NCBI RefSeq assembly: GCF_017114915.1
Contig: NZ_JAAUOE010000006.1
Coordinates: forward strand, 124,001-188,000
Source: Pseudomonas frederiksbergensis
Lineage (GTDB): Bacteria; Pseudomonadota; Gammaproteobacteria; Pseudomonadales; Pseudomonadaceae
Direction of reading: 5' to 3'
Length of the DNA stretch: 64,000 nt
Positions within the stretch are counted from its first letter, which is position 1. Every line of letters begins with the position of its first letter. The position numbers and the translations under genes are program-made. A model generated the notes under the pieces. The model saw only the letters and a list, made by a program, of their open reading frames with translations, was not told the DNA's origin and did no database searches. Below, in pieces: positions 1 through 64,000 of the stretch.

Positions 1-103
1 GACATTCATGTCATGGCCTCCTGACGGAGACCGGCCGTGGATGACATGCTGCAATGCGCACTCGGCAGCGGCGCGATCTTTGTGTAATGCAAGTTGACGG
101 CGT

Positions 104-2023
104 TCACGAGGCGCTCCAGCTCAGAGCGAACAGGGTTTGCCCCGGCAAATCGAAGCTGACGCGACCGTCCTTACAGTCGAATGGAGCGCTACGACTGCGG
201 CTGTCGGCACCGAAATACATCAGCGACCCCTTGGCCAGCGGACACGCCGCCCCGGCCAGATCGACACGCTGCAAGCGCGGGCCCTTATTGACCCCCAGCA
301 AACTGCGTTGGTGTTCGGTGGCCATGGCCAATACGTCGACTTCGAAGGCGTCGTTGTCCAGGCGCATGACGTTTTTCAGCCAGTGCTGCTGGATGAATTG
401 CTGGGCCAGGCCCACCGGTTTGAGCTCGAAACGATCGCCGCCCAGCACCCGCACCATGCCTTTGGGGTAGGTCGGTTCGTCGGCGGCCTGGAACCAGTTG
501 AGCATGTCCAGCAAGCCGTCCTGCGCCGAGTTGATGACCACCGAGGTCCACCATAGCGAAGCAAAATGGGTTTCTTGATCGTAGGGGCTCAGGCTTGAAC
601 CGCTGGACAGGTTGGTCTGGTCCAGCAGCAAGGCCTTGCGTGGCCGGCCCTTGGCATCGAGGCCCACCAGTTCGGCGGCGCGGCGCACGCTGTCGCGGTA
701 GACCCGGGTTGCCAGCAGGTCACGAATCATCCATTCGTGCCAGGCGAGGGCATCGATTTGCGCACCGGATTCGGCCAGCAGGCGCCGTGCCCAGTCGATA
801 CCGCGCTTATCGATGGCGTCATCGGCGAACGGACCGTTGACGAAGCGCGAAGTGGCGGGCATGGCGATGCGCACACCGGCCCTGGCGTTGGCCGGGTCGC
901 TGCGCACCTGCCGGGCCATGCTGTTGAAGATCGCCTGGTAGTTGGTGTAGCTCGGGTAATTGAGGTTCGGCTCGTCGGCGAAGGCGATGTAGTGAGTGCC
1001 GGTGCCGCCGAGGGCACGGGTCGCAGCCAGCCAGGCGTCGAGGCCGGCGTTGCTCACGGGGTCGGCCCGCAGATCGGCCTGGCGTTGGCTGCCGGCCAGC
1101 AGCGTGATGTCCTGGGTGATGCCGAAGCGGTTCTGATAGAGCTGGCGGAACGCATCTTCGTGGTGCGGATTTTGCGCGGTGACATCGACGAAACTGTAAT
1201 AGGAACCCGCCTGAGGCTTGAGGGCGTCGAGTACCGCGAAACTGGATTGAGGGGGCAGCACATAGGGCAGGTAAATGCCCAGGTTCGGGGTCGGGCCGAG
1301 CAGTTCTTTGTGCAGGGTCAAGCGGGTCTGGCCATCATCCTCGCGCAGCGGTTTGAGTTGCTGCGGGTTCTGGGCGAACAGGTTTGCCGTGCCATCGAGC
1401 CAGAACGCAACTTTGCCGCTGCCTTGCAGGCGCAGGCGCCAGACCTGTTCATCCTGGGTGACGGGCAATGCCACCTGATCGAACTGCCAATAGGCGCGAT
1501 AGGGTTTGAGCGTAAGCGTCACGTGTTGGTTGTCGCTCACACGCTGGGCCAGCAGAGCGCTGACGCCACCGTGAAACTTGCCGGCCAGCACCGCGTGTTC
1601 CCCCGGTGCGACTTTGAAATACAGCTCATCGCCGCCGCGGGTTTCGGCGCTGAAATGCACCTTGGCCGGGGCGAACAACGCCACGGTGCGTTCGTCGTGT
1701 TCGACCGTGTAGCGGCGGAAGCTGTAGCCGGGAATTTCCAGTCGATAACTGGCGGCCCCCGGCTTCAGTGGCCAGCTCTGTTTGCCTTGGGTTTCACTGG
1801 CGCCGATCAGGCGTTCGCCTTTCAGGTTGCCGTTGCCGTCGAGCAGGTACAGGCGTTCTTCGTTGGCATCGGCCTGCCACGCCGGGACCCAGCGGATGGT
1901 CAGTGTGTCGGGGCGATCCGCTTGCAGGTACAGACTGCCATCGCGAATATCAGCCCAGCGCATGGGCGCCGCCTGGGCACTCAAGCCGAGGCCCAGGCTC
2001 AACAGCAGCACGAGGCGTTTCAT
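104..2023 (-). CDS. Secreted TIM-barrel glycosidase-like protein of the EPS operon
   Basis: A 639-residue protein with an N-terminal signal peptide (hydrophobic LVLLLSLGLGLSAQA, cleavage expected after AQA). The start at 2023 is preferred because its ATG overlaps the flippase stop as ATGA and gives the signal peptide; a longer in-frame reading would run deep into the flippase gene. The N-terminal third looks like beta-sandwich sequence. The rest resembles a clan GH-A (GH39-like) barrel: FADEPN near residue 350 sits where the NEP acid/base motif is expected. The strand that should carry the nucleophile reads LLLDQTN, with no obvious glutamate, so activity is uncertain. It is the last gene of the operon. 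By analogy with PslG it may trim or release the polymer in the periplasm; that role is inferred. Confidence 0.7.
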   Translation of the reverse strand: MKRLVLLLSLGLGLSAQAAPMRWADIRDGSLYLQADRPDTLTIRWVPAWQADANEERLYLLDGNGNLKGERLIGASETQGKQSWPLKPGAASYRLEIPGYSFRRYTVEHDERTVALFAPAKVHFSAETRGGDELYFKVAPGEHAVLAGKFHGGVSALLAQRVSDNQHVTLTLKPYRAYWQFDQVALPVTQDEQVWRLRLQGSGKVAFWLDGTANLFAQNPQQLKPLREDDGQTRLTLHKELLGPTPNLGIYLPYVLPPQSSFAVLDALKPQAGSYYSFVDVTAQNPHHEDAFRQLYQNRFGITQDITLLAGSQRQADLRADPVSNAGLDAWLAATRALGGTGTHYIAFADEPNLNYPSYTNYQAIFNSMARQVRSDPANARAGVRIAMPATSRFVNGPFADDAIDKRGIDWARRLLAESGAQIDALAWHEWMIRDLLATRVYRDSVRRAAELVGLDAKGRPRKALLLDQTNLSSGSSLSPYDQETHFASLWWTSVVINSAQDGLLDMLNWFQAADEPTYPKGMVRVLGGDRFELKPVGLAQQFIQQHWLKNVMRLDNDAFEVDVLAMATEHQRSLLGVNKGPRLQRVDLAGAACPLAKGSLMYFGADSRSRSAPFDCKDGRVSFDLPGQTLFALSWSAS

Positions 2024-3324
2024 GCCGATTTCCGTTGCAGCATCTGAAGCATCGGTGCCACATCGCTGGGCAGGATGATCAGGGTTTGCCAGGCCGGTAC
2101 GCCGCTCAACCGGCAGTACATCACCAGCAGCGCGACGGTCACTGCCAGGTAGGCGATGGACGATGCCGTCGCGGCGCCGACGATGCCGTAGATCGGGATC
2201 AGCAGCAGGTTCAGGGCCAGGTTCAGCAGCGCCCCGAGGCCCACCAGCAGCGACACCGTGCCGGGGCGATTTTTGCCCAGCAAGTCCAGGCGCAGGATGC
2301 TCGCATAGCAAAGACCAAGCAGCCCCGGCAGCAGCGCCAGCAAGGCCGGGTAGGCCGGCTGATAGGCAATGCCGAACAGCGTGACGATCAGCCACTCGCC
2401 GATCACCGCCATGGTCAGGCAGCCGCCGAGCATCACCGTGGCGGTCAGGCGCAGGGCCAGCGGCGTCAGGCGATCCATGCCTTCGTCCTGTTGCAGCAGG
2501 CGCTTCATCAGCGGCGTGGTCACCGCTTCCGGCACGATCAGCAGCAACTCGGCGGCGGCGCTGGCCATGGCGTAATGACCCAACGCGGTGCTGCCGAGCA
2601 GGGCACCGATGAACAGGTAATCGGAGCGCAGAATCACTTGCTGGAACAGCAGGTCCGGATGGCTGCGGGCGCTGTAGCGCAACAGTTCATTCTGGCTGGT
2701 GCGGTCCCATTGCAATTTCAACGGCTGAGCACGGTTGAGCCAGAACCAACCGGCCAGCACCACCAGGCTGATGCCGGCCAGCCAGCTGATCAGCGCCGCT
2801 TCCAGCGCGGCGTCTTTCCACATCTGGAACAGGGCCAGAAACAGCAGCAGGGGCGCCAGGGATTCCATCAGCCGCAAGGCATTGAACGCGCCCACGCCGC
2901 CCGACGCATTATGCAAGGTCAGCAGGCCACTTTTGAGTACGGTCAGCGGCACCGCCAGCAGCAACAGCCAGGCGAGCAATCCCAGTTGCGTGGTGATGTC
3001 GAGTTCGCCGCCGAATTCGCGCACCAGCGCCACCACCAGCAAGGTCAGCAAACCCGCCAGCAGGCAACCGAACACCAGCACCTGGCTCAGCAGCAGACCC
3101 ATGGGCCGTTGCTTGGCCGCCTGATACCCCACCGCCGAATTCAGCCCGCCGCTGGTGGCGGCGCTGATCAGATCGGGCAGGGTGCTGAGCAGTGCGAACA
3201 GGCCACGCTCGCTGGGCCCCAGAATCCTTGCCAGCAACACGTTGCGCAGCAGGCGCAGACCGATCATCGCCAGTTTGGTGCCCATGCTCAGGGCCAGGTG
3301 TTTGAAGTAGTGACCGCGACTCAT
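2020..3324 (-). CDS. Wzx-type polysaccharide flippase (MATE/MOP superfamily)
   Basis: A 434-residue polytopic membrane protein with about 12 to 14 hydrophobic segments, beginning MSRGHYFKHLALSMGTK. It resembles the polysaccharide_synt/Wzx branch of the MOP superfamily, including the early LLRNVLLARILGPSERGLFA segment typical of these flippases. Its role would be to flip undecaprenyl-diphosphate-linked repeat units across the inner membrane for periplasmic polymerisation. The start codon overlaps the deacetylase stop by ATGA, and its own stop overlaps the next gene the same way, so translation is probably coupled. The substrate cannot be read from the sequence. Confidence 0.88.
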   Translation of the reverse strand: MSRGHYFKHLALSMGTKLAMIGLRLLRNVLLARILGPSERGLFALLSTLPDLISAATSGGLNSAVGYQAAKQRPMGLLLSQVLVFGCLLAGLLTLLVVALVREFGGELDITTQLGLLAWLLLLAVPLTVLKSGLLTLHNASGGVGAFNALRLMESLAPLLLFLALFQMWKDAALEAALISWLAGISLVVLAGWFWLNRAQPLKLQWDRTSQNELLRYSARSHPDLLFQQVILRSDYLFIGALLGSTALGHYAMASAAAELLLIVPEAVTTPLMKRLLQQDEGMDRLTPLALRLTATVMLGGCLTMAVIGEWLIVTLFGIAYQPAYPALLALLPGLLGLCYASILRLDLLGKNRPGTVSLLVGLGALLNLALNLLLIPIYGIVGAATASSIAYLAVTVALLVMYCRLSGVPAWQTLIILPSDVAPMLQMLQRKSA

Positions 3325-4334
3325 GGCCTGGCACCCCGGTAGATTCGCCAGGAGAGCAACTCCGGATTGCGCGCCGTGCGCTGGCTGATACCGACTCGTG
3401 GCAAGGCCAAAGGATCGCTGACACCCCGATAAATGCCGGCGACAGTGCCCAGGGCAAACGGGAAATCGTGGTCGGCCACGTGTTCGCGCACCCGCGCATC
3501 ATGGTCGCCATTGGGGTAGCAGTAGACCGGCAGCGGCCGGTTGCAACCGTTGAGCAGGGCATTGCGACTGCGGCTCAGTTCTTCATCCAGATGTTGATCG
3601 TCAAGGCCGGTGAGGATCACGTGACTGGCGCCGTGGGGGCCGAAGCGGATCAACCCGCTGGCTTCCAGCGCACGGACTTGATGCCAGTCCAGGGCCTGGG
3701 GCAATGAGCCTGCGGGGCATTGATCGGTGAGCCGGTTCAGCTCCCCCGGCGACAGGGTTTTGAGGCTTTGCAGATAATGCAAAAGCGCCAGGCTGCGGCG
3801 CTGCACATCCAGATCATCGAGCAGCACTGGCAGCGGTCGTCCGGCCTGTCGCAGGCATTCAATCAAATGCGTCCGGGCTTTTTCACCGTGGCTGCGCCAC
3901 AGGGTCTCGCCCAGGCTCTCCCACCAGAAGCGTTGGCGGCTGCCGATGAAATCGGTGGAGAGAAAAATGCTCGCCGGTACCTGATACCTTTTGAGCAACG
4001 GGAAGGCATTCAGCGCGTTGTCGCGCCAGCCGTCGTCGAAGGTCAGTGTGATTTTGGGGCGCTCCGGCCTGTGCTCCGATCTCAGTGTGCCGGGTTGCAA
4101 AATCTCCATCAGTGGCACGCAATCGAAGTGTTTTTTCAACCAGAGCAGCAGATGCGTAAAGGCCTTCGGCCCGACGCACAGTTCATTGCGATGGGGCAGG
4201 TCGGCGGCGCGGTCATTGGGCAGCACCCGGTGCAGCATCAGGATCACCCCGGCGCCGTGCAATTGATGGCGGCCCACCGGCGAGTTGAGATAGAGCCAGC
4301 CACTGGTGCGTTTTATGAGTTGTTTGATCGCCAT
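3321..4334 (-). CDS. NodB-type polysaccharide deacetylase
   Basis: A 337-residue carbohydrate esterase family 4-like protein. The first NodB motif is visible as LTFDDGWRDN near residue 98 (the Asp-Asp pair), and a metal-binding His-x3-His (HGASH) follows near residue 235. There is no convincing signal peptide, so it may act on lipid-linked intermediates at the cytoplasmic face or be membrane associated. Deacetylases of this type remove N- or O-acetyl groups from EPS sugars. It starts 12 bases after the preceding glycosyltransferase, with AAAGG upstream, and overlaps the flippase start by ATGA. Confidence 0.85.
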   Translation of the reverse strand: MAIKQLIKRTSGWLYLNSPVGRHQLHGAGVILMLHRVLPNDRAADLPHRNELCVGPKAFTHLLLWLKKHFDCVPLMEILQPGTLRSEHRPERPKITLTFDDGWRDNALNAFPLLKRYQVPASIFLSTDFIGSRQRFWWESLGETLWRSHGEKARTHLIECLRQAGRPLPVLLDDLDVQRRSLALLHYLQSLKTLSPGELNRLTDQCPAGSLPQALDWHQVRALEASGLIRFGPHGASHVILTGLDDQHLDEELSRSRNALLNGCNRPLPVYCYPNGDHDARVREHVADHDFPFALGTVAGIYRGVSDPLALPRVGISQRTARNPELLSWRIYRGARP

Positions 4335-4346
4335 GGCGCGGCCCTT

Positions 4347-5501
4347 TCAACGATTTTGCTCAGGGTTCCATTGCGCGTACCGCTGGCCGCGCAGGAACTG
4401 CCACACACCGACACTCATCCCGGCGAGGGTCACCAGAACAAACGCGGCGAGGCGAAAAGGTCTGGGCAAGCGGTGTTGCCCATCCAGCAGACCGACGACG
4501 GCCACCGCATAACCGATCAGCTGTGCGATCAGGCTCAGGCGATAGAAGCCGTGTGCATTCCACAGCCAGACATTGCTCAGCAACAACGGCAGCAACAGGA
4601 CCGGCGCCAGGCGTCGAATCAATTTGTGGCTGATCAGCGCAATCGCATACAGGCCGTGGCGCCAAGGGTTCAGCAGCGCCCGGCGCTGGGCCAGGCTTTG
4701 CAGACCGCCGACGGTGACGCGCAGACGACGGCGCCATTGTTTGTTGATCTGATCGACGCCCTGGTCGGTGACCCGGGCTGCGGGCACATAGACGATGCGC
4801 TTGAACGCCACCGGCGCGCAGGTGCTGATAAAAAAATCATCGTTGACCTCCGCTGGCACGTTCTGGAACAGCTCGCGGCGCAGGGCGAGCAGGGCGCCGT
4901 CGGCGGAGACCATGCAGCCGGTGCGATTTTCCACCTTGCGCAGCCAGCCTTCGTAGTGCCGATAGAGGCTGTCGCCCAGGCTCAGGCCCTTGCCCGCCAC
5001 CGGGATCGACATTTGCCCGGCGCAGGCCCCGACCTCTGGATCGGCCAGGGGCGCGAGCAACTGACCGAGGGTGTCGGTCGACCATTGGTTGTCGGCATCG
5101 GTGAACACCAGGATCTCGCCGGTGCTCACGGCGACGCCGGCATTCAAGGTGGCCGCCTTGCCCTGACGGGGCAGGTCGAGCACGTTGATGCGCGGGTCGA
5201 TGACCCTGTGGGCGCGGGCCACGGTGTCGTCGGTGGAGCCGTCGCTGGCCAGAATGATGTGCAGCGAGCGCGCCTGATAATCCTGGGCGAGCAGGATGCG
5301 CAGTTTCTCTTCGATGTACTGGGCCTCGTTGTGCGCGGCGATGATGATGCTCACGTTCATCGGTTGTGCCGGCTCATGACGCCGCGCCGCAAACAACGGT
5401 GTGAGCAGCGTCAGCAGCAGCGGGTAGCCAAGCCAGGCGTACGCCGGCAATAGCAGGCACAACCAGAAAATAAGCTCAGCCACGGGCGGGTCTCCTGGCA
5501 T
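4347..5501 (-). CDS. Membrane glycosyltransferase family 2 (BcsA-like)
   Basis: A 384-residue GT2 enzyme with an N-terminal membrane segment (about residues 8-35), a GT-A catalytic domain (VSIIIAAHNE, ASDGSTDDT, FTDADNQW as DxD), a QWRRRLR motif near residue 263 resembling the QxxRW acceptor motif, and several C-terminal membrane segments. Together these fit a processive or single-addition transferase acting at the inner face of the membrane. It overlaps the upstream GT2 gene by 26 bases, the longest overlap in the operon. The sugar transferred is unknown. Confidence 0.87.
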   Translation of the reverse strand: MPGDPPVAELIFWLCLLLPAYAWLGYPLLLTLLTPLFAARRHEPAQPMNVSIIIAAHNEAQYIEEKLRILLAQDYQARSLHIILASDGSTDDTVARAHRVIDPRINVLDLPRQGKAATLNAGVAVSTGEILVFTDADNQWSTDTLGQLLAPLADPEVGACAGQMSIPVAGKGLSLGDSLYRHYEGWLRKVENRTGCMVSADGALLALRRELFQNVPAEVNDDFFISTCAPVAFKRIVYVPAARVTDQGVDQINKQWRRRLRVTVGGLQSLAQRRALLNPWRHGLYAIALISHKLIRRLAPVLLLPLLLSNVWLWNAHGFYRLSLIAQLIGYAVAVVGLLDGQHRLPRPFRLAAFVLVTLAGMSVGVWQFLRGQRYAQWNPEQNR

Positions 5502-6444
5502 TCCAATGACACAGGCTCAGGATGAGCGCGGCGCCGGCCAGGTGCAGGCGCACCCAGTGCAGGGCCCACAGTTGCAGCGTCAGGCGCAAGTCACGGTGTT
5601 TCAGGCTCTGGCGCAGGCTCAAGACCAGCGCGGGCAGGCTGGTGACGAATACGATGAATAACGCCACTTGGGCAGAACCGTTGAGCAGGGCGGACAGCGC
5701 CATGAAGTCCAGCAGCCACGCGCCCACCGACAGGGCGGGGAACCGCAGCAAGCGCAGACTCATCCCCTGGGCGCGCAGCAGTTGCAGGTGACTGCCCTGG
5801 CGCCACAACTCCTTGCCGATCCATTCGCGCCAGCTGCCTTCGTAACCCCAATGCAGGGCGACGCTTTGGTTGACCGCCAGCAGTCGGGCACCGGCTTCGT
5901 TCAGGCGCAGGGTGAATGCTTTGTCTTCGCCGGTGCGCAGGGTTTCGTCGAAGCCGCCGACCTTGTCGAACCAGTGGCGGCGCATTAGCAGGTTGGCGCT
6001 GGGCAGCCATTGCGCCGGGTGTAACGCGTGAGTGGTCGGGCGGGTCATGCGGCGTTGCCAGGCCGTGGCAAACCACGGCGCCTGGAGGGGGGTGTGCAAG
6101 TCCAGGGCGAGGACATCGGCCTGGCCGCCGGACTCCAGTTCGCACAGCCGGGTCAGCCAGTCCTCGGGCATTTCGATATCGGCATCGATGAAACCCAGCC
6201 ATTCGCCTGTCGCCATCGCTGCCCCGCGATTGCGCAGCGCACCGATCAGCAGGCCGGGCAACTCCAGCACCTGCGCACCGAACTGGCGGGCGATGTGCGG
6301 GCCCTGATCGTCGGAGCCGTTGTCGACCACGATCAACTCGCATTCCAGCGCGGCGGCCTCGGCGGCTTTTTTTGCGGCGAGCAAGGTGCGGCCGATGTGC
6401 CGGGCTTCGTTGTACATCGGAATGACGAGGCTGATGGGGCTCAT
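5476..6444 (-). CDS. Glycosyltransferase family 2
   Basis: A 322-residue GT2 protein. The N-terminal GT-A fold is clear: LVIPMYNEARHIGRTL, VVDNGSDD and FIDADIEMP (DxD) in the first 105 residues. A hydrophobic stretch near residues 235-275 suggests one or two membrane segments at the C-terminus. It would add one sugar of the repeat unit on undecaprenyl diphosphate. The start overlaps the upstream polymerase stop by ATGA, which fixes the start codon. Confidence 0.87.
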   Translation of the reverse strand: MSPISLVIPMYNEARHIGRTLLAAKKAAEAAALECELIVVDNGSDDQGPHIARQFGAQVLELPGLLIGALRNRGAAMATGEWLGFIDADIEMPEDWLTRLCELESGGQADVLALDLHTPLQAPWFATAWQRRMTRPTTHALHPAQWLPSANLLMRRHWFDKVGGFDETLRTGEDKAFTLRLNEAGARLLAVNQSVALHWGYEGSWREWIGKELWRQGSHLQLLRAQGMSLRLLRFPALSVGAWLLDFMALSALLNGSAQVALFIVFVTSLPALVLSLRQSLKHRDLRLTLQLWALHWVRLHLAGAALILSLCHWNARRPARG

Positions 6445-7808
6445 GCCCTGGCCTCCCTCAGTGGCGTTTCCTCAGCCTTGAGGCGCAACACCCAGGTCAG
6501 GGCGAGCATGATCCACAGGTATTTGTGATTCGGTGCGCTGAGGAACATCAAAAACAGCATCAGCGATAGATAGCTCATGCCCAGGTGCGTGATCAGGTCG
6601 GCCTGCTCCCAATTGCGTCGCAACATCCAGGCATGTCGGGCGCGGACCAGGTTGTACGCTCCAAGGCCCAGCATGCCGACGAACAATAGCCCGGCGGGAA
6701 TCCCCAGTTCACTGAAGATTTCCATGTAGGTGTTGTGGGCGCGGCGGTACAGGTCACCGGGCTTGCGGTTGGCGGAGAACACCTTGGCGTAACCGGTGGT
6801 GGCGTAGTGCAGCGGGAAGGTGCCAGGGCCGGTACCGAGTAACGGGTGCTCACGAATCATCTGGCTGCCGACCACAAGGTATGACGCGCGGCGGCCGAGG
6901 GATTCGTCCTGGCTTTTGGCGCCGGCCTTCAGAATGCTCAAGGACTGGATGCGCGCGACGTAACGGTCTGGAATGGAATACATGGCCAGCGGGATCACAA
7001 TCGCCAGGCCGAGCATGGCAAAGCCCAGATGGCGCGGACGGATGCGTGGCAACTGCGCGCGGTAGTGCCAGGCGCCGATCATCAAGCTGAGGAACAGCAC
7101 CACCAGCCCGGAACGTGAGTCGGTTTTGGTCATGCCGCCCAGCAGCAAAATGCAGCAGCCGCCCCAGAACAATCGGTGCAGCAGGTTCGGGCCGCGGATC
7201 ACCAGCAGCAGGGCCAACGGCATGGCGAAGGCGATCAGCAGGGCAAACGAGTTCGCGTCTTCCAGCAGCCCGGCGGCGCGGCCCTGGTCCTGATACTTGG
7301 TGGAGAACATGGCCAGCGCGCTGGTCGCACTGACGCTGAGGGTCACCAAGCGGGCGAACAGATCGAGGTTCAATTCACGGCCGACCAGCAAGGTGATCAC
7401 AAACAAAACCAGGCCGACGCTCAGATCCCGCAGATGACTCTGGGACATGTCCAGGTTGTCGGTATTGATCATGCTCAACAGGTACAACACCATGAACCCG
7501 ATCAGGCAGCGCCAGATGTTGCTGCGCAGGCGCTCGGACGGAATCTGGTGAATGGCCAGTTGCAACATCAGGATCAGTGCCAGTGACGCACCGATGAACT
7601 TGGTGCCCGACAGCGCACTGCCCTTGAAGAAACCTTCGAATGGCACCAGTGCCGCGATGCCCAGCAAACCCCAGGCGGGTTTTCGGTAAAGCACGGCGAT
7701 GGCCACCAGGCCCAGCACCGCGCCTGGCGCCAGATACGGGTAAGGACTGGCCAGCAAACCGAGGCAGACCAGGGCGAGCAGGCTGACGATCGAGAGCGGA
7801 AAGATCAC
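6441..7808 (-). CDS. O-antigen ligase/Wzy-type polymerase (Wzy_C family)
   Basis: A 455-residue polytopic membrane protein with ten or more hydrophobic helices and a long periplasmic loop at about residues 280-360. The loop has the Wzy_C/WaaL signature: IREHPLLGTGPGTF, then AHNTYMEIFSELGIPAGLL. In this operon it is most likely the polymerase joining repeat units in the periplasm, although WaaL ligases share the fold. The start codon is GTG, overlapping the upstream glycosyltransferase stop as GTGA. Confidence 0.87.
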   Translation of the reverse strand: MIFPLSIVSLLALVCLGLLASPYPYLAPGAVLGLVAIAVLYRKPAWGLLGIAALVPFEGFFKGSALSGTKFIGASLALILMLQLAIHQIPSERLRSNIWRCLIGFMVLYLLSMINTDNLDMSQSHLRDLSVGLVLFVITLLVGRELNLDLFARLVTLSVSATSALAMFSTKYQDQGRAAGLLEDANSFALLIAFAMPLALLLVIRGPNLLHRLFWGGCCILLLGGMTKTDSRSGLVVLFLSLMIGAWHYRAQLPRIRPRHLGFAMLGLAIVIPLAMYSIPDRYVARIQSLSILKAGAKSQDESLGRRASYLVVGSQMIREHPLLGTGPGTFPLHYATTGYAKVFSANRKPGDLYRRAHNTYMEIFSELGIPAGLLFVGMLGLGAYNLVRARHAWMLRRNWEQADLITHLGMSYLSLMLFLMFLSAPNHKYLWIMLALTWVLRLKAEETPLREARA

Positions 7809-8896
7809 GTGCGTGCCTCCCGTGCAGTACGGATATAAAGCTGCGACCAGCGTTCGGCCAAAGCCTTCAGGTCGTAACGGTCCAGTTGCGTACGTTTTGC
7901 GTTGTCGATCAATTCGCGAGCCAGCGCCGGCTCACTCAGCAACGTTTCGATGTGCCGGGCGAGGGCGGTGCTGTCGGTGGGGGGGGCCAGCAGTCCGTTG
8001 TGGCGGTCCTCCAGCACGTCGGGAATTCCGCCGACGCTGAACGCCACCACGGGCACCCCGGCCTGCATCGCCTCCAGCAAAATCATCGGCGTGCCTTCGG
8101 TGCGCGAGCTGATCACCAGCGCGTCGAGTTGTTGCCACCAGTGGACCATGTCGGTCTGGTAACCCGGCAGGGTGATGCGTTGGTGCAAGCCGGCTGCGGC
8201 AATCCGCGCCAGCAGGGTTTGTTGTTCCGGGCCGTCGCCGAGCATCACGGCGTCCAGTTGCGGGTATTGCTGGCAGAGCGGAATCAGGGCATCGAGAAAC
8301 AGGTCAGGGCCTTTTTCATGGCTCAGCCGACCGACGTAGCCCACCAGCCAGCGCGGGTGTCTGGGGTTGTGGGGCAGCAGGCCGTTGGCGGTTGGCAGAC
8401 CATTGGGGATCACTTGCAGTTTCTCCGTCCGGACACTGGCCTTGCGATGCAACACGGCGATGCTTTCGGCCACGCAAACCACCCGGGTCACCGACGCCGT
8501 GCGGCACAGTTGCAGGCTCAGCCAGCCATAGAAGCGTTGCTTGCGACTGCGCGGTGTGAATCCGTGCTGGGTGATCACCAACGGCAAATTCAACAACGTT
8601 GCGCCCACCCAGCCAAATAACAGACCCTTGAAATTGTGCGTGTTGATCAGCGGCCGTTCAGCCCGCCGCTGACGTAAATGACCCAGCAATTGCCCCAGTC
8701 CCGAGAAAGCACGGCAGTCGACCCCGGCATCGCGGAACCGATCGATCAGGGCTGGCGGCGCATCCAGAAACAGCACCTGGTGGCGTCCCGGCGTCGTCAG
8801 GCAGTGGTCCAGCAGCATCCGCTCAGCGCCATAGAAGCCGCCGCTGCTGATCAAATGCATGATCGGCAGCGCGCTGGCACTGAGCGGCCCGTTCAA
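7805..8896 (-). CDS. Glycosyltransferase family 4
   Basis: A GT-B glycosyltransferase of about 363 residues. Key features are HLISSGGFYGAE at the N-terminus (donor/acceptor loop), VGYVGRLSHEKGPDLF near the middle and the C-terminal EGTPMILLEA, the E-x7-E motif of retaining GT4 enzymes. I chose the TTG at 8896 because it overlaps the upstream stop as TTGA, like the other junctions here. A TTG at 8908 and an ATG at 8860 are also possible, and none has a strong ribosome binding site. Its role is addition of a sugar to the lipid-linked EPS repeat. Confidence 0.86.
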   Translation of the reverse strand: MNGPLSASALPIMHLISSGGFYGAERMLLDHCLTTPGRHQVLFLDAPPALIDRFRDAGVDCRAFSGLGQLLGHLRQRRAERPLINTHNFKGLLFGWVGATLLNLPLVITQHGFTPRSRKQRFYGWLSLQLCRTASVTRVVCVAESIAVLHRKASVRTEKLQVIPNGLPTANGLLPHNPRHPRWLVGYVGRLSHEKGPDLFLDALIPLCQQYPQLDAVMLGDGPEQQTLLARIAAAGLHQRITLPGYQTDMVHWWQQLDALVISSRTEGTPMILLEAMQAGVPVVAFSVGGIPDVLEDRHNGLLAPPTDSTALARHIETLLSEPALARELIDNAKRTQLDRYDLKALAERWSQLYIRTAREART

Positions 8897-10488
8897 TGCC
8901 GCACCCAATGCACGAAGCTGGGCACGGTCCAGTTTTTGTGCGGATTGAGTGGCAGGGCGTCCTGATCGTTGATCACCAACAGCACCGGCAAGCCCAGTTC
9001 ATGGGTGATTTGCGCTGGATGTTTGAAGCGGTGATCGAAGAACTCACGCACGTAGACGAACGCAATGGCCAGCAGCAGACCGGTCAGCATCCCGAACGGA
9101 ACGATCAGCAGCGGTTTGGGAAACGCCGCCTCGGTCGGTTCGTACGGTGGGCTGAGCACCTTGGCGTTGGACATGTCGTTGTCCAGCGAACGGGCGGTGC
9201 TGCTTTCGGCAAAGCGTTGCGCGTAGGTGGAGAACGCCGTGTGCAGGGCATTGATCTCGGTGTCCATCTGCTGCAACTTGCTCTGAGCCACTTGCAACTG
9301 GTGGATGCGGTTCTTGAATGCGGCGATGCGCGCGGTTTTCTGGTTGATCACCGAGGTGACAATCGCCAGGTCGTTGGTGCGCTCCTGGATCCGGTTGCTG
9401 ACGATCTTCAGGAACTGCTGACGGGTGCGGGAAATCTGCTCGCGGGTCAACAGCATCGGTTCGCTGCCCGGCTGGAACACCGCCAGGTCGTTCATGTAGC
9501 GGCTGACCTGAGTGGTCAGTTGTTCACCGAGTTGCCTGATCTCCCGGTCTTCGAAAGCAATGTTGTCCACCGTGGTGGTGAAGGTGAAGGGGAAGGTGTA
9601 ATCGCTGAGCCGGGACGTATTGGTGGCTGTCGTCAGGGCGGTTTTCAGGTAGTCGAGCCAGCGCTGGCTTTGCAGCAGGCGATCCTGATACAGGCTCAAG
9701 GCCTGCTCCTCGGTGTTGATGGCGTTGAGGCGGAAGGTGATTTCTTCCTTCGGATCGGACGAGCCCACCCCTTCGAGCAACGCCAGTCGCGTGCCTTCCA
9801 GGCCGTCGAGACGCACTTGATATTGCTTCTTCTTGGTTTCGTAGAAGCTTTGCGGCAGGTCGATCGATTGCAGTTCCTGACGGCTGGCCAGGTAGTTTTG
9901 CAACAGCGCCGCGACAAACCGGGTGCCTTGGGCCGGATCGCCAAAGCTGTAGACAACGGAGATCACGTTGGAGCCCGGCAGGGTTTCGATCTTCAGGTTC
10001 TCGATGGCCTGCTGGGTGAAGACATCCAGGTCGGTATCGCGCACGGGATCGGTCTCAAGCCCGAACGCGTCGCGCACCGGATTGATCACGTATTCACGCA
10101 AGGGGTTGGTCACCAAACGCTGGATCGGTTCGGTCACCAGTGTGCTAAAGGCCCCGAGAGGGGGCGTGTACTCACCTTTGGCCAGCAGGTCGCTGATGGT
10201 CTGACGGATCAGGGCCGGCGAGCGCAGGATATTGCTCTCGGTTTCCATGTCGGCCAGTGACGGCGGAATGAACGAGGCATCGCCTTGGGTCAGGGACGTG
10301 GTGGCGTCTCCCTGGGAGAGTTTTTTGGACTGCACGATCACCTGCGCGGTGATATCGAAGCTCTGTTTGAGCATCATCGGCAGGACCAGGGCAATCACTG
10401 CAAAGACCAGGAAGACTCGCTTCACCAACTGCTTATTGGCGAAGAAGATCCTGAAGAACTCATGCAGGTAGTTTTCCTTTGGGTTCAT
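8893..10488 (-). CDS. Wzz/GNVR chain-length determinant protein (PCP family)
   Basis: A 531-residue polysaccharide co-polymerase with an N-terminal membrane helix (about residues 22-42), a long periplasmic region with coiled-coil-like helices (about 190-440) and a C-terminal helix near 470-490 (LLIVPFGMLTGLLLAIAFVY). After the second helix only about 40 residues remain, so no kinase domain is fused; the ATPase partner is the separate gene at 11552-12196. The protein would set polymer length and couple polymerase to the outer-membrane exporter. An AGGTGA precedes the ATG. Confidence 0.87.
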   Translation of the reverse strand: MNPKENYLHEFFRIFFANKQLVKRVFLVFAVIALVLPMMLKQSFDITAQVIVQSKKLSQGDATTSLTQGDASFIPPSLADMETESNILRSPALIRQTISDLLAKGEYTPPLGAFSTLVTEPIQRLVTNPLREYVINPVRDAFGLETDPVRDTDLDVFTQQAIENLKIETLPGSNVISVVYSFGDPAQGTRFVAALLQNYLASRQELQSIDLPQSFYETKKKQYQVRLDGLEGTRLALLEGVGSSDPKEEITFRLNAINTEEQALSLYQDRLLQSQRWLDYLKTALTTATNTSRLSDYTFPFTFTTTVDNIAFEDREIRQLGEQLTTQVSRYMNDLAVFQPGSEPMLLTREQISRTRQQFLKIVSNRIQERTNDLAIVTSVINQKTARIAAFKNRIHQLQVAQSKLQQMDTEINALHTAFSTYAQRFAESSTARSLDNDMSNAKVLSPPYEPTEAAFPKPLLIVPFGMLTGLLLAIAFVYVREFFDHRFKHPAQITHELGLPVLLVINDQDALPLNPHKNWTVPSFVHWVRH

Positions 10489-10505
10489 GGTCGGTCACCT
10501 GAGAG

Positions 10506-11528
10506 TTAGTTGTTGCTGTCTTTGTTGTCGACGCGGTAGCCAAAGGTGAAGCCCACCCCCTGGAACAACACCACGTCCGCCAGTTGCCGCGCGAGTTCAC
10601 CGGCGCTGGCCAGTTTGGTCTTGGGCACGTAGAGCATGTCTTCCGGTTGCAGGTAAGCAATCTGCGACGCGTCACCGGACAAGGCTTTCTCCACGTCGTA
10701 GTGCACGGCCTGCACCTGGTTGCCGTTGCGGCGCATGATCACCACCGAATCGAGTCGCGCCTTGACGCTGGTGCCACGGGCCAGGGTCAACGCTTCAAGC
10801 ACCGAGACGGGCCGGCGAATCGGGTAGGAACCCGGTTGCGCGACTTCACCCAGCACATAGATTTCATTGCCCGAGGTGGATTTGAGCATCACGTCGACCG
10901 TCATCCGCCCGGGCAATTGCGCGTAGCGTTGGTTGAGGAAGGTTTCCAGTTGGTTGACCGTCATGCCTTGCAGCGGCACGGAGCCGATTTCCGGGAAACT
11001 GGCGTAGCCGTCGTTGCCCACGGTGATCTCCCGGCTCATGCCGGTAGCGGGGTGGTTCAGGGTGCTCCTGAGGTTCTGCTCGTTGCTCAGCGGGCTGGTG
11101 ACCAGCACGGTCAGCTGGTTGCGATTGGGCTGGAACAGGGCTTTGCGGTTATAGACGCGCTGGATTTCCTCCCGGGCTTGGACCGACGTCAACCCGCCGA
11201 TTTTCACCGCGGTGTTGGCCCCCGGCAGTTCGATGGTGCCATCGGGCAGCACCAGTTGCGTGCCGTTGAGCTGGCTGGCCGCGGTGAAGTTCAGGGCGAC
11301 CTGGTCACCGGGTTGAATCCGATAAGCCTGCGAACCGCTGGTGCTGATGTGGAAGATCACATCCAGCACGTCTTTGGGTCGCAGGGTCTGTTCGACCCTG
11401 GGCATGTCGGTGGCCTGGGCGTTGGCCGGCTCGGCCGTGAGAATCTGCACCGGCATGTTCTGGGTTTCACTGGTGCTGGAGCAGCCTGCAAGCGGCAGCA
11501 ACAGCAGGACAAGCATTTTGGCGTTCAT
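10506..11528 (-). CDS. Outer-membrane polysaccharide export lipoprotein (Wza family)
   Basis: A 340-residue protein with a lipoprotein signal ending in LLLPLAGCSS, where Cys is the likely lipidation site. A Poly_export region follows (YRIQPGDQVALNF, VLPDGTIELPG) with SLBB-type segments (IYVLGEVAQPGSYPI). It would form the outer-membrane channel for the EPS. The ATG at 11528 is chosen because AAGGATG sits just upstream and it gives a normal lipoprotein signal; a longer in-frame start would extend into the preceding ATPase gene. Spacing to the neighbours is 17 to 23 bases. Confidence 0.9.
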   Translation of the reverse strand: MNAKMLVLLLLPLAGCSSTSETQNMPVQILTAEPANAQATDMPRVEQTLRPKDVLDVIFHISTSGSQAYRIQPGDQVALNFTAASQLNGTQLVLPDGTIELPGANTAVKIGGLTSVQAREEIQRVYNRKALFQPNRNQLTVLVTSPLSNEQNLRSTLNHPATGMSREITVGNDGYASFPEIGSVPLQGMTVNQLETFLNQRYAQLPGRMTVDVMLKSTSGNEIYVLGEVAQPGSYPIRRPVSVLEALTLARGTSVKARLDSVVIMRRNGNQVQAVHYDVEKALSGDASQIAYLQPEDMLYVPKTKLASAGELARQLADVVLFQGVGFTFGYRVDNKDSNN

Positions 11529-11551
11529 GGCGTCATCCTTTCTGCGGTTGC

Positions 11552-12196
11552 TTACAGGTTTTTGTAGAGCCACTTGGGCATGTAGTACTTGCGCCGGTTG
11601 AAGACGCTGCCCACTATTTTCGCGCCGGCCTGGGTCAGGCGCTGGACCGCGGCCTGGGCCACTTCCCAGCGCGTGTCTTCAGCGCGCACCACCATGATCA
11701 CGCCGTCCACCAGGGTGCCGATGACCAGGGCGTCGTCGGCTGAGTACACCGCATCGCCGTCGATCACCACGAAGCGATACAGACTGCTCAGTTGCTTGAA
11801 CAACGGATTCAGCTGTTCGGCCGTCAGGTGCTCGGCGCCGCGGATGTGCCGCCCGTTCGGCAGGATGTGGAAGGGCAGGCTGGAGACGTTCACCAGACAG
11901 TCCTGCAACAGCGGCGGGGAGGCGTTGAACAACAAGTCGCGAAAGCCGCGCTCTTTGGTCAGCCCCAGCTGTTGGGTAAGGTTGCTTTCCGACTGGCTGG
12001 CGTCCACCAGCAACACCTGGCCGCTGCTCATCGACGCCAGCTGGCTGGCCAGCGCCAGGGCGCTGGTGGTAGTACCGGTGCCTGGGTTGGCGGCGGTCAG
12101 AAAGAGGATCCGCAGATCCAGGTCGAGCACGGTCGAGGTCAGGTTGGACTCGCTCGGGCTGGCGATGGTCAGGCTGTTATTCGATGAACCGTCCAT
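11552..12196 (-). CDS. BY-kinase-like ATPase with degenerate Walker A
   Basis: A 214-residue protein related to the CpsD/CapB/Wzc cytoplasmic ATPase. The P-loop region reads ANPGTGTTTS: the invariant lysine of GxGK[ST] is replaced by Thr, checked directly in the codons (ggt act acc acc). Walker A' reads LLVDASQSE instead of a DxD-type motif, and the Walker B region is VVIDGDAVYSADD. The C-terminus has only three tyrosines (YYMPKWLY). It may bind nucleotide poorly and act as a structural partner of the Wzz-like protein rather than an active tyrosine kinase. It begins directly after the sugar transferase stop codon. Confidence 0.82.
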   Translation of the reverse strand: MDGSSNNSLTIASPSESNLTSTVLDLDLRILFLTAANPGTGTTTSALALASQLASMSSGQVLLVDASQSESNLTQQLGLTKERGFRDLLFNASPPLLQDCLVNVSSLPFHILPNGRHIRGAEHLTAEQLNPLFKQLSSLYRFVVIDGDAVYSADDALVIGTLVDGVIMVVRAEDTRWEVAQAAVQRLTQAGAKIVGSVFNRRKYYMPKWLYKNL

Positions 12197-12943
12197 TTAA
12201 CTCGCTCCGTGGCCGCTGAATACTTTGAAGGGGGTTTTCAACAGGATCTTCAGATCAAGCAAAAGGCTCTGCTCGGCGATATAGGTGAGGTCCAACTCAA
12301 CGCGCTGGTCGAAGTCGATATTGCTGCGCCCGGAGATCTGCCACAGGCCGGTCATGCCGGGGTAGATGCTCAGGCGTGCGAGGTGACTGTCCTTGTACCG
12401 ATGAGCGTTGAACGAGGTCGGCCGTGGGCCCACCAAGCGCATGTCGCCGCTGACCACATTGATCAGGTTCGGTAACTCATCAAGGCTGCTGCGCCGCAGG
12501 AAGCCGCCGATGGGGGTAATCCGCGGGTCGTCGTCGATCTTGAAATCGATCGCGTCGGCGCCGTGCTTGTTGAGGTGGCGCAGGGACTCTTTGAGCTCCT
12601 CGGCGTTGGCCACCATGGTGCGGAACTTGTACATGCCGAACAGGCGGCCGCGGTAGCCGGTGCGTTGTTGCACGAACATCACCGGCCCCGGGCTGCTGAA
12701 CTTGATCACCAGCGCCAGGCCCAGCAGCACCGGCGAGATCAGCAGCAGAATCACCAGCGCACCGAGGCAGGCGACCACCCGATTGGTGCGCGACAGGGTC
12801 CAGGGCCGACCACCGTTGCGGCCGGTCACCCAACCGCGACCCTGCATGTGGATTGCCTTGTCGAGGCGCATTCGGTGCTCGGGGTCCAGACGGTTGTCAC
12901 GCTGCATGTGATTGAACAACAGCCCTTTTTCATGTCCAGTCAT
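12197..12943 (-). CDS. Priming undecaprenyl-phosphate sugar-1-P transferase
   Basis: A 248-residue bacterial sugar transferase (PF02397-like). It has one N-terminal membrane helix (about residues 56-80) followed by the catalytic domain with the usual blocks: FSSPGPVMFVQQRTGYRG, MYKFRTM, RRSSLDELPNLINV, MRLVGPRP and PGMTGLWQISGRS. The enzyme transfers a sugar-1-phosphate to undecaprenyl phosphate and starts repeat-unit assembly. It lacks the extra N-terminal helices and CoA-binding-like domain of full-length WbaP/WcaJ. A strong GGAGG lies 6 bases before the ATG. Confidence 0.9.
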   Translation of the reverse strand: MTGHEKGLLFNHMQRDNRLDPEHRMRLDKAIHMQGRGWVTGRNGGRPWTLSRTNRVVACLGALVILLLISPVLLGLALVIKFSSPGPVMFVQQRTGYRGRLFGMYKFRTMVANAEELKESLRHLNKHGADAIDFKIDDDPRITPIGGFLRRSSLDELPNLINVVSGDMRLVGPRPTSFNAHRYKDSHLARLSIYPGMTGLWQISGRSNIDFDQRVELDLTYIAEQSLLLDLKILLKTPFKVFSGHGAS

Positions 12944-12954
12944 AGAGTCCTCCG

Positions 12955-13998
12955 CTAAAGCCCGGCCACGAGTGGCGAATGGGCGGTGCGCAGTGGGTAG
13001 TAGTCACGGAACCAGGCGATGAATCGTCCGAGTCCTTCATCCAGCTCGATCCGTGGCTGGAAACCGGTGGCCTGGGCCAGATCACTGGCATCGGCGCAAG
13101 TGTTGAGCACGTCGCCCGGTTGCAGGGGCAGCCACTCGACAAGGGCTTTTTGCCCGAGGTGTTTTTCCAGCAGTGCCAGGTAGTCCTTGAGCGCTACCGG
13201 CTGTTGTCCGCCAATGTTGTAAATGCGCCACGGCGCCATGCTGCTGGCCGGGTCCGGTTGCTCGCGGTTCCAGTGCGGTGCTGGTTGGGGTGGGCGATCG
13301 ATCAGGCGGGTGATGCTTTCGATGATGTCGTCGATGTAGGTGAAATCCCGTTGGTGCCGACCGTAGTTGAACAGCTTCAGCGGCTGCCCTTCGGCAATCG
13401 CCCGGGCGAACCGGATCGGCGACATGTCTGGCCGGCCCCAGGGGCCGTACACAGAGAAAAAACGCAAACCGGTGCAGGGAATGCCGAACAGATGGCTGTA
13501 GCTGTGAGCCATCGACTCGTTGGCTTTTTTGGTCGCGGCGTACAGCGACAACGGGTGGTCGACGCTGTCTCTGACCGAGTAAGGCGTGCGCTGGTTGGCG
13601 CCATACACCGAGCTGGACGAGGCGTAGATCAAGTGCCTGACCGGGTGGTGACGGCAGCTTTCGAGGATGTTGAGGAACCCGCTCAGGTTGCTGTCGAGGT
13701 AGGCACGGGGATTGTCCAGGGAGTAACGCACTCCGGCCTGGGCCGCGAGGTGAATCACCACTTCCGGCTGTTCACACACAAACAATGCGTCGAGGGCCTG
13801 GGCGTCGGCCAGATCGATTTTCGCGAGCGGGAAATCACCGACTTGATCACGCACCCAATCCACGCGGTCGTGTTTGAGCTGCGGGTCGTAGTAGTCGTTG
13901 AAGTTGTCCAGCCCGCACACCCGGTGACCGTCGCTCAACAGCCGTAACACGCAATGGGCGCCAATGAACCCGGCCGCTCCGGTGACGAGTATCTTCAT
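12955..13998 (-). CDS. UDP-glucuronate 4-epimerase-like SDR enzyme
   Basis: A 347-residue extended SDR. It begins MKILVTGAAGFIGAH (Rossmann GxxGxxG), has a Ser-Val-Tyr region (YASSSSVYG), YAATKKANE as the catalytic YxxxK near residue 155, and LRFFSVYGPWGRPDM, which is characteristic of UDP-glucuronate 4-epimerases (CapI/LspL). It would convert UDP-GlcA made by the adjacent Ugd into UDP-GalA. The ATG at 13998 overlaps the ugd stop as ATGA, which fixes the start. Confidence 0.88.
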   Translation of the reverse strand: MKILVTGAAGFIGAHCVLRLLSDGHRVCGLDNFNDYYDPQLKHDRVDWVRDQVGDFPLAKIDLADAQALDALFVCEQPEVVIHLAAQAGVRYSLDNPRAYLDSNLSGFLNILESCRHHPVRHLIYASSSSVYGANQRTPYSVRDSVDHPLSLYAATKKANESMAHSYSHLFGIPCTGLRFFSVYGPWGRPDMSPIRFARAIAEGQPLKLFNYGRHQRDFTYIDDIIESITRLIDRPPQPAPHWNREQPDPASSMAPWRIYNIGGQQPVALKDYLALLEKHLGQKALVEWLPLQPGDVLNTCADASDLAQATGFQPRIELDEGLGRFIAWFRDYYPLRTAHSPLVAGL

Positions 13999-15347
13999 GA
14001 TCGTGGCGCCTCGGGAGCGATGTGCCGAAGCCCGATGCCGCTGTAGTGCAAACCGGCCGCCGCCACGTGTTGCGGGTTGTAAAGGTTGCGTCCGTCGACG
14101 ATCACCCGCGCGCGCAGTTTGCTGGCCAGCAGGTCGAAGTCGACCACACGGAAATTTTTCCACTCGGTGCAGATCACCAGCGCGTCGGCATCTTCCAGGG
14201 TGTCGTCGCGGGTGGCGCACAGGTGCAGGTCATCGCGGAAACCGTAAATGCGCCGGCACTCGGACATGGCTTCCGGGTCGTAAGCCTGCACGCTCGCGCC
14301 TTCGGCCCACAGCGCTTCCATCAGGTAACGGCTGGGGGCTTCGCGCATGTCATCGGTATTGGGTTTGAAGGCCAGGCCCCAAATGGCGATGGACCGGCCA
14401 GCCAGCCCATTGGGGAATTGCGCTTTCAGTTTGCCGATCAGGATGTGCCGCTGGCTGTCGTTCACATCGCAGACGCTGCGCAGCAGACGCAGTGGCATGC
14501 CGTTGTGTTCGGCGGTGTGCAGCAGGGCGCGCAAGTCCTTGGGAAAGCATGAGCCGCCGAAGCCGCAGCCGGGGTAGATGAAGTGGTAACCGATGCGCGG
14601 GTCCGAGCCGATGCCTTTGCGCACTGCTTCGATGTCTGCGCCCAGCAACTCGGTGAGGTTGGCCAGTTCGTTCATGAAGCTGATACGCGTGGCGAGCATC
14701 GCGTTGGCGGCGTACTTGGTCAGCTCGGCGCTGCGGTTGTCCATGAACATGAGCTTTTCACGGTTGCGGCAGAACGGTGCGTAGAGTTCGCTCAACTGGT
14801 TGCGCGCTTGCTCGTCATGGGTGCCGACGATGATCCGGTCCGGGCGCATGCAATCGGCCAGGGCGCTGCCTTCCTTGAGAAACTCCGGGTTGGACACCAC
14901 CCGCACGTTCAACGCACCTTTGCCGCGACGTTGCAGCTCTTCGCTGGCGGCGATCGCCACCTGATCCGCGGTGCCCACCGGCACGGTGGATTTGATGATC
15001 AGGGTGCGATCGGACCCCATGAAACTGGCGATCTGCCGGGTTACATTCAGTACATGGCTGAGGTCGGCGGAACCGTCTTCATCGGCGGGTGTACCCACCG
15101 CGATGAAGATCAGCTCGGCGTGCTCGACCGCGTCGCTGGCCTGGGTGGAGAAGAGCAGGCGACCGGCCTTGATGTTGTCTTCCAGGGTGCTGGACAGTCC
15201 CGGTTCGCAGATCGGAGGCACGGCTTGCTGCAGCTGCCTGATCTTGCCGGGGTCGATATCGACGCACATGACGCGATGTCCGACATCGGCCAATGCCGCG
15301 GCTTGTATCAGGCCGACGTACCCCGTACCAAATACGCTCACGTCCAT
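13995..15347 (-). CDS. ugd: UDP-glucose 6-dehydrogenase
   Basis: A 450-residue UDP-glucose/GDP-mannose dehydrogenase oxidising UDP-glucose to UDP-glucuronate with two NAD+. The N-terminal NAD motif is FGTGYVGL, the catalytic Cys lies in GGSCFPKD near residue 265, and the C-terminal UDP-binding domain includes WGLAFKPNTDDMREAPS. Length matches the family. It is the first gene of the EPS operon, with GAGG about 10 bases before the ATG. It feeds the 4-epimerase next to it, so the polymer probably contains uronic acid. Confidence 0.94.
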   Translation of the reverse strand: MDVSVFGTGYVGLIQAAALADVGHRVMCVDIDPGKIRQLQQAVPPICEPGLSSTLEDNIKAGRLLFSTQASDAVEHAELIFIAVGTPADEDGSADLSHVLNVTRQIASFMGSDRTLIIKSTVPVGTADQVAIAASEELQRRGKGALNVRVVSNPEFLKEGSALADCMRPDRIIVGTHDEQARNQLSELYAPFCRNREKLMFMDNRSAELTKYAANAMLATRISFMNELANLTELLGADIEAVRKGIGSDPRIGYHFIYPGCGFGGSCFPKDLRALLHTAEHNGMPLRLLRSVCDVNDSQRHILIGKLKAQFPNGLAGRSIAIWGLAFKPNTDDMREAPSRYLMEALWAEGASVQAYDPEAMSECRRIYGFRDDLHLCATRDDTLEDADALVICTEWKNFRVVDFDLLASKLRARVIVDGRNLYNPQHVAAAGLHYSGIGLRHIAPEAPRS

Positions 15348-15736
15348 AGTTGGCGTGCCTCGTAAAACGGTGGATGTAACTGAAGTGAGACTGTCAAAAG
15401 GGGTATAGCCTAGCCGTGGGAAAGCGTGTCAGCAAAATGACGGGTAGCTCGGGCTGAAAACCCAGATTTCACGGGTTACTTGTTATCAAGTGCTTGCCGT
15501 GGCTGGATTTGTCGCGGTTTAGAGGGCTTTCAAGAAAGCGATAAACGGTCGAAAGGCTTGTATTACAAGGGTTACAGGCATTTTAGCGTGTCAGATTTGA
15601 GTCAATGTTTTTTTGACGCTTTTGGCAAAAAACCGGCATTTCTTGCGCTTCCATGGCTCGGTGCTAGTGTCAGAAAATGACTGACAATCATTGACTTCCA
15701 TCGGCTAATGGCAGTCACGGAGGTACTGCAACCACC
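15348..15736. promoter_or_regulatory. Divergent intergenic region upstream of the EPS operon
   Basis: A 389-base gap between ugd (minus) and the EptA-like gene (plus), less GC-rich than its surroundings. A possible sigma-70 promoter for the EPS operon reads CTGACA (15427-15432, minus strand) with TATACC (15402-15407) 19 bases downstream; this match is weak. GGAGG at 15719-15723 may serve the plus-strand gene but is 13 bases from the ATG. A 66-codon open frame within (15480-15680) has no support. Regulators cannot be named from sequence. Confidence 0.4.
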
Positions 15737-17434
15737 ATGATTCGATACCTCAAGGACCTGTTGCTGGTTCTGTATCTACTCAAAAGTTACGACGATTACC
15801 TCGCTCGTCTCGATGCGCTGGGCATCGGATTCCCGATGCTGCTGTATGGCGGGATGTTCGTGGTGCTGACGATTGCGCTGTTCATGACCGCGTACATCCG
15901 ACAGACGCTGATCCGTCATGTGTTCGCATTGGCGATGTTTGGTTCGGCGGTTTTCTTTGACGTCTATACGCAGGTGACCGCCAGTTACCTGACTTACAGC
16001 AGCTTTGTGTCGCTGGTGTATTCCGGCGGGTTCATTCAGGAAGCGGCTTATCAGTACCGCGATGTGATCATCAGCGCGACCGTCAGTGGTTTGTTGCTGT
16101 TGTTCGGAATCGGGCTCAAGCCGCGTCGACGGGCGCCATTGCCGGGAGCGCTGTTGATGGCGGCGCCGGTATTGGGGGTGTTGCTGCTCAGTGTCGTGCT
16201 GTTCGTGCGGGCGGGCGAGGGCGCCCGTGGCTTGCCGGTGATGTATACGCCGTTGGCCTATCTGAATCTGTTTACCTATGAAGCGCTGCACAACACCGTC
16301 GGCCCGCGCGAACCGGTGAACCTGACGCGTATCGATCATCCGGTGGAGCACGACATCGTGCTGATCATCGACGAGAGCATTTCCGGCAACTACCTGGACA
16401 TCAACACGCCATTCGGCGTGCACAGCAACCTCAAGGAACCGCGCCCGGGCGTGGACATTTTCAATTACGGCTACGCGGCATCCATCGCCAATTGCAGCGC
16501 CGACACCAACGTCACCCTGCGCTACGGCGGCACGCGCACGGACTACAGGCGGATCAACAGCACGCTGCCGTCGATCTGGCAGTACGCAAAAAAGGCCGGG
16601 CTGCGTACCGTTTACATCGATGCCCAGCGCACGGGCGGCCATTTGCAGAACCTGATGAACCATGCCGAGAAAAAGGACATCGACGAGTTCGTGCAATTCG
16701 ACCAGACCCCGGTGCGTGACCGTGACATGGCAGCCGCCGCCAAACTGATCGCCCTGCTCAACGACGGCAAACCGGAGCTGGTGGTGATCAACAAGGTTGG
16801 TGCGCATTTTCCGGTGCACGACAAATACCCGGATGCGTTTATGGCCTACCGCCCGACATTGCCCCGAGGGCAGTTTGTCGAAGTGGCGGACACGGGTAGC
16901 CGTGACGGTTTCAACGGACAGCCGGATGATTGGCTGCTGTACCGCAATGCCTACAAAAATACAGTGCTGTGGAATGTCGGCGAGTTCTTCGCGCGGGTTT
17001 TCGCTCACGCGGATATGCGCAAGGCGCTGCTGATCTACACCTCGGACCATGGGCAGGATTTGCATGAACGCGGTAACCCGGGGCTCAACACTCATTGCGG
17101 CAGTGATCCGGTGGAGGAGGAGGGGGTGGTGCCGTTGGTGGTGATGTCGGGCAGCGATTTGAAAACCCAGGACTGGCAGGCGCAGTTGTCAGCCAACAAG
17201 GATCGCTCCAGTCACTACAACATCTTCCCGACGTTGCTGCAGTTGATGGGCTACGACCTGGCGGGGATCGAGGCGGTGTATGGCAAACCGTTGAGCGTGG
17301 CGACGGTGGACGATTTCACGTTCAACTATCGCTTCAATGCGCGGCTCGGCGCGGTGCCCGCGTGGAAGTACATTGACCTGAACAGCATTGTGACACCGGG
17401 GCCGGTGGTGCCGAGTGTGGCGGTGGGGCAGTGA
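15737..17434 (+). CDS. EptA-like phosphoethanolamine transferase / sulfatase-family membrane protein
   Basis: A 565-residue alkaline-phosphatase-superfamily protein. About five N-terminal membrane helices (residues 1-160) precede a periplasmic catalytic domain. The metal-binding Glu is probably E213 (IIDESISGNY), the nucleophile a Thr or Ser in NCSADTNVT (residues 252-260), and the distal metal ligands D437 and H438 in TSDHG. Order and spacing resemble EptA/OpgE-type transferases, which modify lipid A, glucans or other cell-surface glycans. It is divergent from the EPS operon, but nothing ties it to the EPS directly. The substrate is unknown. Confidence 0.75.
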   Translation: MIRYLKDLLLVLYLLKSYDDYLARLDALGIGFPMLLYGGMFVVLTIALFMTAYIRQTLIRHVFALAMFGSAVFFDVYTQVTASYLTYSSFVSLVYSGGFIQEAAYQYRDVIISATVSGLLLLFGIGLKPRRRAPLPGALLMAAPVLGVLLLSVVLFVRAGEGARGLPVMYTPLAYLNLFTYEALHNTVGPREPVNLTRIDHPVEHDIVLIIDESISGNYLDINTPFGVHSNLKEPRPGVDIFNYGYAASIANCSADTNVTLRYGGTRTDYRRINSTLPSIWQYAKKAGLRTVYIDAQRTGGHLQNLMNHAEKKDIDEFVQFDQTPVRDRDMAAAAKLIALLNDGKPELVVINKVGAHFPVHDKYPDAFMAYRPTLPRGQFVEVADTGSRDGFNGQPDDWLLYRNAYKNTVLWNVGEFFARVFAHADMRKALLIYTSDHGQDLHERGNPGLNTHCGSDPVEEEGVVPLVVMSGSDLKTQDWQAQLSANKDRSSHYNIFPTLLQLMGYDLAGIEAVYGKPLSVATVDDFTFNYRFNARLGAVPAWKYIDLNSIVTPGPVVPSVAVGQ

Positions 17435-17460
17435 GATTTTTGAGTGATTGAGCTGGCCTC

Positions 17461-17542
17461 TTCGCGGGCAAGCCTCGCTCCTACAGGTGATCGAGATGCA
17501 CACAAATCTCTCGTCCCTGTAGGAGCGAGGCTTGCCCGCGAA
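17461..17542. repeat. REPIN: inverted pair of Pseudomonas REP sequences
   Basis: Two perfect 26-base inverted arms (17461-17486 and 17517-17542) containing TTCGCGGGCAAGCC, separated by 30 bases. This is the common Pseudomonas REP doublet arrangement. It lies just after the EptA-like gene and before the ABC operon. The same core recurs at 60330-60381 and, in a variant form, at 43379-43471. Confidence 0.9.
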
Positions 17543-17621
17543 GGCGTCAGATCGATCAACCGAAGATCATCGGGTGTACTCTCTATCCTTGCCCCACGCT
17601 CATCAAAGAGAGTTTCCCTTC

Positions 17622-18290
17622 ATGCTCCACGTCCAGGGTGTCTTCAAAAGCTACGCCACCCCCCAAGGCCTATTGCCCGTGCTGCAAGGCGTCGACCTCA
17701 CCCTGAAACCCGGTGGCAGCCTGGCGCTGATGGGCGAGTCAGGCAGTGGCAAAAGCACCTTGCTGCACCTGATCGCCGGCCTGGACAAGGTCGATCGCGG
17801 CAGCATCCGCAGCGGCGAGCATCGGCTGGAGCACATGACCGAACGCCAGTTGGCGAACTGGCGGCGGACCGAAATCGGGCTGGTGTTTCAGCAGTTCAAC
17901 CTGATCGGCAGTTTGCGGGTCGAGGACAATCTGGCGTTTCAGGCGCGCCTGGCCGGGCGCCACGATCCCCGTTGGCAGGCGCATCTGGTGCAACGTCTCG
18001 GGTTGGGGGAATTACTGCGGCGCTATCCAGAGCAACTGTCCGGCGGGCAACAGCAACGCGTTGCGCTGGGCCGGGCCCTGGCATCGCAGCCGAAATTGCT
18101 GCTGGCCGACGAGCCCACCGGCAGCCTCGATGAAGCCACCAGCGATGAAGTGTTGAAATTGTTGCTGGAGCTGCTCGACGACAGCCCGACGACCTTGTTG
18201 ATGGTCACCCACAGCCCACGGGTCGCCGCGCGACTGGCAAACAAAGTGGTGCTGCACGGTGGTCGTCTGGCTGGCGCGGACGAGCGCTGA
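17622..18290 (+). CDS. ABC transporter ATP-binding protein (LolD/MacB type, AttE-like)
   Basis: A 222-residue ABC ATPase. It has Walker A GESGSGKST near residue 42, a Q-loop VFQQFNL, the signature LSGGQQQR and Walker B LLLADEPTG, all typical of the LolD/MacB group that partners FtsX-type permeases. The ATG at 17622 is chosen because it matches the family start (MLHVQGVFKSY); a longer in-frame reading would extend into the REPIN. It ends one base before the GTG of the permease gene and so begins a three-gene operon with the permease and an AttH-like lipoprotein. Confidence 0.9.
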   Translation: MLHVQGVFKSYATPQGLLPVLQGVDLTLKPGGSLALMGESGSGKSTLLHLIAGLDKVDRGSIRSGEHRLEHMTERQLANWRRTEIGLVFQQFNLIGSLRVEDNLAFQARLAGRHDPRWQAHLVQRLGLGELLRRYPEQLSGGQQQRVALGRALASQPKLLLADEPTGSLDEATSDEVLKLLLELLDDSPTTLLMVTHSPRVAARLANKVVLHGGRLAGADER

Positions 18291-18291
18291 G

Positions 18292-20763
18292 GTGCGGGTT
18301 TTTCGCGAGACATTGCGGGCGCTGCTCAGCCATTGGCGGCAGCACCCGGTGCAGTTTTTCAGTGTGCTGACCGGGCTTTGGCTCGCCACCAGCCTGCTGA
18401 CCGGCGTGCAAGCGCTGAACAGCCAGGCGCGCGAAAGTTACGCCCGGGCCAGTCAGTTGATCGGCGGCGAACCCCAGGCCAGCCTCAGCGCGCTCGGCGG
18501 CGGGGTGTTTTCTCAGCAAGTGTTTGTCGACCTGCGTCGTGCAGGCTGGCCGGTATCGCCCGTGTTGCAAGGCCGGGTGACGCTCAAGGGGCATGAAGAC
18601 CAGCGCTTGCAGTTGATGGGCATCGAGCCGGTGTCCCTGCCCACCGGCTCCGCAGTGGCCGGGCGGGCGTTGCCGATCGAGCAAGTCGTCGAGTTTTTCA
18701 CCCCGCCGGGCAGCACCTGGATTGCTCCGCAGACCTTGCAGGCGTTGGGCCTGCACGAAGGTGAGACACCGGTGGCCTCAAGTGGTCTGACCTTGCCGCC
18801 ACTGCGTGCCCAGCCCGACATGGCGCCCGGCGTGTTGCTGGTGGACATCGGCTTCGCCCAGCAGATTCTGCAACTACCCGATCAACTGTCACGCCTGTTG
18901 CTGCCCAAGGATTTCACCGCGCCCCTGCCCGATGAGTTCAAGGGCCGACTGCAGTTCAAAAGCAGCGGCGAAGAAAACAATCTCGCGCGTCTGACCGAGA
19001 GCTTCCACCTGAACCTCGATGCCTTGGGCTTTCTGTCGTTCGTGGTCGGCCTGTTCATCGTTCACGCGGCGATCGGTCTGGCGCTGGAGCAACGCCGAGG
19101 CTTGCTCAGAACCTTGCGCGCCTGTGGCGTCAGTGCGCGCATGTTGATTAGTTGCCTCGTCGTCGAACTGGGTGGTCTGGCGCTGCTCGGTGGCCTCGCC
19201 GGTGTGGTCAGCGGCTACCTGCTGGCCGGTGTGCTGTTGCCGGACGTGGCCGCCAGTTTGCGCGGCTTGTACGGCGCCGAAGTGCCGGGGCAGTTGAGCC
19301 TCAGCCCACTGTGGTGGTTCAGCGGTATCGGCCTGAGCCTGTTCGGCGCGTTGCTGGCCGGCGCCAACAGTGTGCTGCGGGCGGCGCGTTTACCGTTACT
19401 GGCGCTGGCCGATCCGCAAGCCTGGCATCAGGCCCATGCGCGCTGGTTGCGGCGCCAGGGATGGGTCGCCGTGATGGCGGCGTTGATCGCGTTGTTGGCG
19501 TTGATGTTCGGCGACAGCTTGACCAGTGGTTTCGTGTTGATGGCCGCTTTGCTGATCGGCGCCGCACTGGCTTTGCCGGTGGTGTTGAATGGTGTACTCA
19601 ACCGGGTGCTTCGGCACAGTCGCTCGGTGCTCGGCCAATGGTTTGTCGCTGACTGCCGTCAGCAGTTGCCGGCCCTGAGCCTGGCCTTGATGGCGCTGTT
19701 GCTGGCGCTGGCGGCGAACATCGGCGCCGGCAGCATGACCGCCGGTTTTCGCCAGACCTTCAGCAACTGGCTCGAACAACGCCTGACCGCCGAGCTGTAC
19801 CTCAATCCACAAAATCCCGCCCAGGCCCGAGAGCTGCACACTTGGCTCAAGCAACAACCTCAAGTGACTGCGGTGCTGCCGAACTGGCAGGTGTCGATTC
19901 AGTTGCAAGGCTGGCCGGCGGATGTCTTTGGCGTGATCGATCACCCGACCTATCGCCAACACTGGCCGCTGCTGGAAGCTTTGGGCGACGACCCTTGGGA
20001 GCGACTGGCCAAGGACGACGCGCTGATGCTCAGCGAACAACTGGCCCGGCGGTTGAAAGTGCGCTTGGGTGATCACCTGACGATCCCCACACCCAATGGC
20101 CCATGGTCGCCACGGATCGTCGGGATCTACGCCGACTATGGCAATCCCAAGGGCCATCTGCTGGTCAACATCGATCACTTGCTGCGCGGCTGGCCGCAGC
20201 TGACGCCCACCCGTTTCAACCTGCGCATCGAGCCGGCATCGATCCCCGGATTTCTGACCGCGCTGCAAACCCGCTTCGCCCTGGACGACAGCCGCATCGT
20301 TGATCAGGCCCGGCTCAAGGGTTGGTCCACGCAAGTGTTCGAGCGCACCTTCGCCGCCACCGCCGCGCTCAACAGCCTGACCCTGTGCGTCGCGGGCGTG
20401 GCGCTGTTCATCAGCCTGCTGACCCAGAGCCAAAGCCGCCTCGGACAACTCGCGCCGCTGTGGGCGCTGGGCGTGACCCGGCGGCAATTGATGCTGCTCA
20501 ACCTCGGGCAAACCTGGTTGTTGGCAGTGCTGACGCTGGTGCTGGCGTTGCCGTTGGGCATCGCATTGGCCTGGTGCCTGGACACGGTGATCAACGTTCA
20601 GGCGTTCGGCTGGCGCTTGCCGTTACGGGTGTTTCCGTTGCAACTGATGCAGTTGATGGGCCTGGCCTTGCTCGCCACATTGCTCGCGTCGGCGTGGCCG
20701 CTGTACTCGCTGTACCGCACGCAACCGGCGGATCTGCTGAGGACGTTCGCTCATGAAGATTAA
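18292..20763 (+). CDS. FtsX-family ABC permease with two FtsX domains (AttF/AttG-like)
   Basis: An 823-residue membrane protein. A first helix near residue 20 is followed by a periplasmic MacB-like region. An FtsX block at about residues 255-375 (LGFLSFVVGLFIVHAAIGLALEQ begins it) is followed by more helices at 400-500, a second periplasmic domain, and a C-terminal FtsX block at about 690-820. Such duplicated permeases, with a LolD-like ATPase, move lipoproteins or small molecules rather than nutrients. The GTG at 18292 follows the ATPase stop by one base. The downstream lipoprotein gene overlaps its end by 11 bases. Confidence 0.88.
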   Translation: MRVFRETLRALLSHWRQHPVQFFSVLTGLWLATSLLTGVQALNSQARESYARASQLIGGEPQASLSALGGGVFSQQVFVDLRRAGWPVSPVLQGRVTLKGHEDQRLQLMGIEPVSLPTGSAVAGRALPIEQVVEFFTPPGSTWIAPQTLQALGLHEGETPVASSGLTLPPLRAQPDMAPGVLLVDIGFAQQILQLPDQLSRLLLPKDFTAPLPDEFKGRLQFKSSGEENNLARLTESFHLNLDALGFLSFVVGLFIVHAAIGLALEQRRGLLRTLRACGVSARMLISCLVVELGGLALLGGLAGVVSGYLLAGVLLPDVAASLRGLYGAEVPGQLSLSPLWWFSGIGLSLFGALLAGANSVLRAARLPLLALADPQAWHQAHARWLRRQGWVAVMAALIALLALMFGDSLTSGFVLMAALLIGAALALPVVLNGVLNRVLRHSRSVLGQWFVADCRQQLPALSLALMALLLALAANIGAGSMTAGFRQTFSNWLEQRLTAELYLNPQNPAQARELHTWLKQQPQVTAVLPNWQVSIQLQGWPADVFGVIDHPTYRQHWPLLEALGDDPWERLAKDDALMLSEQLARRLKVRLGDHLTIPTPNGPWSPRIVGIYADYGNPKGHLLVNIDHLLRGWPQLTPTRFNLRIEPASIPGFLTALQTRFALDDSRIVDQARLKGWSTQVFERTFAATAALNSLTLCVAGVALFISLLTQSQSRLGQLAPLWALGVTRRQLMLLNLGQTWLLAVLTLVLALPLGIALAWCLDTVINVQAFGWRLPLRVFPLQLMQLMGLALLATLLASAWPLYSLYRTQPADLLRTFAHED

Positions 20764-21823
20764 GCTCGGCGTGTTGCTACTGGCGTTGCTCAGCGGATGC
20801 GACAACACGCCTGCGCCGGAAAAAGGCTTCGCCGGCCTTGGCCATCAGGCCGCCGCATTTACGCCTGTTGTCCCCGGGCGAGTCTTCGATTTTCCGGCCG
20901 ACCACGGCCCTCACGATGGCTTTCGCATCGAATGGTGGTACGTCACCGCCAACCTCAAGGACGAACAAGGCCAAGAGTTCGGCGCGCAATGGACGCTGTT
21001 TCGCAGTGCCTTGAAAGCGACGCGCGAGCAGCCCGGCTGGGGCAATCAGACTATCTGGCTGGGCCACGCCGCCGTGACTTCTGCCACGGTGCACCATGCC
21101 GCCGAACGCTATGCACGCGGTGGCGTCGGCCAGGCCGGAGTGAGCCTGGCGCCGTTCAAGGCATGGATCGACGATTGGCGTTTCAGCAGTCAGTCCACCG
21201 ACGAAAACCCGTTGGCGAACCTGCAACTCAGCGCCCGCGACAAGGCGTTCAGCTACCAGCTTCGACTGACTTCAACCCGACCACTGGTGCTTCAGGGAGA
21301 CAAAGGCTTCAGCCAGAAATCCGAACAAGGCCAGGCGTCGTACTACTACAGCCAGCCGTTTTTCCAGGCCAGCGGCAGCCTGGAAATCGACGGCAAAACC
21401 TACACCGTCAACGGCCCGGCCTGGCTCGACCGCGAGTGGAGCAGCCAGCCGCTGACCGCCAACCAGACCGGTTGGGACTGGTTCTCCCTGCACCTGGACA
21501 GTGGTGAACAGGTGATGCTCTACCGCATGCGACAAAAGGACGGTGCGCCGTACCTCACCGGCACCTGGATCGACGCTCAAGGGCAGACGCAGTTGCTGCA
21601 CGCCGTCGACATCAGCCTCACCCCCCAAAACACCGCCAAGGTCGCCGGGCGTTCGATGCCTGTGCGCTGGTCGATCAAAATCCCCGCCAAACACCTCGAC
21701 ATCACTCTTGGTGCCCTCAACCCCCAAGCCTGGATGGACTTGCGCATTCCCTATTGGGAAGGACCGGTACGGCTGAGCGGCAGTCATGGCGGGCAGGGGT
21801 ATCTGGAGATGACCGGGTATTGA
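20753..21823 (+). CDS. AttH-like lipocalin/CrtC-family lipoprotein
   Basis: A 356-residue protein with a lipoprotein signal ending LLALLSGC (likely lipidation at the Cys). The mature part has the CrtC/AttH lipocalin-like signature: DGFRIEWWYVTANL near residue 57, and later WLDREWSSQPL and WDWFSLHLDSGEQVMLYRMR. These proteins are often called predicted secreted hydrolases, but the name AttH comes from an Agrobacterium attachment locus where the same ABC ATPase, permease and lipocalin occur together. The overlap with the permease and the shared set support one exporter system. Substrate unknown. Confidence 0.85.
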   Translation: MKIKLGVLLLALLSGCDNTPAPEKGFAGLGHQAAAFTPVVPGRVFDFPADHGPHDGFRIEWWYVTANLKDEQGQEFGAQWTLFRSALKATREQPGWGNQTIWLGHAAVTSATVHHAAERYARGGVGQAGVSLAPFKAWIDDWRFSSQSTDENPLANLQLSARDKAFSYQLRLTSTRPLVLQGDKGFSQKSEQGQASYYYSQPFFQASGSLEIDGKTYTVNGPAWLDREWSSQPLTANQTGWDWFSLHLDSGEQVMLYRMRQKDGAPYLTGTWIDAQGQTQLLHAVDISLTPQNTAKVAGRSMPVRWSIKIPAKHLDITLGALNPQAWMDLRIPYWEGPVRLSGSHGGQGYLEMTGY

Positions 21824-21935
21824 CCCCGGAAACCGCGGACAGGCCCGGATAAACGTCTATGCTCATCGGCACAGACGGCGCCGAACCTGAATTTGTTGCC
21901 GTCTGCTGCCATCCACCACAGGGAACGTACCGCTT

Positions 21936-22519
21936 ATGAACCCCATGCACTGACCCAAGCCATCACCCTCGCCACCCTCTTGTCCACCGCCAGCCTCAGC
22001 GCCATTGCCGCCGACATCCCGCTGTCCGCCGTCGTGGAAGCCGATCAGCTCGTCACCAAAGTGCTGGCGGTCGATGCCGCCAAACACCAGGTCGTCCTTG
22101 AAGGCGCCGAAGGCCGTCAGGTTCATGTACAACTCAGCGACAAGGCGAAAAACCTCGGCAACCTGAAAGTTGGCGATCAGGTCAACGTTCAGGTCGTCCG
22201 TTCTGTCGCGGCCTACCTCGACACCGATATCGACAAAGGCCTGCCAGGTTCCGTCGAACGCACCGGCGAAATCCGCGCCACCAAAGACAACCCCAACCCT
22301 GGCGGCGAAGCCTTCCGTCAGGTACAGGTCCAACTGAAAATCACCCACATCGACCTGAAGAAAAACCAGCTGACCTTCGAAAACCCGGCCGGCCAATCCA
22401 AAACCATCAACGTCGAAAAGCCTGAAGTCCAGGCGAAATTGAAAGATCTGAAAGTAGGGCAGAGTGTTGTGGTGACCTATACTGACGTGCTGACAGTGAC
22501 CACCCAACACCCAAGCTGA
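21936..22519 (+). CDS. Small periplasmic protein with apparent 5' frameshift
   Basis: About 195 residues of likely periplasmic protein. The ATG at 21936 has AGGGAA upstream but runs into TGA after five codons (MNPMH). The main frame starts one base off, at the CCCC run (21941-21944). One extra C would give MNPHALTQAITLATLLSTASLSAIA, a textbook signal peptide with cleavage at AIA, continuing into the conserved body (DIPLSAVVEADQLVTKV). So either a base was lost here or the record has an error. The intact frame could otherwise start only at TTG codons near 21893. The body has regular beta-strand character and no recognised catalytic motif. Confidence 0.65.
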
Positions 22520-22708
22520 TCATTACTTGTACGTATTGATTGTTCTTGTGCAGATAGTTTTGTAAGAACAATCATTTTTAATGGTCGAACCGGTGTGTGT
22601 AAGGGGGGTGTAAGCGTTATGTATGCAAAGCCTTACAAAATATTATGTGTATAAAATTTCATGATTATACGTGACGACATATCTGCCAAATTCTATTAAA
22701 ATCCTTCC

Positions 22709-22845
22709 CGTTCGCCCGGTGTCAGGGCTCTTTACCGGTGCATGGATTGCCAGGCCATTACACTGGGCGAACACCTTCTTTGGGAGGTGCTGTTTAAAAG
22801 TTTCGGATATAAGAATGGGCGACCTTGGAGTCGCCCATTTTTATT
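22709..22845 (+). ncRNA. Candidate structured small RNA ending in a terminator
   Basis: Three successive hairpins can be drawn on the plus strand. The first is GTTCGCCC (22709-22716) paired with GGGCGAAC (22766-22773). A 7-bp hairpin, CACCTTC/GGAGGTG, follows at about 22773-22790. Last is a strong terminator stem (22815-22838) followed by TTTTATT. There is no open frame across it. It may be an independent small RNA or a long 3' untranslated region of the preceding gene. I could not match it to a known Pseudomonas sRNA, and no clear promoter is assigned. Confidence 0.4.
22815..22845 (+). terminator. Rho-independent terminator
   Basis: A 9-bp perfect stem, ATGGGCGAC (22815-22823) with GTCGCCCAT (22830-22838), six-base loop, followed by TTTTATT. 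The T-tract favours plus-strand transcription, although the stem could also help end the minus-strand operon that stops at 22853. Confidence 0.8.
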
Positions 22846-22852
22846 GGCTGAA

Positions 22853-23119
22853 TTAAAGCTGCGCCCGCAACCGCCGCCCGACCACATCCAGCAAATCGCA
22901 GCCGTCCCGCAATGAGATTGCCAACACCTGCGCCAACTCCTGCAACAGCACAGCGTCACTGCCAGGCGACTCACCCAAAGACAGCGCTTCCAACAGCTGA
23001 GTGACACAGCGAATGCGATACGCCGCCGTGTCGTGCAACACATCGACAGGTGCTTCGGTGTCGATCAGCAGGGAAGGTACCGTGCAGTCGATACCGGTAA
23101 TCGGCATGTATCGAGTCAT
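22853..23119 (-). CDS. Small conserved Pseudomonas protein, function unknown
   Basis: An 88-residue, mostly helical soluble protein (MTRYMPITGIDCTVPSLL...). It overlaps the upstream DUF6124-like gene by ATGA, so the two are probably co-translated. I recognise it only as a small protein commonly paired with DUF6124-type genes in Pseudomonas; that recollection is not checked. There is no signal peptide or membrane segment. Confidence 0.7.
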   Translation of the reverse strand: MTRYMPITGIDCTVPSLLIDTEAPVDVLHDTAAYRIRCVTQLLEALSLGESPGSDAVLLQELAQVLAISLRDGCDLLDVVGRRLRAQL

Positions 23120-23460
23120 GATTGAACCTCCTCATCGGACGCCCCACCGGGTGGGTCGAGGTTGTCCAGCGCCTGATTCACCAACAACTCGCCCAGCCCA
23201 GCCAATTGCTGAATCGATAGCGCCAGACTGCGGTGCGAACCTTCGAGTTCGCAGGCCAGGTCGGTGGTCAGTACGTTGAGCGAAGCGAGGGTTTCGCAGG
23301 CGTGGCTTAACAGGGTTTCAGTGTGGATGTTGGGGAGAAGGGTAAAAACGTGGCTGATGGGGTCGGGATTTTTGGGGTTGCGGAGGCGGGCGCTGACGGC
23401 GCGTTGGGTTGCTTGGCTGAGTTCAATGGGATCGAGAGACTCGGGTGGAAACTTTTTCAT
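23116..23460 (-). CDS. DUF6124-like small protein
   Basis: A 114-residue protein whose central part (HVFTLLPNIHTETLLSHACE followed by LASLNVLTTDLACELEGSHR) resembles the Pseudomonas DUF6124 family. The ATG at 23460 is used because CAGGAG lies 7 to 8 bases upstream. Function unknown. It forms a two-gene unit with the 88-residue protein downstream through an ATGA overlap. It is separated from the immunity array by about 220 bases, and base composition returns to the GC-rich norm here. Confidence 0.7.
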   Translation of the reverse strand: MKKFPPESLDPIELSQATQRAVSARLRNPKNPDPISHVFTLLPNIHTETLLSHACETLASLNVLTTDLACELEGSHRSLALSIQQLAGLGELLVNQALDNLDPPGGASDEEVQS

Positions 23461-23678
23461 CGTGAAGCTCCTGAAATCAACGGAGCCGCAAAGCGGCATT
23501 TACATGCCTTGATCGTGTTCGGTCTGTCAAAACCGGTCGCTGAGGTTGCAGCGGCTGGGGGAGGTTATCTGGGGAGGAGTGGGTGTACAGGTTCATGGAT
23601 GGCGATGGGGGTTGTGGGAAATGTCCTGTGCTCTTGTCAGGCGTCCCGAAGGGCTGAAAAATTGAGTCAGATTTGGTT

Positions 23679-24083
23679 TTAAGTGAACTCGTTTTTTTTA
23701 TCGTTCATATAAACTGAGGGGCCACAAAGTAGCAGAGATTTCGTTGTGAATTCAATTGTCGAGTTGTTGTTCGAAGCATGAATCGTGAAGAGATTATCGC
23801 TTTGAGTGATTCTTATACTAAGTTTTTCTTTTGTAGGTATATTTTTGATCGTCAGGCTGCTGATTTCGCTGCAGTTTAAACCGATGCGGCATGTGTTGAG
23901 TTCAGTCTTTTTCCATTTTTCGGGAGGGGCGTCAGGGAGTTCTTCGATATCAAACTCAAGTATTATCGTTGGTCTGTTGTTTTCGATGTTTACTGTGAAA
24001 AATTCAACGAAGCCAATCGCTACGGAAGTCTTGAAAACTTGGTTGAAAAAAATGCTGCCATCGATATCGTTCCAGAATTTCAT
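23679..24083 (-). CDS. Imm50-like immunity protein
   Basis: A 134-residue protein (MKFWNDIDGSIFFNQVF...) with the pattern of the Imm50 immunity family: an N-terminal WNDIDGS segment, then VEFFTVNIENNRPTIILEFDIE and CRIGLNCSEISSLTI. It is AT-rich compared with the flanking chromosome. It is the last member of the minus-strand array behind the RHS toxin. No matching toxin tip lies next to it, so it is probably an orphan immunity gene protecting against toxins of related strains. Confidence 0.75.
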   Translation of the reverse strand: MKFWNDIDGSIFFNQVFKTSVAIGFVEFFTVNIENNRPTIILEFDIEELPDAPPEKWKKTELNTCRIGLNCSEISSLTIKNIPTKEKLSIRITQSDNLFTIHASNNNSTIEFTTKSLLLCGPSVYMNDKKNEFT

Positions 24084-24158
24084 TTTTGTTCCAAGCTGGG
24101 ACGGCTCTATTTATGCGGATAAAAAATGAGCCTGAGAGTCATCTGGTCGATTCGACTT

Positions 24159-24554
24159 TCAGTCTAGCGGATAGTCACCTGTCCAAGGTGGAGTGAATAG
24201 CTCAGGATCGATGTTGTTCTCTTGAAGGTGGTTACTTATCTCTTCTTCCGTTTCTAGCGTTTGACACTTAGCAATGGTAGTGTCACTGCTTCCAATGCTA
24301 TCCCTTGTTTCAATTATGAGCTTTGGTATTGTGAAGTCTACTACTACATATTTTGAGTTTTTTGAATCTTCCAGAAATTTATAATAGAACTCTCCTGGAT
24401 ATCTGTTTTTAAAGTTCAGATAGTACACCGCGTATATAGCAATCCATCTGCGTAAGGTGTCGTCGTTTGTAGGGAGTTCTTGCGCGATTTCTGTATACGA
24501 TTTCGCTTCCAGATCCCACCAGACTTTTCTTGGGATTATTCTTGGATGGCTCAT
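24159..24554 (-). CDS. Putative immunity protein, paralogue B of a duplicated unknown family
   Basis: A 131-residue acidic soluble protein (RIIPRKVWWDLEAKSY...) that is clearly related along its whole length to the protein at 25316-25726; both end in LFTPPWT..YPLD and share SLRRW/TLRRW, KNSKYV and QTLETEE blocks. The ATG has GAAGGT upstream. I do not recognise the family. Its position among immunity genes, small size, acidity and low GC suggest immunity, which is inference. Confidence 0.65.
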   Translation of the reverse strand: MSHPRIIPRKVWWDLEAKSYTEIAQELPTNDDTLRRWIAIYAVYYLNFKNRYPGEFYYKFLEDSKNSKYVVVDFTIPKLIIETRDSIGSSDTTIAKCQTLETEEEISNHLQENNIDPELFTPPWTGDYPLD

Positions 24555-24636
24555 TTTTGACCTTCAAATGGATTTGGCATTAAATTCAGCCAAATAGGTG
24601 TCCCCTTTCCTTGTTTTTATTTGTTTTATTTGTTTT

Positions 24637-25140
24637 TTATTGGCTGAATCGATTTTGTTGTTCGAAAAAATCTTTATAAACTGATAAGGCAGTTTTCCAG
24701 TTTTCAAATAGTCGCTCTTCGGATCCTTCGACTCCTTCGGGGGGAGGCATATACCTAACTAAAGGGGCGATTTCTTCTGGATAATCGAAGTCTGCGTATA
24801 TCTCTTCTACTATTTCAAACGGGTCTTCATAGTTTTCTTGGTGCTCAAATAGGAATGAGAGCAATAAAAAAATCCAAGGTTTGGCGGTGTCTGTTTCTGC
24901 TGAAAGGTCCTTGTCTGCCAGCGATTGGAGTAAGTTGGTTGCCAAATAATCTTCTTGAGGTAGCAATGAGGCAAGCTCAATGGCTTCTTGTAGGGACATT
25001 TCTGTTAAGGCTTCACAAGCATATTCCGATACTCCTTTTTCATCAATAAGGCCGTGCTTGAATCCATAGAGAAGCTCTTTCCAGTTTAGCCATGGAGTTT
25101 TTTTGTATATCTGATGGCCGTCGAGCAATAGCTTTTTCAT
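24637..25140 (-). CDS. DUF2247-like immunity protein
   Basis: A 167-residue acidic protein. Its start (LLDGHQIYKKTPWLNWKELL) and the later pattern (GLIDEKGVSEYACEAL, EYA/EIASLLP-type helices) resemble the DUF2247 family, proposed as an immunity family for polymorphic toxins. It is rich in Glu and Asp, typical of inhibitors of nucleic-acid-targeting toxins. Low GC and position in the array support the same role. Its cognate toxin is not in the window, unless the fragment just upstream (25152-25304) is its remnant. Confidence 0.7.
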   Translation of the reverse strand: MKKLLLDGHQIYKKTPWLNWKELLYGFKHGLIDEKGVSEYACEALTEMSLQEAIELASLLPQEDYLATNLLQSLADKDLSAETDTAKPWIFLLLSFLFEHQENYEDPFEIVEEIYADFDYPEEIAPLVRYMPPPEGVEGSEERLFENWKTALSVYKDFFEQQNRFSQ

Positions 25141-25151
25141 TTTCTTACTGC

Positions 25152-25304
25152 TTAGGTTAAAAGAGTCAAGAGAGATTTGTTCACCTTTTCAAGTATTGGA
25201 TTTATTTGGGGGTTCAATTTTTCAGTTTGTTTTTTGTATCTGTGGATTCCCATTTTGTTTTCGAGCTGATATCCAGAATCCAGTCTCCCTTTTTTAGCTT
25301 TCAT
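25152..25304 (-). pseudogene. Possible remnant of a displaced RHS toxin tail
   Basis: A 50-codon open frame (MKAKKGRLDSGYQLENK..., ending NKSLLTLLT) squeezed between two immunity genes. It is Lys-rich and basic, unlike the acidic immunity proteins around it, and has no convincing ribosome binding site. In RHS loci, recombination that swaps the toxin tip often leaves the 3' end of the old toxin with its immunity gene. This fits that pattern and would pair with the DUF2247-like gene downstream. It may also be chance. Confidence 0.35.
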
Positions 25305-25315
25305 TTTTGGGTTGT

Positions 25316-25726
25316 TTAATCTAATGGATACTCGCACGTCCAAGGCGGAGTAAATAGATCTGGATTAATGCCGTTTTCTTGAAGGAAATTATTGATGTCT
25401 TCTTCGGTTTCCAGTGTTTGATGTTTAGTAATTGTGATGTCGCTATCGTCAACGCTATCTCTTGTTTCAAGTACATGTCGTGAGATGTTGAATTCGATGG
25501 CGACATATTTTGAGTTTTTTGCATTCTCCAAAAAATCATAAAACAAACGTGTGGCTCGTCGATTGACAAAATCGATTTGATAAGCTGCGTATATGGCAAT
25601 CCATCTGCGCAGAGAGTCGTCATTTTCTGGAAGCTCTTGTGCAATTTCAAGATATGATTTGCTTTCAAGTCCATGCCAGACTTTTCTTGGGATCATTTTT
25701 TCAAAAGGGGACGGATTTATTTTCAT
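25316..25726 (-). CDS. Putative immunity protein, paralogue A of a duplicated unknown family
   Basis: About 136 residues (MKINPSPFEKMIPRKVWHGLESK...), strongly similar end to end with the protein at 24159-24554, roughly two thirds identical by eye. No clear ribosome binding site decides the start: ATG 25726 is chosen, but ATG 25696 (MIPRKVW) matches the paralogue's core better. It lies directly after the barstar gene. Family not recognised; an immunity role is inferred from context, acidity and low GC. Confidence 0.65.
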   Translation of the reverse strand: MKINPSPFEKMIPRKVWHGLESKSYLEIAQELPENDDSLRRWIAIYAAYQIDFVNRRATRLFYDFLENAKNSKYVAIEFNISRHVLETRDSVDDSDITITKHQTLETEEDINNFLQENGINPDLFTPPWTCEYPLD

Positions 25727-25793
25727 GAGTGCTTGGGAAAAGATGACTAGAAAATAAATCTTCCCCCCTTGCCGCATGCGATAGCTGAATAAT

Positions 25794-26102
25794 TTACTCT
25801 AATATGTATGTAAACTTTTCATCCCAGCCAAAACTCTCATCTTGAGCCTTTACTCGATCAAGGATGTTCACGATCTTTACGAAAGTGTCACCCATGCTAT
25901 TTTTTGAATTGTTAGAGTTTTTCCAGATTAGCTCTATAGGGCGTTCTATATTTGTACTAAGTAAATCCCATAAAGCGTTGAGGTTATTTCCATAGAATTC
26001 ACTAACTTTTAATGCTGATGCGAGTTGTTTGTGAAATTCAATTTCTGATCTGATAGTGGAGCCATCGAGTTCGATTATCATAGTTTTACTCTTTACTTCC
26101 AT
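25794..26102 (-). CDS. Barstar-family immunity protein
   Basis: A 102-residue barstar-like inhibitor. The family pattern is clear: ELDGSTIRSEIEFHKQLASAL then YGNNLNALWDLLST, as in barstar's YGxNLDALWDxL. Barstar inhibits barnase by covering its active site, and the RHS gene just upstream ends in a barnase-like domain, so this is the cognate antidote. The ATG at 26102 overlaps the RHS stop. An internal ATG at 26081 (MIIELDG), with GAG 8 bases upstream, gives a length closer to barstar and may be the true start. Confidence 0.9.
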   Translation of the reverse strand: MEVKSKTMIIELDGSTIRSEIEFHKQLASALKVSEFYGNNLNALWDLLSTNIERPIELIWKNSNNSKNSMGDTFVKIVNILDRVKAQDESFGWDEKFTYILE

Positions 26103-29100
26103 GTTCCTATTGAGCTAACCGTGTCATAGTGGTCACTGGTTATGTAAAGAAGACCGTCATCTGAGTAGAGTAATCGTGTGCCCGGCTGATTGCTGCGAGA
26201 CATTGTATTGTTAATCCCGACATCAGCCTCGTACCATGTGCGTCCGGGGGCGGATGGTAGTACATTGGTGTCATTGTGGAATATGTCTCCTCCCATCTGT
26301 CCTCCGGGAACGCTATTATTCAAGGCCTTTCCAGGCTTCCATCCGTTTTGTGCTGCCTGAGACTTCGTAACGTAGTTGTTAGGAAGTTGTCCAGTGGTTC
26401 TTAAACTTTCAACCACTCCGTTAGCCGCTTCTGTCGTTTTAAGGTCACGTTTTAGTGCAGCATATTTAGCTGCATTATGTGCTGCATTGTCAGGCGACTC
26501 TGGACCATCACATTCTTTACTAGCTAACCCCAACGGATCCACCCACCCCGTAGGGTTAGGCACGTACTGGTAGCTGTTCAACCCACCCGCCAGCTTGATC
26601 GGATCTGGCGTTAGATACCGCCCAGTCCCCGGATTGTAGTAGCGATGGCGGTTGTAGTGTAGGCCTGTCTCCGCATCGAAGTACTGACCCTGGAATCGCA
26701 ACGGGTTATCGATTTCGCTGACGTCTAGCGTCGAAAGGTTCCCGTAGGCGCGGTATTTCGCCGACCACATGATCTCGCCGCTGTAGTCGGTGAGTTCTTG
26801 CGGGGTGCCGAGGTGGTCGAGTTGGTAGTAGAACGGCGTGGCTTTCAGCGGGCCTTCGCCATCAAGCATGGCCAACGGGCGGAAGCTGCCGGGTTCGTAG
26901 ATGTAACTGCGATAGCGGTTGTCGGCGCTTTCGGCGATGAGACGTTCGCCTTGCCACAAGAATTCGGTGCTTTGACCATCGACGGTTTTGGCGATGCGGC
27001 GGCCGAAGGCGTCGTACTTGTAGCTTGCGATGCTGCCGTCGGGGAGGCTGACGCCGATCAGGCGATGTTGGCAGTCGTAGCGGTACTCGGTGACGAGTTT
27101 CTGGCCGGTACCGCGACGTTCGCGGATCAGGTTGCCGTGGGCGTCGTAGTCGTAGTGGCGGTCGCCCTGCATCAGCAGGCGATTGCCTTTGACATTGGCC
27201 AAGTTCGCGCTTGGTTGGTCGCCTTGGCCCAGGAGGTTGCCCGCCGGGTCGTGGGCGAAGCTTTCCGGGGTGGTGCCACGGACGTTGATCAGGCGATCGA
27301 GCGGATCATAGTGATAGCGGCGGTTGCCTTTGCGGCTGTCGTCGATGCCCGCGAGGTTGCCGTTGGCATCGTAGGCGTAGCGGCGACGGAACAGGTTGCG
27401 GTCTTGCTGGCTGACGGTGTGCGCCTGCAACCGGCCTTGTTCGTCGTACTGGTATTGGCTGAGCAACAACCCTTGTTGGCGCTGCTGTTCGCGGCCGGCG
27501 CTGAACTGGTGCGTGGTCAGTCGCGAGCCGTTGAGGTCGATGCTGCTCAGGCGTCCGCCGGGTTGGTGGCGGTAGTCGAGTTTGCTGCCATCAGGCAGGC
27601 GGCAGTGGCTCAGTTGGCCGAGGCTGTCGTATTCGTAACGCGTGGTGCCCCAGCCTTGGTGTTCGGTGATGAGGCGATCTTGCAGGTCGTATTCGTAGGC
27701 AAGAGGCCAGTGGCCGTCGTCGACGTTGACGAGACGGCCGAGGGCGTCGTAGCTGTAGTGAATTTCCTCGCCATCGGCCAGGGTTTTCACCAGCAGGCGA
27801 CCAGCGGCGTCGCGTTGGTACTCGGTGATCCGCTCACTGCCGTCTTCACCGAATTCGGTTTTCTTCAGCAATTGGCCGTTGAGGTCGTATTCGTAGGCAG
27901 TCCGGCGACCGTCGAAGCCGGTTTCCTGCTGGATCAGGCCGTTCGGGTAGTAATCGAGGTGGTAGTGCTCACCACGTTCGTTTTCGATCTCAGTGAGCAG
28001 CAAGCGCGAGTTGTCGTAACGGTAGCGAAGCTGACTGCCGTCCGGGTTGAGGCGACGGCTAACCAGATGCAGGTCATCGGCGTATTCGTAGCGGGTGACG
28101 CGACCCAATTCATCACGTTCAGCGGTGACTTTACCGTAGGCGTTGTAGGTGAAGGCGCGGGTTGCACCACCGGGCAGGGTAATTTGTGCGAGGCGGTTGG
28201 CGGCGTCCCATTGATATTGGGTGATGGCGCCGGTTTCTTCCTGACGGGTGATCTGTCGGCCCAGTGCGTCGTAACGGTATTTGCGTTGGCCGCCGTCGGG
28301 CAGGCGCTCTTCCAGCAACTGGCCGAGGTTGTTCCAACCCAGTTGATGACGGCTACCATCCGGGTGACGGATTTCCAGCAGACGGCCCTGGCGGTCGTAG
28401 CTGTAGAGGGTGGCATTACCGTCGGGGTCGATCTGTTGAGTGATGTCGCCCTGATTGTTTCGTTGATACTTCCAGGTGGCTTTGCCGCGGTGCACGTCAC
28501 TGACGAACCCGTTGCTGTATTCATACGAAACGGGTTCATCTTCCGGAGGAATGACGGCGATCATCAGGCCGTCTTCGTCGTACCGATATTCGGTAACGGC
28601 GCCTAGCGGATCTTTTTCTGCAATCAACTGGCCTTTATCGTTGTAGGCCTTCAGGTGTTCAGCGCCATCCGGATCGATCTTGCTGATAAGCCGCGCTTTA
28701 TCGTCGTGGGTGTAAACCTCTTCGCTGCCATCGGCGTTGGTTACGGTCACGCTGCCTTTATCGTCCCAGGCGTAATGCGCTTCCATCTGCGAGAAGCTCG
28801 CCCAGTGATGGACGCAGCGCGACAACTTGCCTTCGTGCTCCCATTTCCAAAAGAAACTCGCGCCACCCGCCAGTTGCCGCTCAAGAATCACGTGTTGATC
28901 GTTGTAGCGATAGCGTTCGGCTTCACCGGCAGCGTTCTTCGCTTCAATCAGGCGATGCTGCGCGTCATAGCTGTATGTGACCAGCGTCTGGACGGTGTTC
29001 CATGCGTCTTCCAGATTGTCGGCGGGAGTGAACTGCTGGTAGTCGACGGCGATGATGTGCTTGCGGTCATACCGTAAGAGCAGGGCGCGGCCGGCACCAT

Positions 29101-30763
29101 TGTCCAGGCGTTTGATCCTGCCGTGGATGTCACGGGTGATGTTCAGCCGGTTGCCATAGCTGTCGCTGATGGCGATCAGGGTTGCGCCCTTGCTGTCGTA
29201 GCGGAAGTGGTAGAAGGATGGACGGCTGCCAGCCTGAGCCAGGACCAGCTCCGACGGGTCGTCACCGATGAAAATCGCTGCTCGTGACAGGCTGTTGGTC
29301 ATTGCCGGACGCTGTTGGCTTGGAAGTGGAAATGGCGTCGCCCGGTTTTCGTGGTCGGTCCAGATGACTTCGTCGCCATTGATTTCGATTCGGTGCGCCA
29401 GCGCATGGCTCCAGCCGTAGCCCAGACCACAATCAATTTCCACTGCGCTGCTTCGATAAAGGCGTGTCCACTCAAACGGCAGCAGGCCATCGAGCTGGCC
29501 ATCGTTGAGCGTCAATAACTCTTCACCGGTGACCATCGATACAGGGCACTTGTCGGTGCAGGTTTTGGCAGCGGGCTCAGCGCTTTGGTCGGCAGGTGTC
29601 TTGGCTTGCCTGGAAGCGTCGTCGGCCGTTTTACCCTTGCCTAGCTTTGCGTTTTTCTTCCCGTCAAAACGAACCTGTGCAATCCCTTTCTTCACCTGAG
29701 CCGTCACACCACGAGCCGCCACCGCAGTGTATTTCGCGACGTATTCCATGAAGCCTTTGATGATCTTGAACACCGACTCCACAAAACCGGTGACGGCCTT
29801 GATGACGATGTCGCCGTACTTTTTCAATCGCGCGGCGAGGTAGATGACACCGGTCCCCTCGGCCGCAACGGTCAGCACGATCGAAATCACGATGTCGATC
29901 GCGATACCGACTACCGCTGCCGTGGTCATTTTTGCGGCGTCACCGGCCATCTTCATCGGCGGCAGACCGGCCAGCCAGATCACGGCACTGCGTACCATCA
30001 GGAACAGGGCGGCCTCGTCGCTGGCCAGCAGCATGGCCTTTTTCATGACGTCTGGCGTTTCTTTTGCCAGTGCTATCAGTTTTTGGGTGCCGGCACCGAG
30101 GTCTTTCGCAAATTTGCTCGGATCCTGCAGGATATCGAGTACCAGGCTGATGCCGTCCCAAACCCCTTTGATTGCTTCCCAGCCGCCTTCAAGGATGCCG
30201 TTGCCAATCGCCGAGGCCGTTCCCAAGGCAGATATGTTCGACCATTGCGGTTTGAAACCGGCCCATTCCTTGCGCAGGAAACCTTCCAGTTGACCCGTCA
30301 GGCCTTCATAGGATTTGAACAGGGTATCGATCTGAGCCGGCGTCACTTCGTGGTGAACACGGATCTTGTAGAACTTGCCCGGAGCACCACCCGTCCAGCT
30401 GGCTTTGCCCTGGGCGTCGAGTTTGACTTTGCTGACCGCACCGCCTTCCACCGCAACGATTTCAACTTCGATATCACCTAGCGGGATGTCATACACCGAT
30501 TCGAATTTGCTCTCGATCAGCAGCGGCCCCTTGAGCGGGCACTGGGCAACGTTCGAGGCGAAGTCGCCATCGGTCATGCTCAACGATTTGCTGGTATTGC
30601 CGACTTTTATGATGCGCTCCATGCCCAGCAGAGAGGGCAGGTCTGCGGCTCGACTGCCTTTGTCGGCGGCTTGCGCGTACCAGGTTTTGGTCTGTTCTTG
30701 ATACAGTTTCAAGCTGTCCTTGAACGTGCTCAGGTGGTTGTCAACGTAGGCAACGCGATCCAT
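26093..30763 (-). CDS. T6SS RHS-repeat toxin with C-terminal barnase-like RNase
   Basis: A 1556-residue effector. Residues 1-400 hold an N-terminal region with hydrophobic segments around 255-315 and no visible PAAR motif. A DUF6531-like segment (CPVSMVTGEELL, about 404) opens the RHS/YD shell (about 480-1400). The shell ends with GLNSYQYVPNPTGWVDPLGLA near 1411, where self-cleavage is expected. The tip (about 1412-1556) is barnase-like: LPNNYVTKSQA, GGDIFHND, GRTWYEADV, RLLYSDDGLLY, SDHY. The catalytic set E1512, R1523, R1530, H1545 corresponds to barnase E73, R83, R87, H102. It overlaps the adaptor gene by one base (TGATG). The tip DNA is much more AT-rich than the shell. Confidence 0.93.
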   Translation of the reverse strand: MDRVAYVDNHLSTFKDSLKLYQEQTKTWYAQAADKGSRAADLPSLLGMERIIKVGNTSKSLSMTDGDFASNVAQCPLKGPLLIESKFESVYDIPLGDIEVEIVAVEGGAVSKVKLDAQGKASWTGGAPGKFYKIRVHHEVTPAQIDTLFKSYEGLTGQLEGFLRKEWAGFKPQWSNISALGTASAIGNGILEGGWEAIKGVWDGISLVLDILQDPSKFAKDLGAGTQKLIALAKETPDVMKKAMLLASDEAALFLMVRSAVIWLAGLPPMKMAGDAAKMTTAAVVGIAIDIVISIVLTVAAEGTGVIYLAARLKKYGDIVIKAVTGFVESVFKIIKGFMEYVAKYTAVAARGVTAQVKKGIAQVRFDGKKNAKLGKGKTADDASRQAKTPADQSAEPAAKTCTDKCPVSMVTGEELLTLNDGQLDGLLPFEWTRLYRSSAVEIDCGLGYGWSHALAHRIEINGDEVIWTDHENRATPFPLPSQQRPAMTNSLSRAAIFIGDDPSELVLAQAGSRPSFYHFRYDSKGATLIAISDSYGNRLNITRDIHGRIKRLDNGAGRALLLRYDRKHIIAVDYQQFTPADNLEDAWNTVQTLVTYSYDAQHRLIEAKNAAGEAERYRYNDQHVILERQLAGGASFFWKWEHEGKLSRCVHHWASFSQMEAHYAWDDKGSVTVTNADGSEEVYTHDDKARLISKIDPDGAEHLKAYNDKGQLIAEKDPLGAVTEYRYDEDGLMIAVIPPEDEPVSYEYSNGFVSDVHRGKATWKYQRNNQGDITQQIDPDGNATLYSYDRQGRLLEIRHPDGSRHQLGWNNLGQLLEERLPDGGQRKYRYDALGRQITRQEETGAITQYQWDAANRLAQITLPGGATRAFTYNAYGKVTAERDELGRVTRYEYADDLHLVSRRLNPDGSQLRYRYDNSRLLLTEIENERGEHYHLDYYPNGLIQQETGFDGRRTAYEYDLNGQLLKKTEFGEDGSERITEYQRDAAGRLLVKTLADGEEIHYSYDALGRLVNVDDGHWPLAYEYDLQDRLITEHQGWGTTRYEYDSLGQLSHCRLPDGSKLDYRHQPGGRLSSIDLNGSRLTTHQFSAGREQQRQQGLLLSQYQYDEQGRLQAHTVSQQDRNLFRRRYAYDANGNLAGIDDSRKGNRRYHYDPLDRLINVRGTTPESFAHDPAGNLLGQGDQPSANLANVKGNRLLMQGDRHYDYDAHGNLIRERRGTGQKLVTEYRYDCQHRLIGVSLPDGSIASYKYDAFGRRIAKTVDGQSTEFLWQGERLIAESADNRYRSYIYEPGSFRPLAMLDGEGPLKATPFYYQLDHLGTPQELTDYSGEIMWSAKYRAYGNLSTLDVSEIDNPLRFQGQYFDAETGLHYNRHRYYNPGTGRYLTPDPIKLAGGLNSYQYVPNPTGWVDPLGLASKECDGPESPDNAAHNAAKYAALKRDLKTTEAANGVVESLRTTGQLPNNYVTKSQAAQNGWKPGKALNNSVPGGQMGGDIFHNDTNVLPSAPGRTWYEADVGINNTMSRSNQPGTRLLYSDDGLLYITSDHYDTVSSIGTWK

Positions 30764-31485
30764 CAGCCTTGCTCCAGAATCAGGTGGTTTAACAGTGCTT
30801 CATTAAGGTTTTTCGGAGCGTCGGACCGGCGCACGAAGCGTGCGATTTTCAGCTTCAGATTGCTCTCGGGGTAAGCGGCGTAGATGTCTGGACGTTCCTC
30901 TTCCAGCCATTGCATCAGGTTGCCGATCAGGGGCGACGGGTTTTGTTTCGCCAGGCTGTCGAGCAGCTTCTTAGGCACTTCCCACCACGGCCAGTCTTTC
31001 GCCGGTGGCACCGCGCGCGGCCCCACTTCCAGACTTTTCCCATTGATCAAATACCGATTGAACACCGGCAGCACTTCACCGGCGGCATCACCTAGACCTT
31101 CCAGAATCGGGTAGATATGCCGCCCATCCCAGAACCTGAAAAACACTTCGGTCCCATCCGGCATGCGCACTTGAGTCAGGCTGCGCAGATGTTCGAACAC
31201 CACATCTGGCGTGCTGGTTGAAACCGCCAGCCAGCCCCAATCGAGGGCGTCAGTTTCAGCAATCCATGGCAAGAAGCTTGAGTTGGGTTTCAGCTCGATG
31301 AGGTAGGGCATTACCGGCTGCCAAGCGGCGTAGGGTGTACCGCCCCAAATCGGGATCGCCTGAGTTGTTGGTTCGTTTTGATAAAGCGACTTGAGCGCTT
31401 CCGCATCGCTGGCGGCGCTTACGATCAAGTACAACCGCTCACCCGTCTGCAACGGCCGTTCAGCCAGCCACGCCTGTGGAGTCAT
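30763..31485 (-). CDS. DUF4123 T6SS effector chaperone/adaptor
   Basis: A 240-residue DUF4123-type protein (family pattern FFRFWDGRHIYPILEGL near residue 130, and LYLIVSAASD near the N-terminus). DUF4123 proteins load effectors onto VgrG. The ATG at 31485 is chosen since it lies at the VgrG stop; a longer in-frame start would overlap vgrG by 56 bases. Its position between vgrG and rhs says it loads this RHS-barnase on this VgrG. Confidence 0.85.
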   Translation of the reverse strand: MTPQAWLAERPLQTGERLYLIVSAASDAEALKSLYQNEPTTQAIPIWGGTPYAAWQPVMPYLIELKPNSSFLPWIAETDALDWGWLAVSTSTPDVVFEHLRSLTQVRMPDGTEVFFRFWDGRHIYPILEGLGDAAGEVLPVFNRYLINGKSLEVGPRAVPPAKDWPWWEVPKKLLDSLAKQNPSPLIGNLMQWLEEERPDIYAAYPESNLKLKIARFVRRSDAPKNLNEALLNHLILEQG

Positions 31486-31489
31486 CGGA

Positions 31490-33400
31490 TCAGATCGCAC
31501 AAGCACCTGCCTTGCACTTCTCGCACTCTTCACAGAACGGCGCATTGCGCTGCAGCGGTGCAGCCCCCGTCCCGCTGCCCGGGCTGCCGCCGGCGTTCAT
31601 GTTGATCGCCGGGCCGCTCAGGGTGACGCCGCTGGCGTCGATCTTGATGAAGCTGCCGCCGGCCTTGAGAGTGAGTTCGCTGCCGGCTTCGAGCACGACT
31701 TTCATGCCGCTGCTCAGGTGGATTTCCTGGCCGGCTTTGATGAACTGGCCGGTGCCGACTTTGATGTGCTGGTTGACGCCCACGGTGAGGTGGTCGTTGG
31801 CGCGGGTTTCGACTTTGCGGTCTTTGTGGACGGTGTGGTGTTCTTCGGCTTTGAATTCGCTGTAGCTGTTTTGCTCGACGGTGTCGTGGCGTTCGTTGCC
31901 GACGCGGATTTTCTGGTCGTGCTCGACGTTTTCGTCCCAGTCGCGCAGGGCGTGCAGGAAGATCTGTTCCTGGCCCTTTTTGTCTTCGATGCGCAGTTCG
32001 TTGAAACCGCCGCCGCCCGGAGAGCTCAGGGTTTTGAAGGTGCTGCGGGTCTTGTTCGCCGGCAGGGCGTACGGGACGACGTTTTCCTTGTGGTACAGGC
32101 AGCCGCTGATCAGCGGTTGGTCGGGGTCGCCTTCGAGGAAACTGACGGCGGAGGAGACGCGCAGCCAGCCGCTGGTCTTGTCGTCAGCCTGGCCTTCGCG
32201 GTCCCGGTGGAATTGCACTTTGACGCGGCCGTATTGGTCGCAGTGGATCTCTTCACCTTTTGGCCCGGTGACCACGGCGCTCTGGCTGCCGAGGATCCGT
32301 GGCTTGGGGTGGTTCAGCGGCGGACGGTTCGGCACGTCCCAAGGGGGGGCCTGGAAACGGTTGCGGTAGCCTTGGTGGAAATCGTCTTTGAGGTGGGTGG
32401 TGCCGCTGGTGACCGACTCTTCCTGCGCTTGCGGCTGTTTGCCTTCGTGGAGGATTTCGGTCAGTAGCCATAGGTCGTTCCACTTGGCCTTGGGGTGTTG
32501 GGTCAGGGCCAGGAAGTGGCCGCTGACCAGCAACGGCTGATCGCTTCTGCCTTCGGCGAGCTGGAAGTCGCTGCGGTGACGCTCGAGGGCGCGTTTGGCC
32601 AGGTGCTTGCCGCGTTCGCGGTCGATGAAGCGGCCGGGGTAGTCGTAGTCTTCGAGGTCGGGCAGGGCGTCGCCGCGGTTTTCGCTTTCCAGCGTCAGGC
32701 GCGGCTTTTCGAAGTCGTAGTCACGGCGGGTGGTGCGGCTGGTGCGGGTTTCCAGGCGCAGGTCGAAGCGCTTGATCACCGGGTCGTTGGCGACCATGCC
32801 GGAGTCTTGCTGGTAGGCCACGGGCGCGAGTTTCGGGAATACCGTCTGGTCATCGCCGAACACCAGCTTGTGGGCCGTGGCGCTGTACTGGAAGTGGTAG
32901 TGGATACCTTCTTCCTCGCACAGGCGCTGGATGAACTGCAGGTCCGATTCATCGTATTGAACGCAGTAAATGCGCTCGGGATAAATCGCCCCGACTTTGA
33001 CTTCGTAGGCATTGCTCTGGATGCCATGTTCTTCGAGGACCATGCCGATGATTTTCGGCACGGTGAGGTTTTGGAAGATGCGTTGGTTGATGCGGTGCGC
33101 CAGGTAGGACAGCTGCGGGCGCAGGGGCACGGCGTAGCGGGGCAGGCGTTTGCCGGAATCGCCCTGGGCGGCGCGGTAGATCTGGCCATGAATGCCGCTG
33201 CCATCAGGCGAGAGCTGCAAGAAGGCCGGTTTGTGCAATAGCGTTTCGAGGTCCAGGGACGGCTGTTCACTGACCAGCTCCACCTCAAACACAAAAGGCT
33301 GGCTGATGGCTTCCCGACCTTGCAGGGCAAGGACCTGGAGATCGTTTTCCAGACCTTCGACAGTCAGGGCAAAGTGAGTCTGATTGGCCGGCGCGAACAT
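31490..33400 (-). CDS. vgrG: VgrG spike protein (T6SS)
   Basis: A 636-residue VgrG/TssI. The N-terminal gp27-like part covers about residues 1-370 (FALTVEGLENDLQVLALQGREAIS start; YCVQYDESDLQFIQRLCEEEGIHYHF). The gp5 OB fold follows (GEEIHCDQYGRVKVQFHRD, WLRVSS), then the gp5 needle of short repeats (KAGQEIHLSSGMKVVLEAGS). No extra C-terminal catalytic domain is present; it ends in a Cys-rich CEECEKCKAGACAI tail. The ATG at 33400 has GAGGAACAAGGG upstream and gives the family start. Confidence 0.93.
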   Translation of the reverse strand: MFAPANQTHFALTVEGLENDLQVLALQGREAISQPFVFEVELVSEQPSLDLETLLHKPAFLQLSPDGSGIHGQIYRAAQGDSGKRLPRYAVPLRPQLSYLAHRINQRIFQNLTVPKIIGMVLEEHGIQSNAYEVKVGAIYPERIYCVQYDESDLQFIQRLCEEEGIHYHFQYSATAHKLVFGDDQTVFPKLAPVAYQQDSGMVANDPVIKRFDLRLETRTSRTTRRDYDFEKPRLTLESENRGDALPDLEDYDYPGRFIDRERGKHLAKRALERHRSDFQLAEGRSDQPLLVSGHFLALTQHPKAKWNDLWLLTEILHEGKQPQAQEESVTSGTTHLKDDFHQGYRNRFQAPPWDVPNRPPLNHPKPRILGSQSAVVTGPKGEEIHCDQYGRVKVQFHRDREGQADDKTSGWLRVSSAVSFLEGDPDQPLISGCLYHKENVVPYALPANKTRSTFKTLSSPGGGGFNELRIEDKKGQEQIFLHALRDWDENVEHDQKIRVGNERHDTVEQNSYSEFKAEEHHTVHKDRKVETRANDHLTVGVNQHIKVGTGQFIKAGQEIHLSSGMKVVLEAGSELTLKAGGSFIKIDASGVTLSGPAINMNAGGSPGSGTGAAPLQRNAPFCEECEKCKAGACAI

Positions 33401-33531
33401 CCCTTGTTCCTCGTGCAGTGCTGCGGCGCACGCCGGCACCCAAACGGGTGCTTGCGGACGCGAAAATTCCTGGAAGGCGCAAATGACATCGACCAGCAGA
33501 GCTGGCCGATGTTTGGAACCGTCAGCCGCGA

Positions 33532-34047
33532 TTAAGCGACTGGAACACGCCAGTCATCGGAACCCGAAGTACCGGAGACTTCGTGGGTCCAGGTGATTTT
33601 GCGGTAGGTGAATTGCACTTCTTCCAGGTGGGTGAAGTGCGAGTTCGACGGATCCTGGCAGTTGTGCATTTTGTTGTTGATGGCGACGATGATCGCGTCT
33701 TCCAGTTTGGTGGTGTAGTAGTGTTCTTGGGTGCCTTGAGCCGAAGTGCGGTACCACTGGATAACGATTTCGCTCATGCGCTCGCCGGAGGTCAGCGCCG
33801 CTTGCAGCAGTGGCGAAGATTTGTCGTAGACCTTGGTGATCACGACTGGCTTGTGTACACGCTGACCGGTCGGTTGGCCGGACTGTGGGTCACGCGGGAT
33901 GATCACGTCGTGGCTGAAAGCCTGAACCATGACCTGGTCTTCGTGGCCTTCCTGGTAGGTGTTGCCAACGGAATCGGCGGTGAACGCGCCGGCAGTGATC
34001 AGGCCTTGTTTCTCGCCGGTAACCGACATGTACGCTGGTGTAGCCAT
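33532..34047 (-). CDS. hcp: Hcp tube protein (T6SS)
   Basis: A 171-residue Hcp (MATPAYMSVTGEKQGLITAG..., HKPVVITKVYDKSSPLLQAAL, FTYRKITWTHEVSG). Hcp hexamers stack to form the secreted tube. AAGGAG lies 8 bases before the ATG. It stands alone 131 bases upstream of vgrG, so this is an orphan hcp-vgrG-effector island; no sheath, baseplate or ClpV genes are in the window. Upstream lie a sigma-54-like promoter and three palindromes. Confidence 0.95.
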   Translation of the reverse strand: MATPAYMSVTGEKQGLITAGAFTADSVGNTYQEGHEDQVMVQAFSHDVIIPRDPQSGQPTGQRVHKPVVITKVYDKSSPLLQAALTSGERMSEIVIQWYRTSAQGTQEHYYTTKLEDAIIVAINNKMHNCQDPSNSHFTHLEEVQFTYRKITWTHEVSGTSGSDDWRVPVA

Positions 34048-34114
34048 GGATGTGCTCCTTGCTAAAAGTTAGGGTGCCCGGGAGGCGGTATCGCCCGGTG
34101 GGTGCCCGACTGTT

Positions 34115-34130
34115 ATCAAGGAGCGTGCCA
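34115..34130 (-). promoter_or_regulatory. Candidate sigma-54 promoter for hcp
   Basis: On the minus strand this reads TGGCACGCTCCTTGAT, against the -24/-12 consensus TGGCACGNNNNTTGCW, with only the C of TTGC changed. Spacing is right, and a start about 12 bases downstream would leave a 5' leader of around 55 bases to the hcp ATG. Pseudomonas T6SS hcp genes are often sigma-54 dependent. Confidence 0.65.
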
Positions 34131-34215
34131 GAAATGATTGAAGCCATATAAATCAGGTGGTTGAGGGTATTTATCCAACACCGAAAGGGTTTTCGGCAAG
34201 GATCACCCGGAAAAG

Positions 34216-34337
34216 TGCGCAAGAACTTGCGCAGTAGTGCGCAACTTCTTGCGCACTCGGCTGGAGGGCTTGATCTATCGGGCGTCCAGCCTTGCTGGAG
34301 GGCTTTTAGAGCGCGCGACTGCGCAAGAAGTTGCGCA
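34216..34337. repeat. Three 18-bp palindromes upstream of hcp (possible activator sites)
   Basis: TGCGCAAGAACTTGCGCA at 34216-34233, TGCGCAACTTCTTGCGCA at 34238-34255 and its exact reverse complement TGCGCAAGAAGTTGCGCA at 34320-34337. The first two centres are 22 bases apart, about two helical turns. They lie about 85 to 220 bases upstream of the candidate sigma-54 promoter, where enhancer-binding proteins normally bind. The 307-base gap holds nothing else that I can support. Confidence 0.6.
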
Positions 34338-34354
34338 TCTGGTGGCCGTAACGC

Positions 34355-35746
34355 CTAATCGGAAACCTTCAATCCCAATGCGGCAAAACACTCCTCGATC
34401 GATCGCCGCTGCGTTTCTGCATACAGCCCCAACTCATCAATCGTCGAACGCCCCAATGCCTTTTCGAATGCCTGTTGGTTCGAATGCACGCCATAGTGAG
34501 TTTGCGCCGCGTCCCCCAGGTTCGACTGAAAAATCCCCGCCGCACTCACCGGCAGGAAATCTTCGTACACCAGCGGTTCAACCCGCACATACCCGTTGCG
34601 GAGCAAATCCTCCAGCGACGCGCCTTTCAGCTCATCCGCGGCTGGGCCTTTTTCTGTCACGAAGTAGCGAAAGTACGCCAGTTCCTGTTGGCGCATGGCC
34701 TCGACGGTGTCAGGAAATTCGCCAAAGTGCTGCGCCATAAGTGCGTTGTAGCGCGACGCATTGGCTTCGTTGGGGAACTCCTTGAGCTCATCCCGGGCGG
34801 CATTGAGCAAGCGATCGTAAAGCGCCCGGCCCTTGGGGGTGAGCGCTGCGCCGCGCTGCTCGATTTCACCGAAACGGGCGCTGTGGCTGCCACGGGTTTC
34901 GGTTTGATCAGTAAAAGTAATCGGCTCGTCCAGCGCCTTGAAGCTGGTCTGGCGCAGCAGGATCGGGCATTGGCGGCGGGGTGGGCCTTCGATCACCGCT
35001 TTGGGAGTAATGCCATGGGCGGGCATTTGTGCCTGGACGATGTCGATGTCCAGGGTGCGTGGCGTCAGGTGGTTGATGTGCGGGCCTTTGAACGCCACCA
35101 CGTCGGCGATCAGTCGATGCTGGGCGCTGAGCTGCTGGTATTGCGCGGCGGTGACGGTGGCGCTGTGGTGCCAGCGGAAGGTTTCCAGGGCTTGGGTGAC
35201 GAAGTCCTGCGCCTCGTCTTCGGTCAGGCCGCCCTGGGTTTCGGCGCGTTCGATGAGGGTCAGCGCGGTCGGGGTGAAGATCGAACGCTGGTCCAGCACC
35301 GACTGGGCAAAGGCCCGCAGTTCAGTGTCTTCGATCAGTTCCAGGCGCAGCAGCGAGGTGAATACCCGGAACGGGCTGACCTGCAACGCGGCCTCATGCA
35401 CGGCGCGAAACGCGGTGGAATGCACCGGCACGCCGGCCGGGGTCAGGTCGTAATAGCCCACCGGCTGCATGCCCATCACGGCGAACAGGCGGGCGAGGGT
35501 CGCCAGTTCAGCGGCGGTGCCGACGCGGATCGCACCGTGGCGCTCCAGGTCCAGGCGCTGGATTTCACCGGTGCTGTGCAGCTGTCGGGAGATTTGCGGG
35601 TCGCTGTCCAGCACGTGGCGGTTGGTCTGCTCCACCAGTTCCATCAGCGCGCCGTATAGCGGCACTTCTTCGCGGTACATGTCGGACATCGCTTTGGAGA
35701 AGCGTTGGCGGATCAGGTCAGGGCTGACGAAGTTCGGGTGGCTCAT
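34355..35746 (-). CDS. hglS: 2-oxoadipate dioxygenase/decarboxylase (DUF1338/YdcJ)
   Basis: A 463-residue VOC-fold iron enzyme of the DUF1338 family, converting 2-oxoadipate to D-2-hydroxyglutarate in D-lysine breakdown. The metal and substrate residues fall at the positions I recall for the Pseudomonas putida enzyme: H70 and R74 in RHGAIRVG, H226 in HINHLTPRTLDID, and E294 in RFGEIEQRG. Length matches. It is a single gene: the glc operon ends 128 bases upstream, and hcp lies on the other side beyond a regulatory region. Confidence 0.9.
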   Translation of the reverse strand: MSHPNFVSPDLIRQRFSKAMSDMYREEVPLYGALMELVEQTNRHVLDSDPQISRQLHSTGEIQRLDLERHGAIRVGTAAELATLARLFAVMGMQPVGYYDLTPAGVPVHSTAFRAVHEAALQVSPFRVFTSLLRLELIEDTELRAFAQSVLDQRSIFTPTALTLIERAETQGGLTEDEAQDFVTQALETFRWHHSATVTAAQYQQLSAQHRLIADVVAFKGPHINHLTPRTLDIDIVQAQMPAHGITPKAVIEGPPRRQCPILLRQTSFKALDEPITFTDQTETRGSHSARFGEIEQRGAALTPKGRALYDRLLNAARDELKEFPNEANASRYNALMAQHFGEFPDTVEAMRQQELAYFRYFVTEKGPAADELKGASLEDLLRNGYVRVEPLVYEDFLPVSAAGIFQSNLGDAAQTHYGVHSNQQAFEKALGRSTIDELGLYAETQRRSIEECFAALGLKVSD

Positions 35747-35874
35747 GAAAAAATTCCTGGCGCAGTGACGTAACGGATGCGGGAAAAGATCGCAGCCTTC
35801 GGCGGCGCCGACAAACGAAGTTTCTGACGAACTTCATTCTGCCAAGGACTGTTCTTGCCACTCAGGTGGTTCGG

Positions 35875-37092
35875 TTAACGCAGCACTTGGTCCACCAGTT
35901 CGATCCAGTGCCTGACCGGTGTTCGCCCGGCGCTGTTGAGGTGGCTCTGGCAACCGATGTTGGCGGTGGCGATGACTTCGGGGTGGCCGCTTTCCAGGGC
36001 GTTGAGTTTGTTGTCGCGCAGTTGCCGGGCCAGTTCCGGTTGGGTGATCGAATACGTGCCCGCCGAGCCGCAACACAAATGACTGTCAGGCACTGCCGTG
36101 AGATTGAAGCCCAACCGCGTCAGCACGGCCTCGACCGCGCCGCCGAGTTTTTGCGCGTGCTGCAAGGTGCAGGGGCAGTGGAAGGCGATCCGCCGGTCGG
36201 TGGCGGCGCAGACCCGTTCCAACGGTTCATCGGCCAGCACTTGCACCAGGTCCAGGGCCAGTTCGCTGACCCGCCGGGCCTTGGCCGCATAGACCGGGTC
36301 GCGCTCCAGCAGATGCCCGTAATCCTTGATGAACGCGCCGCAGCCGCTGGCGGTTTGCACGATGGCTTCGGCGCCGTTTTCCAGGTGTGGCCACCAGGCG
36401 TCGATATTGCGTCGGGCGCGGTCCAGGCCCATGGCTTGGGCGTCGAGGTGGTAGTCCAGCGCCCCGCAACAGCCGGCCTCGGGCGCCGGTATCACGCTGA
36501 TCCCCAGCCGATCCAGCACCCGCGCCGTCGCGGCATTGGTGTTCGGCGACAGACCGGGCTGCACGCAGCCTTCGAGCATCAACACCCGGCGAGCATGCCG
36601 AGGGGCAGGGCGCTCGCCCGGGGCGGGGAGGTCGTGGGGCAACTTCGCCTCAATGCCCCGTGGCAGCAACGGCCGGAAGGTGGCGCCGATCTGCAACAGG
36701 CTCTTGAACAGGTTCGGGTTCGGCGCCAGTGCCCGCAGCCCCTGACGCAACAGGCGCTGACCGGCCGGGCGCGGCACCGCTTGATCGATCACGGCGCGGC
36801 CAATGTCCAGCAGGTTGTGATAGTCCACCCCGGACGGGCAAGTGGTTTCGCAGTTGCGGCACGTCAGGCAGCGATCCAGGTGCAATTGGGCTTGGGCCGT
36901 GGCCGGGGCGCCTTCGAGCACTTGCTTGATCAGGTAGATGCGCCCGCGCGGCCCGTCCAGTTCGTCGCCCAGCAGTTGATAGGTCGGGCAGGTGGCGTTG
37001 CAAAAACCGCAGTGCACGCAGGTGCGCAGGATCTTGTCCGCTTCTTCGGCGCGGGGCAGTTGTCGGGCCTCTTCGCTGAGATTGGTTTGCAT
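35875..37092 (-). CDS. glcF: Glycolate oxidase iron-sulfur subunit
   Basis: A 405-residue subunit with two 4Fe-4S motifs near the N-terminus (CVHCGFCNATCP about residue 25; CLTCRNCETTCP about residue 75) and two CCG domains later (GCCGALDYH, CCGSAGTYS). With GlcD and GlcE it oxidises glycolate to glyoxylate at the membrane. The ATG at 37092 starts one base after the glcE stop; a longer in-frame start would overlap glcE by 180 bases and is rejected. Confidence 0.93.
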   Translation of the reverse strand: MQTNLSEEARQLPRAEEADKILRTCVHCGFCNATCPTYQLLGDELDGPRGRIYLIKQVLEGAPATAQAQLHLDRCLTCRNCETTCPSGVDYHNLLDIGRAVIDQAVPRPAGQRLLRQGLRALAPNPNLFKSLLQIGATFRPLLPRGIEAKLPHDLPAPGERPAPRHARRVLMLEGCVQPGLSPNTNAATARVLDRLGISVIPAPEAGCCGALDYHLDAQAMGLDRARRNIDAWWPHLENGAEAIVQTASGCGAFIKDYGHLLERDPVYAAKARRVSELALDLVQVLADEPLERVCAATDRRIAFHCPCTLQHAQKLGGAVEAVLTRLGFNLTAVPDSHLCCGSAGTYSITQPELARQLRDNKLNALESGHPEVIATANIGCQSHLNSAGRTPVRHWIELVDQVLR

Positions 37093-37093
37093 C

Positions 37094-38143
37094 TTACAGC
37101 TCCGCGTACATCTGGCCGGGGTTGAACAACCCTTGCGGGTCGAGTTGCGCCTTGAGTTGCCGGTGATAGCGCAGCAGCGCCGGGGCCAGGGGCTGGAAAG
37201 GCGTTTCTGTGACGCCATGGCTGAAGCAGGTGGCGTGGCCACCGAATTCAAGGGCTCGCGACTGAATGTCATCGGCCGCGGATTTCAGCCAGCGTTGCGC
37301 GCCACCCCAATCGATCATCTGCTCGCCGGGCAAGTCCAGCGGCCCGAGGTTGTTGGGCAGTGACAAGCGCCACAGCGGCAGACCCTCATTAAAAAAGTCT
37401 AGTCGTTGTTCGTTCAGGTCGGACCAATAACCAGAATCCAACGGTTCGCCGCCGAGCCGTTGATGGGCCGCCGTGACCGAGCCTTCACCGCCTTCCAGGC
37501 GCAGGTACAAACGCTGGCCATCGTGGCTGGCGGCGCTGATGGGCAGCGGTTGTTGGCCCCATTGCGCCAGATTGGCCAAGGCGCGGGCGCAGTCCAGGTC
37601 CAGGCTGATGCTCAGGCATTGCCGGGGTTTGGGCAGTACTTTGAGCGAGACTTCGGTCAGCACGCCGAGGCAGCCATAACTACCGACCATCAGGCGCGAC
37701 AGGTCGTAGCCGGCGACGTTTTTCATTACTTCGCCGCCAAAGCGCAGGTGGGTACCGAGGCCGCTGATCACCCGCGTGCCAAGGACAAAATCCCGCACCG
37801 AGCCGGACCACGGGCGTCGCGGCCCGGACAGCCCCGCCGCGATCATCCCGCCAACAGTGGCGCCTTCGCCGAACGACGGCGGCTCGCAAGGCAGCATTTG
37901 TCCCGCCGCATCCAGGGCGGCAAACAGTTCGCTCAACGGCGTGCCGGCGCGAACGCTGATCACCAGTTCCGTCGGGTCGTAGCTGACGATGCCGCGATGG
38001 GCGCGGGTATCAAGTATTTCTCCAGCCACTTCACGGCCGAGAAAGGCCTTGGTGTTTGCCCCCTGAATGCGCAGCGGCGTGGCGTTTTCCCGCGCCTGCC
38101 TGACCTGCTCGAGCAGGGCGTCACTGGCATCGAAATCCGCCAT
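37094..38143 (-). CDS. glcE: Glycolate oxidase FAD-binding subunit GlcE
   Basis: A 349-residue FAD_binding_4-type subunit (GEGATVGGMIAAGLSGPRR FAD loop near residue 92; MKNVAGYDLSRLMVGSYG near 140). It is shorter than GlcD and lacks the full catalytic cap, as normal for GlcE. Its start overlaps the glcD stop by one base (TGATG), so translation is coupled. Confidence 0.93.
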   Translation of the reverse strand: MADFDASDALLEQVRQARENATPLRIQGANTKAFLGREVAGEILDTRAHRGIVSYDPTELVISVRAGTPLSELFAALDAAGQMLPCEPPSFGEGATVGGMIAAGLSGPRRPWSGSVRDFVLGTRVISGLGTHLRFGGEVMKNVAGYDLSRLMVGSYGCLGVLTEVSLKVLPKPRQCLSISLDLDCARALANLAQWGQQPLPISAASHDGQRLYLRLEGGEGSVTAAHQRLGGEPLDSGYWSDLNEQRLDFFNEGLPLWRLSLPNNLGPLDLPGEQMIDWGGAQRWLKSAADDIQSRALEFGGHATCFSHGVTETPFQPLAPALLRYHRQLKAQLDPQGLFNPGQMYAEL

Positions 38144-39642
38144 CAGAAACGCTCCAGCTCAGGGAACGGCAGCTGCCCGGCGTGGATGTGCATTGCGCCG
38201 AACTCCGCGCAGCGGTGCAGGGTCGGGATGTTCTTGCCGGGGTTGAGCAGCCCCTGCGGATCGAACGCGGCTTTCACGGCATGAAACAGGGTCAACTCGT
38301 CACTGTTGAACTGCGCGCACATCTGATTGATTTTCTCCCGGCCCACGCCGTGCTCGCCGGTGATGCTGCCGCCGACTTTCACACAGAGTTCGAGGATTTT
38401 GCCACCGAGGGCTTCGGCCCGCTCCAGTTCGCCGGGCTGGTTGGCGTCGAACAGGATCAGCGGGTGCATGTTGCCGTCGCCGGCGTGGAACACGTTGGCC
38501 ACGCGCAAGCCGTATTCTTGCGCAAGGTTGGCGATGCCCTGGAGCACGCCGGGCAGTTCGCGGCGGGGGATGGTGCCATCCATGCAGTAGTAATCCGGCG
38601 AGAGGCGGCCGATGGCCGGGAAGGCGTTTTTGCGCCCGGCCCAGAACCGCACGCGCTCGGCCTCGTCCCGGGCCTGGCGGACCTCGCTGGCGCCGGCCTG
38701 TTGCAGCACCTCGCGGACCCGCTCGCAGTCGTCGTGGACATCGGCTTCGACACCGTCCAGTTCGCAGAGCAGGATCGCTTCGGCGTCCACCGGGTAACCA
38801 GCGTGGATGAAATCTTCGGCAGCGCGGATCGCCAGGTTGTCCATCATTTCCAGGCCGCCGGGGATGATTCCGGCGGCGATGATTTCGGCCACCGCGCGGC
38901 CGGCCTTTTCCACGGAATCGAAACTGGCCAGCAGGACTTTGGCGACCTGGGGCTTGGGCAGCAGTTTGACCGTGACCTCGGTGATGATCCCCAGCAAACC
39001 TTCGGAACCGGTGAACAGCGCCAGCAGGTCGAAGCCCGGCGCGTCCAGCGAGTCGGCGCCAAGGGTCAGGTGTTCGCCTTCAAGGGTCAGCACTTCGAGT
39101 TTCAGCAGGTTGTGCACGGTCAGGCCGTACTTGAGGCAATGCACGCCACCTGCGTTTTCCGCGACATTGCCGCCGATGGAACAGGCGATTTGCGAGGACG
39201 GGTCCGGCGCGTAATACAAACCGAAGGGCGCTGCTGCCTGGGATATCGCCAGGTTGCGTACCCCCGGCTGGACCCGTGCGGTGCGGGCGGCGGGGTCGAT
39301 GTGCAAGATGTTGTTGAACCGCACCATCACCAGCAACACGCCTTTGTCCAGCGGCAGCGCACCGCCGGACAACCCGGTGCCGGCCCCGCGCGCCACCACC
39401 GGCACGTTCCGGGCATGGCAGAGCTTGAGCAGTGCCTGCACCTGTTCAAGATGCCGGGGCAGGGCCACCAGCATCGGCGTGGTGCGATAGGCCGAGAGAC
39501 CGTCGCATTCGTAGGGCTTGAGTTCTTCCTCGCGCCAGAGGATGTCCAGGTCCGGCACCTGCTGTTGCAAGGCCTTGAGCAGCACCGCCTTGTCGACATT
39601 GGGCAGGGCGCCGTCGATGCGTTCGTCGTAAAGAATGTTCAT
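38143..39642 (-). CDS. glcD: Glycolate oxidase catalytic FAD subunit GlcD
   Basis: A 499-residue flavoprotein, the same length as E. coli GlcD. FAD_binding_4 motifs are visible (VVARGAGTGLSGGALP about residue 82; SIGGNVAENAGGVHCLKYG about 150) and the C-terminal FAD-oxidase motif region includes GEHGVGREKI. It is first in glcDEF. No glcC regulator or glcG gene lies beside it; upstream is a REP and an unrelated hydrolase. The start MNILYDERID is chosen over a longer in-frame ATG on family length. Confidence 0.93.
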   Translation of the reverse strand: MNILYDERIDGALPNVDKAVLLKALQQQVPDLDILWREEELKPYECDGLSAYRTTPMLVALPRHLEQVQALLKLCHARNVPVVARGAGTGLSGGALPLDKGVLLVMVRFNNILHIDPAARTARVQPGVRNLAISQAAAPFGLYYAPDPSSQIACSIGGNVAENAGGVHCLKYGLTVHNLLKLEVLTLEGEHLTLGADSLDAPGFDLLALFTGSEGLLGIITEVTVKLLPKPQVAKVLLASFDSVEKAGRAVAEIIAAGIIPGGLEMMDNLAIRAAEDFIHAGYPVDAEAILLCELDGVEADVHDDCERVREVLQQAGASEVRQARDEAERVRFWAGRKNAFPAIGRLSPDYYCMDGTIPRRELPGVLQGIANLAQEYGLRVANVFHAGDGNMHPLILFDANQPGELERAEALGGKILELCVKVGGSITGEHGVGREKINQMCAQFNSDELTLFHAVKAAFDPQGLLNPGKNIPTLHRCAEFGAMHIHAGQLPFPELERF

Positions 39643-39693
39643 CCATCGCGCCTCGTATGAATCGCCGAGCATCCCCCGAGTTATCGCCAACCC

Positions 39694-39727
39694 GTAGCAG
39701 CTGCCGAGCCTGCGAGGCTGCTGCTAC
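39694..39727. repeat. REP-like palindrome overlapping a gene end
   Basis: GTAGCAGC (39694-39701) pairs with GCTGCTAC (39720-39727), with an inner AGCCT/AGGCT pair. This is a second common Pseudomonas palindrome type. It includes the stop codon of the alpha/beta hydrolase and could end or stabilise that transcript. Confidence 0.75.
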
Positions 39728-40668
39728 GAGGCGGTGGGGGTCATGTGATGCGCCCGCAAAAACTCCCGGTACAAGCGTGCTGTTTTGGTCGGCTGCTCAA
39801 CCATCGGCATGTGGCCGACACCGTCCCAGATTTCCACCCGCAGATCGACGATGCCCTTGCTCCAGACGGGCACGCTGCTGACGTCGATCAAGCGGTCCTT
39901 GCGCCCCCAAAGCAGCAGCGCCGGGCATTTGATGTCGGGCAGTTTCGGTTCCATCGGCGGGCTGGCCCGGAAGTCCCTGAAGATTTCTTCCAGCTCGTCG
40001 CGCTGCTGTTCATAGCGCTGGGCGACGGCGTCCAGCACGATCCCCGGTACCCATGGTGGCGAAGCCATGGTCATGGCGTAGAAATGCTGGAACTCTTCAC
40101 GGGAATGAATCAGGAACGGGTTATGGCCTCGAGCCAGGTGGCGCTCCATGTCGCTGGGTTCCGGGGCAGTGACGCCAGCCGGGTCGAGCAGCGCCAGTGA
40201 AACGATACGCTCGGGGTAATTGGCCGCCAGCCAGGCCGCGATGTAGCCACCCATGGAATTGCCGATCACGTGCACCTTCTCGACGCCGCAGACATCGAGC
40301 AACTGGATCAATCGTTTGGCCTGGACCGGAATGTCGTAGCCACCACCGGCCTTGAAACCGGTTTCGCCATGGCCGGCGAGGTCGGGGATGATCACCCGGT
40401 AGTCGTTGACAAAATGCCGGGCGAAGCGCAGCCAGATATTCTTGTCGGCGCTGTAGCCGTGCAGCATCAGTATGTTGCTGGAGGCTTCGTAGGGCCCGCC
40501 CTGCCAGGTCGAGACGGTCATTTCGGTGATCGGCACGACAAGCTTGTGCAACCGATACAGCCGGGCCTCCAGCGCCATGTTCAAGTCATAGAGCCAGTAA
40601 CCGATGGCCGGGTAGCTCAACCAGCTCCAGGCCACGAAAACGGCGATAGTGACAACCAACAAAAGCAT
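39724..40668 (-). CDS. Membrane-anchored alpha/beta hydrolase
   Basis: A 314-residue hydrolase with an N-terminal membrane anchor (MLLLVVTIAVFVAWSWL). The catalytic triad is visible: Ser in GNSMGG near residue 147, Asp in GRKDRLID near 255 and His in DGVGHMP near 285. The oxyanion HG occurs in LMLHGYSADK. The ATG at 40668 is chosen, with AAGGAA upstream. It lies between glcD and a diguanylate cyclase on the other strand. Natural substrate unknown; lipase or esterase activity is likely. Confidence 0.85.
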   Translation of the reverse strand: MLLLVVTIAVFVAWSWLSYPAIGYWLYDLNMALEARLYRLHKLVVPITEMTVSTWQGGPYEASSNILMLHGYSADKNIWLRFARHFVNDYRVIIPDLAGHGETGFKAGGGYDIPVQAKRLIQLLDVCGVEKVHVIGNSMGGYIAAWLAANYPERIVSLALLDPAGVTAPEPSDMERHLARGHNPFLIHSREEFQHFYAMTMASPPWVPGIVLDAVAQRYEQQRDELEEIFRDFRASPPMEPKLPDIKCPALLLWGRKDRLIDVSSVPVWSKGIVDLRVEIWDGVGHMPMVEQPTKTARLYREFLRAHHMTPTAS

Positions 40669-40896
40669 CAGGCTATTCCTTTTGCAATGATCAGGACGGA
40701 AGGTGGTTGGCGGAGCCTCTCGTGGTTTATCGATCCCTTCCTTCATGTATAGACAAACATTGGGCACTCGCCTCATGGCAATGCCATGTTATTCAGACTG
40801 CAAGCCGGAGATGGCTATTTGACGTTGCCCTGATAGACTTCAAACACACTTTCACCCGTGTGTTGTCAGGCTCGGTTCAGTAGTACAGAGGCCTCT

Positions 40897-41970
40897 ATGG
40901 AAAAAAAGGGAGGAAAGGGACTTTCATTGGCCAGGAGGCTTTATGGGTCGCGCATCCTGGGTCTGGCCCTTGGACTATTGTGTGTCGGTGCAGGGATGTA
41001 TCCACTCGATCCCGCGCCCTGGGTCTGGGTGGTGATGCTGTTCAACGGCGTCATCTGGCCGCATGTGGCCTATCAATGGGCGCGTCGGGCGAAAATTCCT
41101 TATCAGGCCGAACACCGCAACATTCTGGTGGACGCGTTTCTCGGCGGTTTCTGGGTGGCCGCCATGCAGTTCAATCCGCTGCCCAGCGCAGCTACGCTGT
41201 CGATGATGGCGATGCACAACGTGGCCATTGGCGGTTTGCGTTTTCTGTTGATGGGCGCCGTCGCGCAGGTGCTCGGGATAGGCCTCGGGCTGCTGGTGTT
41301 CATGCCGGCTTTTGTCCCGCAAACCAGTCCATTTCAGCTATACGCCTGTTTGCCTTTGCTGTCGATTTATCCGCTGTCCCTGGGCTGGGTCTGCTTCCGT
41401 CAGGCCGACACCCTTGGCCGACACAAACGCGAACTGTTGGCCCTGAGCCGCACCGACAGCCTGACCGGCCTGCTGAATCACGGTGCGTGGAAAGATCAGC
41501 TGGAAATCGAGTTTCAGCGTTGCCAACGTCAGCAACAGGGCGGGGCGATTGCACTGATCGACATCGACCATTTCAAAATCATCAACGACACGTACGGCCA
41601 TGTCGCAGGGGACATCGTCTTGCGTCAGCTGAGCAAAATGCTCAAGCAGAACCTGCGTGCCGCCGATGTCGCCGGGCGCTATGGCGGCGACGAATTCTGC
41701 GTGCTGCTGCCGGACCTGCCACTGGAGCGCGCCGCCGTGGCGATGGATGCGCTGCGTGCTCGTTTCGCCACCTTGGGTTACGAGCAGAACCCGGCGCTGA
41801 AAGTCAGCTTGAGCATCGGCCTGGCGGCCTTCAACCCGGCCCACGACGACGCGACCCTGTGGCTCAACGACGCCGACCAGGCGCTTTACGAAGCCAAGAC
41901 CACCGGCCGTAATCGCGTCATTTGCCATGGCGACGGCAAGCCGCGTAAAGAGTTGCTCGACTCGGTTTGA
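40897..41970 (+). CDS. Diguanylate cyclase with MASE2 membrane sensor (AdrA-like)
   Basis: A 357-residue protein. The N-terminal half has about six membrane helices with MASE2 character (NGVIWPHVAYQWARRAKIP, AEHRNILVDAFLGGFWVA). The GGDEF domain (about 190-345) has an intact active site, RYGGDEF, and an I-site RAAD five residues before it, so it should make cyclic-di-GMP with product inhibition. The ATG at 40897 (MEKKGGKG) has AGAGG upstream. It is divergent from the hydrolase gene. Confidence 0.92.
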   Translation: MEKKGGKGLSLARRLYGSRILGLALGLLCVGAGMYPLDPAPWVWVVMLFNGVIWPHVAYQWARRAKIPYQAEHRNILVDAFLGGFWVAAMQFNPLPSAATLSMMAMHNVAIGGLRFLLMGAVAQVLGIGLGLLVFMPAFVPQTSPFQLYACLPLLSIYPLSLGWVCFRQADTLGRHKRELLALSRTDSLTGLLNHGAWKDQLEIEFQRCQRQQQGGAIALIDIDHFKIINDTYGHVAGDIVLRQLSKMLKQNLRAADVAGRYGGDEFCVLLPDLPLERAAVAMDALRARFATLGYEQNPALKVSLSIGLAAFNPAHDDATLWLNDADQALYEAKTTGRNRVICHGDGKPRKELLDSV

Positions 41971-42097
41971 CTGATCACCACAGGCTCCCACATCGGTTCT
42001 TCGGTGGATCAGGTGTGTATGTGTCGCATCCGGTGTAGAGCCTTGCGTCGTAGTCAGGTAGGGTCTAAAGACCCCGACACGAAACAAGGATCGATTC

Positions 42098-43339
42098 ATG
42101 ACGTTCAAACTCCCGCGTTCCTTCCTGGCCACCAGCCTTGGCCTGACCCTCGCCCTCGGCACCTTCACCCCCGCAGCCTTCGCCGAACCCCACAAACAAG
42201 TCCTCGCCGATGCTGAACAGTACAAGGCTGAAGCCCTGAAACTGCTGGAGCGGCTGGTGAACATCGACTCCGGCTCCGGCTATGAGCCGGGCCTGACCCA
42301 GGTGAGTGACATCGCCATCGACGAGTTGAAAAAGCTCGGTGCCTCCATCGAACTGGTGCCCAACACCCCGGACAAGAGCAACCATGTGCTGGCCACCCTC
42401 AAAGGCACTGGCAAGGCGAAAATCCTGCTGATGGCGCACATGGACACCGTGTTCAAGGAAGGCTCCGCCGCCGAGCGCCCGTTCCAGATCAAGGACGGCC
42501 GCGCCTATGGGCCAGGTGTGATGGACGACAAGGGCGGCATCGTCGCCGGGATCTACGCGCTGAAAGTCCTCAAGAACCTCGACTTCAAGGATTACGCGCA
42601 GATCACTTTCCTGCTCGACGCCAGTGAAGAAACCGGTTCGGAGGTCGCCACCGACCTGATCAAGAAAACCGCCAAGGCCCATGACGTGACGCTCAACCTT
42701 GAGCCAGGTCGTCCGGCCGATGGGCTGGTGGTGTGGCGTAAAGGCAGCGCGACTGCCGTGGTCGAGGTCAAAGGCAAGGCTGCCCATGCGGGCGTTGCCC
42801 CGGAACTGGGGCGTAACGCTGCCATGGAAGCTGCGCACCAGATTCTGCAACTCGGCAAGCTGGGCGATGCGGAAAAGAAAACCACGATCAACTTCACCGT
42901 GCTCAAGGCCGGGGACCGCACCAACGTGATTCCGGATCAGGCCACCGCCAAGGCTGACGTGCGGGCGGCGGTGCCGGAAGAATTCGACCGGATCGAAAAA
43001 GACTTGGCGCGGGTTTCCAAGGACAAACTGATTGCCGATACGCAAGTCACCACCAGCCTCAAGCGCGGCTTGCCACCGATGCCGCAAACGGCGGAATCGG
43101 ATCGTTTGATGGCCATGGCTCAGGGAATTTACGGCGAAATTGGCCGCAAGTTGACGGAAGAAGGTAGCGGCGGGGCGGCGGATGCGAGTTTGTCCGCGGG
43201 TGTTGGCACGCCGACGCTGGACGGGTTCGGAATGGTTGGCGGCAATATCCATACGCCTGAGGAATACGCCGAGGTCGAAAGCGTGGCACCGCGGATTTAT
43301 TTGCTGTCGCGGATGATTATGGAGTTGGCCAAGCCGTAA
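42098..43339 (+). CDS. Carboxypeptidase G2-like M20 peptidase
   Basis: A 413-residue secreted zinc peptidase, with a signal peptide ending PAAFA. It resembles Pseudomonas carboxypeptidase G2 in length and active-site order: His in LLMAHMDTV, bridging Asp in GVMDDKGG, catalytic Glu pair in DASEETGS, Glu in LEPGR and the C-terminal His in GGNIHTPEEY. It releases C-terminal glutamate from folates and similar compounds in the periplasm. AAGGA precedes the ATG. Confidence 0.9.
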   Translation: MTFKLPRSFLATSLGLTLALGTFTPAAFAEPHKQVLADAEQYKAEALKLLERLVNIDSGSGYEPGLTQVSDIAIDELKKLGASIELVPNTPDKSNHVLATLKGTGKAKILLMAHMDTVFKEGSAAERPFQIKDGRAYGPGVMDDKGGIVAGIYALKVLKNLDFKDYAQITFLLDASEETGSEVATDLIKKTAKAHDVTLNLEPGRPADGLVVWRKGSATAVVEVKGKAAHAGVAPELGRNAAMEAAHQILQLGKLGDAEKKTTINFTVLKAGDRTNVIPDQATAKADVRAAVPEEFDRIEKDLARVSKDKLIADTQVTTSLKRGLPPMPQTAESDRLMAMAQGIYGEIGRKLTEEGSGGAADASLSAGVGTPTLDGFGMVGGNIHTPEEYAEVESVAPRIYLLSRMIMELAKP

Positions 43340-43378
43340 TCGACCAGATTCCAATGCCAGACAGTTAAGGTACGCAAA

Positions 43379-43471
43379 CCTGTGGGGGCGGGCTTGCTCG
43401 CGAAGGCGGTGTATCAGACACGATAATGTCGACTGACACTCCGTTTTCGCGAGCAAGCCCGCTCCCACAGG
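43379..43471. repeat. REPIN, variant REP type
   Basis: Two 26-base arms (43379-43404 and 43446-43471) with core GGGCTTGCTCGCGAA form an inverted pair with one mismatch, 41 bases apart. The TCGCGAGCAAGCC variant differs from the TCGCGGGCAAGCC type at 17461 and 60330, so two REP subclasses are present. It separates convergent genes. Confidence 0.88.
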
Positions 43472-43503
43472 GATTTGCGGTGTTTTATCTTCCGGCGTAT
43501 TGC

Positions 43504-44115
43504 CTAGATGATCGGTGTCTCGACAAACACCTCAAGCCCCTCGGCATACGCGGTGAACGCGCTGACTCTCGGGAACTGGGCGGCGTCGACCTGATCCGGC
43601 ACCACCAGGTTGGTAAAGCTCCAGGCCACCGCCAGGCTAATCCCGTCCTGTGCAATGGAACCGTCGGTCTTCAGCGGCTGTTTTTCCAGCTCCCGCTCCA
43701 GCGCCGAATACGCCGCCGCCAATTGCCCTTCGACCCGTTCCACCCAAGGTCCGTACTGAATCTCCGCTGGCCGAAGGTTGCGCTCGTAGTAAAGCTGTAC
43801 CGATTTTTCACACGCCGCCAGCGCCAGGCCGATCAGTCGCAGCGAGCGCAAGCGTTGATCCGGGTCGTTGGATATCAGGCTTTTACCCGGTGCGGCCAGG
43901 GTCTCCAGGTAATCGATGATCAGCGTCGAATCCATCAACACTTCACCATCGTCCAGCACCAGGGTCGGCGCCTTCACCACCGGGTTGATTTGCTGGAACT
44001 GCTCGAAGTTCCTGAACACCGAAACCGATTCGTGCTCCAGCGCGATGCCCAGGTATTTAGCGGAAATGGCGACGCGCCGCACGTAGGGCGAATCCAGCAT
44101 GCCGATCAGTTTCAT
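43504..44115 (-). CDS. Glutathione S-transferase family protein
   Basis: A 203-residue GST. The N-terminal thioredoxin-like domain starts MKLIGMLDSPYVRRVAIS, has NPVVKAPTLVLDDGEVLMDST (the cis-Pro and Asp-Ser that bind glutathione), and the helical C-terminal domain follows from about residue 85. It resembles the YibF-type bacterial GSTs. Substrate unknown. It is transcribed alone, convergent with the M20 peptidase. Confidence 0.88.
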   Translation of the reverse strand: MKLIGMLDSPYVRRVAISAKYLGIALEHESVSVFRNFEQFQQINPVVKAPTLVLDDGEVLMDSTLIIDYLETLAAPGKSLISNDPDQRLRSLRLIGLALAACEKSVQLYYERNLRPAEIQYGPWVERVEGQLAAAYSALERELEKQPLKTDGSIAQDGISLAVAWSFTNLVVPDQVDAAQFPRVSAFTAYAEGLEVFVETPII

Positions 44116-44222
44116 TGAGCCTCTCCTTAACGGTCCTTGGGGAGGGACAACCTTAGCCGAGGTTCAGCGACCTGCAAACGGCTTCGCGCTAATCCTCAAA
44201 GCCTATCGCTCATCCTCGAAGG

Positions 44223-45143
44223 CTAATCCTCAAAGCCTGCCTGCTCATGAATCTCGTCGACCTTCAATTCCAGTCGATAAGCCACGGCGATGAACAGCGC
44301 CTGGCACAGGCACAAAGTCGCACTCAATGAACGGAAGGCAAACGAGCTGCCCTCGTTGACCAGCAGCACGGTGTTGGCGCGCTTGGCCAACGGTGAGAGG
44401 TTGCTGTCGGTGATGATCAGGGTTTTCGCCTGATGGTGCTGGGCGATGCGCAGGCAGTGCTGGGTTTCCTTGCCATAGGGCGTGAAGCTGATGGCGATTA
44501 CCAGATCGTTGGCGCGCACGCTGCGCATCTGCTCGCGGTAACTGCCGCCAAGGCCCGACACCAGATGGATGCGCTTGTTGGTGTGTTGCAGGTTGTAGAC
44601 CAGGTAATCGGCCACCGCGAACGAGCGGCGTACCCCGACCACGTAAATGTTGTCGGCATTCACCACCAGGTCCACGGCCTTGTCGAAGGCCTGGTCATCG
44701 AGTTCCAGCCCCAATCGTTCGATGCCCGACAGGGTGGCGTTGATGCACTCGCGCGCCAGGTCGCCGCCGCTGGCCTTCTGCGATTTGTTGGCGATCATGC
44801 TGCGGATGCGTTGCTGGTAGTTCTGCACCGGCGTGGTCTTGTGGGTGTAGGCCTCGCGAAACAGCGCCTGCATCTCGCTGAACCCACTGAACCCGAAGCG
44901 CTGGGAAAAGCGCACGATGGCCGACGGGTGCACTTCGCATTCGCGGGCGATGTCGCTGATGCGGTCGACCATGATCCGGTCGCTCTGCTGGCTCATGTAA
45001 CTGGCGATGCGTTTGAGCTGGCGCGGCAGGCTTTCGTATTCCTCGGTAATCAGCTGCAACAGACGCTCGGCATTGATCGGAGGGCTGGCGAGATCGCTAT
45101 CGGACGTACTCTCGGTCGTAGCCGGCTGATCGGTGCGGGACAT
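44223..45143 (-). CDS. iolR: MurR/RpiR-type regulator of inositol genes
   Basis: A 306-residue regulator with an N-terminal RpiR helix-turn-helix (VHPSAIVRFSQRFGFSGFSEMQ about residue 70) and a C-terminal SIS sugar-phosphate-binding domain (IYVVGVRRSFAVADYLVYNLQHTN, ISFTPYGKET). It lies divergent from the iol operon, so it most likely controls it. The ATG at 45143 has AAGGA 6 bases upstream, and this region can fold into an 8-bp hairpin that includes the ATG. Confidence 0.85.
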   Translation of the reverse strand: MSRTDQPATTESTSDSDLASPPINAERLLQLITEEYESLPRQLKRIASYMSQQSDRIMVDRISDIARECEVHPSAIVRFSQRFGFSGFSEMQALFREAYTHKTTPVQNYQQRIRSMIANKSQKASGGDLARECINATLSGIERLGLELDDQAFDKAVDLVVNADNIYVVGVRRSFAVADYLVYNLQHTNKRIHLVSGLGGSYREQMRSVRANDLVIAISFTPYGKETQHCLRIAQHHQAKTLIITDSNLSPLAKRANTVLLVNEGSSFAFRSLSATLCLCQALFIAVAYRLELKVDEIHEQAGFED

Positions 45144-45454
45144 AAGAAATCCTTCTGGCTTGTTCTTATGGAGATGACGGTTCTCGTCACCCCCTGACAA
45201 TAGGTTGGCTGTGCGCAGTCTACAGGGTAGGCCGGAATAAAATCTTGAGCGTGCAACCGGCCTGGGGCTTGCTGAAACGATGCACGGTGTCTGGAACGCT
45301 CGTATTAAAGTTTATTGGAAAAAAAATTCCACGTAAAAAATATATAGAATAAATATTGATTGTTCGGCCCCCGACGTTTTAGTCTGCATCCACCAAGAGT
45401 GTTCGGCGCCTTCATCGCCCCGAACGCAGGCTGATAAAAATAACAGGAGCCAGC
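45144..45454. promoter_or_regulatory. Divergent iolR-iolC regulatory region
   Basis: A 311-base gap. Its right half is AT-rich and holds a candidate operator at 45311-45333 with the near-perfect palindrome TGGAA-N6-TTCCA. AGGAGCC lies 5 to 10 bases before the iolC ATG at 45455. The left half, near iolR, is GC-rich and contains the 45141-45170 hairpin. No clean -35/-10 pair can be assigned. Confidence 0.55.
45311..45333. promoter_or_regulatory. Candidate IolR operator, copy 1
   Basis: TTTATTGGAAAA followed by AAAATTCCACG. The core TGGAA-N6-TTCCA is palindromic. The same 23-base motif occurs inverted at 55656-55678 before the inositol ABC genes, with only a few differences. RpiR regulators bind such palindromes. 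Confidence 0.55.
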
Positions 45455-47392
45455 ATGGGCCAGACTCGTTTTGCCAGTGGGCGTCAATTGGATCTGATTT
45501 GCCTCGGACGCCTTGGCGTCGATCTCTACGCGCAGCAAGTCGGGGCGCGGCTGGAGGATGTGAGCAGCTTCGCCAAGTACCTGGGCGGCTCGTCCGCCAA
45601 CATCGCCTTCGGCACCGCTCGGCTGGGTTTGAAGTCAGCGATGCTGAGCCGGGTAGGGGACGACCACATGGGCCGCTTCCTCGTTGAGTCCCTGACCCGC
45701 GAGGGCTGCGATGTCAGCGGCATCAAGGTCGATCCGGAACGTCTGACCGCCATGGTCCTGCTGGGCCTCAAGGATCGCGAAACCTTTCCCCTGGTGTTCT
45801 ACCGCGAAAATTGCGCCGACATGGCGTTGCGCGCCGAAGACATCAGCGAAGCCTTCATCGCCTCCAGCAAAGCGCTGCTGATCACCGGCACCCATTTCTC
45901 CACCGACGGCGTCTACAAGGCGAGCATCCAGGCGCTGGACTACGCCGAGAAGCACAGCGTCAAACGGGTGCTGGACATCGACTACCGCCCGGTGCTCTGG
46001 GGCCTGGCCGGCAAGGCGGACGGCGAAACCCGCTTCGTCGCCGACCAGAACGTCAGCCAGCATGTGCAGAAAATCCTCCCGCGTTTCGACCTGATCGTCG
46101 GCACTGAAGAAGAATTCCTGATCGCCGGCGGCTCCGAGGATTTGCTCACCGCGCTGCGCAATGTCCGGCGCCTGAGCGCGGCGACTTTGGTGGTCAAGCT
46201 CGGTCCGCAAGGCTGCACGGTGATTCACGGGGTGATTCCGGCGCGTCTGGAAGACGGCGCGATCTATCCCGGTGTGCGCGTCGAAGTGCTGAATGTGCTG
46301 GGCGCCGGCGATGCCTTCATGTCGGGTTTCCTCGGCGGTTGGCTGGAGGACGCCAGCGACGAGCGCTGCTGCCAGTTGGCCAATGCCTGCGGTGGGCTGG
46401 TGGTGTCGCGCCATGCCTGTGCCCCGGCGATGCCGACCCGCGCCGAACTCGATTACCTGTTCAACAGCCCGGTGCCGATCACCCGGCCGGATCAGGACGC
46501 CATGTTGCAGCGTCTGCATCAGGTCAGCGTGCCGCGCAAACAGTGGAAGCAACTGTTCATCTTTGCCTTCGATCATCGCGGGCAACTGGTGGAGCTGGCC
46601 CACAAGGGCGGGCGCGACCTGAGCGCTATCGGCGAACTCAAACAACTCTTCATCAAAGCCGTGGAGCGGGTCGAAGCGGACCTTCGCGAGCAGGGTGTCG
46701 ACGCCGATGTCGGCTTGCTGGCCGATCAACGTTTCGGTCAGGACTCGCTGAACGCCGCCACCGGTCGCGGCTGGTGGGTGGCACGGCCGGTGGAGGTGCA
46801 GGGTTCGCGGCCATTGGCGTTCGAACACGGGCGCTCGATCGGCAGCAACCTGATCGCCTGGCCGCAAGAACAGGTCATCAAATGCCTGGTGCAATTCCAT
46901 CCCGACGACGAGCCACTGCTGCGTCTGGAGCAGGAAGCGCAGATCAAGGGTTTGTATCAGGCCTCGCAAGTCAGCGGGCATGAATTGCTGCTGGAGATCA
47001 TCCCGCCCAAGGATCACCCGTCACAGCATCCGGACGTGCTCTATCGCGCCCTCAAACGCCTCTACAACCTGGGCATCTACCCGGCGTGGTGGAAGATCGA
47101 AGCGCAGAGCGCCGAGGAGTGGCAACAACTCGACGAGCTGATTCAGGAACGCGACCCGTATTGCCGTGGCGTGGTGCTGCTGGGCCTGAATGCCCCGGCG
47201 GCGACCCTGGCCGAAGGCTTTCAACAGGCCAGCCAGAGCCGGACCTGCCGTGGTTTCGCCGTGGGCCGGACGATATTCCAGGAGCCGAGCCGCGCGTGGA
47301 TGGCCGGTGAAATCGACGATGAAACGCTGATCCGCCAGGTGCAGGGCACGTTCGTCGAACTGATCGATGCCTGGCGCACAGCCCGAGCCTGA
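45455..47392 (+). CDS. iolC: Fused 5-dehydro-2-deoxygluconokinase and DUF2090 aldolase-like protein (IolC-J type)
   Basis: A 645-residue two-domain protein. Residues 1-320 form a PfkB kinase (LGGSSANIAFGTARLG, NVLGAGDAFMSGFL as the anion hole and catalytic Asp), which phosphorylates 5-dehydro-2-deoxy-D-gluconate. Residues about 335-640 form a DUF2090/aldolase-type barrel (FIFAFDHRGQLVEL, ADQRFGQDSLN, GIYPAWWKIEA), probably cleaving the phosphorylated product. This fusion is known in Pseudomonas and other proteobacteria. It is first in the iol operon. Confidence 0.9.
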   Translation: MGQTRFASGRQLDLICLGRLGVDLYAQQVGARLEDVSSFAKYLGGSSANIAFGTARLGLKSAMLSRVGDDHMGRFLVESLTREGCDVSGIKVDPERLTAMVLLGLKDRETFPLVFYRENCADMALRAEDISEAFIASSKALLITGTHFSTDGVYKASIQALDYAEKHSVKRVLDIDYRPVLWGLAGKADGETRFVADQNVSQHVQKILPRFDLIVGTEEEFLIAGGSEDLLTALRNVRRLSAATLVVKLGPQGCTVIHGVIPARLEDGAIYPGVRVEVLNVLGAGDAFMSGFLGGWLEDASDERCCQLANACGGLVVSRHACAPAMPTRAELDYLFNSPVPITRPDQDAMLQRLHQVSVPRKQWKQLFIFAFDHRGQLVELAHKGGRDLSAIGELKQLFIKAVERVEADLREQGVDADVGLLADQRFGQDSLNAATGRGWWVARPVEVQGSRPLAFEHGRSIGSNLIAWPQEQVIKCLVQFHPDDEPLLRLEQEAQIKGLYQASQVSGHELLLEIIPPKDHPSQHPDVLYRALKRLYNLGIYPAWWKIEAQSAEEWQQLDELIQERDPYCRGVVLLGLNAPAATLAEGFQQASQSRTCRGFAVGRTIFQEPSRAWMAGEIDDETLIRQVQGTFVELIDAWRTARA

Positions 47393-47424
47393 ACATTCTA
47401 GAAAAAACAATAAAAGGTGCAGTC

Positions 47425-48318
47425 ATGCCCGCTATCCGAATTGGCATCAACCCGATCTCCTGGAGCAACGACGACTTGCCGTCCCTCGGTGGCGAGACAC
47501 CGTTGAGCACGGCCCTCAGCGAAGGCAAGGACATCGGTTACGAAGGCTTCGAACTTAACGGCAAATTTCCCAGGGACGCCAAGGGTGTCGGCGATGTGCT
47601 GCGCCCGTATGACCTGGCGCTGGTGTCCGGCTGGTATTCCAGCCGTCTGGCCCGCCGTTCCGTGGCCGAGGAAATCGACGCCATCGGCAGCCATGTCGAG
47701 CTGCTGGCGAAGAACGGCGCCAAGGTGCTGGTCTATGGCGAAGTCGCCGACTCCATTCAAGGCCAGCGCATTCCCCTGGTCGAACGCCCGCGTTTCCACA
47801 CAGAACAAGCCTGGCAAGAGTACGCCGACAAACTCACCGAACTGGCGCGTTTCACCCTGTCCCAGGGCGTGCGTCTGGCCTATCACCACCACATGGGCGC
47901 CTACGTCGAATCCCCGGCCGACATCGACAAACTGATGGCATTGACCGGCAGCGAAGTCGGCCTGCTGTTCGATTCGGGCCACTGCTACATGGGCGGCGGC
48001 GAACCGCTGCAGGTGTTGCGCAAACACATCGAACGCATCTGCCACGTGCATTTCAAGGACGTGCGCAAACCGGTGGTGCAACTGGCGCGCAACAACCTGT
48101 GGAGCTTCCCGGACTGCATCATCAACGGCACCTTCACCGTGCCCGGCGATGGCGACATCGACTTCGGCGCCTTGCTCGACGTGCTGCTGGGCGTCGATTA
48201 CCACGGCTGGCTGGTGGTCGAGGCCGAACAGGATCCAGCGGTGGCACCGAGTTACGTCTACGCCAAAAAAGGTTATGACACCTTGCGTGCGTTGCTTGAC
48301 GAGAGGATGACGCGATGA
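47425..48318 (+). CDS. iolE: Myo-inosose-2 dehydratase
   Basis: A 297-residue xylose-isomerase-like barrel converting 2-keto-myo-inositol to a diketo-deoxy product. Family features include INPISWSNDDLPSLGG at the N-terminus, a metal-site segment YHHHMGAYVESP near residue 152, LLFDSGHCYMGGGEPL and HVHFKDVRKPV. It overlaps iolB by four bases (ATGA), a coupled junction. Confidence 0.93.
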   Translation: MPAIRIGINPISWSNDDLPSLGGETPLSTALSEGKDIGYEGFELNGKFPRDAKGVGDVLRPYDLALVSGWYSSRLARRSVAEEIDAIGSHVELLAKNGAKVLVYGEVADSIQGQRIPLVERPRFHTEQAWQEYADKLTELARFTLSQGVRLAYHHHMGAYVESPADIDKLMALTGSEVGLLFDSGHCYMGGGEPLQVLRKHIERICHVHFKDVRKPVVQLARNNLWSFPDCIINGTFTVPGDGDIDFGALLDVLLGVDYHGWLVVEAEQDPAVAPSYVYAKKGYDTLRALLDERMTR

Positions 48319-49124
48319 GCCTGCTGGTCAAAAGTAATGCCCGCGGCCGGACCATGGTCGAGTTGGGGCAGGGCACGCTGGAATACGTCGGCTTCGCCGC
48401 TTATCGGCTGAGCCTCGGCGAAGCCCTGCCGGTCAGCGCGGGCGACAAAGAACTGTGCCTGGTGCTGCTCAGCGGTCGGGTCGGCATCAAGGGCGAAGCG
48501 CCGGGGCAGGGCGCGTTCGACTGGGACAACATCGGTGATCGCCAATCGGTGTTCGAAGACAAATCGCCGTTCGCGGTGTATTTGCCGCCCGGCAGCCAGG
48601 CCCAGGTGGTGGCGTTGAGCGATGTGCAAATTGCTGTTTGCGCGGCGCCCGGTTCGACTACCGGAAACCTTGGCCCACGGCTGATCAAACCCGACAGCAT
48701 GAAACGCAGCGTGCGCGGCAAGGGTGCCAACACCCGTTATGTCTGCGACGTCCTGCCGGACACCGAACCGGCCCATTCGCTGCTGGTGGTGGAAGTACGC
48801 ACGCCGTCCGGGCACTCATCGAGCTACCCGCCGCACAAGCACGACACCGACGATCTGCCGCACCAGAGCTTTCTCGAAGAAACCTATTACCACCAGATCA
48901 ACCCGCCCCAGGGCTTCGTGTTCCAGCGGGTCTACACCGACGATCGCAGCATCGATCAGGCCATGGCCGTGGAAAACAATGATCTGGTGGTCGTGCCCAA
49001 GGGCTATCACCCGGTCAGCGTGCCCTACGGCTACGAGTCGTACTACCTGAACGTGATGGCCGGCCCGAAACGTGTCTGGCAGTTCCATAACGATCCGCAG
49101 CACAGCTGGCTGCTGGATCTCTGA
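48315..49124 (+). CDS. iolB: 5-deoxy-glucuronate isomerase
   Basis: A 269-residue bicupin (KduI/IolB family). Metal ligands are likely in the SYPPHKHDTDD segment and in EETYYHQINPPQGFVFQRVYTDD. It isomerises 5-deoxy-glucuronate to 5-dehydro-2-deoxy-D-gluconate. The start overlaps the iolE stop. Family length matches. Confidence 0.93.
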   Translation: MSLLVKSNARGRTMVELGQGTLEYVGFAAYRLSLGEALPVSAGDKELCLVLLSGRVGIKGEAPGQGAFDWDNIGDRQSVFEDKSPFAVYLPPGSQAQVVALSDVQIAVCAAPGSTTGNLGPRLIKPDSMKRSVRGKGANTRYVCDVLPDTEPAHSLLVVEVRTPSGHSSSYPPHKHDTDDLPHQSFLEETYYHQINPPQGFVFQRVYTDDRSIDQAMAVENNDLVVVPKGYHPVSVPYGYESYYLNVMAGPKRVWQFHNDPQHSWLLDL

Positions 49125-49168
49125 ATTACAACGCCTGAATTTAAACATTCGAACGGAGAACAAGAACA

Positions 49169-50671
49169 ATGAGCGACGCCCCGGTCATAGGCCATTACAT
49201 CGACGGTCAGGTGCAGGACAGCGGTAGCGAGCGGTTCAGCAATGTCTTCAATCCGGCCACCTGCGGCGTTCAGGCGCGGGTTGGGCTGGCCAGCCAGAAG
49301 ACCGTGGACGCCGCCGTCGCTTCGGCCCTGAAGGCGTTCCCGGCGTGGTCCGAGCAGTCGTCCCTGCGCCGTTCGCGGGTGATGTTCAAGTTCAAGGAAT
49401 TGCTCGACCGTCATCACAACGAACTGGCCGAAATCATCAGCCGCGAACACGGCAAAGTGCTGTCCGACGCCAAGGGCGAAGTGACCCGTGGCATCGAAAT
49501 CGTCGAATACGCCTGTGGCGCGCCGAACCTGCTGAAAACCGATTTCAGCGACAACATCGGCGGTGGCATCGACAATTGGAACCTGCGCCAGCCACTGGGC
49601 GTCTGCGCCGGGGTTACACCGTTCAACTTTCCGGTGATGGTGCCGTTGTGGATGATCCCGCTGGCGTTGGTCACCGGTAACTGCTTCATCCTCAAGCCGT
49701 CCGAGCGCGATCCATCCGCCAGTTTGCTGATGGCCCGTTTGCTCACCGAAGCCGGGTTGCCGGACGGTGTGTTCAACGTGGTCCAGGGCGACAAGGCGGC
49801 GGTTGACGCCTTGCTGCAACACCCGGACATCGAGGCGATTTCCTTTGTCGGCTCGACGCCGATTGCCGAGTACATTCACCAGCAAGCGACCTCGCGCGGC
49901 AAGCGTGTGCAGGCACTGGGCGGTGCGAAGAACCACATGATCGTCATGCCCGATGCCGATCTGGATCAAGCGGCGGATGCGTTGATCGGCGCAGCGTATG
50001 GCTCGGCTGGCGAGCGCTGCATGGCGATTTCGATTGCCGTGGCCGTCGGTGATGTCGGCGACCAGTTGATTGCCAAACTGCTGCCGCGCATCGATCAACT
50101 GAAGGTCGGCGACGGCCTGCAGGGCGACAGCGACATGGGGCCGCTGGTGACCGCCGAACACAAGGCCAAGGTCGAGGGTTTTATCGGCGAAGGCGTGGCC
50201 CAGGGTGCGCAACTGATTGTCGACGGACGCAACTTCAAGGTGCCGGGCGCCGAGAACGGCTTCTTCGTCGGCGCGACGTTGTTCGACAAGGTCACGACCG
50301 AGATGAGCATCTACCGGCAAGAGATTTTCGGCCCGGTGCTGGGCATCCTGCGGGTGCCGGATTTCGCCAGTGCCGTGGCACTGATCAACGCCCATGAATT
50401 CGGCAACGGCGTGTCCTGCTTCACCAGTGATGGCGGCATCGCTCGCTCGTTTGCCCGCAGCATCAAGGTCGGCATGGTCGGCATCAACGTACCGATTCCG
50501 GTGCCCATGGCCTGGCATTCCTTCGGCGGCTGGAAGCGCTCGCTGTTCGGTGATCACCACGCGTATGGCGAAGAAGGCATTCGCTTCTACAGCCGCTACA
50601 AAAGCGTGATGCAGCGCTGGCCCGACAGCATCGCCAAGGGCCCTGAATTCAGCATGCCGACCGCCAAATAA
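49169..50671 (+). CDS. iolA: CoA-acylating (methyl)malonate-semialdehyde dehydrogenase
   Basis: A 500-residue aldehyde dehydrogenase of the MmsA/IolA type, making acetyl-CoA or propionyl-CoA from the semialdehyde. Catalytic Cys lies in [13 protein letters not shown] near residue 283, and the oxyanion Asn in GVTPFNFPV near 150. The Glu general base of ordinary ALDHs is replaced by the CoA-type segment [10 protein letters not shown]. Valine catabolism uses a similar enzyme, but the iol position says inositol. Confidence 0.92.
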
Positions 50672-50697
50672 TTCACTGATACGGAGAACAACAAAAA

Positions 50698-51519
50698 ATG
50701 AGCAAACCCCTGCGTTTCGCCCTGAACCGTATGGTCGCCCCACGTTTGTCCCTGCCGGCGTTCATTGAGTTGGCGGTGACCCTCAAGGCCGATGCCATCG
50801 AGATCCGCGATGATCTCAAGGGCGTTGAAATCGAAGACGGCACCGCGCCCGAACAGGTGCGTCAATTGTGCGCGACCAAAGGCATCACTGTGTTGTCGAT
50901 CAACGCGCTGTATCCGTTCGATGTCTGGAATGACGAGCGCCGCGCACACGCCCTGAAGCTTGCCGCGTATGCCCGTGATTGTGGCGCGCAGGGTTTGGTC
51001 ATGTGCCCGCTGAACGACCGCGCTGATCCACGTACCGAGGCGCAGCGTGCGGCCGGCCTGCGCACGGCGTTGAGTGAGCTGGCGCCGATCTTGCGCGCTC
51101 ACGGCATCCTCGGCTTCATCGAGCCGCTGGGTTTCGAAGAATGCTCGCTGCGGCGCAAACGCACAGCGGTGGATGCGATCAAGGCCATCGGCGGGCTGGA
51201 TGTGTTTCGTTTGGTGCATGACACCTTCCACCATCACCTGGCCAGCGAACATGAGTTCTTCCCCGAGCTGACCGGGCTGGTGCACATCTCCGGCGTCGAA
51301 GATGCCGAGGCGCCGCTGGCGACCATTCGTGATGGCCATCGGGTGCTGGTGGGCGAGGGCGACATCCTCGGCAATGCGGCGCAGATCGACACCTTACTCA
51401 GCAGCGGCTACAGCGGCTACCTGTCGTTCGAACCGTTTGCCGACAGCGTCCATGGCCTGGCAGATATCCAGACGGCGATCGGCGCGAGCATGGATCACCT
51501 GCAGAAATCCCTGGCCTGA
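50698..51519 (+). CDS. iolI: 2-keto-myo-inositol isomerase-like TIM barrel protein
   Basis: A 273-residue AP endonuclease/xylose-isomerase barrel ([19 protein letters not shown] start; [12 protein letters not shown] near 145 with a metal Glu; [19 protein letters not shown] near the C-terminus with a final Glu). The pattern fits IolI, which isomerises 2-keto-myo-inositol. Metal ligands are expected at the Glu, Asp, His and Glu in these blocks. A short gap separates it from iolA. Confidence 0.82.
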
Positions 51520-51550
51520 CATCGGATTCGCATACGGAAAAGGTGCAAGC

Positions 51551-54539
<2,989 letters not shown>

Positions 54540-54541
54540 CC

Positions 54542-54570
54542 GATCGTTCCCACGCAGCGTGGGAACGATC
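54542..54570. repeat. Palindromic repeat between iolG and the next gene
   Basis: GATCGTTCCCACGC (54542-54555) and its exact reverse complement (54557-54570), with a one-base loop, just before AAGGAG of the next gene. It is a third palindrome type common in Pseudomonas intergenic DNA. It might slow transcription or protect the upstream mRNA end. Confidence 0.75.
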
Positions 54571-54584
54571 ATAAGGAGAACAAC

Positions 54585-55637
54585 ATGCGTATCGGACTTG
54601 TCGGTTACGGCCATGGCGGCCGGTTTTTCCATGCTCCGCTGATCAGCAGTCTGCCGGCAGCGACGTTTGTGGGCGTGGTCACCCGTTCCGCCGAGCGTCG
54701 GCAACTGCTGGCCGCGGAACATCCCGGCGTGCCGGCCTTCGACAGCATCGGCCAACTGGTCGAAGCCGGGGTTGATGTGCTGGTGGTGTCCACACCGCTC
54801 AAAGGTCGCCCGGCACTGGTGCTCGACGCCATCGAACACGGAGTGGCGGTGGTCAGCGACAAGCCATTCGCCGCCGATACGCAACAGGCGCAAACCCTGA
54901 TCACCATGGCCGAGCGTCAGGGCGTGCACTTGAGCGTCTACCAGAACCGACGCTGGGACTCGGACTTTCTCACGGTGCGCAAACTCATCGAGTCCGGCGC
55001 GCTGGGGCAGGTCACTCGTTTCGAATCGCGGATCGAACGCTACTCGCCGCAGTCGGTGAACAACGGCAGCGGCGGCGGTTTCCTGCGCGATCTGGGCAGC
55101 CACCTGGTGGATCAGGCGCTGCTGTTGTTCGGTCCCGTCACCCGGGTTTATGCCGAACTGGAGTACGTCGAAAAGGGCCAGCCTTTCGATAACGGCTTCT
55201 TTATGTCCCTGACCCATGCCAACGGCGTGATCTCGCACCTGGGCGGCAGTTGCCTGCAAAACACCCCCGGCCCGCGCTTTCGCGTGACCGGAACCCAAGG
55301 CTGCTACAGCGTCGACGGTCTGGACGGACAGGAGGCGTCGACCCTCGCCGGGCTCACACCGAAATCCGAAGGCGAGCGCTGGGGTGTCGAGGAACACCGG
55401 CGTTGGGGCTGGTTCGAGCAGGGCGAGGTGCGTGAGCGGGTGCCGTCCGAGCGTGGCTGCTGGAATCAGTTCTATTTGCAGCTACAAACCGCGTTACAGA
55501 GCGGTGGCCCACTGCCGGTCGACGCCCGTGATGCACTGGCGACCACCCGCGTGCTAGACGCTGCGCGGCTAAGTTCCGAGCGCCATCAAGTGGTGGCGTT
55601 GAGCCCATTTGAAAGCCATGGAATAAAATCAGAATAA
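54585..55637 (+). CDS. Gfo/Idh/MocA-family oxidoreductase
   Basis: A 350-residue oxidoreductase with NAD motif GLVGYGHGGRFFHAPL, the catalytic Lys in SDKPFAAD near 92 and DLGSHLVDQALLLFG near 170. It is more like the YdgJ/YceM-type branch than like IolG. It may act on another inositol isomer or a related cyclitol. It is last in the enzyme operon, preceded by a 29-base palindrome and AAGGAG. Confidence 0.83.
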   Translation: MRIGLVGYGHGGRFFHAPLISSLPAATFVGVVTRSAERRQLLAAEHPGVPAFDSIGQLVEAGVDVLVVSTPLKGRPALVLDAIEHGVAVVSDKPFAADTQQAQTLITMAERQGVHLSVYQNRRWDSDFLTVRKLIESGALGQVTRFESRIERYSPQSVNNGSGGGFLRDLGSHLVDQALLLFGPVTRVYAELEYVEKGQPFDNGFFMSLTHANGVISHLGGSCLQNTPGPRFRVTGTQGCYSVDGLDGQEASTLAGLTPKSEGERWGVEEHRRWGWFEQGEVRERVPSERGCWNQFYLQLQTALQSGGPLPVDARDALATTRVLDAARLSSERHQVVALSPFESHGIKSE

Positions 55638-55940
55638 AATTCTAAAATGAGTTGATATAGAAATTATTTTCCAATAAAGTCGTTTCCAGGTTGCCGACTA
55701 TCAACGTCCGATCACGCTCAAGCAGGCCTTGAACGAGTGAAGGACGCACCAAAAACAAGAAACAAAGCCAGGTACCGTCGATGAAAACCTTCCACTCTGC
55801 GCTGCATGTTTTACGTTGTGCGCTGCACCTCTCTCGCGACCTGCCTCGCGTCTCGCTTCATTCCATCTCTCGCTTGCCCGCTTACTGAAAACGTCACGCC
55901 TTATCCATAAAACCAACAAGAATGTGGAGAAAGACCTTTC
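55638..55940. promoter_or_regulatory. Regulatory region before the inositol ABC transporter
   Basis: A 303-base gap whose first 50 bases are very AT-rich and include the candidate operator copy 2 (55656-55678). Downstream the DNA holds no credible open frame that I can support. TGTGGAG sits before the ibpA-like ATG at 55941. The transporter therefore probably has its own promoter in addition to read-through from the iol operon. Confidence 0.5.
55656..55678. promoter_or_regulatory. Candidate IolR operator, copy 2 (inverted)
   Basis: Read on the minus strand it is TTTATTGGAAAATAAT followed by TTCTATA, almost the same as copy 1 at 45311-45333. Identical positions include TTTATTGGAAAA and the downstream TTC. 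Confidence 0.5.
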
Positions 55941-56867
55941 ATGAAGACCAAGATCCGATTCGCCTCACTGGCCTTGTCCCTGATGTTCGCCAGCGGCGCC
56001 GCCCTCGCTGACATGAAGATCGGCGTCAGCATGTCGCAGTTCGATGACACCTGGCTGACCTACCTGCGCGAATCCATGGACACGAAAGCCAAGTCCTATC
56101 CCGATGGCGTCCAGCTGCAGTTCGAAGACGCCCGCAGCGACGTGGTCAAGCAGTTGAGCCAGGTGGAAAGCTTCATCAGCCAAAAGGTCGACGCCATTGT
56201 GGTCAACCCGGTGGATACCGCCGCCACCAAAAAAATCACTGAAGCGGCGGTCAAGGCCGGCATTCCGCTGGTGTACGTCAATCGCCGTCCCGATGACCTG
56301 AACCTGCCCAAAGGCGTGGTCACTGTTGCTTCCAACGATCTGGAGGCCGGTCAGATGCAGATGCAGTACCTGGCCGAAAAAATGGGCGGCAAGGGCGACA
56401 TCGTGATCCTGCTCGGTGATCTGGCCAACAACTCCACCACCAACCGCACCAAGGGCGTTAAAGAGGTGCTGGCCAAGTACCCGAACATCAAGATCGAGCA
56501 AGAGCAGAGCGGCATCTGGTCGCGGGACAAGGGCATGACCCTGGTCAACGACTGGCTGACCCAGGGCCGCAAATTCGACGCGGTCGTTTCCAACAACGAC
56601 GAGATGGCGATTGGCGCGGCCATGGCCCTGCAACAGGCGGGCGTTGCCAAAGGCAGTGTGCTGATCGCCGGTGTCGACGGTACGCCCGATGGTTTGAACG
56701 CGGTGAAGAAGGGCTCTCTGGTGGTCTCGGTGTTCCAGGACGCCAAGGGGCAGGCAGACGGTTCGATCGACACGGCGGTGAAAATGGTCAGGAACGAGCC
56801 GGTCGAGCCGGCCGTGTGGGTGCCGTATCGCTTGATCACCCTGCAAAACGTCGACACCTTCAAATAG
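55941..56867 (+). CDS. Inositol-type ABC substrate-binding protein
   Basis: A 308-residue periplasmic binding protein of the ribose/RbsB class. Signal peptide ends GAALA; mature protein starts DMKIGVSMSQFDDTWLTYL. Family blocks AIVVNPVDTAA, VNRRPDD, VSNNDEMAIGAAMAL and IAGVDGTPDGL are present. Linkage to the iol operon indicates myo-inositol as ligand, like IbpA. Confidence 0.87.
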   Translation: MKTKIRFASLALSLMFASGAALADMKIGVSMSQFDDTWLTYLRESMDTKAKSYPDGVQLQFEDARSDVVKQLSQVESFISQKVDAIVVNPVDTAATKKITEAAVKAGIPLVYVNRRPDDLNLPKGVVTVASNDLEAGQMQMQYLAEKMGGKGDIVILLGDLANNSTTNRTKGVKEVLAKYPNIKIEQEQSGIWSRDKGMTLVNDWLTQGRKFDAVVSNNDEMAIGAAMALQQAGVAKGSVLIAGVDGTPDGLNAVKKGSLVVSVFQDAKGQADGSIDTAVKMVRNEPVEPAVWVPYRLITLQNVDTFK

Positions 56868-56936
56868 CCCGTCCATTCGATAACAACAATAAGCACGCAA
56901 GGTTGCGACGCGACCTTGCTGATGGAGTACCTGATC

Positions 56937-58502
56937 ATGTTCGCTTCAGCGACTGCTTCAAGCACCCCGTTGGTGGGTATCCAGCCAGCCGCAACGCCTG
57001 TCGATGAGCCGTACCTGCTGGAGATCGTCAACGTCAGCAAGGGTTTTCCCGGTGTGGTGGCCTTGTCCGACGTACAGCTGCGGGTGCGTCCTGGTTCCGT
57101 GCTGGCGCTGATGGGGGAAAACGGCGCCGGCAAATCCACTCTGATGAAAATCATTGCCGGCATCTACCCGCCGGACGCCGGTGAGTTGCGCCTGCGGGGC
57201 AAACCGGTGGTCTTCGAAACGCCACTGGCTGCGCTTCAGGCCGGCATCGCGATGATCCACCAGGAACTCAACCTGATGCCGCACATGAGCATCGCCGAGA
57301 ACATCTGGATCGGCCGCGAGCAGCTCAACGGCCTGCACATGATCGACCATCGTGAAATGCACCGCTGCACCGCCAAACTGCTGGAGCGTCTGCGGATCAA
57401 CCTTGACCCGGAAGAGTTGGTGGGCAACCTGAGCATCGCCGAACGGCAGATGGTCGAGATCGCCAAGGCGGTGTCCTATGACTCCGACATTTTGATCATG
57501 GACGAACCGACCTCGGCCATCACCGACAAGGAAGTCGCCCATCTGTTCTCGATCATTGCCGACCTCAAGAGTCAGGGCAAAGGCATCATCTATATCACTC
57601 ATAAAATGAACGAAGTGTTCAGCATCGCCGATGAAGTGGCGGTGTTCCGCGACGGCGCCTACGTCGGCCTGCAACGGGCCGACAGCATGGACGGCGACAG
57701 CCTGATTTCGATGATGGTCGGTCGCGAGCTGAGCCAGTTGTTCCCGGTGCGCGAGAAGCCGATCGGCGATCTGCTGCTGTCGGTGCGCGACCTCAAGCTG
57801 GACGGCATTTTCAAGGACGTCTCCTTCGACCTGCACGCCGGGGAGATCCTGGGTATCGCCGGGTTGATGGGCTCGGGGCGGACTAACGTCGCCGAGGCGA
57901 TTTTTGGCATCACCCCAAGCGACGGTGGCGAAATCCGCCTCGACGGCGAGGTGGTGCGCATCAGTGATCCGCACATGGCCATCGAGAAGGGCTTCGCGCT
58001 GTTGACCGAAGATCGCAAGCTCAGCGGCCTGTTCCCGTGCCTGTCGGTGCTGGAGAACATGGAAATGGCGGTATTGCCCCATTACGTCGGCAACGGCTTC
58101 ATCCAGCAAAAAGCCCTGCGCGCATTGTGTGAAGACATGTGCAAGAAGTTGCGGGTGAAAACGCCGTCGCTGGAGCAGTGCATCGATACCTTGTCCGGCG
58201 GTAATCAACAGAAGGCGTTGCTGGCGCGCTGGCTGATGACCAACCCGCGAATCCTGATTCTCGACGAGCCGACCCGGGGCATCGATGTCGGCGCCAAGGC
58301 CGAGATCTACCGGCTGATCGCTTACCTGGCCAGCGAAGGCATGGCGGTGATCATGATTTCCTCGGAGTTGCCGGAAGTGCTGGGCATGAGCGACCGGGTG
58401 ATGGTCATGCACGAGGGCGACCTGATGGGCACCCTCGACCGCAGTGAGGCGACCCAGGAACGGGTGATGCAACTGGCCTCGGGCATGTCCGCGGTTCACT
58501 AA
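56937..58502 (+). CDS. Inositol ABC transporter ATP-binding protein, double domain
   Basis: A 521-residue double ATPase of the RbsA/IatA type. First half Walker [10 protein letters not shown], with signature region [16 protein letters not shown] and Walker [10 protein letters not shown]. Second half has the degenerate P-loop GLMGSGRTN, signature [15 protein letters not shown] and [12 protein letters not shown]. The ATG at 56937 has TGGAG upstream. Spacing fits an operon with the binding protein. Confidence 0.89.
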
Positions 58503-58559
58503 TGGATACCGGCGGTGGCCATGACCGTCGTCGGCGACGCAATAGAAGGGTGAGTGGTT

Positions 58560-59582
58560 ATGAACGCGATACTGGAAAACAAACCTGCAGCGGTACCGGT
58601 CAAGAGTCGCCGGCGCTTTCCGACCGAGTTGAGTATCTTCCTGGTGTTGATCGGCATCGGCCTGGTGTTCGAAATGTTCGGCTGGATCGTTCGCGACCAG
58701 AGCTTCCTGATGAACTCCCAGCGCCTGGTGCTGATGATCCTGCAAGTGTCGATCATCGGCCTGCTGGCGATCGGGGTGACCCAGGTCATCATCACCACCG
58801 GTATCGACCTGTCTTCCGGTTCGGTGCTGGCGCTGTCGGCGATGATTGCCGCCAGCCTGGCCCAGACCTCGGACTTTGCCCGGGCGGTGTTTCCATCCCT
58901 GACTGACTTGCCGGTGTGGATTCCGGTGATCGCCGGGCTCGGGGTGGGATTGCTGGCGGGGGCGATCAACGGCAGCATCATTGCGATCACCGGGATTCCG
59001 CCGTTCATTGCCACCCTCGGCATGATGGTCTCGGCTCGGGGCCTGGCGCGCTACTACACCGAAGGTCAGCCGGTGAGCATGCTCTCGGATTCCTACACGG
59101 CCATCGGACACGGCGCGATGCCGGTGATCATCTTTCTGGTGGTGGCGGTGATCTTTCACATCGCCCTGCGCTACACCAAGTACGGCAAGTACACCTACGC
59201 CATCGGCGGCAACATGCAGGCGGCGCGTACCTCCGGGATCAACGTCAAGCGCCATCTGGTGATCGTCTACAGCATCGCCGGGCTGCTTGCAGGTCTGGCC
59301 GGGGTGGTGGCGTCGGCACGGGCCGCGACCGGGCAGGCCGGTATGGGCATGTCTTATGAACTGGACGCGATTGCCGCGGCGGTCATCGGCGGCACCAGCC
59401 TGGCCGGTGGCGTAGGGCGCATCACCGGCACCGTGATCGGTGCGTTGATCCTCGGGGTCATGGCCAGCGGCTTTACCTTTGTCGGTGTTGACGCTTATAT
59501 TCAAGACATCATCAAGGGGCTGATCATTGTGGTGGCGGTGGTCATCGACCAGTACCGCAACAAGCGCAAACTCAAGCGCTGA
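58560..59582 (+). CDS. Inositol ABC transporter permease
   Basis: A 340-residue RbsC-type permease with about nine membrane helices. Family motifs: TTGIDLSSGSVLALSAM near 75, ITGIPPFIATLGMM near 140, and AAVIGGTSLAGGVGRITGT near 270. The ATG at 58560 has GAAGGG 9 bases upstream. It is the last gene of the inositol cluster, followed by a strong hairpin. Confidence 0.9.
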   Translation: MNAILENKPAAVPVKSRRRFPTELSIFLVLIGIGLVFEMFGWIVRDQSFLMNSQRLVLMILQVSIIGLLAIGVTQVIITTGIDLSSGSVLALSAMIAASLAQTSDFARAVFPSLTDLPVWIPVIAGLGVGLLAGAINGSIIAITGIPPFIATLGMMVSARGLARYYTEGQPVSMLSDSYTAIGHGAMPVIIFLVVAVIFHIALRYTKYGKYTYAIGGNMQAARTSGINVKRHLVIVYSIAGLLAGLAGVVASARAATGQAGMGMSYELDAIAAAVIGGTSLAGGVGRITGTVIGALILGVMASGFTFVGVDAYIQDIIKGLIIVVAVVIDQYRNKRKLKR

Positions 59583-59602
59583 AGCCACGCGAAACACGAA
59601 AA

Positions 59603-59628
59603 TGCGCCACGCCGACCCGCGTGGCGCA
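59603..59628 (+). terminator. Hairpin after the inositol transporter operon
   Basis: A perfect 10-bp stem, TGCGCCACGC (59603-59612) with GCGTGGCGCA (59619-59628), six-base loop, 20 bases after the permease stop. The following GCCGTTTGTCTT is only weakly T-rich, so it may act as a terminator or as an mRNA 3' end barrier. Confidence 0.6.
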
Positions 59629-59908
59629 GCCGTTTGTCTTCTGTATACAGCCGCTGGACTGAATTTCTTGCTATAAACGCACTCCGATAAGCGCCTCAAA
59701 GCCTGCCGTAGGGCACTTTCAGGGCTTTGTCGGACAGATTTGCTGTCTTTTCAGTTGCTGAGGCCTCAAGTCGGCCTTAGACTGCCGCCCCTCGTAAATT
59801 GAGTGCCGGGTGGCGCTTGGAATAAACGGCGCCGTTCCAATGACCGCTCCAGGCTCAACGGAACGCTCCCTAATTCGCCTTAATGCACGTTTTTTTATAG
59901 AGATATCA
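59629..59908. other. Intergenic region before the DksA-like gene
   Basis: About 280 bases with no credible gene. The DNA contains short inverted pieces such as GAGGCCTC (59760-59767) and an AT-rich block just before the ATG (TTTTTTTATAGAGATATCA). AGAG upstream of the start codon is only a weak ribosome binding site. Confidence 0.4.
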
Positions 59909-60313
59909 ATGACAAAGGACAAGTTGCTGGCCATGCCGGCGGATGACTACATGAATGCCGAGCAACATGCTTTTTTCTCTGAGCTGTTGCAGAACATGAA
60001 AGTCGAAACCCATGAGCGCATCGAACAGAATCGCATCGCCATCGAGAGCCTGGACACCCCGGCCGATCCGGCTGACGCGGCTTCCGTCGAAGAAGAGCGC
60101 ACCTGGCTGGTGAACGCGATCGATCGCGACCAGCGCATGCTGCCTCAATTGGAACAGGCTCTGGAGCGCATCAAGGAAGACAGCTTCGGCTGGTGCGATG
60201 ACAGCGGCGAGCCAATCGGCCTCAAGCGCCTGCTGATCAGCCCGACCACCAAGTACTGCATCGAAGCTCAAGAACGTCACGAGCAGATCGACAAGCACCA
60301 GCGTCAGGCCTGA
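59909..60313 (+). CDS. TraR/DksA-family protein with degenerate zinc finger
   Basis: A 134-residue protein of the DksA family that would bind RNA polymerase through its secondary channel. Residues about 8-100 form the coiled-coil hairpin. The C-terminal finger, WCDDSGEPIGLKRL...TKYCIEA, has CxxS and CxxA instead of four cysteines, so it can hardly hold zinc in the normal way. This resembles P. aeruginosa DksA2, a zinc-independent paralogue, in both length and finger type. A REP palindrome and TTTTT follow the stop. Confidence 0.85.
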   Translation: MTKDKLLAMPADDYMNAEQHAFFSELLQNMKVETHERIEQNRIAIESLDTPADPADAASVEEERTWLVNAIDRDQRMLPQLEQALERIKEDSFGWCDDSGEPIGLKRLLISPTTKYCIEAQERHEQIDKHQRQA

Positions 60314-60329
60314 TTCAGTAGCGCCCCTA

Positions 60330-60381
60330 TCGCGGGCAAGCCTCGCTCCTACAGGCCTGTAGGAGCGAGGCTTGCCCGCGA
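60330..60381. repeat. Perfect 52-bp REP palindrome, possible terminator
   Basis: Two abutting REP arms (60330-60355 and 60356-60381) give a perfect palindrome with core TCGCGGGCAAGCC and no spacer. It follows the DksA-like stop by 16 bases, and GCTTTTTG comes next, so it could also terminate that gene. Same REP type as at 17461. Confidence 0.88.
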
Positions 60382-60519
60382 AGCTTTTTGTCGCCCGAAA
60401 AATTTCACGCACTTCTATTGATCTGCTGCATCCCCCCCTACTAACGGACCATAGATAATGGCCTTATGGTGGCGTTTAATGCGGATACAACAATTAGAAG
60501 ATGCATGGGGTGACAAACG

Positions 60520-62124
60520 ATGACGCGAGACGGGTCTCTGGCTGGGGCAGCGCCCGCAGCCGTGCTTTTACCGAAAAACCTGTGGCTTACGCCGACCCTG
60601 CAAAGCATCGCCCTGATGCTCCTGCTGTGCGGCATGGCATTGGCGGGCTGGTCGCTTTACCTTGGCCTGCCATTGGCCGTGTTGATTGTCTGGCTGCCGC
60701 GCCTGCGTTCGCGCACGCTCCCAGAGGCAACCGCCGCGGACAATTCCAGCGCCATCGCTGGATTGACTCGCGATCTTTCCTACACCACCAGTCATAACGC
60801 CTTGTCGGCCGCCGGTGTCGCCTTCTCGGTCAAGCAACTGGCGGACAAACTGCAATCGCAACTCGACGCCGCTGCGCAGATTGTCCGCAGCGCCGAAGTG
60901 ATGATCGCCACCGAACACGCCACTTCGCAACTGAGCCGGGAAGCCTTGAGCGCGGCCAGCGAAGCCCATCAGAGCAGCGCGGCAGGGCAAACGGAACTGG
61001 TCGAGTCCATTGCGCGCATGCATCAACTCAGTCAGCGTGCCAGCAGCAGCCGTGAGCTGATCGAAGCCCTGAGCCTGCGCAGTGACGATATCCAGCGGGT
61101 CACGCTGGTGATTCAGTCCATCGCCAGCCAGACCAATCTGTTGGCGCTGAACGCGGCCATCGAAGCAGCGCGGGCCGGGGAACACGGTCGCGGCTTTGCG
61201 GTGGTGGCCGACGAGGTGCGTGGCCTGGCCGCGCGCACGGCGACGGCGACCGGCGAAGTCGGGGAGATGGTCGCCGACATTCAACAACGCACGGCACAAG
61301 TGGTGGAGCAGATTCGTCAACTGGCCAGCGATCTGAATACCGGCGTCGCGCAAGTCGAGCACACCGGGCAGCATCTGGAAAACATCGCGCGACTGGCCGC
61401 CGGTGTCGAAAGGCAGGTCGGGGAAATCGCTCAGGGCGCAGACACCAATCGCGAACAACTTGACAGCCTGTTCCACGCGATCGAACAAATGCGCAGCGAT
61501 CTGGCGATCAGTGACCAGCAAACCCAACGTCTGGCCCAGGCGGCGGTGCAGATGGAAGAGCAGGCTGAAACCATCAGCGAACGTCTCGCCGAAGTCGGAC
61601 TGGATGACTACCACCAGCGGATTTATGACCTGGCCCGGGAAGGGGCGAGTCAGATTGCGGCGCGTTTCGAAGCGGATATCGACCAGGGCCGGATCAGCCT
61701 GGATGACCTGTTCGATCGCAATTACCAGGCGATCCCCAACTCCAGCCCGGTCAAATACCAGACCCGCTTTGACCGCTACACCGATCAGGTACTGCCGGCC
61801 ATTCAGGAACCGTTGCTGCCGCGTCACGAAGGCCTGGTGTTCGCCATTGCCTGCACTCAGCAGGGTTATGTGCCGACCCATAACACTGTATTCAGCCAGC
61901 CACTGACCGGTGATGTTCAGGTCGATACCCTGCAAAACCGCACCAAGCGCAAGTTCGCCGACCGCACCGGGATCCGCTGTGGCAGCCATCAGCAACCCGT
62001 GTTGTTGCAGACCTACACCCGCGACACCGGTGAACTGATGCACGACCTCTCGGTGCCGATCATGCTCAAGGGCCGGCATTGGGGTGGTTTGCGCCTGGGT
62101 TACAAGCCAGAACGTCCTCGCTGA
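60520..62124 (+). CDS. Methyl-accepting chemotaxis protein with C-terminal sensor-like region
   Basis: A 534-residue receptor. It has one or two membrane helices near residues 28-60 and almost no periplasmic region. The signalling domain is at about 90-365, with a clear hairpin tip ([32 protein letters not shown], about 203-235). The last 160 residues (about 370-534) form an extra domain after the coiled coil, ending [13 protein letters not shown] and [12 protein letters not shown], which resembles a small-ligand sensor of Cache or GAF type. So sensing is probably cytoplasmic. GGGGTGA precedes the ATG. Confidence 0.87.
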
Positions 62125-62207
62125 GAGGGCGACCCAACAGCGGCTCACTGCATCTGAGGAACTCGCGCTTCAGGAGTTCGATAGCGATGTTCAAAAGCGG
62201 CCGATTT

Positions 62208-62480
62208 TCAGGCTTTCAATGCCCCTTCATCGACCGCAAGCTTCAGGGCTTTGGCGGCTTCCCGGGCGGCAATGGCCGCGACCTCCGCGGTCTTGAACCA
62301 GCGATCCTTTTCGACCTGGTGGCACGACACCGCGGTCAATGGCGGTTTGGCGCGCATGACAATGACTGCCTGGAATTCGCCGTCGACCTCTCTGGCTTCG
62401 CCCCGGATAAAAAATTCACCGATATCAAATTCCGTCACGTAGCAGCCTTCCCTTGGAAATATTTTATTGTGTTCATGCAT
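62208..62480 (-). CDS. Small conserved protein, function unknown
   Basis: A 90-residue soluble protein (MHEHNKIFPREGCYVTEF...). AAGGA lies about 4 bases before the ATG, supporting a real gene. The middle looks like beta strands (AVIVMRAKPPLTAVS), and the C-terminal 35 residues are Ala-rich helix (TAEVAAIAAREAAKALKLA). I do not recognise a family. It stands next to another small gene on the same strand. Confidence 0.6.
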   Translation of the reverse strand: MHEHNKIFPREGCYVTEFDIGEFFIRGEAREVDGEFQAVIVMRAKPPLTAVSCHQVEKDRWFKTAEVAAIAAREAAKALKLAVDEGALKA

Positions 62481-62586
62481 CCGTCCTTGAGGACGGGCTT
62501 CATGGGGTGGGGCAGTATGGCAGTAGTTGCCTGCCGGCGGCTGAGTTAAGTCGCCGGCGTGACGAAACGTCTATGGAAATGAAGGG

Positions 62587-62835
62587 TCAGCTGCGTGCCT
62601 CAAGTGAACGGGCAAGGGCGCAGGCTTCGTTATGGCTGCCGCGGAAACCTCTGACACGTCCGGTGGATATTTCCCTGATGTGGAAAAAGGCGTTGCCGGC
62701 CAATACCACCTGAAAACGCGGGAGCAGAGGCTCGTCAAGGAGGAAATCCTGCTGCCCGAGCACCATCGAATGCAGAGGTGACGAGCCGTCTGTGTGTCGT
62801 GGGTGAGGCTGGGCGAAGTGAGTCAGTGTGCACAT
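62587..62835 (-). CDS. Small conserved protein, function unknown
   Basis: An 82-residue protein (MCTLTHFAQPHPRHTDGS...). The ATG at 62835 is chosen because AAGGA lies 6 bases upstream; an in-frame upstream start at 62898 lacks such a site. The C-terminal half (FQVVLAGNAFFHIREISTGRVRGFRGSHNEACALA) looks like a compact domain and somewhat resembles DUF1652-type Pseudomonas proteins. No function can be assigned. Confidence 0.58.
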   Translation of the reverse strand: MCTLTHFAQPHPRHTDGSSPLHSMVLGQQDFLLDEPLLPRFQVVLAGNAFFHIREISTGRVRGFRGSHNEACALARSLEARS

Positions 62836-63243
62836 ATGAAGTCCTTTTCGTGATTTTGCCGACGTGTGTACGGTGTTTTGGCTAGTCTCGGTGAGCATGG
62901 CTGCTCTAGAATCGCCATCATTGGTTGGCGATTGATGCCCATCTAAAGCAATTTTTTACTGGCGATATGTCGGAAAAGTGCTTTTTTAAAAGTGATTTTT
63001 CCCTAAAGTTGGTAATCCGGCTTTTCCGGCCGTCAGAAGGGCGTTTTCCTTCAACCTCTGACGACCGTCAGGCAGGACGACGTGAGGGATGTTCCAGTAG
63101 TCTTCTCAAACCTCGCGATGAATGGGCCCTCTGCCTGTTCCAAATTCGCCCCGGGTCATTTGGCTACACCTCGGCATTGCCGCTTTTTTCTGCTGTGCGC
63201 GTTTCCTGCGTACAGCATCATTTTCAGATGTGGGGATGTTTCC
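62836..63243. other. Intergenic region with no supported gene
   Basis: A 408-base stretch. It contains a short inverted pair (CTGACGACCGTCAG near 63057-63070) and AT-rich pieces near 62940-63010 that may hold promoters for the flanking divergent genes. Open frames across it lack start signals. I see nothing else. Confidence 0.4.
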
Positions 63244-63714
63244 TTGGCAGTAAGTAATCTCGATATGCATGCTTTGTTCGTACTGGGTGATTTGCGCGCA
63301 AAGCTGGTTAAACAGTTTCAGTCACGTTTCGTCTACATCACCGAACAGAACGCTGAAGGCATTTACATTGCCGAGATCGACACCGAATCGGCACTGGTGG
63401 TGGACGACAAGCCTGGGCTTAAACTCAAGGTCGGCGATCATTTCAGCGCCTCCGTATTGCCCAGTCGCGAAGGCGGCAAGCTGGACATCAAGTTCCGCGA
63501 AATCAAACTGACGGTGTACGGGCTGGGTGATTACGCGTTCGTGACCACCGCCGACGGCCACGGCATTGTGTTCAAGGAGGGGCATAGTGTGGTGATGGTG
63601 TTTGCCGCCCACCAACAGTTGCAGGAAGGTCTGACCAAAACCCTGAAGGCCGTGACTGCCAAGGCCGCCAAGTGGCGCAAGGGCGAACTGGTGACCTTCA
63701 AGGCCAGCGAGTAA
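63244..63714 (+). CDS. Conserved Pseudomonas protein, function unknown
   Basis: About 156 residues (MAVSNLDMHALFVLGDLRAKLV... if TTG at 63244 is used). GGGGA lies 7 bases before that TTG; the ATG at 63265 has no good site but is possible. The protein is rich in beta strands (RFVYITEQNAEGIYIAEID, KLKVGDHFSASVLPS, DYAFVTTADG) and has a basic helical C-terminus (LKAVTAKAAKWRKGE). Its stop overlaps the next ATG (TAATG), so the two genes are coupled. Family unknown to me. Confidence 0.65.
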   Translation: MAVSNLDMHALFVLGDLRAKLVKQFQSRFVYITEQNAEGIYIAEIDTESALVVDDKPGLKLKVGDHFSASVLPSREGGKLDIKFREIKLTVYGLGDYAFVTTADGHGIVFKEGHSVVMVFAAHQQLQEGLTKTLKAVTAKAAKWRKGELVTFKASE

Positions 63715-63917
63715 TGACCCTGGCCCGCGCCGATTTCCACGATCAGAACCAGGCCAGTGCCCACGCCGAGGCGCAGCGTCTGTTGGCTCAAAAGGCCGTT
63801 CTGCAGGGAGCCTGGCTGAGTTGGGTGGCGTCACAGATCTACCTGTTGCGTCCGGCGGCGTACGCCAGCATGGTCAGAAGGGAGCTTGCGCGCTTGCAGG
63901 AATCTTCCGAAAAATAA
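63714..63917 (+). CDS. Small conserved protein, function unknown
   Basis: A 67-residue helical protein (MTLARADFHDQNQASAHAEA...), translationally coupled to the gene before it by a TAATG overlap. The middle is weakly hydrophobic (LQGAWLSWVASQIYLL) and could pack against a partner. No family recognised. The remaining bases to the window end hold no supported gene. Confidence 0.6.
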   Translation: MTLARADFHDQNQASAHAEAQRLLAQKAVLQGAWLSWVASQIYLLRPAAYASMVRRELARLQESSEK

Positions 63918-64000
63918 TCCTCGTCCCTCGAAAGCAGAAACCTCTACTACAGTCAGTTGACTGAGTCTTCAGAGGCTTGCGGTCTTCTTTGTCAGGCCAT

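Follow-up and report, generated by a model that had tools for sequence, protein, structure and literature searches.

A stand-alone BY-kinase-like protein without the P-loop lysine in the pap polysaccharide cluster of Pseudomonas frederiksbergensis

The papD gene and its setting in the pap cluster

The window analyzed here, a 64,000-nucleotide stretch of P. frederiksbergensis DNA, carries on its minus strand papD, which reads from position 12196 down to 11552 (stop codon included) and encodes a stand-alone BY-kinase-like protein of 214 aa without the P-loop lysine, as identified from the ORF and from profile and sequence matches. The 214 codons contain no internal stop, consistent with the original prediction of an intact gene in a tight operon. 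Directly upstream, the stop codon of papC (12197–12943; initiating phosphoglycosyltransferase) abuts the papD start, and downstream, the ATG of papE (10506–11528; polysaccharide export protein, Wza-like with SLBB) is found at position 11528, 23 bases past the papD stop. The next-but-one gene to papD, papF (8893–10488), encodes a polysaccharide co-polymerase (PCP) of the Wzz/GumC-like chain-length determinant type, which we presume to be the partner of PapD: this 531-aa protein matched only Wzz and, below threshold, GNVR, and has no kinase domain. All three neighbors were identified through profile matches. The PCP ORFs end soon past their second predicted membrane segment with a short extension, and in PapF this C-terminal extension (REFFDHRFKHPAQITHELGLPVLLV...SFVHWVRH, approximately 8896–9063, minus strand) is the proposed docking segment for PapD.

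The whole cluster lies on the minus strand. Upstream of papC are papA (UDP-glucose dehydrogenase) and papB (epimerase), and papF is followed by papG (glycosyltransferase), papH (Wzy/O-antigen-ligase-like), and papI and papJ (both glycosyltransferases), with three genes beyond papJ called papK, papL, and papM from their position only. These names were transferred from the pap cluster of P. fluorescens F113 (PMC7716237) based on gene order and lengths, and not on the sequences of that study. In F113, PapD is likewise 214 aa long and encoded between PapC and PapE in the same cluster order, and the two proteins are thus equated here without sequence comparison. Judged by order and length, the gene in the window corresponds to papD in the cluster for Pseudomonas acidic polysaccharide (pap). 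The F113 protein was named a CpsD/CapB tyrosine kinase, and the passages of PMC7716237 available to us do not mention the missing lysine. The output of the pathway is poorly known, since a papA mutant of F113 (there P. ogarae) was described, in the part of PMC10850567 consulted, as having only a mild biofilm phenotype.

All three Walker motifs of PapD are degenerate, as originally predicted. At residues 37–45 (12062–12088, minus strand as for all features below), Walker A reads NPGTGTTTS in place of GxGK[ST], with T42 (codon 12071–12073) at the lysine position. Based on sequence and alignment, Walker A' (VLLVDASQS, residues 61–69, 11990–12016) keeps the first Asp, D65, and has lost the second Asp and the Arg, and Walker B (FVVIDGDAV, residues 142–150, 11747–11773) keeps an invariant D146 and has lost the TPP. 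A small tyrosine cluster had also been predicted at the C-terminus. Only three Tyr (Y204, Y205, and Y211) are indeed present, yet they form part of a fixed motif within a conserved, family-specific tail (NRRKYYMPKWLYKNL, residues 200–214, 11555–11599) rather than a Tyr-rich cluster. Another motif, PSESNLTSTVLD, is located near the N-terminus (residues 14–25, 12122–12157).

By sequence, the best solved relative of PapD was the kinase domain of VpsO (E 1.3e-18); the same search matched 14 further BceF, CapB, Etk, and Wzc sequences. PapD did not reach the curated cut-off of any model listed at E ≤ 0.01 (4 from Pfam and 9 from NCBIfam), including TIGR03018 (80.1 bits for a cut-off of 230.65; E 1.3e-22), TIGR01007 (60.4 bits for 108.05), TIGR03029 (53.5 bits for 313.8), and Pfam AAA_31 (25.7 for 27). 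A Pfam MctB match, also under cut-off (E 3.3e-5), was taken as chance. MinD/ParA models scored far under the BY-kinase models (TIGR01969, 33.6 bits for a cut-off of 201.75; TIGR01968, 25 bits for 212.9), and the deviant Walker A KGGxGK[ST], which is the hallmark of MinD/ParA ATPases, was absent from the 214-aa sequence. The EX2RX2R motif, through which BY-kinases form rings, was missed in the PapD row of the alignment; this comparison is weak, as the same cut-out recovered the motif from just 8 of the 17 canonical rows. Sequence homology makes PapD a relative of BY-kinases, and its Walker A and A' motifs and its tail set it apart from the canonical Wzc, CapB, and CpsD kinases.

Conservation and constraint across papD orthologues

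Next, we evaluated the conservation of the lysine loss across 398 genomes of the genus. Orthologues (E 1.5e-58 or better, identity of at least 48%, PapD query covered from residue ≤11 to ≥211) were detected at 121 places in 120 genomes, including the window's own, and all 121 were read. Combined with 80 further loci, these provided 201 Pseudomonas rows, only 159 of which are distinct because the two row sets overlap in genomes. Not one of the 201 rows had a lysine in the P-loop: the corresponding residue was Thr in 191, Ile in 9, and Val in 1, which answers the question raised by the original prediction of whether this Thr is conserved. T/S43, D65, and D146 were each kept in 201/201 rows, while the second Asp of Walker A' was replaced by Ser in 199 (with a single Cys and a single Asp in the other two), and the first Gly of the P-loop was lost in 7. 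The tail was close to invariant, with R202, Y205, and P207 found in all 201 rows, W209 and Y211 in 200, and Y204 in 199.

Similar loci were identified outside of the genus. Nine pap-type loci (L205–L212 and L217), which belong to five further families of the order, displayed Thr, Cys, Val, or Ala at the lysine position, and Lys in none (0/9). Five of them (L205, L206, L207, L208, and L210) carry papC to papJ in order, L206 with papK and papL in addition, L209 and L217 carry papD to papJ, and L211 and L212 carry papC, papD, papF, and papG with no recognized papE, several of the nine being cut by contig or locus ends. papF was present in 9/9 of these loci, and both papE and papF in 80/80 of the named loci with papD. 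The original prediction had held that lysine in homologues of the same operon type would point to a local mutation, and none was found in either the 201 rows or these nine loci.

Several side observations were made on these loci. The passages of PMC7716237 consulted state that the complete Pap pathway occurs only in Pseudomonas, in contrast with the nine pap-type clusters (examined over the papC–papL range) detected outside the genus, one of which (L206:1494-12740) carries papC to papL in a single run. In L211, the papF homologue (L211:2392-3996, on a 6.5-kb contig) consists of two ORFs with one in-frame stop codon between them, and the PapD homologues of L211 and L212 (L211:4126-4908 and L212:2626-3381) include an insert of ~45 residues after the P-loop helix and ahead of the Walker A' strand. 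Within Pseudomonas, one genome (G377) encodes two diverged papD copies, L127 on contig C48 and L130 on contig C66, which are ~56% and ~47% identical to the papD of the window, on contigs of ~8 kb each.

papD is under purifying selection like the neighboring pap genes. Across 80 copies, none of which contained a stop, the median pairwise omega was 0.146 for a median dS of 0.53, and neighboring genes displayed median omega values of 0.109 (papC), 0.104 (papE), 0.129 (papF), 0.144 (papG), and 0.150 (papH), from 77–80 loci each. The absence of Lys from all rows together with this omega value lends evolutionary, sequence-level support to the original prediction that the gene is probably maintained for a function in which normal kinase activity is dispensable.

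This constraint is distributed unevenly along the gene. We estimated pN/pS from 181 distinct papD nucleotide sequences (the partial L107 being left out) and obtained 0.338 for the whole gene, to be compared with 0.348 at the P-loop (residues 35–45) and 0.481 at Walker A' (60–72), i.e., no tighter than the gene as a whole. Lower values were obtained for Walker B (140–152; 0.133), the tail (200–214; 0.124), and the N-terminal PSESNLTSTVLD motif (0.111). Among 200 windows of 15 codons, the three lowest started at codons 197, 196, and 195, and thus run into the tail; windows starting at 195–200 made up 6 of the lowest 8, while the P-loop window, starting at 33, ranked 108th. Identity windows provided a similar picture: the PapD P-loop ranked 81st of 204 among 159 sequences and 63rd of 204 among 27 diverse rows, and the window starting at 199, in the tail, ranked first in both sets. 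For comparison, the P-loop ranked 7th of 224 in 16 canonical BY-kinase domains from Pseudomonas (16 of 20 sequences, four with an unparsed P-loop being left out, one of which, L339, reads PDEGKS). These ranks suggest that the special constraint is gone from the P-loop and is now found in the tail.

A wider tail class and comparison to known systems

To place PapD in a broader context, profile searches were conducted across 293 genomes of the order, 369 of the class, and 398 of the phylum, with at most 10, 8, and 7 candidates per genome scored, respectively, and the lists capped; the members of the tail class counted below are thus a minimum. Further stand-alone BY-kinase-like proteins were found to end in N[KR]R.[YF].[IVM]P.W[LIV]Y or a close variant, and in the neighborhoods read (L213–L218 and L220) these were located near PCP- and Wza-like genes. 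No relatives were found in viral contigs. For the wider set, rows with the tail were kept and canonical Tyr-tail rows (L219 and L221–L224) were left out. Among the matches listed, PapD included, 22 of 28 members of the tail class had no Lys and 6 had one (L216, L220, L302, L303, L304, and L306). The 22 Lys-less rows retained S/T43 and D146 in all cases and D/E65 in 21, and had lost the first P-loop Gly in 7. No clear substitute for the Lys was identified among the basic columns kept in ≥60% of these 22 rows: R176, R201, and R202 were equally common or commoner in Lys-bearing tail rows, and K203, within the tail, was only somewhat commoner in Lys-less rows (19/22 vs 3/6).

In a tree built with the P-loop and tail columns removed, the Lys changed state 6 times (4–6 in bootstraps), with at least 2 changes forced by the starred branches. 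This pattern is most simply read from the sequences as repeated loss of the Lys within the tail class, the alternative being one loss followed by regain. A single clade of all tail rows was neither rejected (p-AU 0.441) nor demonstrated; the free tree sets L217 apart, though weakly supported, and five of the rows lie on long branches. The second Asp of Walker A' is an Asn in 4 of the 6 tail rows that keep the Lys, which suggests that the kinase site changed before the Lys was lost.

Pairs of a BY-kinase-like protein and a PCP of this kind were reportedly listed by Cuthbertson et al. on the basis of sequence. Two such proteins, EcpK of Myxococcus xanthus and HfsB of Caulobacter crescentus, are described in the consulted parts of PMC12004946 as BY-kinase-like, without catalytic residues, and partnered with kinase-less PCPs, and are likened here to PapD by published description rather than by sequence. 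EcpK resembles PapD as a stand-alone BY-kinase fold in which the catalytic motifs are not intact, a loss shared by its orthologues, and which acts in a Wzx/Wzy pathway with a PCP, EpsV, devoid of a kinase domain. According to the same study, EcpK binds EpsV in a two-hybrid assay, each of the two requires the other to accumulate, and the C-terminal extension of EpsV was modeled in a groove of EcpK. As described there, however, EcpK keeps no Walker motif and misses several helices, whereas PapD keeps the acidic Walker residues; the EcpK C-terminus is a Lys/Arg-rich helix without Tyr, in contrast to the conserved YYMPKWLY tail of PapD; and epsV has no adjoining BY-kinase gene, whereas papD lies two genes from papF. 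HfsB is likewise stand-alone, misses catalytic residues, and is partnered with a kinase-less PCP, HfsA, for the stability of which it is important, but unlike PapD it is reported in those passages (PMC12004946) without a Tyr-rich tail.

VpsO of Vibrio cholerae (6u1q), Wzc, Etk, BceF, and CapB belong to the same family as PapD by sequence. In contrast to PapD, however, all three Walker motifs and a Tyr-rich tail are described in PMC12004946 for Wzc, Etk, VpsO, and CapB, and the matches of these proteins to a profile of the PapD class stop at positions 200–203, before the tail. Of 57 solved sequences matching this profile at E ≤ 0.001, the only two that match into the tail are those of PslE from Pseudomonas aeruginosa (9v6l and 9v75, 8 chains each), at positions 141–210 (E 3.7e-10 and 1.5e-09, with NRRRFEVPSK in the alignment). 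Unlike PapD, PslE includes the PCP and the degenerate domain in one chain, of which only the Walker B-to-tail part is recognized by sequence, and the aligned stretch shows no Trp after the Pro. A search of an open-access library found no paper on these two structures, and the word “kinase” occurs 0 times in the main text, as available to us, of PMC6813494, which deals with PslE interactions.

Possible functions of PapD

We consider it probable that PapD is a BY pseudokinase with a structural role in the polysaccharide co-polymerase, of which it would be a subunit scaffolding PapF without normal autophosphorylation. In the mechanism we propose, PapF would bind PapD through its cytoplasmic C-terminal extension, which would supply the first helix and strand that PapD is missing, and PapD would cap the cytoplasmic base of the PapF assembly. 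The aromatic, cationic YYMPKWLY tail would pack on a neighboring subunit, on the base of one PapF membrane helix, or on the membrane surface, and this contact would stand in for the phospho-tyrosine switch of Wzc and CapB. By analogy with Wzc, which PMC12004946 shows as an octamer carrying a Lys540-to-Met change, the natural loss of the Lys may favor the assembled state. We infer the docking of PapD at the PapF extension, which is similar in length to that of the PCP partner of EcpK, from the EcpK/EpsV system, and we likewise infer the absence of catalysis, the binding to PapF, the tail contacts, and a role in chain-length control and export. An AlphaFold model of PapD was poor (mean pLDDT 56, with the tail and P-loop < 50) because only close relatives were available as input, and a fold search from this weak model retrieved VpsO and Wzc as top matches (VpsO: E 5.6e-05, TM-score 0.44, rmsd 7.2).

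Some observations count against this scaffold. The kept Mg-binding positions and the constraint retained at Walker B argue in part against a plain scaffold, which need not preserve them. In addition, PapD has three Tyr where, according to the descriptions seen, the EcpK tail has none and HfsB has no Tyr-rich tail, and distant members of the tail class with a Lys exist among the matches listed.

The kept Mg-binding residues are the basis for an alternative to which we give a minor share of the probability, namely that PapD is a Lys-less P-loop protein that still binds nucleotide and is perhaps active, in which T/S43, D65, and D146 would hold Mg and nucleotide as a structural or switching ligand. 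An analogy is provided by WNK kinases, which work without the usual lysine. Since the Mg-binding residues are complete across the Pseudomonas rows and nearly so in the Lys-less rows of the wider set, PapD may still bind nucleotide, and the tight Walker B is consistent with this. PDB entry titles (“Wzc-K540M ... MgADP”), taken by themselves, also suggest that a Lys-less BY-kinase may hold nucleotide. However, none of the basic residues conserved in PapD emerged as a clear replacement for the Lys, the P-loop and Walker A' are under no extra constraint relative to the gene, and some rows of both sets have lost the first Gly of the P-loop, while D65 and D146 may serve the fold instead.

Somewhat less probable is a role of PapD as a substrate, with a canonical BY-kinase such as Wzc phosphorylating the tail Tyr and thus operating the switch in trans. 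The near-invariance of these three Tyr would be expected in this case, and 28 of 50 pap genomes (those listed with ≤10 contigs, numbers that look rounded; G074 also qualifies and was left out) have a BY-kinase match over the TIGR01007 cut-off. However, the other 22 genomes, without a match over the cut-off, retain Y204, Y205, and Y211 in 22/22 cases, so that conservation of the tail seems not to need a canonical BY-kinase, and P207 and W209 are constrained as much as the Tyr. Other tyrosine kinases, or BY-kinases scoring under the cut-off, could still act as the phosphorylating enzyme. In the genome of the window itself, 0 of 11 BY-kinase matches scored over the cut-off. At the end of contig C82 (L143:14699-15710), the same genome carries a gene for a Wzb-like low-molecular-weight phosphatase, behind which a wzc gene starts and runs off the contig, and no kinase half over the BY-kinase cut-off was found in the rest of the assembly. 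Because this wzc start is cut by the contig end, the missing match may well be an assembly gap, and the argument that the tail Tyr cannot be phosphorylated for lack of a BY-kinase in the genome was dropped on account of the wzb-like gene and the truncated wzc start. Finally, a recent, strain-specific loss of the Lys in a decaying gene, which an off-consensus P-loop and the joint alteration of three Walker motifs might suggest, is refuted by the absence of Lys from all Pseudomonas rows and from the pap-type loci of other families, and by purifying selection at a median dS of 0.53 with no stop in any copy used, and we give it almost no weight.

Beyond the pseudokinase scaffold proposed for PapD itself, we tentatively suggest, as a broader reading that we hold to be possible but not the likeliest outcome, that stand-alone BY-kinase-like PCP subunits marked by a tail close to N[KR]R.[YF].[IVM]P.W[LIV]Y form an undescribed class, of which PapD is a member. 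In this class, a fixed aromatic tail would have replaced the tyrosine switch while ATP could still bind, the Lys would have been lost later and repeatedly, PslE would represent a fused form, and the oligomeric state of the co-polymerase would be determined by the tail rather than by phosphorylation.

The published label of PapD as a tyrosine kinase is probably wrong, and the protein is an apparently kinase-dead example that occurs naturally in plant-associated Pseudomonas, within a cluster whose genes have names. As such, PapD bears on how PCP-2 co-polymerases cycle without tyrosine phosphorylation. The conserved tail provides a precise handle on PapD function, and the link to PslE may tie PapD to a system with solved structures.
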